Assembly (NCBI GenBank): GCA_035527535.1
Contig: DATLAK010000177.1
Coordinates: 1 to 43,566 of the forward strand
Length of the DNA stretch: 43,566 nucleotides
Source: Armatimonadota bacterium
Lineage (GTDB): Bacteria; Armatimonadota; Hebobacteria; GCA-020354555; CP070648
Direction of reading: 5' to 3'
Each line of letters starts with the position of its first letter. The first letter of the stretch is position 1. The notes below the pieces were generated by a model. It saw only the letters and a list, made by a program, of their open reading frames with translations, was not told where the DNA came from and searched no databases. Shown in pieces: positions 1 through 43,566 of the stretch. The position numbers and the translations under genes were made by a program.

Positions 1-79
1 GCTGGGCGAGGTTGAGAAACGACAGCACGCCGGCGACGTGGACGCAGTTGCCGATGGCGGCGCCGATGATCTTGGACAT
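1..79 (-). CDS. Probable cobalamin-binding domain protein, N-terminal fragment cut by the window edge
   Basis: An ATG at 79 on the minus strand opens a frame that stays open to the window edge (26 residues). It begins MSKIIGAAIGNCVHVAGV and continues with a hydrophobic SFLNLAQ stretch. From memory this opening resembles small B12-binding domain proteins related to methylmalonyl-CoA or aminomutase small subunits; that is recollection of a family pattern, not an alignment. It lies 22 nt downstream of the opine-dehydrogenase-type gene on the same strand, with an AGGGA ribosome site about 10 nt before the start, so the two are probably co-transcribed. Most of the gene is outside the window, so the function stays tentative. 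Confidence 0.45.
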   Translation of the reverse strand, partial: MSKIIGAAIGNCVHVAGVLSFLNLAQ

Positions 80-101
80 GATGGCGAATCCCTGCCAGGC
101 C

Positions 102-1274
102 TCACGCCTGGTCGTGGGTAGGGGGCGCCCCGGAAACGGTAGGCAGCCCCTCCAGCACCAGCTCCCGGATCTGCTTCAGGCTCAGCCCGGCCAGCCCCAG
201 CCGTTCCACCGTCCGCCCCTCGGCCCAGTAGTCACACCCGTTGAGCAGGCCTGCGAGATGGATGGCCGCGTCAATGGTCGGGGTCTCGACCCCCAGCATG
301 TCGCCCAGGGAGGCGATCGGCACCAGGCTCATGGGGACGTCCTCGTTGAGGTAGCGGTGGTCGAGGCGGTAAGGTCCCTTGATGCCGTAGTAGCCGGGAT
401 TGGCGCGCATCGCCTGGTGCAGGGTCTTGCCCGCCGCGTCATAAGCCAGGTACAGCCACTGGCGCGCGGTGATCGCGTTGAAGCCCATGGCGGCGGCGAC
501 CCCGACCCGCTCGGCGTCAAGCGCCTCCAGCACCCGCGATACCGATTCCGTCACCCCGTCTATGTAGTACTCGAAGTCGCCGTGGGTGCTCTCGATGCGC
601 GCGGCGTTGAGCACCGTCACCGTCGGATGAAACACGGCGCCGATATTGTCGAGGCTGGTCTTGATGACGTTGTCGCCGGGCGCGAACTGGGGAAACGCCG
701 GGCGCAGCGCCTGGACCACCTCCGGCGTGCGATAGGCCGGGAGCGCGGCGACGGGAATGCTGTTCTTGACGCGTAAGATCTGCACCTGCGCCGGGTTGAC
801 GCAGCGGCTGGCGTAGATGAAGGTCTGCGCCTCGGCGACGACGACATCGGCGGTAACCCCGCGCCGGCGCAGGATGTGGGAGAACTCCAGCGCGCCGCCG
901 GTGCGCCCCGGATTGAGGACGACGATGTGGCCGTTGCGCAGGTGGGAGGCGCAGGCCTCGGCCATGAAGCGATGGCCGGTGGCCGGCACCGCTACCATCA
1001 GTACGTCGCTGTCCGGCAACGCCTCGGCGATGTCGGTGGTCACGCAGTGGAGGCGAGCCGTGCCGTGGGGCACGACGTCGCCCTCGGTGCGCAGCAGCTC
1101 GATGCCGCCCATGAGCTTGATCGGCAGCAGCCGCTCTTCGCTGCGGTTGAAGAGGTTGGTCTGGAAGCCCATCAGCGCCAGGTGGGCGGCCATGGCGGTG
1201 CCGCCGTGGCCCGCGCCCAGCACGCAGAAGCGCGGGCGCGCTCCAGCTTCGTTCGTAACCGGCTCTTTCGCCAT
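102..1274 (-). CDS. NAD(P)-dependent opine (octopine/nopaline) dehydrogenase family protein
   Basis: 390 residues. The N-terminus carries a Rossmann nucleotide-binding loop (FCVLGAGHGGTAMAAHLALMG, around residues 16-36). The C-terminal half has the octopine/nopaline dehydrogenase pattern, including the HPTVTVLNAARIE segment that usually supplies the catalytic His. Family members reductively condense an amino acid with a 2-oxo acid, or run the reverse reaction, in the cytoplasm; the substrate cannot be read from sequence. I chose the ATG at 1274 because GGAGG sits just upstream and the Rossmann fold follows about 15 residues later. The frame is open further upstream, but that extension is low-complexity Arg/Pro-rich sequence. 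It is followed after 22 nt by a probable cobalamin-binding gene, which may hint at amino-acid mutase or degradation chemistry. Confidence 0.8.
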   Translation of the reverse strand: MAKEPVTNEAGARPRFCVLGAGHGGTAMAAHLALMGFQTNLFNRSEERLLPIKLMGGIELLRTEGDVVPHGTARLHCVTTDIAEALPDSDVLMVAVPATGHRFMAEACASHLRNGHIVVLNPGRTGGALEFSHILRRRGVTADVVVAEAQTFIYASRCVNPAQVQILRVKNSIPVAALPAYRTPEVVQALRPAFPQFAPGDNVIKTSLDNIGAVFHPTVTVLNAARIESTHGDFEYYIDGVTESVSRVLEALDAERVGVAAAMGFNAITARQWLYLAYDAAGKTLHQAMRANPGYYGIKGPYRLDHRYLNEDVPMSLVPIASLGDMLGVETPTIDAAIHLAGLLNGCDYWAEGRTVERLGLAGLSLKQIRELVLEGLPTVSGAPPTHDQA

Positions 1275-1293
1275 GCGTTCCTCCGGTCGCACT

Positions 1294-1314
1294 ATTGGCC
1301 GCCTTGCGGCCAAT
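1294..1314. repeat. Perfect inverted repeat, 9-bp arms, upstream of the opine dehydrogenase gene
   Basis: ATTGGCCGC, a 3-nt loop CTT, then GCGGCCAAT. It lies about 20 nt before the start codon of the minus-strand opine dehydrogenase gene. It could be an operator, a leader hairpin or a small dispersed repeat. The rest of the 1275-1535 gap holds nothing else I recognise apart from a possible promoter for the plus-strand gene. Confidence 0.55.
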
Positions 1315-1484
1315 GTCCTGCCCGCACCGCCAGCGGCGGCGTCGCCCCGGCGGGACAAACGGCGCGGAGCGGTTGGTTCGTCCGGCGGGCCCGAGCGGAA
1401 GTGCGATCCTCGACCCCGTCGGCGCTGCGGCGCGCCGTGGCCGGCGTCTGGCGCCGACGACAAACTCGGAGCCCGGGGGTGGCT

Positions 1485-1514
1485 TTGACAGCCGCGCCGC
1501 GGCCGTGGTTAAAT
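1485..1514 (+). promoter_or_regulatory. Possible sigma-70-type promoter for the DUF2723 gene
   Basis: TTGACA at 1485-1490 and TTAAAT at 1509-1514, spacing 18 nt. The predicted transcript would start near 1521, almost on top of the GGAGG ribosome site at 1520-1524, giving a very short leader. That makes it less certain than the other promoters in the window. Confidence 0.35.
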
Positions 1515-1535
1515 GGATCGGAGGCGGCTTCAACA

Positions 1536-3533
1536 GTGTCCGGCGGCATCGAATCCTCCCCGCGTCTGCGCCGGCTCGCCCTGAGGGCGGGCCTGCCCGT
1601 GGCCGTCGGCCTATCGCTGTTCGCCTGCTATTGGCTCACCCTCGCCCCTACCATCACCGAAGGCGACTCCGGCGAACTCGTCACCGCCGTGCATACGATG
1701 GGGATCGCGCACCCCACGGGCTATCCTCTGTATCTGATCGTCGGCAAGCTGTTCGACCTGCTGCCGCTGGGCGAGCCGGCGCGCAGGGTCGCGTTGCTGA
1801 GCGCGGCGTCGGCCGCAGCCAGCGGCGGCCTGGTATGCTGGGTTCTGATCAGCATTACCTGCAGCGGCCCAGCGGGGCTGCTCGGCGGGCTGCTGGCGGG
1901 CTTGAACTGGTGGGTGTGGCAGCAGGCCAACCAGCCGGAGGTATACGCGTTTAACCTGCTGATGGTGTGGCTGGTGATCACGATGTTCGTCCGCTGGTCG
2001 GAAGACCCGACACCGCGCCGCCTCAACGTGTTGGCATTCTTCTGCGGCCTGGCGCTGACCCACCACCGCTCTGCGATCTTCTTTGCCGCGCCCCTGCTAC
2101 TGTGGGCCGTCGTCAACGCGCGCCCGCTGCACGCGCGCGCGTTGCTGCGCGCCGCCGGCTACGGCGCCTTGCCGTTACTGCTTTACCTGTGGCTGCCCTT
2201 GCGCTCGGCGACGCACCCATTTCTAAACTGGGGCAACACCAGCGCCAGCCTGCGCTACTTCTGGGATCACATCAGCGCCAGCCTCTATTACCGCTACGTC
2301 TTCGCCGAGCCGCCGGACCAGGCGCTGACGTACACCCGCCTGCAGTTCGTGCGCATGTGGGTGCAGTTTCGCTGGGCCGGTCTCCTCCTCACCGCGGTGG
2401 GCGTGGTCGGCCTGCTGCGGTCACCGCGCCAGCGGCCATTGGCGGTCGGCCTCATCGCAGGCTTTGCCTTGATCGGCACGTGGGCGGCGTTCTACGCCGT
2501 TCCGGACAAGGACGTCTTCTACATGCCGAGCGCGGTGGTGGTGAGCGCGTGGTGCGGGGCGGGGGCGGCGTTTGTGCTGCGAGCGGCGGGCAAGCTCAAG
2601 ATCAGCCCCGCGGTCCAACGCCTGGTGCCGATTGCGGGGGCGGCGGTTGCGCTTGCGTTGCCGCTCGACATACTGATGACCTGCTGGAGATCGGCGGACC
2701 GCAGCCAGCAGTACAGGGTCCTGGATGCGGCCACGATAAGCTTTGCGGGCATCCCCGGCGACGCGGTGCTGCTGCTCAGCGGCGATGAGCCCAAGAGCGG
2801 CGCTCTCTACTACTACCACGTCCTAGGTCATCGCCCGCAGCCGCAGTTGTTGGGCGCGGAGATGATCGTCTATCCGTGGTATGAGCCGCTGCTGTCCGAC
2901 CCCGGCCTCCGCGCAGTGGTAGCCGACGCGCGACTCATCGCCCCCCAGCAGCGGCTGCCGTGGCTGGCTCGGAGCATCCGCAGCAGTGTGGATCCCCGTC
3001 GCTCCCTGTACACCAATATTCCGCTCGATGAAGTGCCCCCAGGCTATGTGCTGCTTACGGACGCACTGATTCAGCGCGTGGTGCTGCCTCCGGGAATCCC
3101 TCAGGCAGCGGACGGCCCCGGCGCGCGCCCGCTGCTGGAGTTCCCCGGCGGCGCCGGGAGCCTGGTGAGCGTTGCCACGCCGACGGAGGCCGCGCGCGGA
3201 GAGCCGTTCACGGTCACCGCGGCTGTGCGCTGGAAAGCAGCCGCGCGCCCGCAAGGCGACCTGCAGTTCCTATTTGTCCACTCCGACCTCGCGCAGCAGG
3301 TAGCGACAAGCGGCCCCGACGCCGCGCCTGAGCGGTCGCAGATGCGGCGAGCGGTGCCCGTGCTGTTCGCAGCGACGATGCCGCCGAGCAAGCCAGGCCG
3401 GCATTATGAGCAGAGCTTCAACGCCCTGGTCCCGCGCCGCAACGTGGCCGGGCGCTATCAGGTATTCGTCCGGTTGCAGCAGGGCAATAACCATACGCCG
3501 TTTGTATCGGCGGGAAGCATCTCCGTGCGCTGA
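1536..3533 (+). CDS. DUF2723 family multi-spanning membrane protein (glycosyltransferase-like)
   Basis: 665 residues. It opens with a membrane segment followed by the family hallmark: an acidic GDSGELVTA loop, then IAHPTGYPLYLIVGKLF (about residues 45-75). This resembles the first extracytoplasmic loop of GT-C fold, lipid-sugar-dependent glycosyltransferases. About nine to eleven hydrophobic segments fill the first 400 residues. The last 250 are soluble and beta-rich (FLFVHSDLAQ, GRYQVFVRL) and probably extracytoplasmic. Glycosyl transfer onto proteins or lipids at the membrane is the likely role; donor and acceptor are unknown. I chose GTG at 1536 because GGAGG lies 11 nt upstream and no ATG precedes the first membrane helix. 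The frame is open much further upstream, but that part is antisense to the opine dehydrogenase. Confidence 0.78.
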   Translation: MSGGIESSPRLRRLALRAGLPVAVGLSLFACYWLTLAPTITEGDSGELVTAVHTMGIAHPTGYPLYLIVGKLFDLLPLGEPARRVALLSAASAAASGGLVCWVLISITCSGPAGLLGGLLAGLNWWVWQQANQPEVYAFNLLMVWLVITMFVRWSEDPTPRRLNVLAFFCGLALTHHRSAIFFAAPLLLWAVVNARPLHARALLRAAGYGALPLLLYLWLPLRSATHPFLNWGNTSASLRYFWDHISASLYYRYVFAEPPDQALTYTRLQFVRMWVQFRWAGLLLTAVGVVGLLRSPRQRPLAVGLIAGFALIGTWAAFYAVPDKDVFYMPSAVVVSAWCGAGAAFVLRAAGKLKISPAVQRLVPIAGAAVALALPLDILMTCWRSADRSQQYRVLDAATISFAGIPGDAVLLLSGDEPKSGALYYYHVLGHRPQPQLLGAEMIVYPWYEPLLSDPGLRAVVADARLIAPQQRLPWLARSIRSSVDPRRSLYTNIPLDEVPPGYVLLTDALIQRVVLPPGIPQAADGPGARPLLEFPGGAGSLVSVATPTEAARGEPFTVTAAVRWKAAARPQGDLQFLFVHSDLAQQVATSGPDAAPERSQMRRAVPVLFAATMPPSKPGRHYEQSFNALVPRRNVAGRYQVFVRLQQGNNHTPFVSAGSISVR

Positions 3534-3569
3534 GCTTGCGGCGGGAGTTGCGCGCTGCGCCGCCGGATA

Positions 3570-3586
3570 CCCGCCGCCAGGGCGGG
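3570..3586. repeat. Small GC hairpin downstream of the DUF2723 gene
   Basis: CCCGCC, loop GCCAG, GGCGGG, 37 nt after the DUF2723 stop codon. There is no T-tract, so it is weak as an intrinsic terminator. It may simply be one of the small palindromic elements common in this window. Confidence 0.3.
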
Positions 3587-3685
3587 CGGATGCTACGTCG
3601 GCCAGGCGCACAGAAAGCCTCGGTTGATTGGCGCGATCCCAATTCTTCGGTCATACCCGTGGGGGGGCAGAGGGGGGCTGCGCGG

Positions 3686-3714
3686 TTGACAGGGGCGCAG
3701 GGCGCTGCTATAAT
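3686..3714 (+). promoter_or_regulatory. Consensus sigma-70-type promoter
   Basis: Perfect TTGACA at 3686-3691 and perfect TATAAT at 3709-3714 with the optimal 17-nt spacer. It is the strongest promoter match in the window. It faces the 65-aa gene, accB and probably the hom-thrC-purC run. The expected start is near 3721, immediately before a 22-bp perfect palindrome. Confidence 0.85.
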
Positions 3715-3725
3715 CCGACGTGATG

Positions 3726-3747
3726 GAGCACGGCCCGGGCCGTGCTC
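3726..3747 (+). promoter_or_regulatory. 22-bp perfect palindrome at the expected transcript 5' end
   Basis: Arms GAGCACGGCCC and GGGCCGTGCTC meet without a spacer. The element starts only 12 nt after the -10 box and is followed by TTAGTTTC. Position suggests an operator for a dimeric regulator, or a 5' hairpin that stabilises or attenuates the transcript. The T-run is too weak for a convincing terminator. Confidence 0.6.
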
Positions 3748-3775
3748 TTAGTTTCCCAGCTAAGGAGTTCTCATC

Positions 3776-3973
3776 TTGCCGGTGACGGTTGATCTGGAGA
3801 AGCTCAAAGCGGCGTGCAATCTGCAGGAATTTCTCGCCTTCGAGCGCGAGGCCGTACAGGCCGTGGAACGCGAGGCGTATGAGCGCCGCCGCAATACAGA
3901 GGACGAGAAGCGGGCTAAGGAAAAGCGTGCGCGCAAGAAGCGGCTCAAGGCCGCCTCTCGCGCCTCGTCCTGA
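3776..3973 (+). CDS. Small highly charged protein of unknown function
   Basis: 65 residues, TTG start with AGGAG 8 nt upstream and a consensus promoter about 60 nt before it, so it is very probably expressed. I recognise no family. The first third (VDLEKLKAACNLQEFLAFE) is amphipathic. The remainder is dense in Glu, Arg and Lys and ends in a basic tail (KRARKKRLKAASRASS), consistent with a long helix that might bind nucleic acid or a ribosomal partner. It precedes accB by 88 nt, probably in one transcript. The strong promoter and small size suggest a housekeeping or stoichiometric role, which is inference only. Confidence 0.65.
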   Translation: MPVTVDLEKLKAACNLQEFLAFEREAVQAVEREAYERRRNTEDEKRAKEKRARKKRLKAASRASS

Positions 3974-4061
3974 GGCCGGCGCGCACCCGGCCGGGCTGGA
4001 GCCTTCGTGCGGCTCGCCATCGCGCAAGCGACGTCAGCCGCACGGGCCGGCAAGGGCAGCA

Positions 4062-4475
4062 GTGGACGAAGAGACCTTCGAGGAGCTGCGCGCGCTGATG
4101 CGCCTGGCGCGGGAGCATCGTCTGTCCGAGCTCACCGTCGAGAGCCCGCAGGGCAAGGTGCGCGTGGGGCGCGGGCAACGGCGCCCGGCCGTCGTCCGGC
4201 GCCCGCGGGAGGCGCCCCCCGGCGGGGCTCGGGCAGCCGACATCTGCGCGCCGCTGCTGGGAGTGTTCTATCGCGCCCCCGCACCCGATGCCCCTGCCTA
4301 CGTCGAGGTCGGCGACTGGATCGAGCCCGGGCAGACGGTGGGCCTGATCGAGGCGATGAAGGTCTTCAACGAGATCAACAGCGAAATCGAGGGACGGGTC
4401 GTCGCCATCACGGCCGGCGCCGGGGAGCTGGTGCAAGCGGGGCAGGTGCTGATGATGGTCGAGCTGGCGGAGTAA
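4062..4475 (+). CDS. accB: Biotin carboxyl carrier protein of acetyl-CoA carboxylase
   Basis: 137 residues, close to the usual BCCP length. A short N-terminal helical segment (EELRALMRLAREHRLSELTVE) is followed by a low-complexity linker rich in Arg, Pro and Gly, then the biotinyl domain from about residue 62. The biotinylation motif is intact as EAMKVFNEI; the Lys carries biotin. The carrier swings carboxybiotin between biotin carboxylase and carboxyltransferase in the first step of fatty-acid synthesis. GTG at 4062 was chosen because it starts the conserved VDEETFEELRAL helix and has AAGGG upstream. Unusually, accC does not follow; homoserine dehydrogenase begins 19 nt downstream. Confidence 0.88.
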   Translation: MDEETFEELRALMRLAREHRLSELTVESPQGKVRVGRGQRRPAVVRRPREAPPGGARAADICAPLLGVFYRAPAPDAPAYVEVGDWIEPGQTVGLIEAMKVFNEINSEIEGRVVAITAGAGELVQAGQVLMMVELAE

Positions 4476-4494
4476 CGTTTGGCGGGGCCAGGTC

Positions 4495-5787
4495 ATGAGT
4501 CGGGATGTGATCAGAATCGGCATCTTGGGGTTCGGCAACGTGGGGGCCGGGGCCTACCAGGTGCTGGCGGAGAACGCCGACGCCATCGCGCTCAAGGTCG
4601 GCTCGCGCCTGGAGGTGACGGGCGTCGCCGACGTGGACTGGCAGCGGCCGCGGCCGGTAGAGGTGCCGGCGGATAAGCGCACCACCGACGCCCGCGCGCT
4701 CATCAGCGATCCCGCCATTGACATCATCGTCGAGACCATCGGCGGCACCGAGCCCGCGCGCGACTTCGTCCTGTCCGCCCTGCGCGCGGGCAAGTGCGTC
4801 GTTACCTCCAACAAGGAACTCATCGCCAAGCACGGCCGCGAGATCCTCGAGCAGGCGGATGCGCGCGGCCTCGACATCTACTTCGAGGGCGCGGTCGGCG
4901 GCGGCATCCCCATCATTCAACCCCTCAAGCAAGCCCTCGCTGCCAACCGTATCTACAGCATCATCGGCATCGTCAACGGCACCACCAATTACATCTTGAC
5001 GCGCATGGCGGACGGCGATCAGGACTTCGCGCATGCCCTCGCCGAGGCGCAGCAGCGCGGCTACGCCGAGCCCGATCCCACCGACGACATCGAAGGCAAC
5101 GACGCCGCCTACAAGCTCGCCATTCTCGCCTCCATCGCCTTCAACAGCCGCGCGGCGCTGGACCATATCTACCGCGAGGGCATCTCGCGCATCGCCCCCG
5201 CCGACATGCTCTATGCCCGCGAGCTCGGCTATGTGGTCAAGCTCCTGGCCATCGGCCGGGATCGCGGCGACGCGCTGGAGCTGCGTGTCCATCCCGCTTT
5301 TCTGCCGCAAACCCACCCCCTGGCGGCGGTGAGCGATGTCTTCAACGCCGTCTTCGTCGAGGGCAGCGCGGTGGGTCGCCTCATGTTCTACGGGCGCGGC
5401 GCCGGCGCCCGCCCCACGGGATCGGCGGTGGTCGGCGACATCATTGATATCGCCCGCAACCTCAACCGCGGCGCCACCGGCCGCGTCTCCTGCACCTGTT
5501 TCGAGGAGCGCCCGCTGCGGCCCATGGACGAGGTCGTGACCAAGCACTACGTGCGGATGACGGTGGCCGACCGGCCGGGGGTGCTGGCCAAGATCGCGAC
5601 CGTCTTCGGCGAGGAGAGGGTCAGCCTGGCGTCGGTGGTACAGAAGGGGGCGCCGGCCGACAGCGCCGAAATCGTGTGGGTCACCCACGAGTCGGTCGAG
5701 CGCGCGGTGCGGCGCTCGCTGGAGCGCATCCGCGCCCTGCCCGAGGTCGTCGAAGTCTGCAACTGGGTGCGGGTGGAGGAGGAATAG
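4495..5787 (+). CDS. hom: Homoserine dehydrogenase
   Basis: 430 residues, the standard length of the monofunctional enzyme with a C-terminal ACT domain. It reduces aspartate-4-semialdehyde to homoserine with NAD(P)H, the branch point to threonine and methionine. The NAD-binding loop is GILGFGNVGAG (residues 9-19). The catalytic domain has EGAVGGGIPIIQPL (near 130-145), NGTTNYILT and DPTDDIEGNDAAYKLAIL. An ACT domain (MTVADRPGVLAKIATVF onward, about 355-430) probably gives feedback control by threonine. It lies 19 nt after accB and 3 nt before thrC, so it belongs to a threonine operon. Confidence 0.96.
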   Translation: MSRDVIRIGILGFGNVGAGAYQVLAENADAIALKVGSRLEVTGVADVDWQRPRPVEVPADKRTTDARALISDPAIDIIVETIGGTEPARDFVLSALRAGKCVVTSNKELIAKHGREILEQADARGLDIYFEGAVGGGIPIIQPLKQALAANRIYSIIGIVNGTTNYILTRMADGDQDFAHALAEAQQRGYAEPDPTDDIEGNDAAYKLAILASIAFNSRAALDHIYREGISRIAPADMLYARELGYVVKLLAIGRDRGDALELRVHPAFLPQTHPLAAVSDVFNAVFVEGSAVGRLMFYGRGAGARPTGSAVVGDIIDIARNLNRGATGRVSCTCFEERPLRPMDEVVTKHYVRMTVADRPGVLAKIATVFGEERVSLASVVQKGAPADSAEIVWVTHESVERAVRRSLERIRALPEVVEVCNWVRVEEE

Positions 5788-5790
5788 GCG

Positions 5791-6873
5791 GTGGCCTACC
5801 AGGGGGTCATCGAACGGTATCGCGGGCTGCTGCCGGTCAGTCCCGCAACCCCGGTGGTGACGCTGCTCGAAGGTGACACGCCGCTCATCGAGGCCCCGCG
5901 CCTGGCGCAAGGGATCGGTCTGCGCCCACAGCTCTACCTCAAGTACGAGGGCCTCAATCCCACCGGTTCGTTCAAGGACCGGGGGATGACGGTGGCGATC
6001 TCGAAGGCGCTGGAGCAGGGATCGCGCGCCGTAATCTGCGCCTCCACCGGCAACACCGCCGCCAGCGCCGCGGCCTATGCGGCGCGGTCGGGGCTGCGGT
6101 GCGTGGTGGCGATTCCCAAGGGCGCCATCGCCATGGGCAAGCTCGCGCAGAGCATGATCCAGGGGGCGCAGGTGCTGGCCCTGGAGGGGAATTTCGACGA
6201 CTGTCTGAAGGTGGTGCTGGAGATCACCGAGCGCTACCCGATAACCCTGGTCAATTCCCTCAACCCCCATCGCATCGAGGGGCAGAAGACCGGAGCCTTC
6301 GAGATCTGCGACACCCTCGGCGACGCGCCCGAGTATCACGCGCTGCCGGTGGGCAATGCCGGCAATATCACCGCCTACTGGAGGGGCTACCGGCAGTACC
6401 GCGAGCTGGATCGCGCTTCGCGTCTGCCCAAGCTGCTGGGGTTCCAGGCCGAAGGCGCCGCGCCCATCGTGCGCGGGTATCCCATCGAGCACCCCGAGAC
6501 CATCGCCACCGCCATCCGCATCGGCAGCCCGGCCAGTTGGCGGGCCGCCGAGGAGGCGCGCGACCAGTCCGGCGGCGTGATAGACATGGTCAGCGACGAC
6601 GAAATCCTGGACGCCTACCGGATGCTCGCCAACCTCGAAGGCATATTCGTCGAGCCCGCCTCCGCGGCGTCGGTGGCGGGGGTGCGCAAGCTGGCGGGAC
6701 GGGGGTACTTTGACGACGCGCCCGCCGACGCTCGCGTCGTGTGCGTGCTGACGGGGCATGGGCTGAAGGACCCCGACCGCGCCATTGCCGTGGCCGAGGA
6801 GCCGCGGCACATATCCGCGTCGGTGGAGGCGGTGACCGAGGCCATTGGCCTGGCGGCGCCGGTGGCGGCGTGA
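5791..6873 (+). CDS. thrC: Threonine synthase
   Basis: 360 residues, the short class of threonine synthase. It converts O-phosphohomoserine to threonine using pyridoxal phosphate. The PLP-binding lysine is in NPTGSFKDRGM (about residues 53-63). ICASTGNTAASAAAYAARSG follows as the phosphate-contact region, and PVGNAGNITAYWRGY supplies the PLP phosphate loop. GTG at 5791 is chosen because it starts 3 nt after hom, whose 3' end carries GGAGGAGG as the ribosome site. The product order hom, thrC, ApgM-like kinase, interrupted only by purC, supports a threonine pathway cluster. Confidence 0.95.
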   Translation: MAYQGVIERYRGLLPVSPATPVVTLLEGDTPLIEAPRLAQGIGLRPQLYLKYEGLNPTGSFKDRGMTVAISKALEQGSRAVICASTGNTAASAAAYAARSGLRCVVAIPKGAIAMGKLAQSMIQGAQVLALEGNFDDCLKVVLEITERYPITLVNSLNPHRIEGQKTGAFEICDTLGDAPEYHALPVGNAGNITAYWRGYRQYRELDRASRLPKLLGFQAEGAAPIVRGYPIEHPETIATAIRIGSPASWRAAEEARDQSGGVIDMVSDDEILDAYRMLANLEGIFVEPASAASVAGVRKLAGRGYFDDAPADARVVCVLTGHGLKDPDRAIAVAEEPRHISASVEAVTEAIGLAAPVAA

Positions 6874-6878
6874 ATTGC

Positions 6879-6902
6879 AGGGGCAAGGCATGCCTTGCCC
6901 CT
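6879..6902. repeat. 24-bp perfect palindrome of the GTAGGGGC family
   Basis: Arms AGGGGCAAGGCA and TGCCTTGCCCCT meet without a loop, filling most of the thrC-purC gap. The same 24 bases occur at 37720-37743 inside the heparinase-like gene, so this is a dispersed repeat rather than a gene-specific terminator. There is no T-tract. Confidence 0.9.
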
Positions 6903-6913
6903 ACGGGGACTAC

Positions 6914-7873
6914 ATGACAACACAGGCCCTGCTCTATACCAACCTGCCCGGCGTGCCGCTGCACAGCCGCGGCAAGGTGCGCGACATCTATGACCTGGGC
7001 GAGCACCTGCTGATCGTTGCCACCGATCGCATCTCCGCCTTCGACGTGGTGATGCCCAACGGCATCCCCGACAAGGGCAAGATCCTGACCGCGCTATCCC
7101 TGTTCTGGTTCGACCTGCTGCGCGACATCACGCCCAACCACCTGGTGGAGACCGATGTGGCGCGCTTCCCCGAGCCGCTGCCGCGTTACCGCGACCAGCT
7201 CGCCGGGCGCAGCATGTTGGTGGTCAAGGCGCAAGTGCTGCCCATCGAGTGCGTGGTGCGGGGGTACCTGGCCGGTGGCGGGTGGAAGGAATACGCAGCG
7301 AAAGGCAGCGCCAGCGGCATCGAACTGCCGCCGGGGCTGCAGGAATCCGCACCATTGCCGACGCCCATTTGCACCCCGGCGACCAAGGCTGCCTCGGGCC
7401 ACGACGAGAACATCACCCCCGCCCAAGCCGCGGACGTGGTGGGCGAAGAACTGTTTCACCGGGTGCGCGAGCGCAGCCTCGCCATTTACCAGTTCGCCGC
7501 CGACTACGCGCGCGAGCGGGGCATCATCGTCGCCGACACCAAGTTCGAGTTCGGGCTGGGCGCTGGGGGCGCGCGCGCTGAGGGCCGCGCGGAATCCATC
7601 GCGACCTCTGAAGAGGTCGCGCCCAGTCTGCTGCTGATTGACGAGGCGCTCACGCCCGATTCCTCGCGCTTCTGGGACCTGGCGGACTACCGTCCCGGTC
7701 AGAGCCAGGACAGCTTCGACAAGCAGTACGTGCGCGATTACCTGGAGACCCTGGACTGGAACAAGGAGCCGCCCGCCCCCGAGCTGCCGCCGCAGGTCGT
7801 CGCGCGCACCCGCGAGAAATATCTCGAGGCGTACCGGCGATTGGTGGGGCGGGAGCTGGACCTGTCAAGGTAG
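6914..7873 (+). CDS. purC: SAICAR synthetase (phosphoribosylaminoimidazole-succinocarboxamide synthase)
   Basis: 319 residues. It joins aspartate to CAIR with ATP in purine synthesis. Family landmarks are HSRGKVRDIYDLG near the start, ATDRISAFDVVMPNGIPDKG, VVRGYLAGGGWKEY and IDEALTPDSSRFW. ATG at 6914 is chosen because the conserved LLYTNLPGVPLHSRGKVRD opening follows; the 23 codons upstream come from the palindrome and the thrC tail. Residues about 216-236 hold roughly 18 extra residues between KFEFGL and LLLIDE. That DNA includes a perfect inverted repeat at 7600-7621 that looks inserted in frame. The insert lies between two conserved blocks, so the protein is probably still functional. Confidence 0.95.
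   Translation: MTTQALLYTNLPGVPLHSRGKVRDIYDLGEHLLIVATDRISAFDVVMPNGIPDKGKILTALSLFWFDLLRDITPNHLVETDVARFPEPLPRYRDQLAGRSMLVVKAQVLPIECVVRGYLAGGGWKEYAAKGSASGIELPPGLQESAPLPTPICTPATKAASGHDENITPAQAADVVGEELFHRVRERSLAIYQFAADYARERGIIVADTKFEFGLGAGGARAEGRAESIATSEEVAPSLLLIDEALTPDSSRFWDLADYRPGQSQDSFDKQYVRDYLETLDWNKEPPAPELPPQVVARTREKYLEAYRRLVGRELDLSR
7600..7621. repeat. Inverted repeat inside purC, 10-bp perfect arms
   Basis: CGCGACCTCT, loop GA, AGAGGTCGCG, located in the segment of purC that encodes residues absent from ordinary SAICAR synthetases. It is read through in frame. Its form matches the palindromic repeats seen between genes elsewhere in the window. Confidence 0.75.
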
Positions 7874-7897
7874 GGGCCGGGTTCCATCCCGGCCTCC
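7869..7897. repeat. GTAGGGGC-family palindromic element between purC and the apgM-like gene
   Basis: GTAGGGGCCGGG, loop TTCCAT, then CCCGGCC. The stem GGCCGGG/CCCGGCC is perfect at 7875-7881 and 7888-7894. The constant outer GTAGGGGC is shared with elements at 6879, 25430, 36090 and 37718. Confidence 0.6.
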
Positions 7898-7921
7898 ACG
7901 CCGGGCTCCCGTATAGAGACC

Positions 7922-9109
7922 ATGAGATACATCCTCCTTATCCCCGACGGGGCGGCCGACGAGCCGCTGGATGACCTCGACGGTCGCACGCCGCTGGAGG
8001 CCGCAAGCACGCCGCACATGGATGCGCTCGCGGCCGCCGGGCAGGTCGGCCTGGCGCAGACCATCCCGCCCGAGGTGGAACAGCCCGGCAGCGATGTCGC
8101 GTGCCTGTCCCTGCTCGGCTATGACCCGCGCCGCTACTACACCGGGCGCGGGCCGCTGGAGGCGGTGAGCATGGGCGTGGGCCTGGAACGCGCGGACGTC
8201 GCCTTCCGCTGCAACCTGGTCACCTGCGGCGATGACATGACGATGGTGGACTACAGCGCGGGTGAGATCGCCACGCCCCTGGCGCGCCAGTTGATGGAGA
8301 CGGTGTCGGAGGCCCTGGGGGAACCGCGTCTGCGTTTCTACCCCGGCATCAGCTATCGCCATCTGCTGGTATGGCGGGACGGCCCGGATGATGTCGCCAC
8401 CACCCCACCTCATGACATCATCGGTCAGCCGATAGCCGAGCACTTGCCTGCGGGCGACGGCGAAGAGACGCTGCGGCGCTTGATCTACGATTCGTACGGG
8501 GTGCTGCGGGAGATGGAGATCAACCGGCGACTGCGCGATGAGGGCAAGCACCCGGCGAACATGATCTGGCCGTGGGGGCAGGGGCGCCCGCCGCGGCTGC
8601 CCAGCTTCGTAGTGCGGTGGGCGCTGCCGGGGTTCGCGGTGGCGGCGGTGGATCTGGTGCGCGGCATCGCCAAGGCGGCGGGACTGAGCGCGCCGGAGAT
8701 CCTGGGGGCGACGGGCAACCTGGATACGGATTTCGCGGCCAAGGGGCGCGCCGCCGCCGAAGCCATCGGGCGCTACCGCTTCGTCCTGGTGCACGTCGAG
8801 GCCCCCGACGAGGCGAGCCACCACGGCGACCTGGAGAAGAAGGTGTGGGCGCTCGAGCAGTTCGACCGCTACGTCGTCGGCCCGGTCGTCGCCGCGCTTG
8901 AATCCCTCGGTCCATCGCGCGTGCTCATCGCCTCCGATCACCCGACGCCGATTCGCCTGCGCACCCACACCCGCGAGCCCGTGCCCTTCCTGCTCGCCGG
9001 GGAGGGCATCGCCCCCGACGCGGCGGACCGCTTCAGCGAGACGGCAGCCGCGGAGAGCGGGCTCTTCGTCGAGGAGGGCCATCGCCTGATCGAGCGCCTG
9101 CTGGGGTAG
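7922..9109 (+). CDS. ApgM-type phosphoglycerate mutase family protein, probable homoserine kinase
   Basis: 395 residues of the alkaline-phosphatase-superfamily, archaeal-type phosphoglycerate mutase group. Metal and nucleophile motifs are present: IPDGAADEP (metal Asp near residue 9), GSDVACLSLLGYDP (nucleophile Ser), HVEAPDEASHHGD and ASDHPTP (metal ligands near the C-terminus). A branch of this family was proposed from gene neighbourhood to be a homoserine kinase and has genetic support in Bacteroides. Here hom and thrC lie just upstream and no GHMP-type thrB is in the window, so phosphorylation of homoserine is the favoured role. The alternative is cofactor-independent phosphoglycerate mutase. 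The ribosome site before ATG 7922 is weak (AGAGA). Confidence 0.8.
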   Translation: MRYILLIPDGAADEPLDDLDGRTPLEAASTPHMDALAAAGQVGLAQTIPPEVEQPGSDVACLSLLGYDPRRYYTGRGPLEAVSMGVGLERADVAFRCNLVTCGDDMTMVDYSAGEIATPLARQLMETVSEALGEPRLRFYPGISYRHLLVWRDGPDDVATTPPHDIIGQPIAEHLPAGDGEETLRRLIYDSYGVLREMEINRRLRDEGKHPANMIWPWGQGRPPRLPSFVVRWALPGFAVAAVDLVRGIAKAAGLSAPEILGATGNLDTDFAAKGRAAAEAIGRYRFVLVHVEAPDEASHHGDLEKKVWALEQFDRYVVGPVVAALESLGPSRVLIASDHPTPIRLRTHTREPVPFLLAGEGIAPDAADRFSETAAAESGLFVEEGHRLIERLLG

Positions 9110-9119
9110 GCAATGCGGC

Positions 9120-9370
9120 GCCGCGAAGCGTAACAAGCCGATCGTGCGCCCTCACCCGGCTCACTAACGCTCGCCGACCTCTCCCTGGAAGGGAGAGGAG
9201 TCGGAGGGATGCACGCCCAACCCCTCCCCCTTCCAGGGGGAGGGCAGGGTGAGGGTGACAAGCCCGGATCGTGCGCCCTCACCCCCGACGAGTCGGGGCC
9301 TCTCCCCAAGAGCGAGGGGCGTCGCGGACGCGCACCACCCCTCCTCTTCTCGGAGAAAGCGGGGAGCGCG
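9120..9370. repeat. Cluster of CTCTCCC/GGTGAGGG palindromic repeats in the apgM-like/tilS gap
   Basis: The 296-nt gap before tilS is almost entirely repeat. GATCGTGCGCCCTCACCC occurs twice in the same orientation (9140-9157 and 9267-9284). Between the copies are CCTCTCCCTGGAAGGGAGAGG, a hairpin, and CCCTCCCCCTTCCAGGGGGAGGG, another hairpin, followed by GGTGAGGGTGACA. That last block reappears at 42020-42032 before glnA. I see no gene or promoter here; tilS may rely on an unrecognised promoter or on read-through. Confidence 0.75.
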
Positions 9371-9405
9371 CCAGACGACCACACCACGGCGAACCAGGCG
9401 CACCG

Positions 9406-10896
9406 ATGCTTCTCGATATTGTTGCCAGGACCGTTGAAACCTACCGCATGCTGGGGCATGGAGACCGCGTCCTGGTCGCGGTGTCGGGCGGCCCGGATTC
9501 GGTGGCGCTGCTCGACGTCCTCGTGCGCCTGCGCCCCGAGTACGACCTCGACCTCCACGTCGCGCACCTCGATCACAAGCTGCGCCCCGAGGCGGCCGAG
9601 GAGGCCGAGTTCGTAGGCGCGCTAGCCGGTGACTTGCGGCTCCCCGTAACCCTTGAGGCGGCGGAGGTGCGCGCGCTGGCGGCGAGCGAGAAGCTGTCGC
9701 TCGAGCACGCGGCCCGCAACGCCCGCCGCGAGTTCCTGCTGCGCACGGCGAAGGCGGTGGGCGCGGCGCGGGTCGCACTCGGGCACCACGCCGATGACCG
9801 CGTGGAGACGGTGCTGATGCGTATCCTGCGCGGCACCGGCATTGATGGCCTCGCGGGTATGCGCCCGGTCAGCATTCCGTTCATCCGCCCGCTGTTCGAC
9901 GTCACCCGGGCGCAGATCATGGCCTATATCGAGGAGCGGGCCCTCCCCTATCGCGAGGATCCCTCAAATCGCGATCCCGCGTTCCTGCGCAATCGGGTGC
10001 GGCGGGAATTGCTGCCGCTGCTGGAGCAACTGCAGCCAGGCTGCAAGCGCGCGATCCTGCGGCTGTCGGAGCTGGCCGAGGAGCAGAGCCGGTGGCTCCA
10101 ATCTCAGGCTCGCATGGCGTTCTCCCGGATGGTGGTGGAGGAAACTCCCGAATCTGTGACATTGAAGCTGGCATCGTTGTCGCGAGGGATGAGCGATGTC
10201 GTTTCCCGCAGGCGTTCTCCGGTCACTCCGAGCGCGGCGAAGAGTGTTGCCGGGGATGATGCTCATGCGCAAGATGACATGATGGCAGCCTTCGTCATTC
10301 CCCGGCGGGTAGTGCGCGAAGCCATTCGCCGGCTGCTGGGCGACATGATGGACATCGAGCAGGGGCACGTTGAGGCGGTGCTGCGATTGGCCCATCGCGG
10401 CAGGACCGGAGCCAGGGTCTATCTGCCACGCCGGATCGTGGCCGAGCGCGGGTATCGCACCCTCGTCTTGCGGGTCGGCGAGCCCGCCCGCGACGACCCG
10501 GTGGGCGAGTTCGCGCTCACCGTGCCGGGGGAGACCGACATCCCATCGCTCGGGATTGCGATCGCGGCGGAGTTGCTCGCGCGCGACCAAGCGCCGAACC
10601 CCACCGGGGAGCCGCCCAATGCGGCGCAGCTCGACTACGGAGCCATCGAGCAGCCGGTGATCCTGCGCACCTGGCGGCGGGGGGATCGGTTTCAACCCCT
10701 GGGCATGACCGGTTCGGTCAAGGTGCATGATCTCTTCGTCAACCACAAGGTGCCGCGCGCCGAGCGCGAGCGGGTGCCCATCATCACCGCGGGCGGCAAC
10801 ATCGCGTGGATCGTGGGGCTGCGCGTGGACGAGCGCTTCAAGGTCAGCGCCGCCACCGAAACCGTCTTGCGGCTGGAGGCGCGGCGGTTCCGCTAA
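9406..10896 (+). CDS. tilS: tRNA(Ile)-lysidine synthase
   Basis: 496 residues. It modifies the wobble cytidine of the AUA-reading tRNA-Ile to lysidine, using ATP and lysine. The PP-loop is VAVSGGPDSVALLDVL (about residues 25-40), followed by HVAHLDHKLRPEA and LGHHADDRVETVLMRILRGTG. The C-terminal substrate-binding domain has WRRGDRFQPLGMTGSVKVHDLFVNHKVPRAER. ATG at 9406 is chosen because the conserved MLLDIVARTVETYRM helix starts there; the frame upstream is made of repeat. Residues about 260-300 contain an atypical stretch (SRRRSPVTPSAAKSVAGDDA) not expected in the family, and its DNA carries an inverted repeat, so a repeat insertion is likely. Confidence 0.93.
   Translation: MLLDIVARTVETYRMLGHGDRVLVAVSGGPDSVALLDVLVRLRPEYDLDLHVAHLDHKLRPEAAEEAEFVGALAGDLRLPVTLEAAEVRALAASEKLSLEHAARNARREFLLRTAKAVGAARVALGHHADDRVETVLMRILRGTGIDGLAGMRPVSIPFIRPLFDVTRAQIMAYIEERALPYREDPSNRDPAFLRNRVRRELLPLLEQLQPGCKRAILRLSELAEEQSRWLQSQARMAFSRMVVEETPESVTLKLASLSRGMSDVVSRRRSPVTPSAAKSVAGDDAHAQDDMMAAFVIPRRVVREAIRRLLGDMMDIEQGHVEAVLRLAHRGRTGARVYLPRRIVAERGYRTLVLRVGEPARDDPVGEFALTVPGETDIPSLGIAIAAELLARDQAPNPTGEPPNAAQLDYGAIEQPVILRTWRRGDRFQPLGMTGSVKVHDLFVNHKVPRAERERVPIITAGGNIAWIVGLRVDERFKVSAATETVLRLEARRFR
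10250..10304. repeat. Imperfect inverted repeat inside tilS
   Basis: CCGGGGATGA at 10250-10259 faces TCATTCCCCGG at 10294-10304; the arms pair with one bulged base around a 34-nt loop. It lies in the part of tilS that encodes a family-atypical stretch. It resembles dispersed 'GTCATTCCC' hairpin repeats and could be a third in-frame insertion. Confidence 0.5.
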
Positions 10897-10938
10897 CGTA
10901 TGGCCGAGCGCCACCTGCCCTGGTTTGTCTCAACGCTC

Positions 10939-11682
10939 TCACAGACAATACTTGATAACGTCCAGCGCTTCGTCGAGCCCCCGTTGGGTCAAGCGGTAAC
11001 CACCCTCGCGACTCTTATCCACAAGCCTGTCCAGCCACAGACGTCGCAACCCGTCCTTGACAGACCTTGCGCTGTGTCGATCGGCTGACTTGAGGATACT
11101 CTCCATCGTCTCGGGCGAGGGATAGCAACTATGCAGCAGCACTAGTATCTCAGCCTTCGCGGCAAGGTCCTTCAGAACAAGCTTTCTGTCTCCGAAGCTT
11201 TCAACTAGTACGCCGACCGGGGCTTGCGCCTCGACCACCAGCCTGCCAGCCTCCGCTATGCCGACTGCAGCCGCAATGCGAATGAGCTCCGTAAGGATCC
11301 ACTGGGCAGCATGTAGCAGGAAAGCAAGGTCATAGACATTAGCATCCACGTTGCCCTTGTGTGCGATGCTGCGGTGGTTGCGCAGGCTGTACATCGCCCG
11401 ACCGACGCGAGATGCACAAATGCGTAGGCCGTCATCTAAGCCGCCTATAGAAGCCTCAGCATTTCTAAGATACTCGTCAACTTTCGGCTTTGGATCATAT
11501 TGACGTTTCTCCAGATACTGCATGATCTGCACAAGCGTTTCCACGAACTTGCCGGGCGCGGAACGCTCGAGCGTTCCCGTAGCCGCATCCTGACGAATCT
11601 GCACGAACTCCTCCACAATGTCGGTTGCCAGGCAGGTAGGCAGTCTGCTACTGAGAGCGGCCACAAGACTGTCAGCGCTCAC
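10939..11682 (-). CDS. HEPN-like / abortive-infection-type protein with C-terminal winged helix
   Basis: 247 residues. I cannot name an exact family. The middle has SLRNHRSIAHKGNVDANVYD (about residues 112-131), in which RN-x5-H matches the R-x(4-6)-H signature of HEPN nucleases and of abortive-infection C-terminal domains. A hydrophobic helix (LAFLLHAAQWILTELIRIA) follows, as in HEPN folds. The C-terminal 55 residues (ESILKSADRHSARSVKDGLRRL ... GGYRLTQRGLDEALDVI) read as a winged helix. Start GTG 11682 overlaps the upstream gene by 11 nt, so translation is coupled. Base composition is visibly lower in GC than the neighbours, suggesting acquisition. Role as a defence or toxin RNase is inferred. 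Confidence 0.7.
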   Translation of the reverse strand: MSADSLVAALSSRLPTCLATDIVEEFVQIRQDAATGTLERSAPGKFVETLVQIMQYLEKRQYDPKPKVDEYLRNAEASIGGLDDGLRICASRVGRAMYSLRNHRSIAHKGNVDANVYDLAFLLHAAQWILTELIRIAAAVGIAEAGRLVVEAQAPVGVLVESFGDRKLVLKDLAAKAEILVLLHSCYPSPETMESILKSADRHSARSVKDGLRRLWLDRLVDKSREGGYRLTQRGLDEALDVIKYCL

Positions 11683-12181
11683 CCTGGTTCTCCAGCGCGG
11701 GCTCGCCCGTGAGCCTCTCCCGCACGGCAGTGATCCCAGCTTGACTAAGCCTGTACCTCTTACGCCCCTGCTTGGTGGTACCGCGCTTCCGCACCTGGAT
11801 TACCAGGGCAGGCCTGCGCTCCATGAGGGATCCCAGGGCGTCCGTGATGTTCCTGACCCTGTGCCCGAGATTCTTCAGGGTCTTGTTGACAGATAGCGCG
11901 TCGAAACCATCCTGTTCTTGTTCTTGCTCCACCTGATGCCAGTACGCGGCCACGAGCGCCCTTTCCGCGTCTGTCTCTGGATTGACAGCGTGGTAGAGGT
12001 CTGCCATGTCGCGGACAGAACACGGCTCCTCGGCTGCACTACGGACAACGCTCTCGTTCTGAAGATCCACTCTGCACACCTCGGCCGCCCATCGCAATAC
12101 GCGGGTGCGCGCGCCCTCATCCAGCTCTGACAGCGCCCCATGGACTGTCTTCATGGCAGCGAGTTCGGATTCCGCATTCAT
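11672..12181 (-). CDS. Winged-helix partner protein of the HEPN-like gene
   Basis: 169 residues, unnamed family. The N-terminus (ELAAMKTVHGALSELDEGARTRVLRWAAE) is a helical motif I have met as a leading module in bacterial hypothetical proteins. The C-terminus (VNKTLKNLGHRVRNITDALGSL ... KQGRKRYRLSQAGITAVRERL) is a predicted winged helix, so DNA binding is plausible. The middle is rich in Glu and Gln (HQVEQEQEQDGFDAL). ATG at 12181 follows GGGAGGG at good spacing; an in-frame start further upstream at 12238 lies upstream of the predicted transcript start and is rejected. First gene of a two-gene operon; it may regulate or neutralise the HEPN-like product. Confidence 0.72.
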   Translation of the reverse strand: MNAESELAAMKTVHGALSELDEGARTRVLRWAAEVCRVDLQNESVVRSAAEEPCSVRDMADLYHAVNPETDAERALVAAYWHQVEQEQEQDGFDALSVNKTLKNLGHRVRNITDALGSLMERRPALVIQVRKRGTTKQGRKRYRLSQAGITAVRERLTGEPALENQGER

Positions 12182-12228
12182 GCTATTTGCCCTCCCGAAT
12201 AGTGGCGTCGTTTCTTTGTCCTTGCATG

Positions 12229-12257
12229 ATGCTACCACGCGAGCCCCACTGTGTCAA
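12229..12257 (-). promoter_or_regulatory. Promoter of the winged-helix/HEPN-like operon
   Basis: On the minus strand, TTGACA (12257-12252) and TAGCAT (12234-12229) are separated by 17 nt. The expected start is near 12222, giving a leader of about 40 nt that contains GGGAGGG. The same TTGACA-N17-TAGCAT arrangement precedes nrpR. Confidence 0.7.
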
Positions 12258-12333
12258 TAGGCCGCGACCGATATGCGGCAACCACGAAGGGTTGACGAGG
12301 CCGCGGGCAGCGCAAGCAGACCGCGCGCTAACG

Positions 12334-12411
12334 GGGGATGGGCTCTGAGCCATCCCGAAACGCCGGTTGGCAGGCGAGACCTGTCCGCCTCAGGTGGACA
12401 CCTGCCCTACC
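12334..12411. repeat. Two hairpin repeats in the gap between the MFS gene and the winged-helix operon promoter
   Basis: A bulged hairpin (GGGATGGGCTCTGAGCCATCCC, 12335-12356) is followed by a longer element beginning TTGGCAGGCGAGACCTGTCC and ending GACACCTGCCCTACC (12367-12411). The second shares its outer TTGGC-GGCGAGAC and GCCCTACC ends with the element at 34310-34336. They lie just after the MFS stop codon and could also terminate transcription, though no T-tract is present. Confidence 0.5.
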
Positions 12412-12415
12412 GTGA

Positions 12416-13726
12416 TTAACCTCGCGGTTCCCGCAGCCAGGCGGTGCCGGCCAGCGCCGCTGCCGCTGCCGCCGACGCGACCGCGAACACGACGTGATAG
12501 GAGGTGACGCCGATCGCCCACCCGCCGAGGATGGGAAACAGGACCGCGGGCGCGCCCAGGGTGTTGGTGAGCCCGACGTAGGACGCACGCTCCTCGTCGC
12601 CGACGCTCTCCAGCACGAAGTTGGTGTAGCCGATCCATACCCCATTGATGATCGCGCCGAGCAAGAAAAACGTGAAGGCGTAACCGTACGTAAAGGCGGC
12701 GGGGCCGTGCGCCGCCAGCAGCGGCGGCGCCAGCCATGCGAACAGCGGCACGATCAGGCTGCACAGGGCGCTGCCCTGAATCACCCGCTTGCTGCCCCAG
12801 CGGTCGGACAACAGCGCCCACCCCGCGCCGGAGGCGATACCGCCCGCCATCTGCGCGGAGATGAAGATGCCGGCCGTCGCCTCCGGCACCCCGAGCTCGA
12901 CCCGGGCGTACACCGCATAGAACGGCACCGCGATCGCGCCGGTATCCGCCAGCCAGCGCACCGCCACCATGCGCGCCAACTGCGGCTTCGCTCGCAGCAG
13001 CGCCGGCGCCGCCCGCACCAACTCCCACAGGCCCCGGCGCGCCTCCCGCACCGGGCGCAGGGGCTCGCGCATCAGCGCCAGGAATCCCAGGGACGCCATC
13101 AGCAGCGCGAACTCGATGGCGAACAGCAGCGCGTAGTCGCGCGGGTAGGGCAGCCGCGGATGTCCCAGGATCTGCCGCACCGCTGCCCCCGCCCCCACCG
13201 CCAGCACCCCGCCGATCAACTGCATCGCGCCAAAGAAACGCCCCCGCATTCGCGGCGCGATGGTCTTGGCGCAGATGTCTTTCCACGGCACCCCGGTCAT
13301 GCCGTCGCTGGCGAAGAACAGCAGTTGCGTCCCCAGGAAAACCGCCAGGATCAGGCCGCGGTGGAGGGGCGCCGTCAACAGCAGCACCGGCAAGAGGAGA
13401 AGCGGGAGCCGCCCCGCCGCGCACACTCTGAGGATGAACGGTTTCTTCCGGGGGCGATGCTCGACCAAGCTCGCGGTGGCCAACTGCGGCACATACCAGC
13501 CCGCCATTTGCATCGCCATCACCACCCCCACCAGCACCGTCGAGCCGGTCAACCGCTCCATGAACAGCGGCAGCACGATCGCCGGACTGACGAAGGCGAC
13601 CCCGGTGATGAAGGCGCTGGCGTCGGCGACCATGACCGCGAAGTTCCACCGCGTATGCTCATGGGGCCGAGCCGGGGCGTCGGTGAGTTCAGGGGTGAGG
13701 TGTCCGGGTCCGCACGTGCCTGCCAT
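12416..13726 (-). CDS. Major facilitator superfamily transporter
   Basis: 436 residues with about twelve hydrophobic segments in the inner membrane. The loop between helices 2 and 3 has a modified MFS motif (VEHRPRKKPFILRVCAAG), and the loop after helix 8 repeats it (LLSDRWGSKRVIQGSALC). The conserved DGMTGVPWKDICAKTIAPRMRGRFFG segment follows helix 4. Substrate unknown; drug or metabolite efflux is the usual guess. ATG at 13726 lies one base after the moaA stop, making it the last gene of the fdhD-moaA operon. It might export or import something related to molybdenum cofactor work, but nothing in the sequence proves that. Confidence 0.85.
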   Translation of the reverse strand: MAGTCGPGHLTPELTDAPARPHEHTRWNFAVMVADASAFITGVAFVSPAIVLPLFMERLTGSTVLVGVVMAMQMAGWYVPQLATASLVEHRPRKKPFILRVCAAGRLPLLLLPVLLLTAPLHRGLILAVFLGTQLLFFASDGMTGVPWKDICAKTIAPRMRGRFFGAMQLIGGVLAVGAGAAVRQILGHPRLPYPRDYALLFAIEFALLMASLGFLALMREPLRPVREARRGLWELVRAAPALLRAKPQLARMVAVRWLADTGAIAVPFYAVYARVELGVPEATAGIFISAQMAGGIASGAGWALLSDRWGSKRVIQGSALCSLIVPLFAWLAPPLLAAHGPAAFTYGYAFTFFLLGAIINGVWIGYTNFVLESVGDEERASYVGLTNTLGAPAVLFPILGGWAIGVTSYHVVFAVASAAAAAALAGTAWLREPRG

Positions 13727-13727
13727 G

Positions 13728-14726
13728 TCACCCGCCGACCTGGCACATGCTGGCGTGGGCGCTGGCGCCGGGCATGGAGCCTTCGCGCCCCGCCCGCTTG
13801 GCCAGCCAGCAGCGAGACAGCGCTGCAGCGACGGCCGCTGCGTCCACCCGTGGACGCAGCCACGGCCGGAGGTCAACACTGGGCGCGGCGAACAGGCACG
13901 AGCGCACCTCGCCCCGCGCCGTCAGCCGCAGCCGGTTGCAGCCGCCGCAGAACGGCTCGCTCATGGGCGCGATCAGGCCGACGGTCCCAGGCGCCCCATC
14001 AAGCCGCCAATAGCGCGCAGGGCCCGCCCCCGCGACCATGCCGTCAGCCGCCGTCGCGCCCAGGGAGGCCAGCGTGTCCGCCACCAGCGGGCCGCGGGCA
14101 GTGGTCGCTGCCGCCGCTAGCGGCATGTGCTCGATGAACCGCACGTGCACCGGCAGCCGCCGCGCCAGGGCGATGAACGGCTCCATCCAGCGCCGCAGCT
14201 CATCGTCATCGCGTTGGCCGAGCATGACCGCATTGACCTTGACGGGCAGCAAGCCTGCCGCCAGCGCCGCCTGCAGGCCCTCCAGGACCGCGCTCACATC
14301 CCCGCCGCGCGTGATGTCGGCGTACTCGGCGGGGTCGAGGCTGTCGAGGCTGATGTTGACGCGCCCCAGGCCCGCCCGCGCCAATGCGTGGGCGTGAGCG
14401 GCGAGCAGGATGCCATTGGTGGTCATGCTCAGGTCATCGAGCCCCGCGACCTCGCCCAGCAGGCGCACCAGGTCGGCGAGGCCGAGGCGCACCAGGGGCT
14501 CGCCTCCCGTGATACGCACGCTGGTGACGCCGAGGCCGACCGCGGCGCTCACCACCGCCGCGATTTCCTCGTAGCGCAGGATGTCCGCGTGCGGCAGCAG
14601 GGGGATGCCGCCGGGCGGCATGCAGTACCGGCAGCGCAGATTGCAGCGGTCGGTGACCGATACCCGCAGGTAGCGCAGCGTGCGCGCCCAGCGATCAGCG
14701 ATAATCCTCGGCGACGACCTGCGCAT
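13728..14726 (-). CDS. moaA: GTP 3',8-cyclase, molybdenum cofactor biosynthesis
   Basis: 332 residues. A radical SAM enzyme that, with MoaC, makes cyclic pyranopterin from GTP. The N-terminal cluster is C28-x3-C32-x2-C35 in TDRCNLRCRYCMPPGG. VRITGGEPLVR and SMTTNGILL are the SAM-binding strands, and LGRVNISLDSLDPAEY is typical. The C-terminal substrate-side cluster is FCGGCNRLRLTARGEVRSCLF. The usual C-terminal GG tail is present as CQVGG. Other moa genes are not in the window. The stop is one base before the MFS start and the start is 6 nt after the URO-D family gene. Confidence 0.93.
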   Translation of the reverse strand: MRRSSPRIIADRWARTLRYLRVSVTDRCNLRCRYCMPPGGIPLLPHADILRYEEIAAVVSAAVGLGVTSVRITGGEPLVRLGLADLVRLLGEVAGLDDLSMTTNGILLAAHAHALARAGLGRVNISLDSLDPAEYADITRGGDVSAVLEGLQAALAAGLLPVKVNAVMLGQRDDDELRRWMEPFIALARRLPVHVRFIEHMPLAAAATTARGPLVADTLASLGATAADGMVAGAGPARYWRLDGAPGTVGLIAPMSEPFCGGCNRLRLTARGEVRSCLFAAPSVDLRPWLRPRVDAAAVAAALSRCWLAKRAGREGSMPGASAHASMCQVGG

Positions 14727-14732
14727 GGACGC

Positions 14733-15896
14733 TTACACGCCCTCCATCGCCACTTCGTACATCGCAACCAGGTTCTCGAGCTTGACGCTGTTGTCCGATT
14801 CGGTGGTCGAGCCGATGAAGTAACCGGGGTAGGCGACGCGGATAGCCTCCCGGCAGACCTCCCGCACTTGCGCCGGTGAGGCGCGGTGCAGCAGCTGGCT
14901 CATGTCGATCGCGCCGGTGAGGAAGAGCTTGCGGCCGTAGCGGGCCTTGATCTCGGCCAGATTCATCCCGGCCACCACCTCGATGGGGTTGAGGCCGTCA
15001 ATGCCCGATTCGATCAGGTCGTCCATCACCTCCATCAGGTAGCCGTCGGAATGGAACAGGCACTTGAAACCGTGCTCGTGCCAGGCGTCCTGGAGGCGCT
15101 CGAGGCGCGGGAAGAACTCGCGCCGCAGGTATGCCGGCGAATGCAGCAGCCGCCCCTTGCAGGCGATGTCGCCATAGGTAAGCACCAGCGGGGACAAGGT
15201 GAGGTCGGCGATGGCGTGGCAGACGGCGAGGTTGTACTGGGTGTACGCCTCCATGAACTCGGAAATCAGCCCCGGCTGGTCGCTCTCCAGGTAGGCGAAC
15301 ACCTCCATGCCCAGCCGGTGCCGCACCTCGTCGAGCCCCACACCCTGCACGGCCAGGAGATTGACGGTGTCCCCGATCCGTGCCTGGGCCTCGAGGAACC
15401 GGCGATGGTAGCGCTCCCGGTAGGCGCCGGGGTCGGCGCGAATGTCGTCGGTCTCGCCCCTGGTCTTGCTGATCCAGCGCTTGATGAACTCGGCGGCCCC
15501 GTTGTCGTCGTCGAAGGGGCGCTGAGTGATCCAGCTCGTCTTCTCGTGCGGGGCCTGGTGGATGACGAATCCCAGCTCATCGGTGAAATCCTTCTCTACC
15601 ATCGGCCCGAAGCCCACGCTGCGCGTCATGTCGAGGAAGCGGTTGATCGCCTTGCCCACGATCCGCTCCAAGGACCGCTGCGTCTCCTCCGCAACCTCGC
15701 CGGCATCAGGTTCGGACCCGATCGCGCCGCCGCGCTCGCGCTGACTCGCCTGCGGGACGATGGGCGGCAGCTTCTCGCCGCTGAAGTGCTCGAAGGCGTC
15801 GTCGTTGAGCAGAATATCATAGATCGGAACGCGGTCGGTCTCCTGCAGCGCCATGGTGCGTTCCACGCGCTCGCGCTTTGTCATCACTGCCGCCAT
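14733..15896 (-). CDS. Uroporphyrinogen decarboxylase (URO-D) family protein, likely methyltransferase type
   Basis: 387 residues. TKRERVERTMALQETDRVPIYD is the usual opening of the URO-D/MtaA/CmuA superfamily. CLFHSDGYLMEVMDDLIESGIDGLNPIEV and YGRKLFLTGAIDMSQLL are C-terminal signatures. Residues expected for haem decarboxylation are not obvious. Proteins of this broad group often move methyl groups to or from corrinoids or thiols, so haem synthesis is unlikely. ATG at 15896 has AAGGAG 10 nt upstream. It sits between a small CxxC protein and moaA in a molybdenum-cofactor-linked operon, which suggests a link to formate or one-carbon metabolism. A Gln/Arg/Glu-rich stretch near residues 47-72 looks atypical. 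Confidence 0.8.
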   Translation of the reverse strand: MAAVMTKRERVERTMALQETDRVPIYDILLNDDAFEHFSGEKLPPIVPQASQRERGGAIGSEPDAGEVAEETQRSLERIVGKAINRFLDMTRSVGFGPMVEKDFTDELGFVIHQAPHEKTSWITQRPFDDDNGAAEFIKRWISKTRGETDDIRADPGAYRERYHRRFLEAQARIGDTVNLLAVQGVGLDEVRHRLGMEVFAYLESDQPGLISEFMEAYTQYNLAVCHAIADLTLSPLVLTYGDIACKGRLLHSPAYLRREFFPRLERLQDAWHEHGFKCLFHSDGYLMEVMDDLIESGIDGLNPIEVVAGMNLAEIKARYGRKLFLTGAIDMSQLLHRASPAQVREVCREAIRVAYPGYFIGSTTESDNSVKLENLVAMYEVAMEGV

Positions 15897-15940
15897 TATC
15901 TTGTGGCTCCTTTCGCCCCCCGATCCTTGACCTACGACGC

Positions 15941-16150
15941 TCAGTCGAAACAGCCGAGCTGGCAGCGCACGATGCGCACGCCGGCGCGGTTGGCGGCTTC
16001 GCCGACGACCTGGCGCGCCACGCCCGCGCGCCGGGCGAGGTCGAAGCACTCGGCGCAGGTGATGGTGGCGCCAGCGCGCTGTTGCATGATCGCCATGACA
16101 TGGTCGGGCACGACGATGCTCGGATCCGGTTGCCCGCCACCGCGCGGCAT
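15941..16150 (-). CDS. Small conserved CxxC protein (CQLGCF-tail family), function unknown
   Basis: 69 residues with a clear AAAGGAG ribosome site before ATG 16150. Cysteines sit in TCAECF (CxxC) and in the terminal CQLGCFD (CxxxC). The middle (DLARRAGVARQVVGEAANRAGVRIV) looks like a helix-turn-helix or small helical fold. I have seen similar small proteins ending in CQLG-CF or CQLGLF near formate dehydrogenase and molybdopterin genes, but know no established function. It lies 25 nt after fdhD and 44 nt before the URO-D gene. Metal or cluster binding, or sulphur handling for the cofactor, is plausible. Confidence 0.72.
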   Translation of the reverse strand: MPRGGGQPDPSIVVPDHVMAIMQQRAGATITCAECFDLARRAGVARQVVGEAANRAGVRIVRCQLGCFD

Positions 16151-16175
16151 CGCTAGCTCCTTTGGCCGGGCGCCG

Positions 16176-17024
16176 TCACGCGCCGAAATCTATCCGGCAG
16201 GGGTGGCTGCAGATGTTCATCCGCCGCCCGCGCAGGAAGCCGATGACCGTCAGCCCGCCGCGCACCGCCACCTCGATCCCCGCGTCGGTGGGCGCGGACA
16301 TCGAGGCCAGAATCGGCACCCCCGCCCGCACCGCCTTGGCCGCGATGTCGCGGCTGACGCGGCCGGTGACGACCAGCGCCTTATCCTTGAGGTCAATCCC
16401 CGCCAGCAGGCAGTGCCCCACCGCCTTATCCGCGGCGTTGTGGCGCCCGACGTCCTCGCGCAGCACCACCAGTTCGCCGCTGACGGTGAACAGGCCTGCG
16501 CCGTGGGTGCCGCCGGTGCGCCGGTAGATGGTCTGCCCCGCCGTCATGGCGCGCGCCATGCCGCGCAGGCCCTCGGCGGCGACCACCGGCCCCTCGCCCT
16601 CGATCACCGGCAACTCGTCGTCGGCGTGGACTACCCCTCCGCAGCTCGCTTGCGCGCTGGCACGGTCCGCCAGGGCCAGCGACAGCTCAATCGGAACGAC
16701 GATACGCACCGCCGGGCGACCGTCGTCGTCGCGGCGCAGGCTCACGGACAGTAGCTCGCCCCGGTGCTTGACGAGCCCCTGGGTGAGCGCGAACCCGGCC
16801 CCCAGCTCGTCCTCGTAGCCCGGCGAGGCCATGAGCGCCGCGATCTCGCGCCCGTTGAGGATCAGGCGTAGCCACCGCTCGACCGCCAGCGCATCTTGCG
16901 TCTCCGCAACGCCGTCGGCGGTGACCTTGCGCACCGGGCGCAGGGCGATGGCGTCGCCGGGCCCATTCTCCCCCGGCCCCCGGCCGGGAGCGGTGGCGGG
17001 ACTCTCGTTGTCGGCTGCGGCCAT
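16176..17024 (-). CDS. fdhD: Formate dehydrogenase accessory sulfurtransferase
   Basis: 282 residues, standard length. FdhD passes sulphur from a cysteine desulfurase to the molybdenum or tungsten cofactor of formate dehydrogenase. Family signatures include RTGGTHGAGLF, LREDVGRHNAADKAVGHCLL, GRVSRDIAAKAVRAGVPILASMSAPT and a C-terminal GFLRGRRMNICSHP. The mobile-loop cysteines are usually a CxxC. Here the loop reads ASCGGVV, so only the first Cys remains. ATG at 17024 is a best choice from family length; no strong ribosome site precedes it and an upstream start in frame at 17084 is possible. No formate dehydrogenase gene is in the window. Confidence 0.9.
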   Translation of the reverse strand: MAAADNESPATAPGRGPGENGPGDAIALRPVRKVTADGVAETQDALAVERWLRLILNGREIAALMASPGYEDELGAGFALTQGLVKHRGELLSVSLRRDDDGRPAVRIVVPIELSLALADRASAQASCGGVVHADDELPVIEGEGPVVAAEGLRGMARAMTAGQTIYRRTGGTHGAGLFTVSGELVVLREDVGRHNAADKAVGHCLLAGIDLKDKALVVTGRVSRDIAAKAVRAGVPILASMSAPTDAGIEVAVRGGLTVIGFLRGRRMNICSHPCRIDFGA

Positions 17025-17121
17025 AGGCGTGGCTGCCGGTGGAAACGCGATTTGCGCCCGCGGCCATGCGAGCGTAACCATTATAGCCGCGCGCGGGCGA
17101 AAGGGGTAGAGGGGCCGCGCG

Positions 17122-17150
17122 CTCACAACGCGCGGCGATTCTGCTATAAT
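17122..17150 (+). promoter_or_regulatory. Promoter of secA
   Basis: CTCACA at 17122-17127 (four of six consensus bases) and a perfect TATAAT at 17145-17150, spacing 17 nt. The expected start is near 17157, about 64 nt before the secA ATG. It lies in the divergent fdhD-secA gap. Confidence 0.7.
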
Positions 17151-17220
17151 TGCATGCGGAGTCATGCCAGCGTAAGCGGCGGTTCCGAGAAGGACGCCGT
17201 CTTCGCATTGAGGGCGCGGG

Positions 17221-20367
<3,147 letters not shown>

Positions 20368-20423
20368 CGAAGCTAGGGATGCAGGTCGGCGAGATGACGC
20401 CGCCCGCACGAGGAGATGCGAAC

Positions 20424-21558
20424 ATGACCACGCAAGCAGTGGCTGAATCCGCCCGCGAGCTGCTGGAGCGCGTCGAGGAACTGCGAGACCGTCTTTGACT
20501 TGGCCCGGCGACGGGCCGAGCTAGCCCAGCTTGAGCAGCGCAGCGCCGCCCCCGACCTGTGGGGCGACCCGGAGCAGGCGCAGCAGTTGCTGGCGGACAT
20601 CGCCCGACGCAAGCAGGAGATCGCGCCGTGGGACGACCTGGCGCGGCAGGCGCAGGACGCGCAGGCGCTAGCCGAGCTGGCCGTGGAGGAGAACGACGCC
20701 GCGACCGCGACCGAGGCCGCGCAGATGCTGGCGCAACTACGCCGGCGCCTGCGCGAGATGGAGATCACGGCGCTGCTGGCGGGGGAATATGACCGCAGCA
20801 ACGCCATCCTCTCCATCAACGCCGGCGCCGGCGGCACCGAGGCGTGCGACTGGGTGGACATGCTCGTGCGCATGTACCTACGCTGGGCCGAGAATCGCGG
20901 CTACGCCACCGAGGTCATAGACCGCACGCCCGGCGAGTCCGCGGGCAGCCGCAGCATCACCGCCATCATCGCCGGCGCTTACGCTTATGGCTACCTGAAG
21001 TCGGAGCGCGGAGTACACCGCCTGGTGCGGCGCTCCCCCTTCGACGCCGCGCATCGCCGCCACACCTCGTTCGCGTCGGTGGACGTCATCCCCGAGGTCG
21101 AGCCCGAGGAGCAGGTCGAGATCAACCCCGACGACCTGCGCGTTGACACCTACCGCGCCAGCAGCGCCGGCGGGCAGCACGTCAATAAGACCGACTCCGC
21201 GGTGCGCATCACCCACTTGCCCACCGGCATCGTCGTGCAGTGCCAGAACGAGCGTTCGCAGCACAAGAATCGCGCGCTGGCGCTGAAGGTGCTCAAGGCG
21301 CGCCTGCTCGAGCGCCAGATCCAGGAGCAGGAGCGCAAGCTGGCGGAGATGCGCGGGGTGCCGGCCGATATCGCCTGGGGCAACCAGATTCGCTCCTACG
21401 TGCTGCAGCCGTATGTCATGGTTAAGGACCATCGCACCGGGTATGAAACGGGTAATGCAGAGGCGGTGCTGGAGGGTGACATTGATGACGTCATCAGTGC
21501 CTATCTGGAGTACAAGGCCGGCGGGCGCAGCCCGCAAGCGGCGCCGGACCCCGGCTAG
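20424..21558 (+). CDS. prfB: Peptide chain release factor 2, expressed by programmed +1 frameshift
   Basis: 377 residues when the frames are joined (20424-20495 and 20497-21558). The first frame starts at ATG 20424 after GAGGAG and ends at an in-frame TGA (20496-20498). The slip site is CTTTGAC, the classic prfB autoregulatory site: low RF2 allows ribosomes to slip and continue. The SPF tripeptide (RRSPFDA) that reads UGA/UAA marks RF2, and SSAGGQHVNKTDSAVR holds the catalytic GGQ. The usual internal Shine-Dalgarno three bases before the CTT is missing; the nearest GAGG is about 14 nt upstream. secA ends 56 nt upstream. Confidence 0.95.
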
Positions 21559-22195
21559 CGCGATCGCGGCCGTCGTGCTGTGCGCGGCTCAAGCCGCCGC
21601 GCTGGCGGCGCCCGGGGGGCGCTTGGCGGTTGCGCTCGACGGTTCGCGCAACGCGCTGGCGGAGACCAATCTCGGCGACCTCGCGGCCGACGCGCTGCGC
21701 GCCGCCGCCGATGCTGATTGCGCCCTCATCCAGGCGAGCGCCCTGCAAGCGGCGGCCCTGCCGGCGGGCCCCCTGACGGATGACACGATCCGCTCCGTGT
21801 TCGTATTCCCGCAGGACACCGTCACCGTGCTGCAGCTCGACGCGGCTCGCGTCACCGGGGCGCTGGAGCGCTCGCTGAGCATCCTCCCCCTGCCCAACAA
21901 GGGCTTCCTGCAAGTCTCCGGGCTGCGCGTGCGTTTCGATCCGGGCCGCGCCCCCGGCGCGCGCGTCCTGAGCGCCAACCTCGCAGCCGCGAACGCCCCG
22001 CTCGACAGGGCTAAGGTCTATCGCGTCGCCGTGCCCGAATCCCTGGCCAAGGGTGCGCTCGGTTACTTCCGCGTGTTCAACTCCGCGCCTCGCGAGCGCA
22101 GCGACGTCACCCTCGTGCAGGCGCTGGGCCGGTATGCCGGGGCCCAGGGCAAGGTATCGCCGCGGGTCGAGGGGCGATTGCAGGCGGTGCAGTAG
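21485..22195 (+). CDS. Secreted 5'-nucleotidase C-terminal-domain-like protein
   Basis: 236 residues. A basic stretch (AARKRRR) and a hydrophobic segment (ASAIAAVVLCAAQAAALAA) form a signal peptide. The mature part (GRLAVALDGSRNALAETNLGDLAADALRAAADADCALIQASAL) matches the C-terminal domain of 5'-nucleotidase/UshA/SoxB-type proteins, which normally follows a metallophosphatase domain. Here that catalytic domain is absent, so a binding rather than an enzymatic role is likely. ATG 21485 lies inside the end of prfB; GGAGG is 9 nt upstream, making a 74-nt overlap and probable co-expression. Function outside the membrane is unknown. Confidence 0.75.
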   Translation: MTSSVPIWSTRPAGAARKRRRTPASAIAAVVLCAAQAAALAAPGGRLAVALDGSRNALAETNLGDLAADALRAAADADCALIQASALQAAALPAGPLTDDTIRSVFVFPQDTVTVLQLDAARVTGALERSLSILPLPNKGFLQVSGLRVRFDPGRAPGARVLSANLAAANAPLDRAKVYRVAVPESLAKGALGYFRVFNSAPRERSDVTLVQALGRYAGAQGKVSPRVEGRLQAVQ

Positions 22196-22421
22196 CCGCC
22201 GCGCGGTGGCCGCTGCCACCCGACAACCCTGCTCCGCCGAAGGAGCTCCGGCTACGAAGGCCGCAAGCGCGGGCCGAGGTCCCGGCTGGAGCAGATCCCC
22301 TCCGTTTGCTTGCGACGCGACCCCCCGCGCGCTCGCGGGTGAAGGGCCGAGACGGTCCCTCGTCGAACGTGAGCGCACACCGAGAACGCGCTTGGCCCTG
22401 CGCGCGAAAGGATGGTGGGCG

Positions 22422-24524
22422 ATGCTCTGGGCGAAGGGCGGGTACGGCGCCTACCGGCGGCTGTGGTCGGGTGCGGTGGTCGTGCTGCTCGCGTTGATCG
22501 GCGCGGGAGCGAGCGCGGCGGCCGCCGCCGCAGAGGCCGCAGCCGGCAGCGCATCGGCGGCGGACCAGCTTGAGGCGGTGCAGGCGGCGATCGCCGCCGT
22601 GCGACCCGCGCTGGTGAAGATTGACGTCGTCGCTGCGCAATATGCGGACGGGCGGGAGAAGAAGTCCGAAGGCACGGGCAGCGGCATCATCATCACCCCC
22701 GAGGGTCACGTCGTCACCAATCACCACGTCGTCGGCAACGCCAAGCGCATCGTCTGCACCCTCGCTGACCGCCGCGAGATCGAGGCCGAGTTGGTGGGCA
22801 CCGACCCCCTGTCCGATATCGCGGTCATCAAGCTCAGGCCCGACACTGCGGCCACCTTCGCGACCGCCGTGTTCGGCGACTCCTCGCGCTTGAAGCCCGG
22901 CGACCAGGTGCTGGCGATGGGCAGTCCGCTCGCGTTCTCGCAGTCGGTGACGATGGGCATTGTCGCCAACCGCCAACTGGTAATGCCGCGCGATGACTAC
23001 TGGTCGCGCGTCACCCTCGAGGGGGAGGACGTCGGCTCCATCATCTGCTGGATCGCCCACGACGCCGACATCTATGGCGGCAACTCCGGGGGGCCGCTGG
23101 TCAACCTCGAGGGCGAGATCGTCGGCATCAACGAGCTGCGCATGGGGCTCGGCGCCGCTATTCCCTCCAACCTCGCCCGCGAAGTCGCGGCCGAGATCAT
23201 CGCCCGCGGCGAGGTGACGCGCTCGTGGCTGGGGCTGGAGGTGCAGCCGCGGCTCAAGGGGCAGAGCGCGCAGCCGGGGGTGCTGGTGAGCGGCACCATC
23301 CCCGGCTCGCCCGCGGACCAGGGAGGCATGCGGCCCGGCGATCTGCTGGTGCGGCTCGCCGGCGATGACGTCAACGTGCAGTTCCGCGAGGAGCTGGTGG
23401 CGTTCAACCGACTGGTCTATGGGCTGCCGGTGGGCGCGCCGGCGGAGGCGGTGATCGTGCGCGACGGCCGGCAGATCACCCTGCGCCTGCGCACCGAGAA
23501 GTGGGAGCGAGTCGAGCCCCAGGAGCGCGAATTCAAGCAATGGGGCCTGTGCGCGCGCAACCTGTCGCTGATGGCGGTCAAGGAGATGGTGCTGGAGAGC
23601 CGTGACGGGGTGCTGGTGACCAGCGTGCAACCGGGCGGGCCGTGCGACGCGGCGCGCCCCGCGGTCGCGAGCAAGGACGTGGTGGTGCGTGTGGGCGACA
23701 CGCCGATCAGGAACCTCGACGACCTGGAGCAAGTCACCCGCCGCATCACCGCGAACGCCGAGCGGCCGGTGGCGACGCTGGTCGCCTTCGTGCGCGGCCC
23801 GGAGCACTACCTGACGGTGGTGAAGGTGGGCGCGCGACGGCTCGAGGATCCGAGCCGGGAGGTACGCAAGGCGTGGCTGCCGGCGGCGTTCCAGGTGCTG
23901 ACCCGCGACCTCGCCCAGGCGCTGGGCATTCCGGGGCGCACGGGGGTGCTGGTGACCCAGGTGTACCCCGAGACCACGGCGCAGGCGGCCGGGCTGCAGG
24001 CGGGAGACGTCATCGTGGCTCTCAACCGCGAGCGGGTCTCGGCCGCGGAGCCGCAGGATCTGGAGGTGCTGCCGGCCATGGTGCGTCAACTGCCCATCGG
24101 CAGCACTGCCGAACTGACCGTCCTGCGCGGCGGGGAGGAGCGCACCATCCCGGTGGAGCTCGTTGCCTCGCCCCCGCTTGCGCGCGAGATGAAGCGCTAT
24201 CGCGACGACAACTTCGAGTTCACCGTGCGCGATCTCATCTTCTTCGATCGCGCGCAGCAGCGCTGGGCGCAGGACCAGCAGGGAGTGGTGGTGCAGGAAG
24301 TAGGGCAAGGGGGGTGGGCGTCGCTGGGGAATCTGATGTCGGGCGATCTGATTGTCGCGGTGGACGGGGCGCCGGTGGCCGACGTGGCGGCGATGGAGGA
24401 AGCGATGATCAACATCGCGCGGCGCCGTCCGGAGCACGTGGTGGCGCAGGTGCGCCGTGGCATCCACTATCTGTATGTCGAGATGCGGCCGGCGTGGGGC
24501 GGTTCCCGGCCGGCATCCGAGTAG
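22422..24524 (+). CDS. Exported trypsin-like serine protease with four PDZ domains (DegP/HtrA-like)
   Basis: 700 residues, longer than DegP. A signal anchor (RLWSGAVVVLLALIGAGASAAAA) leads to a chymotrypsin-like domain with a full triad: His in VVTNHHVVG (near 101), Asp in DPLSDIAVIKL (near 132) and Ser in YGGNSGGPL (near 221). Four PDZ-like domains follow, marked by WLGLEVQP, GVLVTSVQPGG, GVLVTQVYPET and GVVVQEVGQGG. Such proteins degrade or refold damaged envelope proteins. ATG 22422 follows AAAGGA. The 226-nt gap upstream contains no gene; it includes a small GGAGCTCC palindrome. A catalytically dead relative is encoded 40 nt downstream. Confidence 0.88.
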   Translation: MLWAKGGYGAYRRLWSGAVVVLLALIGAGASAAAAAAEAAAGSASAADQLEAVQAAIAAVRPALVKIDVVAAQYADGREKKSEGTGSGIIITPEGHVVTNHHVVGNAKRIVCTLADRREIEAELVGTDPLSDIAVIKLRPDTAATFATAVFGDSSRLKPGDQVLAMGSPLAFSQSVTMGIVANRQLVMPRDDYWSRVTLEGEDVGSIICWIAHDADIYGGNSGGPLVNLEGEIVGINELRMGLGAAIPSNLAREVAAEIIARGEVTRSWLGLEVQPRLKGQSAQPGVLVSGTIPGSPADQGGMRPGDLLVRLAGDDVNVQFREELVAFNRLVYGLPVGAPAEAVIVRDGRQITLRLRTEKWERVEPQEREFKQWGLCARNLSLMAVKEMVLESRDGVLVTSVQPGGPCDAARPAVASKDVVVRVGDTPIRNLDDLEQVTRRITANAERPVATLVAFVRGPEHYLTVVKVGARRLEDPSREVRKAWLPAAFQVLTRDLAQALGIPGRTGVLVTQVYPETTAQAAGLQAGDVIVALNRERVSAAEPQDLEVLPAMVRQLPIGSTAELTVLRGGEERTIPVELVASPPLAREMKRYRDDNFEFTVRDLIFFDRAQQRWAQDQQGVVVQEVGQGGWASLGNLMSGDLIVAVDGAPVADVAAMEEAMINIARRRPEHVVAQVRRGIHYLYVEMRPAWGGSRPASE

Positions 24525-24564
24525 GGCTTCCCGCAGCCAAGCGGGAGCCCCGGAGGTAACGACG

Positions 24565-25356
24565 ATGAGCGACGAGTACCGCGGCGCCGGGCGAGTGGTC
24601 GCCTGGGTGGCGCTGCTGGCGTGGGTGCTGCTGGCGTGCCCCGTGCAGGCGGACGACGTGGCGGCACAGGGGCGCCAGGTTGTGGACCGGTGGCAAGGCG
24701 CGGTCGTCACCGTGCGCCTGGTGCTCAAGCTGACCATGTCCATGGCCGGCTCCGAGGGGGAGCAAGAGGAGAGCAAGGCCGATGCCACGGGCACGGTGAT
24801 TGATCCCAGCGGGCTGACCGTGGTATCCCTGTCGGAGCTGGATCCGGCCGCCTCGTATAACCGCATGATGCGGCAGCGGGGCCCCGGGGAGCCGTCCTTC
24901 AACGTCGAGAGCCAGATCACCGACGCCAAGCTGCGCCTGGCCGACGGCACCGAGGTGGCGGCCAAGGTCGTGCTGCGAGATAACGACCTCGACCTCGCGT
25001 TCCTACGGCCGGTGGAAAAGCTGCCCCAGCCGGTGGCGGCGATTGACCTGTCGCAGTCCACGGCGCCGCGCTTGCTGGACCAGGTGGTGACCATCAACCG
25101 CTTGGGCAACGCCGCCGACTGGGCGATCGCGCCGCGCATAGATCGCATCCAGGCGCTGATTGCCAAGCCGCGCCTCACCTACGTCCCCCAGGACGCCGAC
25201 AAACTCGGCGCCCCCGCTTTCTCCCTCGACGGCAAGGTCGTGGGGGTGACGGTGGTGCGCTTGTCCGCGGTCAGCGCCACCGACGACGTGGACGCGGTGG
25301 CGGTCATCATGCCCGCGGCGGACATCCTCGAGGTCGCCAAACAGGCGGGGGAGTGA
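24565..25356 (+). CDS. Exported pseudoprotease related to trypsin-like proteases
   Basis: 263 residues. A signal peptide (VVAWVALLAWVLLACPVQADD) is followed by one chymotrypsin-like fold. Aligning by eye with HtrA proteases, the His region reads ATGTVIDPSGLTVVSLSEL, with no His where TNNHV is expected. The Asp region DNDLDLAFLRP keeps Asp. The Ser region reads KLGAPAFSLDGKVVGV, lacking GNSGG. It is therefore probably inactive. GGAGG sits 7 nt before ATG 24565. It follows the four-PDZ protease by 40 nt, so it may bind substrate for, or regulate, that protease. The C-terminus ends without a PDZ domain. Confidence 0.8.
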   Translation: MSDEYRGAGRVVAWVALLAWVLLACPVQADDVAAQGRQVVDRWQGAVVTVRLVLKLTMSMAGSEGEQEESKADATGTVIDPSGLTVVSLSELDPAASYNRMMRQRGPGEPSFNVESQITDAKLRLADGTEVAAKVVLRDNDLDLAFLRPVEKLPQPVAAIDLSQSTAPRLLDQVVTINRLGNAADWAIAPRIDRIQALIAKPRLTYVPQDADKLGAPAFSLDGKVVGVTVVRLSAVSATDDVDAVAVIMPAADILEVAKQAGE

Positions 25357-25429
25357 CGCAGAAGGCAGTTCACGGCCGGGCCCGGCGAGGACGGTAGAGC
25401 ACCGACGAGCAACCGCCGATGAGGGCCGA

Positions 25430-25461
25430 CCGTAGGGACGGTTCGCGAACCGTCCCTACGG
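25430..25461. repeat. 32-bp perfect palindrome in a convergent gap; possible bidirectional terminator
   Basis: Arms CCGTAGGGACGGTTCG and CGAACCGTCCCTACGG meet without a loop; a GTAGGGRC family member. It lies between the stops of the pseudoprotease (plus) and nrpR (minus). TTTCTCCGTCC follows on the plus strand, too weak for a firm terminator call. The rest of 25357-25526 holds a degenerate CTCTGCGCTCTCCGC repeat. Confidence 0.8.
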
Positions 25462-25526
25462 TTTCTCCGTCCGTAATCTCCGTCAACCTCTCTGCGCTCT
25501 CCGCAGTTTCGGCGGTTGGTCCCGGT

Positions 25527-26564
25527 TTACAGGTCGCGGACGGAGGTGAGGTCGGCGATGTCGGCAAGGCCGGTCATCGCCTTGTTGGCGGTAGCGATGC
25601 CGGCTTCCTCGACGGCGGCGACGGGGGTGAGGCCGCCGACGACGGCGATGCCCACGCGCTCGACGCCCACCTGCACGCCGAGCAGGGGCTGTCCCGGCTT
25701 GCCCACCGCCAGCACGCCGCCGAACCCGCGCGCGGCGAAGTCCGCGAGCACCCGCTCCAGATCCGCCAGCGACACCGCCGGCACCTCGCGGAAGCTGGCC
25801 AAGAGCTTGCCCGCTCCGGTGGCCGCCGCCTGGCGGATGCTGGTGCGCTTGCTGGCGATGAAGATCTCGGCAGGGTCGAGCGTGGACTCGTGGTAGCCGA
25901 CGAGGTCGGTGAAGCGGTAGGGCCGACCGTCGCGCACCTCCAGCAGCCCGCCGTAGCGGGCCTCGACCGGGATGCGGTGCCGCAGCAGGACGCCGTTCAG
26001 GGTCACGCTGCAGACGGTGGCGAAGCCGATGCTGCCCGCCGGCACCCGCAGCTCACCCAGGGCATCCCCCTCCCGCGCCACCGACACCAGGTCGCCCATG
26101 CAGTAGCCCGCCGCAAAGACCTCGCGCATGACCTCCAGGCACTCGGGAAAACGCGGGGCCGGCAAGAGGCTGGCATTGATGATGATCTGGCCGCGGCCGG
26201 TTTTCAGATCGAAGGTGGTGCGATAGGCCAGCGCGTCCACCTTGGAGATGACGAAGCCCAGCTTGTCGGAGACCATGCCGCTTTGGAGCTCGTCGAGCCC
26301 CTTGTCAGTGATGACGCGGCCGCGCTCGCCCAGGTTGCGGGTGAGCCCACGCTCGTCCATAATGCGCATGTGATAGCGCACCGCGCGCTCGCTGAGCTCG
26401 ATGCCCATGCCCTTGAGCTTGTCGGCGATGATCCGCGCGCCCACCGGGGCGGGACCGTTGGCGATGACGCGCAGGATCGCCATCATCTTGCGGTCCGCGC
26501 CGGGGCGCGAAGGGGTCCGCGCCGCGGAGCCGGTTTCGCCTGTGTTCAGCACATCTTCCGTCAT
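25527..26564 (-). CDS. nrpR: NrpR-type nitrogen regulator (winged helix plus NrpR/DUF128 domain)
   Basis: 345 residues. Residues about 25-95 form a winged helix (RKMMAILRVIANGPAPVGARII ... SERAVRYHMRIMDERGLTRNLGERGRVITDKG), followed by one NrpR effector domain (GFVISKVDALAYRTTFDLKTGRGQIIINASLL ... VGKPGQPLLGVQVGVERVGIAVVGGLTPVAA). In methanogens NrpR represses nitrogen-assimilation genes and is released by 2-oxoglutarate; many carry two effector domains, this one carries one. It is divergent from the hdrBC-glutamate synthase cluster and close to amtB-glnK-glnA, exactly the genes such a repressor would control. The promoter and a leader inverted repeat upstream suggest autoregulation. Confidence 0.88.
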   Translation of the reverse strand: MTEDVLNTGETGSAARTPSRPGADRKMMAILRVIANGPAPVGARIIADKLKGMGIELSERAVRYHMRIMDERGLTRNLGERGRVITDKGLDELQSGMVSDKLGFVISKVDALAYRTTFDLKTGRGQIIINASLLPAPRFPECLEVMREVFAAGYCMGDLVSVAREGDALGELRVPAGSIGFATVCSVTLNGVLLRHRIPVEARYGGLLEVRDGRPYRFTDLVGYHESTLDPAEIFIASKRTSIRQAAATGAGKLLASFREVPAVSLADLERVLADFAARGFGGVLAVGKPGQPLLGVQVGVERVGIAVVGGLTPVAAVEEAGIATANKAMTGLADIADLTSVRDL

Positions 26565-26578
26565 GATTGCGATCAGGG

Positions 26579-26593
26579 CGGCAAGTCTTGCCG
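26579..26593 (-). promoter_or_regulatory. Inverted repeat in the nrpR leader, candidate operator
   Basis: CGGCAAG, one central base, CTTGCCG: perfect 7-bp arms 15 nt before the nrpR start codon and downstream of its promoter. Suited to binding by a dimeric repressor, possibly NrpR itself. A CGGCAAG half-site recurs at 26941-26947, right after the hdrBC -10 box. Confidence 0.5.
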
Positions 26594-26629
26594 GGTGTCT
26601 TTCGCGGGTAGTCGGTCCTCTGCCAGCGA

Positions 26630-26658
26630 ATGCTACCCCTTCGCGTGAGGATTGTCAA
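26630..26658 (-). promoter_or_regulatory. Promoter of nrpR
   Basis: On the minus strand, TTGACA (26658-26653), 17-nt spacer, TAGCAT (26635-26630). The expected start is near 26623, leaving a leader of about 59 nt. Confidence 0.72.
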
Positions 26659-26909
26659 GTGCCCCGATTCCGCCTCGCTCAATGCCACCAACGCGACAAG
26701 ACCCGAGGTGTAGGGGGTATGACCGCTTTTCGTTGGTGGAGTTGACCGGAGAGGTGGCGCCGTGCATCCCACGTGGAGCACAGGTGCCCTCGCCTGTGTC
26801 ATCTGGCGACCCGACGAAGCGGGTCGCCCACACGGCCGGGGCGGCCATGCTCCATGGGTTGATCCTCATCCCAACTTCTCGCGGTCACACCCCAGGTGTA
26901 AGATTGGCC

Positions 26910-26938
26910 TTGACATGGTATAACCTCCATGCTATCAT
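26910..26938 (+). promoter_or_regulatory. Promoter of the hdrBC-glutamate synthase cluster with overlapping inverted repeat
   Basis: TTGACA (26910-26915), 17-nt spacer, TATCAT (26933-26938). An imperfect inverted repeat covers it: ACATGGTA from 26913 and TATCATGT ending at 26940, matching in seven of eight positions. A repressor bound there would block RNA polymerase. An ATG at 26937 lies within the -10 box, upstream of the transcript start, so it cannot be the translation start. Confidence 0.75.
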
Positions 26939-27020
26939 GTCGGCAAGCACCTACCGTCTGCCGCATGAGCACGCGGAAGGACCAGGCCGACATCCCCACC
27001 TCGGGGGCTGGGAGGCGACA

Positions 27021-28373
27021 TTGGCGCGATACGGATATTTCTGGGGCTGCTACGTCCAGGGGCGCATGCCCCACATCGAGAAGTCCACCCGCGCGGTGAT
27101 GGCGTGCCTGGGCATCGAATGCGCCGACCTCGACGGCCTGACCTGCTGCCCCGAGAAGACCATGATCGCCAACCTGGATCATCGGGCGTGGCTGACGACG
27201 GCGGCGCGCAACCTGACGGTCGCCGAGGACGCCGGCGTGGACTTTATCACCCCTTGCCCCGGCTGCTTCGGCACCCTCAAGGGAGCGGCGGCGGAGCTCG
27301 ATGGCAACCCCGCCCGCCGCGACGAGGTCAATCGTCAGCTTCAGCGCGTCGGCAGGCGCTATCGCGCCCAGGCGCGCGTGTCGCACTTTTTGGAAATCTT
27401 GCACCGCGACATCGGCCTGGCGGGGCTGCGCGCGCGCGTGACACATCCGCTCGACGGCACGCGCATCGCCGTCCATTACGGCTGCCACCTGCTCAAGCCC
27501 AGCGCCGACCTCGCCTTCGATGACCCCGACCGGCCGCGCAAGTTCGATGAGCTGGTGGAGGCGCTGGGCGCCATCTCCCTCCCCTACGAGACCAAGTTCT
27601 CGTGCTGCGGCGGCCTGTTGTCGCGCGTCGAGGACGAGGAGACGGGGCGGGCGATGGCGCGCCTCAAGTTGCGCGAGCTCACGGAGCTGGGCGCGGACGC
27701 CATCTGCCTCGCCTGCCCGTCGTGCATGATGCAGTACGACATGACGCAGTTTCTGCTCCAGCGCCGGGGCGAGGCGCTCCAGGTGCCGGTGCTCTACTAC
27801 AGCGAGCTGCTGGGGCTGGCCCTGGGTCTGGAAGCGGAGGAGCTGGGGCTGTCCGCGCACCGCACCGACGTCGCGCCGTTCCTGGAGCAGTGGCGCGCTC
27901 GCCAGCGGGCGATCGAGGGGGTCAAGCGGCACTGGGACTACGGCCTCCTGCGCAAGTGCGCCGAGTGCGGGGCGTGCATGTCCGACTGCCAGGTGGCGCG
28001 CGCGGACCCCGGGTTCGACCCCAACCGCATCATCCGCGAGCTGGCCGCCGGGCATGTGGAGCAGGTGCTGCGGGACGGCGAGTTCTGGCGCTGCGTCGAG
28101 TGCTACACCTGCCGCGAGGAGTGCTTCCAGGGCTACAGCATGTTGGACATCCTGCGCGTCGCCAAGCACCTGTCGCTGGCGCAGGGACGGGCACCCGCCG
28201 GCACCGCGGAGGGGGTGGCGGCCTTTCGCCGGCAGGCGCGCCTGATCGAGGCCGGAGCGGCCTCGCGCAAGCGCCTGGGGCTGCCCCCGGTGCGCGAGTC
28301 TGGCGGCGACGAGCTGGCACACGTGCTGGGCGGCGGCGCCCAGCCCCCGCCGCCCCAGGAGGATTCGAAATGA
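27021..28373 (+). CDS. HdrB-HdrC fusion iron-sulphur protein
   Basis: 450 residues. Residues 1-290 match heterodisulfide reductase subunit B: two CCG domains, the first with LTCCPEKT and TPCPGCFGTL, the second with VHYGCHLLKP, FSCCGGLLSR and LACPSCMMQYD, which bind unusual [4Fe-4S] clusters. The C-terminal third matches HdrC, with CAECGACMSDC and CVECYTCREECFQG. The two are separate proteins in methanogens. TTG at 27021 is chosen because GGGAGG lies 5 nt upstream and MARYGYFWGC is a typical HdrB opening. Its stop overlaps the next start (ATGA), so it is coupled to the glutamate synthase genes. An electron-transfer role with that enzyme is inferred; no HdrA is in the window. Confidence 0.88.
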   Translation: MARYGYFWGCYVQGRMPHIEKSTRAVMACLGIECADLDGLTCCPEKTMIANLDHRAWLTTAARNLTVAEDAGVDFITPCPGCFGTLKGAAAELDGNPARRDEVNRQLQRVGRRYRAQARVSHFLEILHRDIGLAGLRARVTHPLDGTRIAVHYGCHLLKPSADLAFDDPDRPRKFDELVEALGAISLPYETKFSCCGGLLSRVEDEETGRAMARLKLRELTELGADAICLACPSCMMQYDMTQFLLQRRGEALQVPVLYYSELLGLALGLEAEELGLSAHRTDVAPFLEQWRARQRAIEGVKRHWDYGLLRKCAECGACMSDCQVARADPGFDPNRIIRELAAGHVEQVLRDGEFWRCVECYTCREECFQGYSMLDILRVAKHLSLAQGRAPAGTAEGVAAFRRQARLIEAGAASRKRLGLPPVRESGGDELAHVLGGGAQPPPPQEDSK

Positions 28374-29521
28374 ACGGTCGCCCGACATTTGATCGCGGGG
28401 TGCGCAACATCTCCGGCTGCGGGTTGAGCGGCATGATGAGCTTGACCGGCCAACGGGTGGACGGGCGCGCCATCCGCGAGTCCATCGCCTTGCTTCACGA
28501 CCGCGCCAACGGCTTGGGCGGGGGCTTCGCCGCCTACGGCATCTACCCCGAGTTCCCCGACCATTACGCCCTGCACATGATGTACTACTCGGGGGCGGCC
28601 AAGGACGCGACCGAGCGCGAGCTCGACCACGGCTTCGACGTCGCGCGTGATGAGCGCATCCCAACGCGGCTGGTGCCGACGGTCAATGACCCGCCCCTGC
28701 TGTGGCGCTATTTCGTCACCCCCCGGGGCGAAGCGGTCGCCCAGGCCCAGGCCGAATCGGAGGACGATTTCGTGCTGCGCCAGGTCATGCGCATCAACGC
28801 CGAGATCGCCGACGCCTACGTCTTTTCCAGCGGCAAGAACATGGGCGCGTTCAAGGGCGTGGGGCATGCCGAGGACCTCGCGGATTTCTACCGCATAGAG
28901 GAGTACGCGGCCTATATCTGGGTCGCCCACGGCCGCTTTCCGACCAATACGCCGGGCTGGTGGGCGGGCGCGCACCCGTTCACGCTGCTCGACTGGTCGG
29001 TGGTGCACAACGGCGAGATCTCGTCCTACGGCATCAACAAGCGCTACCTGGAGATGTTCGGCTATCGCTGCACCATGCGCACCGACACCGAGGTCATGGC
29101 CTACCTGCTCGACCTGCTGGTGCGCCGCCACGGGCTGCCGGTCGAGATCGCGTGCAAAGTCATCTCGCCGCCTTTTTGGCAGAGCATAGACCGCATGCCG
29201 CCCGCGCCCCGCAACCTCTATCGCACCCTGCGCCAGGTCTATGCCAGCGCGCTGGTCAACGGCCCCTTCGCCATCATCTTCGCCCATCGCGAGGCCATGG
29301 TGGGGGTCAACGATCGCATCAAGCTGCGTCCCATGGTGGCCGCGCGCAAGGACGATTTCCTCTACCTCGCGAGCGAGGAGGCGGCGGTGCGCGTGCTCTG
29401 CCCCCACCCCGACCTGGTGTGGTCGCCGCGGGCGGGGGAGCCGGTGATCGGTCGCCTGGGGCAGGATACGGTGGTCGGGGCGCCGGGGTCGGCGCCGCCG
29501 CAGGAGGTGGCTCATGCCTAG
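28370..29521 (+). CDS. Split glutamate synthase, class II glutamine amidotransferase subunit
   Basis: 383 residues, equivalent to the N-terminal glutaminase domain of bacterial GltB and to the separate archaeal-type protein. It hydrolyses glutamine to glutamate and ammonia. The likely nucleophile is Cys17 in NISGCGLSGMM, which would require removal of a 16-residue propeptide to become N-terminal. VAHGRFPTNTPGWWAGAHPFTLLDWSVVHNGEISSYG holds the substrate-binding Arg and Asn-Gly residues. ATG 28370 overlaps the hdrBC stop by 4 nt and has AGGAGG 7 nt upstream. Its last 8 nt overlap the FMN subunit gene. Confidence 0.9.
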   Translation: MNGRPTFDRGVRNISGCGLSGMMSLTGQRVDGRAIRESIALLHDRANGLGGGFAAYGIYPEFPDHYALHMMYYSGAAKDATERELDHGFDVARDERIPTRLVPTVNDPPLLWRYFVTPRGEAVAQAQAESEDDFVLRQVMRINAEIADAYVFSSGKNMGAFKGVGHAEDLADFYRIEEYAAYIWVAHGRFPTNTPGWWAGAHPFTLLDWSVVHNGEISSYGINKRYLEMFGYRCTMRTDTEVMAYLLDLLVRRHGLPVEIACKVISPPFWQSIDRMPPAPRNLYRTLRQVYASALVNGPFAIIFAHREAMVGVNDRIKLRPMVAARKDDFLYLASEEAAVRVLCPHPDLVWSPRAGEPVIGRLGQDTVVGAPGSAPPQEVAHA

Positions 29522-31115
29522 CCTGGATCTGGATACCCGCGAGGCGCTGGAGGGCGGCGAGGTCGAACTGACGCTCGAGCCGCCCGCGGCCAAGGCGGAG
29601 GTGCTTCCCCTCTACTCGCCGCCGGAGTTCCTGTGGCGCAATGACAACGACCGCTGCCGGCGCTGCCGGCGCTGTATCATGCAGTGCGGGTGGAAGGCGC
29701 TGACGTGGCAGGACCGGGTGGTGCCGGACCACGGCAAGTGCGTGGGCTGCCACCGCTGCGAGGCGATGTGCCCGGAGAAGTGCATCGAGGTGCGCGCCAA
29801 CCCGCAGCACTTCAAGCCCCACGGCCTGTGGTCGGTGGCGCATCGCAAGCAGGTGTGGAAGCAGGCCGACACCGGCGGCGTGCTGCTGACCGGCATGGGC
29901 AACGACGCCCCCTACCAGGTCATCTTCGACCACCTGGTGCTCGACGCATGCCAGGTCACCAACCCCTCGATTGATCCGCTGCGCGAGCCGATGGAGCTGC
30001 GCACCTACCTCGGCGCCAAGCCGGAGCGGGTGGAGATCGAGGTCGGCGCCAACGGCGGGCGGTCCGCCAAGACGCGCCTCGAACCCAACCTCGAGCTGAC
30101 CACGCCCATCATCTTCTCGCCCATGTCGTATGGCTCCATCAGCCTCAACGCGCAGAAGGCGCTCGCGATGGCGGCGGCGGAGTGCGGCATCGCCTGGAAC
30201 ACCGGCGAGGGCGGCCTGCACGAGGACCTGCGCCCCTATGCCGACCGCGCCATCGTCCAGTGCGCCTCGGGGCGCTTCGGGGTGCACGCGGGCTACCTCA
30301 ACGCGGGGGCGGCGGTGGAGATCAAGATCGGCCAGGGCGCCAAGCCCGGCATCGGCGGCCACTTGCCGGGGGAGAAGGTGTCGCTGGAGGTGTCGGAGAC
30401 GCGCATGATCCCGGTTGGCTCCGACGCGCTCTCGCCCGCCCCCCAGCACGACATCTACTCCATCGAGGACCTGCGCCAGCTTATCTACGCGATCAAGGAG
30501 GCGACGCGCTACGCCAAGCCGGTGTGCGTCAAGATCGCGGCGGTGCACAACGTGGCGGCCATTGCCAGCGGCATCGTCCGGGCGGGTGCGGACCTGGTCT
30601 ATCTCGACGGCTTCCGCGGCGGCACCGGCGCCGCGCCGACGGTCATCCGCGACCACCTGGGCATCCCCATCGAGATCGCGGTCGCGGTGGTGGACCAGCG
30701 GCTGCGCGAGGAAGGCATTCGCCACCAGGCCTCGATCATCGCCGCCGGCGGCATCCGCTCCAGCGCCGACCTGGCCAAGGCCATCGCCCTGGGCGCGGAC
30801 GCGGTCGCCATTGGCACCGCCGCCCTGCTGTCGCTGGGCTGCACCCTGTGCCAGAAGTGCTACACCGGCCGCTGCTCGTGGGGCATCTGCACCCAGGACC
30901 CGGAGCTGACGCGACGCCTTGATCCCCTGGTCGGATCGCGCCGCGTCGCCAACCTCATCCGCGCCTGGAGCGCCGAGCTGGAGGAGATCCTGGGCGCGCT
31001 CGGCCTCAACGCGGTGGAGAGCCTGCGCGGCAGCAAAGAGCGGCTGCGCGGCCTCGACCTCGACCAGACGACCCTCGACGTGCTCGGGGTCAAGCCGGCT
31101 GGCGTGGGCGCGTAA
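29514..31115 (+). CDS. Split glutamate synthase, ferredoxin-like plus FMN-binding synthase subunit
   Basis: 533 residues. The N-terminus has two [4Fe-4S] motifs: C48, C51, C54, C58 and C76, C79, C82, C86. The FMN-binding synthase domain spans about 160-500 (TPIIFSPMSYGSISLNAQKALAMAA, GEGGLHEDLRPYADRAIVQ, KIGQGAKPGIGGHLPGEKV, YLDGFRGGTGAAP). CTLCQKCYTGRCSWGIC near 443-459 holds the [3Fe-4S]-type cysteines. It makes glutamate from 2-oxoglutarate, ammonia and electrons. It has its own ferredoxin domain but no NAD(P)H-binding GltD partner in the window, so electrons must come from ferredoxin or from the HdrBC protein. Overlaps the glutaminase gene by 8 nt. Confidence 0.92.
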   Translation: MPSLDLDTREALEGGEVELTLEPPAAKAEVLPLYSPPEFLWRNDNDRCRRCRRCIMQCGWKALTWQDRVVPDHGKCVGCHRCEAMCPEKCIEVRANPQHFKPHGLWSVAHRKQVWKQADTGGVLLTGMGNDAPYQVIFDHLVLDACQVTNPSIDPLREPMELRTYLGAKPERVEIEVGANGGRSAKTRLEPNLELTTPIIFSPMSYGSISLNAQKALAMAAAECGIAWNTGEGGLHEDLRPYADRAIVQCASGRFGVHAGYLNAGAAVEIKIGQGAKPGIGGHLPGEKVSLEVSETRMIPVGSDALSPAPQHDIYSIEDLRQLIYAIKEATRYAKPVCVKIAAVHNVAAIASGIVRAGADLVYLDGFRGGTGAAPTVIRDHLGIPIEIAVAVVDQRLREEGIRHQASIIAAGGIRSSADLAKAIALGADAVAIGTAALLSLGCTLCQKCYTGRCSWGICTQDPELTRRLDPLVGSRRVANLIRAWSAELEEILGALGLNAVESLRGSKERLRGLDLDQTTLDVLGVKPAGVGA

Positions 31116-31169
31116 AGGGGCAGGTGAGCGGTGAGGGGCGAGAGGCGACGCAGGGAGCATCACCAACCC

Positions 31170-31907
31170 ATGACCATTGACGCACAGGGTTTGCACTACC
31201 GCGAGCTCAACCAGCGAATCCGCGAGGCGCTGGCGGGCGGCGAGACCGAGATCGAGTTGACCAACGTCAACGGCCAGCGCTACATCGCCGACGGTGTCAC
31301 CGGCCAGGCGCGCATCAGCATCCGTGGGGTGCCGGGCAATGACCTCGGGGCCTTCATGGACGGGCCGACGGTGATCGTGCACGGCAACGCGCAGGACGCG
31401 GTGGGCAACACCATGAACGCGGGCAAGATCGTCGTCCACGGCGACGCGGGGGACGTGCTGGGCTATGGCATGCGCGGGGGCAAGATCTTCGTTCGCGGGG
31501 ACGTCGGCTATCGCGTCGGCATCCACATGAAGGCCTACCGCAACCAGGCGCCGGTGCTCATCGCCGGCGGCTCCGCGGCCGATTTCCTGGGGGAATACAT
31601 GGCCGGCGGCATGCTGGTGGTGCTGGGGCTCAACGGGGGCGGGGGGCAGTCGCCGGTGGGCGACTATTGCGCTACCGGGTTGCACGGAGGTATCCTATAC
31701 GTGAGTGGCGAAGTGGACCCGTCGAGGGTCGCCACCAATCACGTCACCATCCGTGCGGCCGGCGAGGACGACCTGTGGGCGCTGCGCCCGCACCTGGAGG
31801 AGTTCTGCGCCGAGTTTGGGTTCGACGCGGAGCAGGTCGCAGGGCGGCCGTTGGTCAAGCTCGTGCCGTTCTCGCATCGGCCCTACGGGGGGAAATACGC
31901 GGCCTGA
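31170..31907 (+). CDS. Split glutamate synthase, GXGXG (alpha-helix-type C-terminal) subunit
   Basis: 245 residues, equivalent to the C-terminal right-handed beta-helix of GltB. Repeated glycine turns are visible: GVPGNDLGAFMDGPTVIVHGNAQDAVGNTMNAGKIVVHGDAGDVLGYGMRGGKIFVRGDVGYRVG. The domain is structural and holds the other subunits together. The tail (DEDDLWALRPHLEEFCAEFGF-type region) is less conserved. I prefer ATG 31170, where TIDAQGLHYRELNQRI begins; an in-frame GTG at 31131 is possible but the stretch between is repeat-like GAGAGGCGA sequence. It completes the three-gene synthase. Confidence 0.88.
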   Translation: MTIDAQGLHYRELNQRIREALAGGETEIELTNVNGQRYIADGVTGQARISIRGVPGNDLGAFMDGPTVIVHGNAQDAVGNTMNAGKIVVHGDAGDVLGYGMRGGKIFVRGDVGYRVGIHMKAYRNQAPVLIAGGSAADFLGEYMAGGMLVVLGLNGGGGQSPVGDYCATGLHGGILYVSGEVDPSRVATNHVTIRAAGEDDLWALRPHLEEFCAEFGFDAEQVAGRPLVKLVPFSHRPYGGKYAA

Positions 31908-31919
31908 TCGGGAGGCCTT

Positions 31920-33473
31920 ATGCGCGTGAGCCCTTTGGCTGGGCGCCGGCGAAGACTATCCTGCCCCTGGCGAATGCGCTCCACGGCAGGGGCGGGGCAT
32001 GGCGCGCTGCTGCGGTCCGACGGCGCAGGGCGCCTGGGCGAATGCCGTGAGGAATGCGCGGTCTTCGGCATTCACGCGCCGGGCGAGGACGTCGCCCGGC
32101 TCACTTATTTCGGACTGTTCGCGCTCCAGCACCGCGGCCAGGAGAGCGCCGGCATCGCCATCGCCGACGGCGAGCGCATTCAGGCCCATAGCGACATGGG
32201 GCTGGTGCAGCAGGTCTTCGACGAGGAGCTGCTGCAGTCGCTCCAGGGCGACACCGCCATCGGCCACACCCGCTACTCCACCACCGGCTCCAGCCACCAC
32301 CGCAACGCGCAGCCCGTGGTCATTCCCACCGGCGCCGGTACCATCGCCCTCGCCCACAACGGCAATCTGGTTAACTCCGCGCAGCTCCGCCACGACCTCT
32401 TCGATGATGGACCGACATCGGCGTCCACCACCGACAGCAGCATCATGGCGCGCCTGGTGGCACAGCGCCTGGAGCAGCGCGGCGATCTCGAGGCCGCCAT
32501 CGCCGACGCCAGCCGCCGCTGGCAGGGCGCCTACTCCGTCGCCTGTATGACCGCGAACCGCCTGGTCGCCACGCGCGACCCGAGCGGCATCCGCCCACTG
32601 TGCATTGGCACCCTCAACAGCCGCGGCCATGTCGTGGCCTCCGAGACCTGCGGCCTCAACGTCGTGGGGGCGGAGTTCCTGCGCGAGATCGAGCCGGGGG
32701 AGATGGTGGTGATGGACGCCCACGGGCTGCGGTCGGTGCGTCTGGCGCCGGCGACCCGACCCGCGATGTGCGTCTTCGAGTTCATCTACTTCGCGCGCCC
32801 CGACAGCCACATCTACGGCATGCTGCTGCACGAGGCGCGGCGCCGCATGGGGCACCGCTTGGCCGCGGAGCACCCGGTGGAGGCGGACCTGGTGATCCCG
32901 GTGCCGGACACCGGCTGGCCGGCGGCGATCGGGTTCGCCGAGGCCTCGGGCATCCCCTTCGGGCAGGCGCTGATCAAGAACCGTTACATCGCGCGCACCT
33001 TCATCCAGCCCGACCAGCGTCAGCGCGAGCTGGGGGTGCGGCTCAAGCTCACCGTCATGCGCGAGGTGGTGGCGGGCAAGCGGGTGGTGGTGGTGGACGA
33101 TTCCATCGTCCGCGGCACCACCAAGCGCGAGCTGGTGTCCCTCATCCGCCGCGCGGGGGCGAGCGAGATTCACGTCCGCATCGCCGCCCCGCCCTACCGC
33201 TACCCCTGTTTCTACGGGGTTGACACCAGCGACCGCAGCGAGCTGCTCGCCGCGCGCCTGGAGGCGGTTGACGACATCCGCCGGGTGATCGGGGCCGACA
33301 CCCTCGGCTACCAGACCGTGGAGGGGCTGTTGGATGCGATCGGCCTGCCGCGCGAGCGGTTCTGCCTGGCGTGCTTCAACGGGGATTACCCCATCGCGGT
33401 GCCGGACGAGGTCCGGGCCCGCAAGTTTGCGCTGGAGACCGAGCCGGCGACCGAACCCGTGCCGCGGAGTTAA
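31920..33473 (+). CDS. purF: Amidophosphoribosyltransferase
   Basis: 517 residues from ATG 31920, which has GGAGG 4 nt upstream. First step of purine synthesis: glutamine plus PRPP gives phosphoribosylamine. The catalytic Cys is in REECAVFGIHAP, preceded by about 45 residues, longer than the usual propeptide; an internal ATG at 31974 is an alternative. HTRYSTTGSSHHRNAQP is the glutaminase signature, and VVDDSIVRGTTKRELV is the PRPP-binding motif. FARPDSHIYGMLLHEARRRMG is typical, and CLACFNGDYPI suggests an iron-sulphur-ligand class. It follows the GOGAT genes by 12 nt. Confidence 0.95.
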   Translation: MRVSPLAGRRRRLSCPWRMRSTAGAGHGALLRSDGAGRLGECREECAVFGIHAPGEDVARLTYFGLFALQHRGQESAGIAIADGERIQAHSDMGLVQQVFDEELLQSLQGDTAIGHTRYSTTGSSHHRNAQPVVIPTGAGTIALAHNGNLVNSAQLRHDLFDDGPTSASTTDSSIMARLVAQRLEQRGDLEAAIADASRRWQGAYSVACMTANRLVATRDPSGIRPLCIGTLNSRGHVVASETCGLNVVGAEFLREIEPGEMVVMDAHGLRSVRLAPATRPAMCVFEFIYFARPDSHIYGMLLHEARRRMGHRLAAEHPVEADLVIPVPDTGWPAAIGFAEASGIPFGQALIKNRYIARTFIQPDQRQRELGVRLKLTVMREVVAGKRVVVVDDSIVRGTTKRELVSLIRRAGASEIHVRIAAPPYRYPCFYGVDTSDRSELLAARLEAVDDIRRVIGADTLGYQTVEGLLDAIGLPRERFCLACFNGDYPIAVPDEVRARKFALETEPATEPVPRS

Positions 33474-33476
33474 GCC

Positions 33477-34175
33477 ATGGCGCCCCCGTCCCCTCGCGTG
33501 CTGGTGATAAGCGCGGATCCGGCGCCCGCGGGGCAACTCCATGACCAGGTGGTCCGCCTCGGCGGCGAGGTCAGCCACCTGCACCCCGGCGAATTCGAGA
33601 GCCGGGTGTCGGAGCTGCGCCCACCCCACGTGGTGATCCTGGATGCGCGCGAGGCGACGGTTGATCTCAAGCGGTTGTGCGCGCTGATTCGGGGCCGCCC
33701 GCGGCTGCGGGAGGCGGCGGTGCTGGCGGTGGTGCCGGAGCCGCAGCTCGCGGGCCTCGACACGAGCGCGCTCGATGATTTCGTCGCCGCGCCCTACCCC
33801 GAGGGGGAGCTGCGGGCGCGTCTGAGCCGTCTGTTCGCGCGGGTTGACGAGGCGCCGTCCGCCAGCGCCGTGCGCATGGGTGAGCTGGTGCTCGATCCTG
33901 AGACCTACGACGTCACGGTCGGCGGCGCGCGGGTTGATCTAACCCTCAAGGAGTACCATCTGCTCAAGCATCTGGTGACCCACTCGGGGCGCGTTTTCAC
34001 CCGCGACCAATTGCTCGACCGCGTCTGGGGTTACGATTACGTCGGCGGCACGCGCACGGTGGATGTGCATATCCGCCGCCTCCGCGCCAAGCTCGGCGAT
34101 GTGGGCGAGACCAGCATTGACACCGTGCGGGGTGTGGGATATGCTTTCCGTCCCCCGCGGGGGGAGGGAGTCTAA
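33477..34175 (+). CDS. OmpR-type response regulator with degenerate receiver (GlnR-like in kind)
   Basis: 232 residues. The receiver (1-120) keeps the phospho-acceptor-like D56 (VVILDARE). The acidic pair is reduced (ISADP, one Asp at 14), and the conserved Thr-Lys-Pro is FVAAPYPEGEL, so the Lys is lost. This should not follow normal phosphorylation. The C-terminal winged helix is intact (LTLKEYHLLKHLVTHSGRVFTRDQLLDRVWGYDY ... VDVHIRRLRAKLGD). Atypical OmpR regulators such as actinobacterial GlnR control nitrogen genes, and this one sits in a nitrogen cluster directly after purF (3 nt). No sensor kinase is nearby. Orthology to GlnR is not claimed. Confidence 0.85.
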   Translation: MAPPSPRVLVISADPAPAGQLHDQVVRLGGEVSHLHPGEFESRVSELRPPHVVILDAREATVDLKRLCALIRGRPRLREAAVLAVVPEPQLAGLDTSALDDFVAAPYPEGELRARLSRLFARVDEAPSASAVRMGELVLDPETYDVTVGGARVDLTLKEYHLLKHLVTHSGRVFTRDQLLDRVWGYDYVGGTRTVDVHIRRLRAKLGDVGETSIDTVRGVGYAFRPPRGEGV

Positions 34176-34460
34176 CCAGAGACCACAGGGGACACACAGA
34201 GAACGGATGAATCAACCACCCTTCGGCTTCGCTCAGGGCAGGCTCCGACACGAAGACACCAGGGGAACATGGTGGGGCCCCGACCTTCGGGGCCAAGCCG
34301 ATGTATGTGTTGGCCGGCGAGACGCCGGCCCTACCCGGCTGTTCTTCCTTGTGTCTTTGTGCGGCTAGGCCAGGGGCCGCCGTGGCGGTCAGCATTGCTG
34401 ACCTAGCCATCTTGGTGGTTCAATGTTCCCTTCTCTGTGTCCTCTGTGACCTCTGTGGTT
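34174..34460. repeat. Composite nested inverted-repeat island before guaA
   Basis: No gene in 34176-34471. Outer arms: AACCAGAGACCACAGGGGAC... (34174-34204) faces TTCTCTGTGTCCTCTGTGAC... (34431-34460). Inner arms: CACGAAGACACCAGGGGAAC (34249-34268) faces GTTCTTCCTTGTGTCTTTGTG (34341-34361). Inside are perfect hairpins at 34276-34294 (GGCCCCGA arms), 34312-34330 (GGCCGGCG arms) and 34387-34403 (GGTCAGCA arms). A CCCTTCGGCTTCGCTCAGGG block at 34220-34239 is related to one at 41981-42007. Confidence 0.8.
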
Positions 34461-34471
34461 GAAGGACGCAA

Positions 34472-36046
34472 GTGACCTGCGATCATGACGAGTTGGTGGT
34501 AGTACTGGACTTCGGGGCGCAGTATGCGCAGCTCATCGCGCGGCGCATCCGCGAGTGCCGCGTTTACAGCGAGATCGTCCCCTGCGACCGGTCGGCGGCG
34601 GACATTCTCGCCCTGCGGCCCGCGGGCATCGTGCTCTCGGGCGGACCGGCGAGCGTCTATGCGGAGGGCTCGCCGCGCTGCGACCCCGCGTTGTGGCACG
34701 CCGGCATCCCCATGCTCGGCATCTGCTACGGCATGCAGTTGATGGCCAAGGAGCTCGGCGGCGAGGTCGCGCCCACCCAGATCCGCGAGTACGGTCGCAC
34801 CGAGCTGCGCGTCGAGTCCGACGCCGATCTCCTGCGCGGCCTCGGCGACAGCATCACCGCTTGGATGAGCCACGGCGACGCCGTGCTGCGGCCGCCCGCG
34901 GGCTTCCACGTCGCCGCCCGCACGTCGCAGACCGCAGTCGGCGCAGCGACCGCAGTCGGCGCACCGACCATCGCCGCCATCGCCGACCCGGCGCGCCGCC
35001 TGTTCGGGGTGCAGTTTCACCCCGAGGTCGTGCACACGCCGCGCGGCATGGATATCTTTCGCAACTTCCTCTACCAGCAGTGCGGCTGTCACGGCCGCTG
35101 GACCCCCGCCTCGATCATCGAGGAGTCGTGCCGCGCCATCCGCGAGCAAGCGGGCGAGAGCCGCGTGCTGTGTGGGCTGAGCGGGGGGGTAGATTCATCG
35201 GTGCTCGCCGCGCTGGGATATCGGGCTATCGGCGACCGACTGGTATGCGTGTTCGTGGATCACGGTTTGCTGCGCGCAGGGGAAGGCGAACAGGTGCGCG
35301 AGACGTTTACGCGGCACTTCCCGGTGGACCTGCATTACGTCGAGGCCCAGGAGCGCTTCCTCACCGCGCTCGCCGGCGTCACTGACCCGGAGCAAAAGCG
35401 CATCATCATCGGGCGCGAGTTCATCGCCGTGTTCGAGGAGGAGGCGCGCAAGCACGGCGACATCCGCTTGCTGGCCCAAGGGACGCTCTACCCCGATGTC
35501 ATCGAAAGCGGCACCGGATCGGCGGCCGTCATCAAGTCCCACCATAATGTCGGGGGCTTGCCGGAGAAGATGGGCATGAAGCTGGTGGAGCCGCTGCGCA
35601 ATCTGTTCAAGGACGAGGTGCGCGCGGTCGGCCACGAGCTGGGCCTGCCCGATGAGATCGTCTGGCGCCAGCCCTTTCCCGGCCCGGGGCTGGCGGTGCG
35701 CATCCTGGGCGAGATCACCCGGGAACGCCTGGAGACCTCGCGCCAGGTGGACAAGATCATCATTGACGAGATCACCCGCGCCGGGCTCTACCGCAAGCTG
35801 TTTCAAGCATTCGGCGTGCTGGCGCCCATTCGCAGCGTCGGGGTCATGGGCGACCAGCGCACCTACGGCGAGACCGCCATCGTGCGCGCGGTTGCCGGCG
35901 ACGACGCGATGACCGCCGACTGGGCCGACCTGCCGCACGAGGTGCTGGCCGCCATCGCCAACCGCATCGTCAACGAAGTCGCGGGCATCACCCGCGTGGT
36001 TTACGACATCACCTCCAAACCCCCCGCGACGATCGAGTGGGAGTAG
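34472..36046 (+). CDS. guaA: GMP synthase (glutamine-hydrolysing)
   Basis: 524 residues. Converts XMP to GMP with glutamine and ATP. The class I glutaminase domain has [15 protein letters not shown] (nucleophile Cys) and [10 protein letters not shown] (His, Glu). The synthetase domain has the PP-loop [17 protein letters not shown]. The C-terminal dimerisation domain is intact, ending [11 protein letters not shown] as expected. GTG at 34472 follows AAGGA; no earlier start is possible because of the repeat island. Residues 154-165 are an 18-bp tandem duplication in frame ([12 protein letters not shown]). Strong intrinsic terminator downstream. Confidence 0.96.
34931..34966 (+). repeat. 18-bp tandem duplication inside guaA
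   Basis: ACCGCAGTCGGCGCAGCG is followed directly by ACCGCAGTCGGCGCACCG, one mismatch. It adds six residues to the glutaminase domain without breaking the frame. Likely replication slippage. Confidence 0.85.
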
Positions 36047-36092
36047 GGCGGAACTCACCGCGGAAAACGCTGAGGGCGCAGAGGAATCGTAG

Positions 36093-36121
36093 GGGCGGTT
36101 CGTGAACCGCCCGTTTTATTT
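36093..36121 (+). terminator. Intrinsic terminator of guaA
   Basis: Perfect 9-bp stem GGGCGGTTC (36093-36101), 2-nt gap, GAACCGCCC (36104-36112), then GTTTTATTT. It is the best terminator in the window. Its T-run contains the reverse-strand stop codon (36116-36118) of the ceramidase-like gene. The stem belongs to the GTAGGGGC repeat family, so a repeat seems to have been adopted as a terminator. Confidence 0.85.
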
Positions 36122-37399
36122 ACCTTCCTCTCCGCGTTCTCCGCGTCCCGCCAGTTGCAGCACCTGCGCGATGATAAGGTCTTCCGCTTCCGGCCGCAGC
36201 GGTGCGGGCATGAGCGTGTAGAAGTAGTTCCCGTTCACCTCGTAGCCGCCCTCGGGGAAACGGTGCCTGGGCATCACGTAGTCCGTCAGCACCGACGGGC
36301 CGGCGTAGGCCGCGACCATCAGCGGGCGCCCCGCCAGCAGGTGCTTGATGCGCAGGCCGATCTCCACCCCGATCTCGCCGCTGAGCGCCACCAGGGCGAA
36401 GTCGCCGATGCCCAGCACCTGCGCCATCGCCCGACAGGTGCGCGGGAATTCGCCGCTGCCATCCATCGTCTCCAGCATTCGCCGCGCCCATGCCGCGCGC
36501 CAGGGATTGGGGTCGCGCATGCCGGCCTCGGCCTGCGCTCGTGTCGGCGGATCCGCCAGCGGCAGCTCGAAATCCGAGCGCCGGGTCCACACGGGGCCGG
36601 CGACGGGGCGCATGGGGGACTCCATAACCGCGCCCACCGCATCGGCCAGAGCGCGGCCGAATCCCTGCGCCCGCTCCACCGGGCCGTATTCGAAGCGCCC
36701 GTCCGCCCCGATACTGCGCGGCTTGACGTCCGCGGCACAGCCCTGCACGAACATGGCCTGGAGGGCGGGATGCCGCTGCTCGATCAGGGCCTGTGCGAAG
36801 CCGGCGTAGTCGCCGCCGATGAGATTACCGGCATAGGTGCTCGGGTGACAGGCATAATCGAAGACCACAGCGTCGCCGGCGCGGAGCACGTCTACGGTGG
36901 GATCGGTGGGGCCGTGCGGGTTGGGGGCGGTGATGGCGCCGGCGAGCGTCGGCAGGCGACGGTTGATGCCGATGTCCGCGCGGCCGATCCCAAATGAAGC
37001 CTCGGCCTGCTGCATATCGGCAGCGGCGCGCGCGCCCGCGGAAACGATGCGGCTCACCACCGCGGCCGCATATTCCCGATCGAAATCGGGGTACAGCGGC
37101 CACTCGCGCTCATTGATGGCGGGGCCGGAATGGGTATGCGACGCCGTGAGCACGATCTGGTGCGGCTCCAGCCCGACGGCCTCGCACAGACCCCGTTCGA
37201 TGCGTCCCTGGTTGACGTCATCGAAAAACAGCAGATCGCTCGTAATCAGCACCGCGCGCGGCGCGCCGTCGCCGAGGGCGAGCGCCTTGACGAAAATATC
37301 CTGATAAGCACCCTCGCAGGGGCGGTCGCGCGCGGCGAATCCCGCCATCCACAGCCGGCGGTCGGGGGTGATGCATTCGCGCGCGAAGCCCACTCTCAT
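36116..37399 (-). CDS. Neutral/alkaline ceramidase N-terminal-like hydrolase
   Basis: 427 residues. VGFARECITPDRRLWMAGF is the usual opening of the neutral ceramidase-like domain, and LTASHTHSGPA contains the metal-binding His pair. DYACHPST and QGCAADVKPR are further family blocks. True ceramidases are longer and secreted; this one has no signal peptide and lacks the C-terminal domain, so it is probably a cytoplasmic amidase or lactonase of unknown substrate. The last residues (GRGERGEEGK) are written by a CTCTCCGCGTTCTCCGCG repeat. The ATG overlaps the heparinase-like stop codon (4 nt), so the two form one operon. Confidence 0.75.
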   Translation of the reverse strand: MRVGFARECITPDRRLWMAGFAARDRPCEGAYQDIFVKALALGDGAPRAVLITSDLLFFDDVNQGRIERGLCEAVGLEPHQIVLTASHTHSGPAINEREWPLYPDFDREYAAAVVSRIVSAGARAAADMQQAEASFGIGRADIGINRRLPTLAGAITAPNPHGPTDPTVDVLRAGDAVVFDYACHPSTYAGNLIGGDYAGFAQALIEQRHPALQAMFVQGCAADVKPRSIGADGRFEYGPVERAQGFGRALADAVGAVMESPMRPVAGPVWTRRSDFELPLADPPTRAQAEAGMRDPNPWRAAWARRMLETMDGSGEFPRTCRAMAQVLGIGDFALVALSGEIGVEIGLRIKHLLAGRPLMVAAYAGPSVLTDYVMPRHRFPEGGYEVNGNYFYTLMPAPLRPEAEDLIIAQVLQLAGRGERGEEGK

Positions 37400-40059
37400 C
37401 TGGCGAAGCGCTCCTCCCGCATCAGGTTTACGGCCAGCCAGCTCTTCCCTTTGACCTCCCGCTGCGGATAACTGGTGATGCGGGTGAGGTCCTGGGCCGC
37501 ATCATACTCGAATCCACTGTACGCCACGCAGAGCTTGATCCGGCGCGGCCCCACCCGCTCGGCGCGCGCGATGCGATAGGCCTGACTCGTGCGGTCACTA
37601 TGATGGACGATGGCCCAGTGTCCCGCCAGCCGCTCCACCGGGAAGGCCTCGTATTCAACCTCGATGGATTCGGGCGAAGCAGCCACCACCGTCGCCTCCA
37701 AGAGCCCGTGGTCATCGGTAGGGGCAAGGCATGCCTTGCCCCTACGCTCGCCCCAGGAGAACGCGCCCGCCCCTGCCGTCTGGGCCGCCACTTCGTCGCG
37801 CGAGCGGCGCATGACGCCATATCGCCCGGCGAAGGTCACCCGGCCCTCAGGCGTATTGCAGGTTAACGCCCGCTCCGCCCTCGTGCAAGTGGCGATGAGA
37901 TAGACCTGGTCGCCGCACTCCACCCGGACAAGCGCGGTCTCGTCATCGTGGGTCACCAGCTCGACCTGCGACACCAGGGCTTGCTGCTTCGCGCCAAGCG
38001 CCGGATCGTATACCGCCACGAACAGCGATCGCCCGTCGCGCGGCTGGCGACGGACCATCAGGAAGGGACGCGTGTACCTGTTGAGCTCGGCCTCGTTCTC
38101 ACGCGCCTGCCGGACTGACGGATTCCGGCCGTGGAATACCTCCGTGCCGGGCGCGCCCACGACGATGACGCGGCAGCCGGCGCCATCGGGGTACGCGAAG
38201 TCGGCTTGCCAGGTTTCGGACGTTTGCCCGCAGCGCAGGTTGGTCAGGAAGCCGTAGAGCAACTCGGGCTTCGCCAGCAGGCCGAAGTCGGTCCCGCCCT
38301 TAGGCCAGGCAAATGCCTCCCCTCGCGTCAGGCTTTCCGCCGGCTCGGTGGGTACGCTGATGCGCAGCGACTGCTCCTCATCCGCGCTGCCGTGGAGGAA
38401 CCAGTCGTGAGTCGCGCCCCCCGTGACGCGGAAGATGTCCACCACGAAGGGCAGTCCGCCCGGGCGATTCACCAGCGCCACCAGCCGCCGATAGACGGAA
38501 GAGCCCGGGTAAGCCGCCGCGGCCTCCGCCTCCACCACCGATGACAGGCTGCCCGCCGCGAACAGCCGCAGGTTGCCTTCAACGCCCCGGTATTCCTGGT
38601 TGCGCTGGTCCACCACCAGCGTGTTGTGGCTGGCGGTCGCCGTGGTCCAGACGCGGGCGCGGGTCCACGTGTAGCCGAGGTCGGACAGCATCTCCCGGCC
38701 CCGCGCCCACAGCAGCAGCGACAGGCTATCGGCGTGCGAATGCCCGTGGCCGGTCGAGTACTGCAAATGCGCCTGCACCTGGGCGGTTCCCTCGCCGGTG
38801 CCGAGGATGGCATGTCCGGCAGCGGGCAGCAGCTCCGGCTGGGAGTGTGCCAGCGGCTCGCCCTTGTCATACCACCAACTGTCGTGAATCGGCGCGTAGC
38901 GGCCATCCGGCAGCCGGGTGATCTGCAGCGCCGCCTGCGCCCGGGCGAACTGCGGGAACCACTGGTCCGGATCCAGCGCATCGAAACGCCGCCCATCGGT
39001 GGGCCATAGGTATCCCGGCGGATCGGAGTAGCCTCGCGCAGCCGCCATCACCTGCTCGAGCAGTTGAACAGTCTGAATGTGATAGGAGGGCGTGCCCTCT
39101 TTCCAGAAGCCGTCGTAGAGGAATCGCTCGTGCAGCAGCCGCTCGGCGCGCGCCATGGCGTCGTGAACGTAGTCCGGCTCGCCGACGACCCGTCCCGCCT
39201 GGATCATCCCCGTCCACACTAGGGGCGACATGTTGTCCAGCAGCTCCGGGTTTTGGCGCACCCATTCCACCGACCCGCGGAAGAGGTCGCGCTCGATGCG
39301 CGCGCGCATGTCGTCGGTGATCGCCGGGCTGTCGGCGATGAGGTCGTAAGCCAGGATCAGCTTGCCCGGGATGTCGCCGTAAGCCCACCAGTAGTAGCGC
39401 GCCGCGCGGTAGGGCTCCACCGGATATGGCGGCTTCACCTCCCGCCCGAAGAAGCGCTTGTTAGCGAACGGATAGTCGAACTTGGGTACATAGCCGGGAA
39501 CGACCACGGCGTACTGGTCAACCAAGGCCGCCGCCGCGCGCGCGAAGCGCTCGTCGTGGGTCGTGTCATAGACCTGGGCCAGCTTCAGCGCAATGCCGTC
39601 GTAGTAGTGGATCTGCTCGTACCACTTGCGCGCCTCGAAGTAGAAGTGCCGGCCGTCGCTGCTCCGGTGGTATGGGTAAACGTGGGTCTCGCCCCGCGAG
39701 TTCTCGACGCGCACCTCCCCCGTCGCTGGGTAATCGGGCGAGGGGTACACGTGGCCGCAGAACTGGCAGCGCACGCGGTCGGGATCCTGCGGCGACCATA
39801 CGATGTTGTTCTCTTCCGCACCGGCGGCGCAGTTGGGGCAGCCGCAGAAACGGACGCCCGACTGGCGCGGCACCAGCGACCGCAGCTCCTCCGGCGGCAT
39901 CTGCACATACCGCTCAAGCTGTGCCGCCATGACGGCGGCCGGCTGCGCTGCGATTCCGGCGGGATATACCGGATGCCGCACCTCGTGGGCGCCCGCCGTG
40001 TTTGCGCTCAACAGCAGCGCCCCGGCAAGGAGCAAGCCGGCATCGAGACTGATAGTCAA
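37396..40059 (-). CDS. Secreted heparinase II/III-like polysaccharide lyase family protein
   Basis: 887 residues. TTG start at 40059 is chosen because GGGAGG lies 6 nt upstream and a signal peptide follows at once (LTISLDAGLLLAGALLLSANTAGA). Residues 72-77 and 98-101 hold cysteines (CGCPNC, CQFC) resembling a zinc ribbon. An alpha/alpha toroid domain follows (YYDGIALKLAQVYDTT, KLILAYDLIAD, KEGTPSYHIQTVQLL). The beta-sandwich has the family motif STGHGHSHADSLSLLLWARG, with the His residues of heparinase II/III. Uronic-acid-containing polysaccharide is the likely substrate. Around residues 771-781 a 28-bp palindrome is translated as RRGKACLAPT-like sequence. Confidence 0.82.
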   Translation of the reverse strand: MTISLDAGLLLAGALLLSANTAGAHEVRHPVYPAGIAAQPAAVMAAQLERYVQMPPEELRSLVPRQSGVRFCGCPNCAAGAEENNIVWSPQDPDRVRCQFCGHVYPSPDYPATGEVRVENSRGETHVYPYHRSSDGRHFYFEARKWYEQIHYYDGIALKLAQVYDTTHDERFARAAAALVDQYAVVVPGYVPKFDYPFANKRFFGREVKPPYPVEPYRAARYYWWAYGDIPGKLILAYDLIADSPAITDDMRARIERDLFRGSVEWVRQNPELLDNMSPLVWTGMIQAGRVVGEPDYVHDAMARAERLLHERFLYDGFWKEGTPSYHIQTVQLLEQVMAAARGYSDPPGYLWPTDGRRFDALDPDQWFPQFARAQAALQITRLPDGRYAPIHDSWWYDKGEPLAHSQPELLPAAGHAILGTGEGTAQVQAHLQYSTGHGHSHADSLSLLLWARGREMLSDLGYTWTRARVWTTATASHNTLVVDQRNQEYRGVEGNLRLFAAGSLSSVVEAEAAAAYPGSSVYRRLVALVNRPGGLPFVVDIFRVTGGATHDWFLHGSADEEQSLRISVPTEPAESLTRGEAFAWPKGGTDFGLLAKPELLYGFLTNLRCGQTSETWQADFAYPDGAGCRVIVVGAPGTEVFHGRNPSVRQARENEAELNRYTRPFLMVRRQPRDGRSLFVAVYDPALGAKQQALVSQVELVTHDDETALVRVECGDQVYLIATCTRAERALTCNTPEGRVTFAGRYGVMRRSRDEVAAQTAGAGAFSWGERRGKACLAPTDDHGLLEATVVAASPESIEVEYEAFPVERLAGHWAIVHHSDRTSQAYRIARAERVGPRRIKLCVAYSGFEYDAAQDLTRITSYPQREVKGKSWLAVNLMREERFAR
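37718..37745. repeat. 28-bp perfect palindrome inside the heparinase-like gene
   Basis: GTAGGGGCAAGGCA and TGCCTTGCCCCTAC meet without a loop. Its inner 24 bases equal the intergenic element at 6879-6902. The reading frame continues through it, adding GKACLAPT to the protein. Confidence 0.92.
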
Positions 40060-40199
40060 GCGTGTCCTCCCGGCAGCGCTCCCGGCGAGGCCACATCGCG
40101 CTTGCGCGGCCGCCTCAACCCACGCTGCCGGGTATCCGGATTCGGTGGGCGAGGCCTCCGCCCCTGCGCCGCCGTCGCGTGGGAATGGTAGGGTGTTGC

Positions 40200-40243
40200 C
40201 CCGGTCCCGTTTCTTCTCTGCGTCCCCCGCACCTCCGCGGTGA
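40200..40243. repeat. CTCTGCG-type dispersed repeat between the heparinase-like gene and amtB
   Basis: The block CTTCTCTGCGTCCCCCGCACCTCCGCGGTGAA belongs to the family seen at 25480-25510, 36054-36084 and 36122-36145. The 305-nt gap 40060-40364 otherwise shows only a lone TATGAT (40307-40312) without a matching -35; I cannot place the amtB promoter. Confidence 0.45.
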
Positions 40244-40364
40244 ATCCCCTCCCCGAACTTCACGCCGATTTCACGGTCACGAAACATGCCTGAAACAAAG
40301 AACCGGTATGATTGCGAGGTCGGCTCGGCGATTCCGCGCCGGAGATCGAAGGGAGGTGATCGGG

Positions 40365-41597
40365 GTGACGGGCCAGGTCAGCGCCGGGGATACGGCGTTC
40401 GTGCTTGCCGGCGCGGGGCTGGTGATGTTCATGACGCCGGGGCTGGCGCTGTTCTACGGCGGCATGGTGCGCACCAAGAACGTCCTGGGCACCATCATGC
40501 AGAGCTTCTTCATCGTGGCGCTGGTGTCGGTGCTGTGGGCGGTGGTGGGTTACAGCCTGGCGTTCGGCCCCGATCGCGGCCACCTTATCGGCAGCCTCGC
40601 CTGGGCCGGCCTGCGCGGCGTCGGGCAGGAGCCCAATCCCGACTACGCCGCCACCATTCCGCATCTCGCGTTCATGATCTTCCAGGGCATGTTCGCGGTG
40701 ATCACGCCCGCGCTGATCACCGGGGCCTTCGCCGAGCGCGTGCGCTTCCCGTCGTTCGTGGTTTTCACCGCGCTGTGGAGCCTGGTGGTATATGCGCCGG
40801 TCGCCCACTGGGTGTGGGGCGTCGGCGGGTGGATTCGCAATCTCGGCGGGCTCGATTTCGCGGGGGGCACGGTGGTGCACATCAGCTCGGGGGCGGCGGC
40901 GCTGGCGGCGGTACTGGTGGTCGGCCGGCGCCGCGGCTACGGCGAGGCCGTGTTCACCTCGCACAACCTGCCGCTGACCATTCTCGGCGCGGGCATTCTG
41001 TGGTTCGGGTGGTTCGGGTTCAACGCGGCGAGCGCGCTGGCCGCCAACGGCCTGGCGTGCAGCGCCTTCGTGGTGACGAACCTGGCGGCGTCGGCGGCGG
41101 CGATCTCGTGGGCGGCGGCGGAGTGGGCGCATCACGGCAAGCCGAGCACCCTGGGCGCAGCGTCGGGGGCGGTGGCAGGACTGGTGGCCATTACTCCGGC
41201 GTCGGGGTTCGTGGCGCCCATGGCGGCGCTGGCCATCGGGGCGCTGGCAGGGCTGGCGTGCTATGGAGCGGTGCAGGCGAAATGGCGCGCGGGCTATGAC
41301 GATTCGCTTGACGTCGTGGGCATCCACGGCGCGGGCGGCATCCTCGGCGCGCTGGCCACGGGCATCTTCGCCTCCAAGCTGATCAACCCGGCAGGCGCCA
41401 ACGGTGTCGTCTTCGGCAACCCCAAGCTGCTTGCCACGCAGGCGCTGGCGGTTGCCGCAACGGTGGGCTACTCGTTCATGGTGAGCCTGATTCTGCTGAA
41501 GGCGGTGGAGGCGACCTTGGGGCTGCGGGTGCGCGAGGAGCACGAAGAGGCCGGCCTCGACCTGTCCCAGCACAGCGAAGCCGCCTACGGATTCTAG
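40365..41597 (+). CDS. amtB: Ammonium transporter
   Basis: 410 residues, about eleven membrane helices. The first helix and loop read SAGDTAFVLAGAGLVMFMTPGLALFYGGMVRTKN, the family hallmark. The pore histidine pair is present in VVHISSG (near 171) and VGIHGAGG (near 319). It conducts ammonium into the cytoplasm when nitrogen is scarce, and PII blocks it when nitrogen is plentiful. GTG 40365 is chosen because GGGAGG lies 8 nt upstream and the mature-type N-terminus follows at once; there is no long signal peptide. It is 23 nt before the PII gene, the classic amtB-glnK pair. Confidence 0.95.
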   Translation: MTGQVSAGDTAFVLAGAGLVMFMTPGLALFYGGMVRTKNVLGTIMQSFFIVALVSVLWAVVGYSLAFGPDRGHLIGSLAWAGLRGVGQEPNPDYAATIPHLAFMIFQGMFAVITPALITGAFAERVRFPSFVVFTALWSLVVYAPVAHWVWGVGGWIRNLGGLDFAGGTVVHISSGAAALAAVLVVGRRRGYGEAVFTSHNLPLTILGAGILWFGWFGFNAASALAANGLACSAFVVTNLAASAAAISWAAAEWAHHGKPSTLGAASGAVAGLVAITPASGFVAPMAALAIGALAGLACYGAVQAKWRAGYDDSLDVVGIHGAGGILGALATGIFASKLINPAGANGVVFGNPKLLATQALAVAATVGYSFMVSLILLKAVEATLGLRVREEHEEAGLDLSQHSEAAYGF

Positions 41598-41620
41598 CCA
41601 GGCGGGAGGGGCCAGGGGCG

Positions 41621-41959
41621 ATGAAGAAGATTGAGGCGATCATCCGCCCGGAGTGCGTCGAGCGCGTGCGGCGGGCATTGGAGGAATTGAGCTATCCCGG
41701 GCTCACCCTGAGCGAGGTAAAGGGCCACGGCAAGCAGAAAGGACTACGCCAGCAGTGGCGCGGCAAGGAGTACGTGGTCGAGCTGCCGCCCAAGGTCAAG
41801 CTCGAGATTGCAGCCTCGGAGGAAGATGTGCCGGGCCTGGTGCGGGCGATTGTAGCCAACGCTCGCACCGGCGAGGCGGGCGACGGGAAGGTATTCGTCA
41901 TTCCCCTGGATGACGCCGTGCGCGTGCGCACCGGTGAGGGCGGGGGTGACGCGGTGTAG
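41621..41959 (+). CDS. glnK: PII nitrogen regulatory protein (GlnK/GlnB type)
   Basis: 112 residues, exact family length. It binds ATP/ADP and 2-oxoglutarate and controls AmtB and other nitrogen proteins. EVKGHGKQKG is the nucleotide and T-loop base, and TGEAGDGKVFVIPLDDAVRVRTGE the C-terminal signature. In the T-loop (GLRQQWRGKEYVVELPPKVKLE), Tyr51, the uridylylation site of enteric PII, is retained; position 46 is Trp where enteric PII has Tyr. Pairing with amtB favours the GlnK role. The 167-nt gap to glnA is filled with repeat elements. Confidence 0.93.
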   Translation: MKKIEAIIRPECVERVRRALEELSYPGLTLSEVKGHGKQKGLRQQWRGKEYVVELPPKVKLEIAASEEDVPGLVRAIVANARTGEAGDGKVFVIPLDDAVRVRTGEGGGDAV

Positions 41960-41962
41960 GCG

Positions 41963-42085
41963 CTTACCCCTCTCCCTTCCAGAGCTTGCCCTGAGCCCAG
42001 TCGAAGGGGAGAGGGTCTGGGTGAGGGTGACATTCGAGGTCATGCACCCTCTCCTTGGTCCTCTCCCTCAGAGGGAGAGGAGTTA
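41963..42085. repeat. Nested palindromic repeats in the glnK-glnA gap
   Basis: CCCCTCTCCCTTCC (41967) and GGGGAGAGGG (42006) enclose an element reading AGAGCTTGCCCTGAGCCCAG, the reverse-orientation partner of the block at 34220. GGTGAGGGTGACA (42020-42032) repeats that of 9248-9260. A final hairpin CTCTCCCTCAGAGGGAGAGG ends at 42081. No promoter is evident between them and the glnA ribosome site. Confidence 0.75.
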
Positions 42086-42126
42086 GCCCGGATTTCATGA
42101 GCCCAACCAATAGGAGGTGTGCAAGG

Positions 42127-43461
42127 GTGGAGAAGAAAGACAAAGAGTACGTGTTGAAGATGGCCAAGGAGCACGATGTCAAGTTCGTCCGGCTGTGGTT
42201 CACGGATATCCTGGGGTTCCTCAAGAGCTTCGCGATCACGGTGGAGGAGCTGGAGACCGCGCTCGAGGAGGGCATGGGGTTCGACGGCTCCTCGATCGAG
42301 GGCTTCGCCCGCATTGATGAGAGCGACATGGTGGCGAAACCCGATCCCACCACCTTTACCCTGCTGCCGTGGCGGCCCAAGGAGCACCGCGCGGTGGCGA
42401 AGATGTTCTGCGACATCATCGAGCCCGATGGCTCGCCCCATCAGGGCGACCCGCGCTGGGCGCTCAAGCGCGTGCTCAAGCGAGCGCAGGAGATGGGCTA
42501 CACCTATTACGTCGGGCCCGAGCTGGAGTACTTCTACTTCCGCTCGGCCAAGGGGCGGCCCGAGGTCTTGGACGAGGGCGGCTACTTCGACCTGACGCCG
42601 CTGGATGTGGCGCACGACCTGCGCCGCGACACGGTGCTGACGCTGGAGGACATGGGCATCGGCGTCGAGTACAGCCACCACGAGGTTGCCCCCAGCCAGC
42701 ACGAGATTGACATGCGCTATACCGACGCGTTGACGATGGCCGACAGCGTCATGACCTACCGGCTGGTGGTGAAGGAGATCGCGCTGCAGAACGGCATCTA
42801 CGCGACCTTCATGCCCAAGCCCATCTACGGCGAGAACGGCAGCGGTATGCATACCCACATGTCGCTGTTCAAGGGCGACAAGAACGCCTTCTTCGATGCC
42901 AACGCCCAGTACCACCTGTCTCCGCTCGGCAAGCAGTTCATCGCGGGACTGCTGCGGCATTCGCGGGAGATCTGCTCGGTGGTGGCGCAGTGGGTGAACT
43001 CGTACAAGCGGCTGGTGCCGGGGTACGAGGCGCCGGTCTACGTCTCGTGGGGTCGACGGAACCGCTCGGCGCTGGTCCGGGTGCCGATGTACAAGCCCGG
43101 CAAGGAGAAGGCGACGAGGGCGGAGTTCCGCTGTCCCGACCCGGCGTGCAACCCCTACCTGGCGTTCACGGTGATGCTCGCCGCCGGGCTCAGGGGCATC
43201 GCGGAGGAATATGAGCTCCCCGACGCCGTCGAGGAGGACATCTTCCACATGAGTGCGGAGGAGCGTGAGCGACGCGGGATCGCATCGCTTCCGGGAAGCC
43301 TGGACGAGGCGATCGCGGAGACGGAGAAGAGCATGCTCGTGCGGGAGGCGCTCGGGGACCACATCTTCGAGAAGTTCATCGCGAACAAGAAGATCGAGTG
43401 GGAGGCCTACCGCTCGCACGTGAGCGGGTTCGAGCTGGATCGGTATCTTGCGATCCTGTGA
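42127..43461 (+). CDS. glnA: Glutamine synthetase type I
   Basis: 444 residues, the length of the short GSI-alpha class that lacks adenylylation control. It makes glutamine from glutamate, ammonia and ATP. MGFDGSSIEGFARIDESDM is the N-terminal signature with the feedback-associated Arg, and NGSGMHTHMSLF holds the ATP and glutamate site. EYSHHEVAPSQHEIDMRY contains metal ligands. GTG 42127 is chosen because AGGAGG lies 9 nt upstream and the VEKKDKEYVLKMAKEHDVKFVRLWFTD opening matches the family. It completes the amtB-glnK-glnA block. Confidence 0.96.
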   Translation: MEKKDKEYVLKMAKEHDVKFVRLWFTDILGFLKSFAITVEELETALEEGMGFDGSSIEGFARIDESDMVAKPDPTTFTLLPWRPKEHRAVAKMFCDIIEPDGSPHQGDPRWALKRVLKRAQEMGYTYYVGPELEYFYFRSAKGRPEVLDEGGYFDLTPLDVAHDLRRDTVLTLEDMGIGVEYSHHEVAPSQHEIDMRYTDALTMADSVMTYRLVVKEIALQNGIYATFMPKPIYGENGSGMHTHMSLFKGDKNAFFDANAQYHLSPLGKQFIAGLLRHSREICSVVAQWVNSYKRLVPGYEAPVYVSWGRRNRSALVRVPMYKPGKEKATRAEFRCPDPACNPYLAFTVMLAAGLRGIAEEYELPDAVEEDIFHMSAEERERRGIASLPGSLDEAIAETEKSMLVREALGDHIFEKFIANKKIEWEAYRSHVSGFELDRYLAIL

Positions 43462-43485
43462 GGACGTATGGGTCTCAAGGGAGTT

Positions 43486-43512
43486 CCGGAGACGCCCGTC
43501 GGGCGTCTCCGG
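43486..43512 (+). terminator. Terminator-like hairpin downstream of glnA
   Basis: Perfect 12-bp stem CCGGAGACGCCC (43486-43497), loop GTC, GGGCGTCTCCGG (43501-43512), then CGGTTTCGG. The stem is very strong, the T-run is short. It lies 25 nt after the glnA stop. I see nothing more in the remaining 54 nt. Confidence 0.7.
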
Positions 43513-43566
43513 CGGTTTCGGGGCGGGCGGGAGGCAGGGAGACGAGGGTGAGAGGGTCGGGAAGGA

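Follow-up and report, generated by a model that had tools for sequence, protein, structure and literature searches.

How does a palindrome that otherwise stands between genes come to lie, in frame, inside the gene for a polysaccharide lyase? The question is raised by a 43,566-nucleotide stretch of an Armatimonadota genome (hereafter the window), for which a sequence-only reading proposed that a mobile intergenic palindrome had added residues to a heparinase-like protein, as an independent case of what is known from Rickettsia. We traced the palindrome through its own genome and through other phyla, compared its host genes with relatives, and looked for an enzyme that might have carried it there.

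A palindrome in the reading frame of a lyase gene

The element, GTAGGGGCAAGGCATGCCTTGCCCCTAC, consists of two 14-nt arms that meet without a spacer and form a perfect palindrome; a perfect one of 28 bp is expected by chance about 0.0002 times in 43.5 kb. The minus-strand open reading frame runs uninterrupted across it and the codon signal on both flanks lies in the identical strand and frame (Table 1), which bears out the description of an intergenic palindrome carried in frame by a lyase gene. The protein matches Hepar_II_III_C, and the residues derived from the palindrome fall outside this match, in the C-terminal part. Only one of the three frames of the 28-mer contains a stop (TAG). The other two are open and read VGARHALPL and RGKACLAPT, peptides that are unrelated to one another.

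Identity between the inner 24 bases and a site between thrC and purC (6879-6902) had been noted; it holds (none of 100 dinucleotide shuffles gave a match, with up to 3 mismatches allowed) and extends further, to all but one of 28 bases, the sole mismatch being C for T at 6878. A second intergenic palindrome with another stem has the same build; its full extent is a perfect 34 bp (25429-25462, ACCGTAGGGACGGTTCG/CGAACCGTCCCTACGGT), also REP-like in build.

Table 1. Palindromic elements of the window and the gene that contains one of them.
Feature	Position	Strand	Remarks
Double-foot GTAG REP, 28 bp	37718..37745	.	In the frame of the lyase gene; minus-strand reading RRGKACLAPT
Heparinase II/III-like polysaccharide lyase, 963 aa	37396..40287	-	REP-derived residues are 848-857
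REP copy, 27/28 identical to the lyase copy	6877..6904	.	Intergenic, thrC-purC
Second double-foot palindrome, other stem, GTAGGGACGGTTCGCGAACCGTCCCTAC	25432..25459	.	Intergenic; same build

Copies in the genome and across phyla

A search of the genome (3.24 Mb, 192 contigs) with the 24-mer, allowing 2 mismatches, returned 52 copies and none for the reversed control, in keeping with the proposal of a dispersed mobile palindrome. Alignment of 41 copies shows a unit of exactly 28 bp with sharp edges at GTAG and CTAC, beyond which the flanking bases differ from copy to copy. GTAG is present at both ends in nearly all of the 41 copies and is able to pair with CTAC within the 28-mer, so the tag is neither one-ended nor unpaired. 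Target-site duplications were absent from the flanks of the 41 aligned copies and were not seen at two genic sites (HypF and helicase, below) compared with the sister genome. Single-foot copies with the window stem occur at L326 (2109-2132) and L248, and double-foot palindromes with other stems are also present in the genome (for example, GTAGGGGCGCATGGCCATGCGCCCCTAC).

The genome-wide count and scoring of genic copies that the sequence-only reading suggested place 4 of about 41 classified copies inside genes, the others being intergenic or at gene ends. Assuming that 85% of the genome is coding, this is a strong depletion (binomial P ~2e-26). The four host genes, identified by codon signal, encode the lyase, HypF (L182), an HRQ1-like DEAD helicase (L006) and a DUF6079 protein (L008), and all four have the same coding frame on both sides of the REP. 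Four further loci (NuoF, HisD, PNPase and PSP1) are genic by ORF span, yet their REPs turned out to be intergenic or at a gene end, and we rejected them. Double-foot variants with other stems in genes (contigs C33, C51, C84, C86, C95, C109, C149 and C176) included none that is in frame on both sides. In the PSP1-like gene (L183, 1506) the stop codon is a TAG supplied by the REP. Most copies would lie between genes because selection removes genic ones, and the lyase copy would have survived because the event preserved the reading frame, in an element whose stop closes only one frame of three.

At six loci (L002, L007, L010, L169, L172 and L174) the REP lies inside a larger repeat (..gggcgcgacctc, REP, atccgcgccccgac..), which suggests that another repeat either takes REPs with it or serves as their target; a pattern search of the genome found no empty sites in the composite repeat around many copies. 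Two contigs terminate inside the palindrome (C179, 46890-46916, and C185, 35841-35867), probably as assembly breaks at a repeat.

Among 120 relatives from the phylum there was no copy, except for a 2-mismatch variant in one genome. The exact 24-mer is found in more than ten phyla among the matches listed, which include Chloroflexi, Planctomycetes, Cyanobacteria (Coleofasciculus, Pleurocapsa), Bacteroidetes, FCPU426, Peribacteria/Dojkabacteria, Omnitrophota, Nitrospirae, Deltaproteobacteria, Helicobacteraceae, Verrucomicrobia and Goldiibacteriota; these names come from genome titles, many of the genomes are MAGs, and an isolated contig may have been binned wrongly. In several of these genomes, however, there are many copies.

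Transposase genes with matching palindromes

A PF01797 search of the genome identified three Y1 genes, one of which (L018) is flanked by REPs with a different stem, GTAGGGGC. Using a profile built from the RAYTs of element-rich genomes (A1), we found a fourth and best Y1 gene (C189:1650-2246), the RAYT gene listed at 1501-2172 of locus L326. PF01797 probably missed it because of an internal REP between the HUH and WQ motifs. This double-foot REP, GTAGGGGCGCACGGCCGTGCGCCCCTAC, is in frame and encodes VGAHGRAPLQ between NHIH and WQ. Upstream of the gene lies a near copy of the element, GTAGGAGCAAGGCATGCCTTGCTCCCTAC, and downstream a single-foot REP with the window stem, GTAGGGGCAAGGCATGCCTTGCCC, covers the last codons, giving the C-terminus RQGKACLAPT. 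The stem of the loop REP, GCGCACGGCCGTGCGC, is not the window stem, which occurs at the end of the gene only. The NHIH and WQ motifs are present, and YIADNP differs at one position from the consensus YIxNNP.

In an FCPU426 genome (nzgw216) a RAYT has the window stem on its flanks, in inverted orientation, and 33/56 related RAYTs have an in-frame GTAG hairpin in the HUH-FK loop, as against 0-3 for control 4-mers not overlapping GTAG (loci L248, L249, L232, L233, L153, L116, L064, L165, L256-L325). The internal REPs resemble the REPs that flank their own genes (mean identity 0.87 vs 0.57 when shuffled), a value reached in 0/2000 shuffles. We also observed that the loop hairpin is usually of the gene-flanking REP family, and that a further RAYT gene (L016, 1000-2095) lies within an array formed by another palindrome, GGGCGCGGGGTTCTCCTAACCCCGCGGGGCCCGC.

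Double-foot REPs, including in-frame REPs in tnpAREP between HuH and Y, have been described for TnpAREP/RAYT subclass 2.4, which is characterized by the motifs NH[IFV]H, WQ and YIxNNP and found in Cyanobacteria, Bacteroidetes and various phyla (Quentin et al. 2018, PMC6006769). The present element has in common with subclass 2.4 the GTAG...CTAC double foot, a GC-rich stem base and RAYT-flanking REPs, and differs in that the copy of interest lies in an unrelated host gene, the lyase. GTAG REPs lying in frame inside genes were described for many species in 2013 (Di Nocera et al. 2013, PMC3733652). That superfamily likewise consists of small GTAG palindromes of 20-40 bp, multicopy and dispersed, mostly extragenic and some in frame in genes, whose TAG can act as a gene stop codon, as in the PSP1-like gene here; however, its members have one unpaired tag, whereas GTAG stands at both ends here and can pair, as in the double-foot variant of PMC6006769, and the genic copies described here appear to replace host residues instead of adding to them. 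With these two descriptions already published, the lyase copy is not an independent case. Nor is it Rickettsia-like, although both involve palindromes that sit in the reading frame of protein genes: RPE-4 and RPE-6 are members of a CGTC-tagged superfamily, the REPs of which lack a dedicated transposase (PMC3733652), in contrast to the GTAG tag and the matching RAYT in the same genome here. The REPINs and RAYTs of Pseudomonas and E. coli also pair GTAG-type REPs with a cognate transposase of the HUH type, but the mobile unit there has been argued to be a REP doublet (PMC3116915, PMC2817692), in contrast to the single double-foot palindrome of the present case. Double-foot GTAG REPs with a subclass-2.4-type RAYT, and in-frame GTAG REPs in genes, are therefore already known.

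The lyase copy is very probably one of a dispersed family of double-foot GTAG REPs, most likely spread by the subclass-2.4-type RAYT on C189, which would be the candidate mover. Spread would proceed via single-stranded DNA, through this Y1/HUH REP-associated transposase (RAYT/TnpAREP). That the C189 enzyme moves the element is what we infer from the matching palindromes.

Length of the host genes and origin of the genic copies

Alignment of the lyase with its homologues, as the sequence-only reading had advised, shows that 17/17 (33-44% identity, from other families) lack the REP peptide; the same peptide in distant orthologues, which would have spoken for ancestral coding sequence, was thus not found. 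The sister genome has no lyase ortholog, and a search of genome contigs found no close lyase relatives. Although a MAFFT alignment suggested +7, counting residues from WG to a conserved LL pair gives 15 in the lyase and 12-14 in the homologues, a net gain of about +2 that rests on 33-44% identical sequences. The element was said to encode extra residues, and this applies to some two of them; ten were not added. Measured against the only sister genome, the three other host proteins changed by 0 (HypF, 77% identical to that of same-family genome G001), +1 (helicase, 82%) and +1 residue (DUF6079 protein, 65%), and the HypF and helicase orthologs of the sister genome are without the REP segment. 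These four values rule out a plain insertion of 10 residues in this genome.

In this genome host DNA appears to have been lost where the element came in: the lengths suggest that 22-28 bp were exchanged for it, whereas a clean insertion would have added 28-30 bp. In the lyase the REP would have taken the place of about 22 bp in the C-terminal part, presumably in one step, so that the protein grew by about 2 residues. Near length-neutral exchange at 4/4 genic sites of one genome is possibly new.

In-frame copies are also found in conserved genes of other phyla with Pfam or PDB matches (UppP, QueA with two copies, ValRS, CbiD, inositol monophosphatase, MutY and DnaE). Gapped alignments to distant PDB chains give net gains of +2 and +8 for UppP, +5 and +6 for QueA, +7 for ValRS and +8 for CbiD, and the gain is at least 10 in the inositol monophosphatases of FCPU426 and in many RAYT loops. 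Replacement therefore appears as a pattern of this genome, seen at four sites and weaker in other phyla, and may not hold as a rule. Both open frames of the palindrome are about equally used in Pfam-recognised genes of other genomes, which fits a passenger that the proteins tolerate and argues against a selected peptide, and the REP peptide probably has no function of its own.

Three accounts would do without a passenger spread by a RAYT. That the segment is ancestral coding sequence, palindromic by chance and merely resembling an intergenic repeat, has nothing but the open frame in its favor; it is refuted by the 17 homologues, which have unrelated sequence at this position, and by the sister-genome HypF and helicase orthologs, and given an exact match to some 50 dispersed copies we consider its probability negligible. 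If the palindrome were a device of protein evolution or a functional peptide module, favored by selection for its contribution to the lyase as has been proposed for the Rickettsia RPEs, the kept frame and the intact 963-aa ORF would fit. However, VGARHALPL and RGKACLAPT, unrelated as they are, both occur in Pfam-recognised genes and even together within one QueA (L114), and genic copies are strongly depleted (4/41), so that selection for the peptide is very unlikely. Perfect dyad symmetry and many copies in intergenic gaps would suit a MITE, or a transcription-terminator or regulatory palindrome, that owes its spread to recombination or a DDE transposase and not to a RAYT. Against this stand the missing target-site duplication, the GTAG feet, and the finding, in two genomes from different phyla, of RAYT genes with these stems on their flanks, and we think it very improbable.

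Within the preferred reading, spread of the REP by a RAYT, the near-neutral length could arise in more than one way. An element may have been plainly inserted and the adjoining host bases deleted later, with selection on protein length setting the outcome; the intermediate gains in UppP, QueA, ValRS and CbiD (+2 to +8) and those of at least 10 in FCPU426 and the RAYT loops favor such trimming, whereas all four sites in this genome stand at 0 to about +2 even though the loops vary in length between homologues, and we regard this variant as evenly balanced between true and false. Alternatively, double-foot REPs might spread by exchanging about their own length of target, as a single-strand patch at the replication fork, instead of inserting. 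We hold this to be rather unlikely, but if true it explains how a 28-bp unit, which is no multiple of three, comes to be in frame with protein length near constant. The route by which REP sequences reach new sites has been stated to be unsolved (PMC8266576), and a lineage with some 50 near-identical copies, a matching RAYT and empty sites readable from orthologs is suited to measuring what the event does to its target.

For annotation, peptides of the RGKACLAPT or VGARHALPL type in unrelated proteins are derived from REPs and carry no homology information. UppP of L149 (3246-4106) has two different double-foot REPs, both in frame, and QueA of L114 (3538-4689) has the same REP twice, one per open frame. 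Orthologous inositol monophosphatases of two FCPU426 species (L076 and L128) share one REP, which is in frame and at the same loop in both, and L128 contains an additional in-frame repeat, SPSPSRGEG..PHPNPLPQG.
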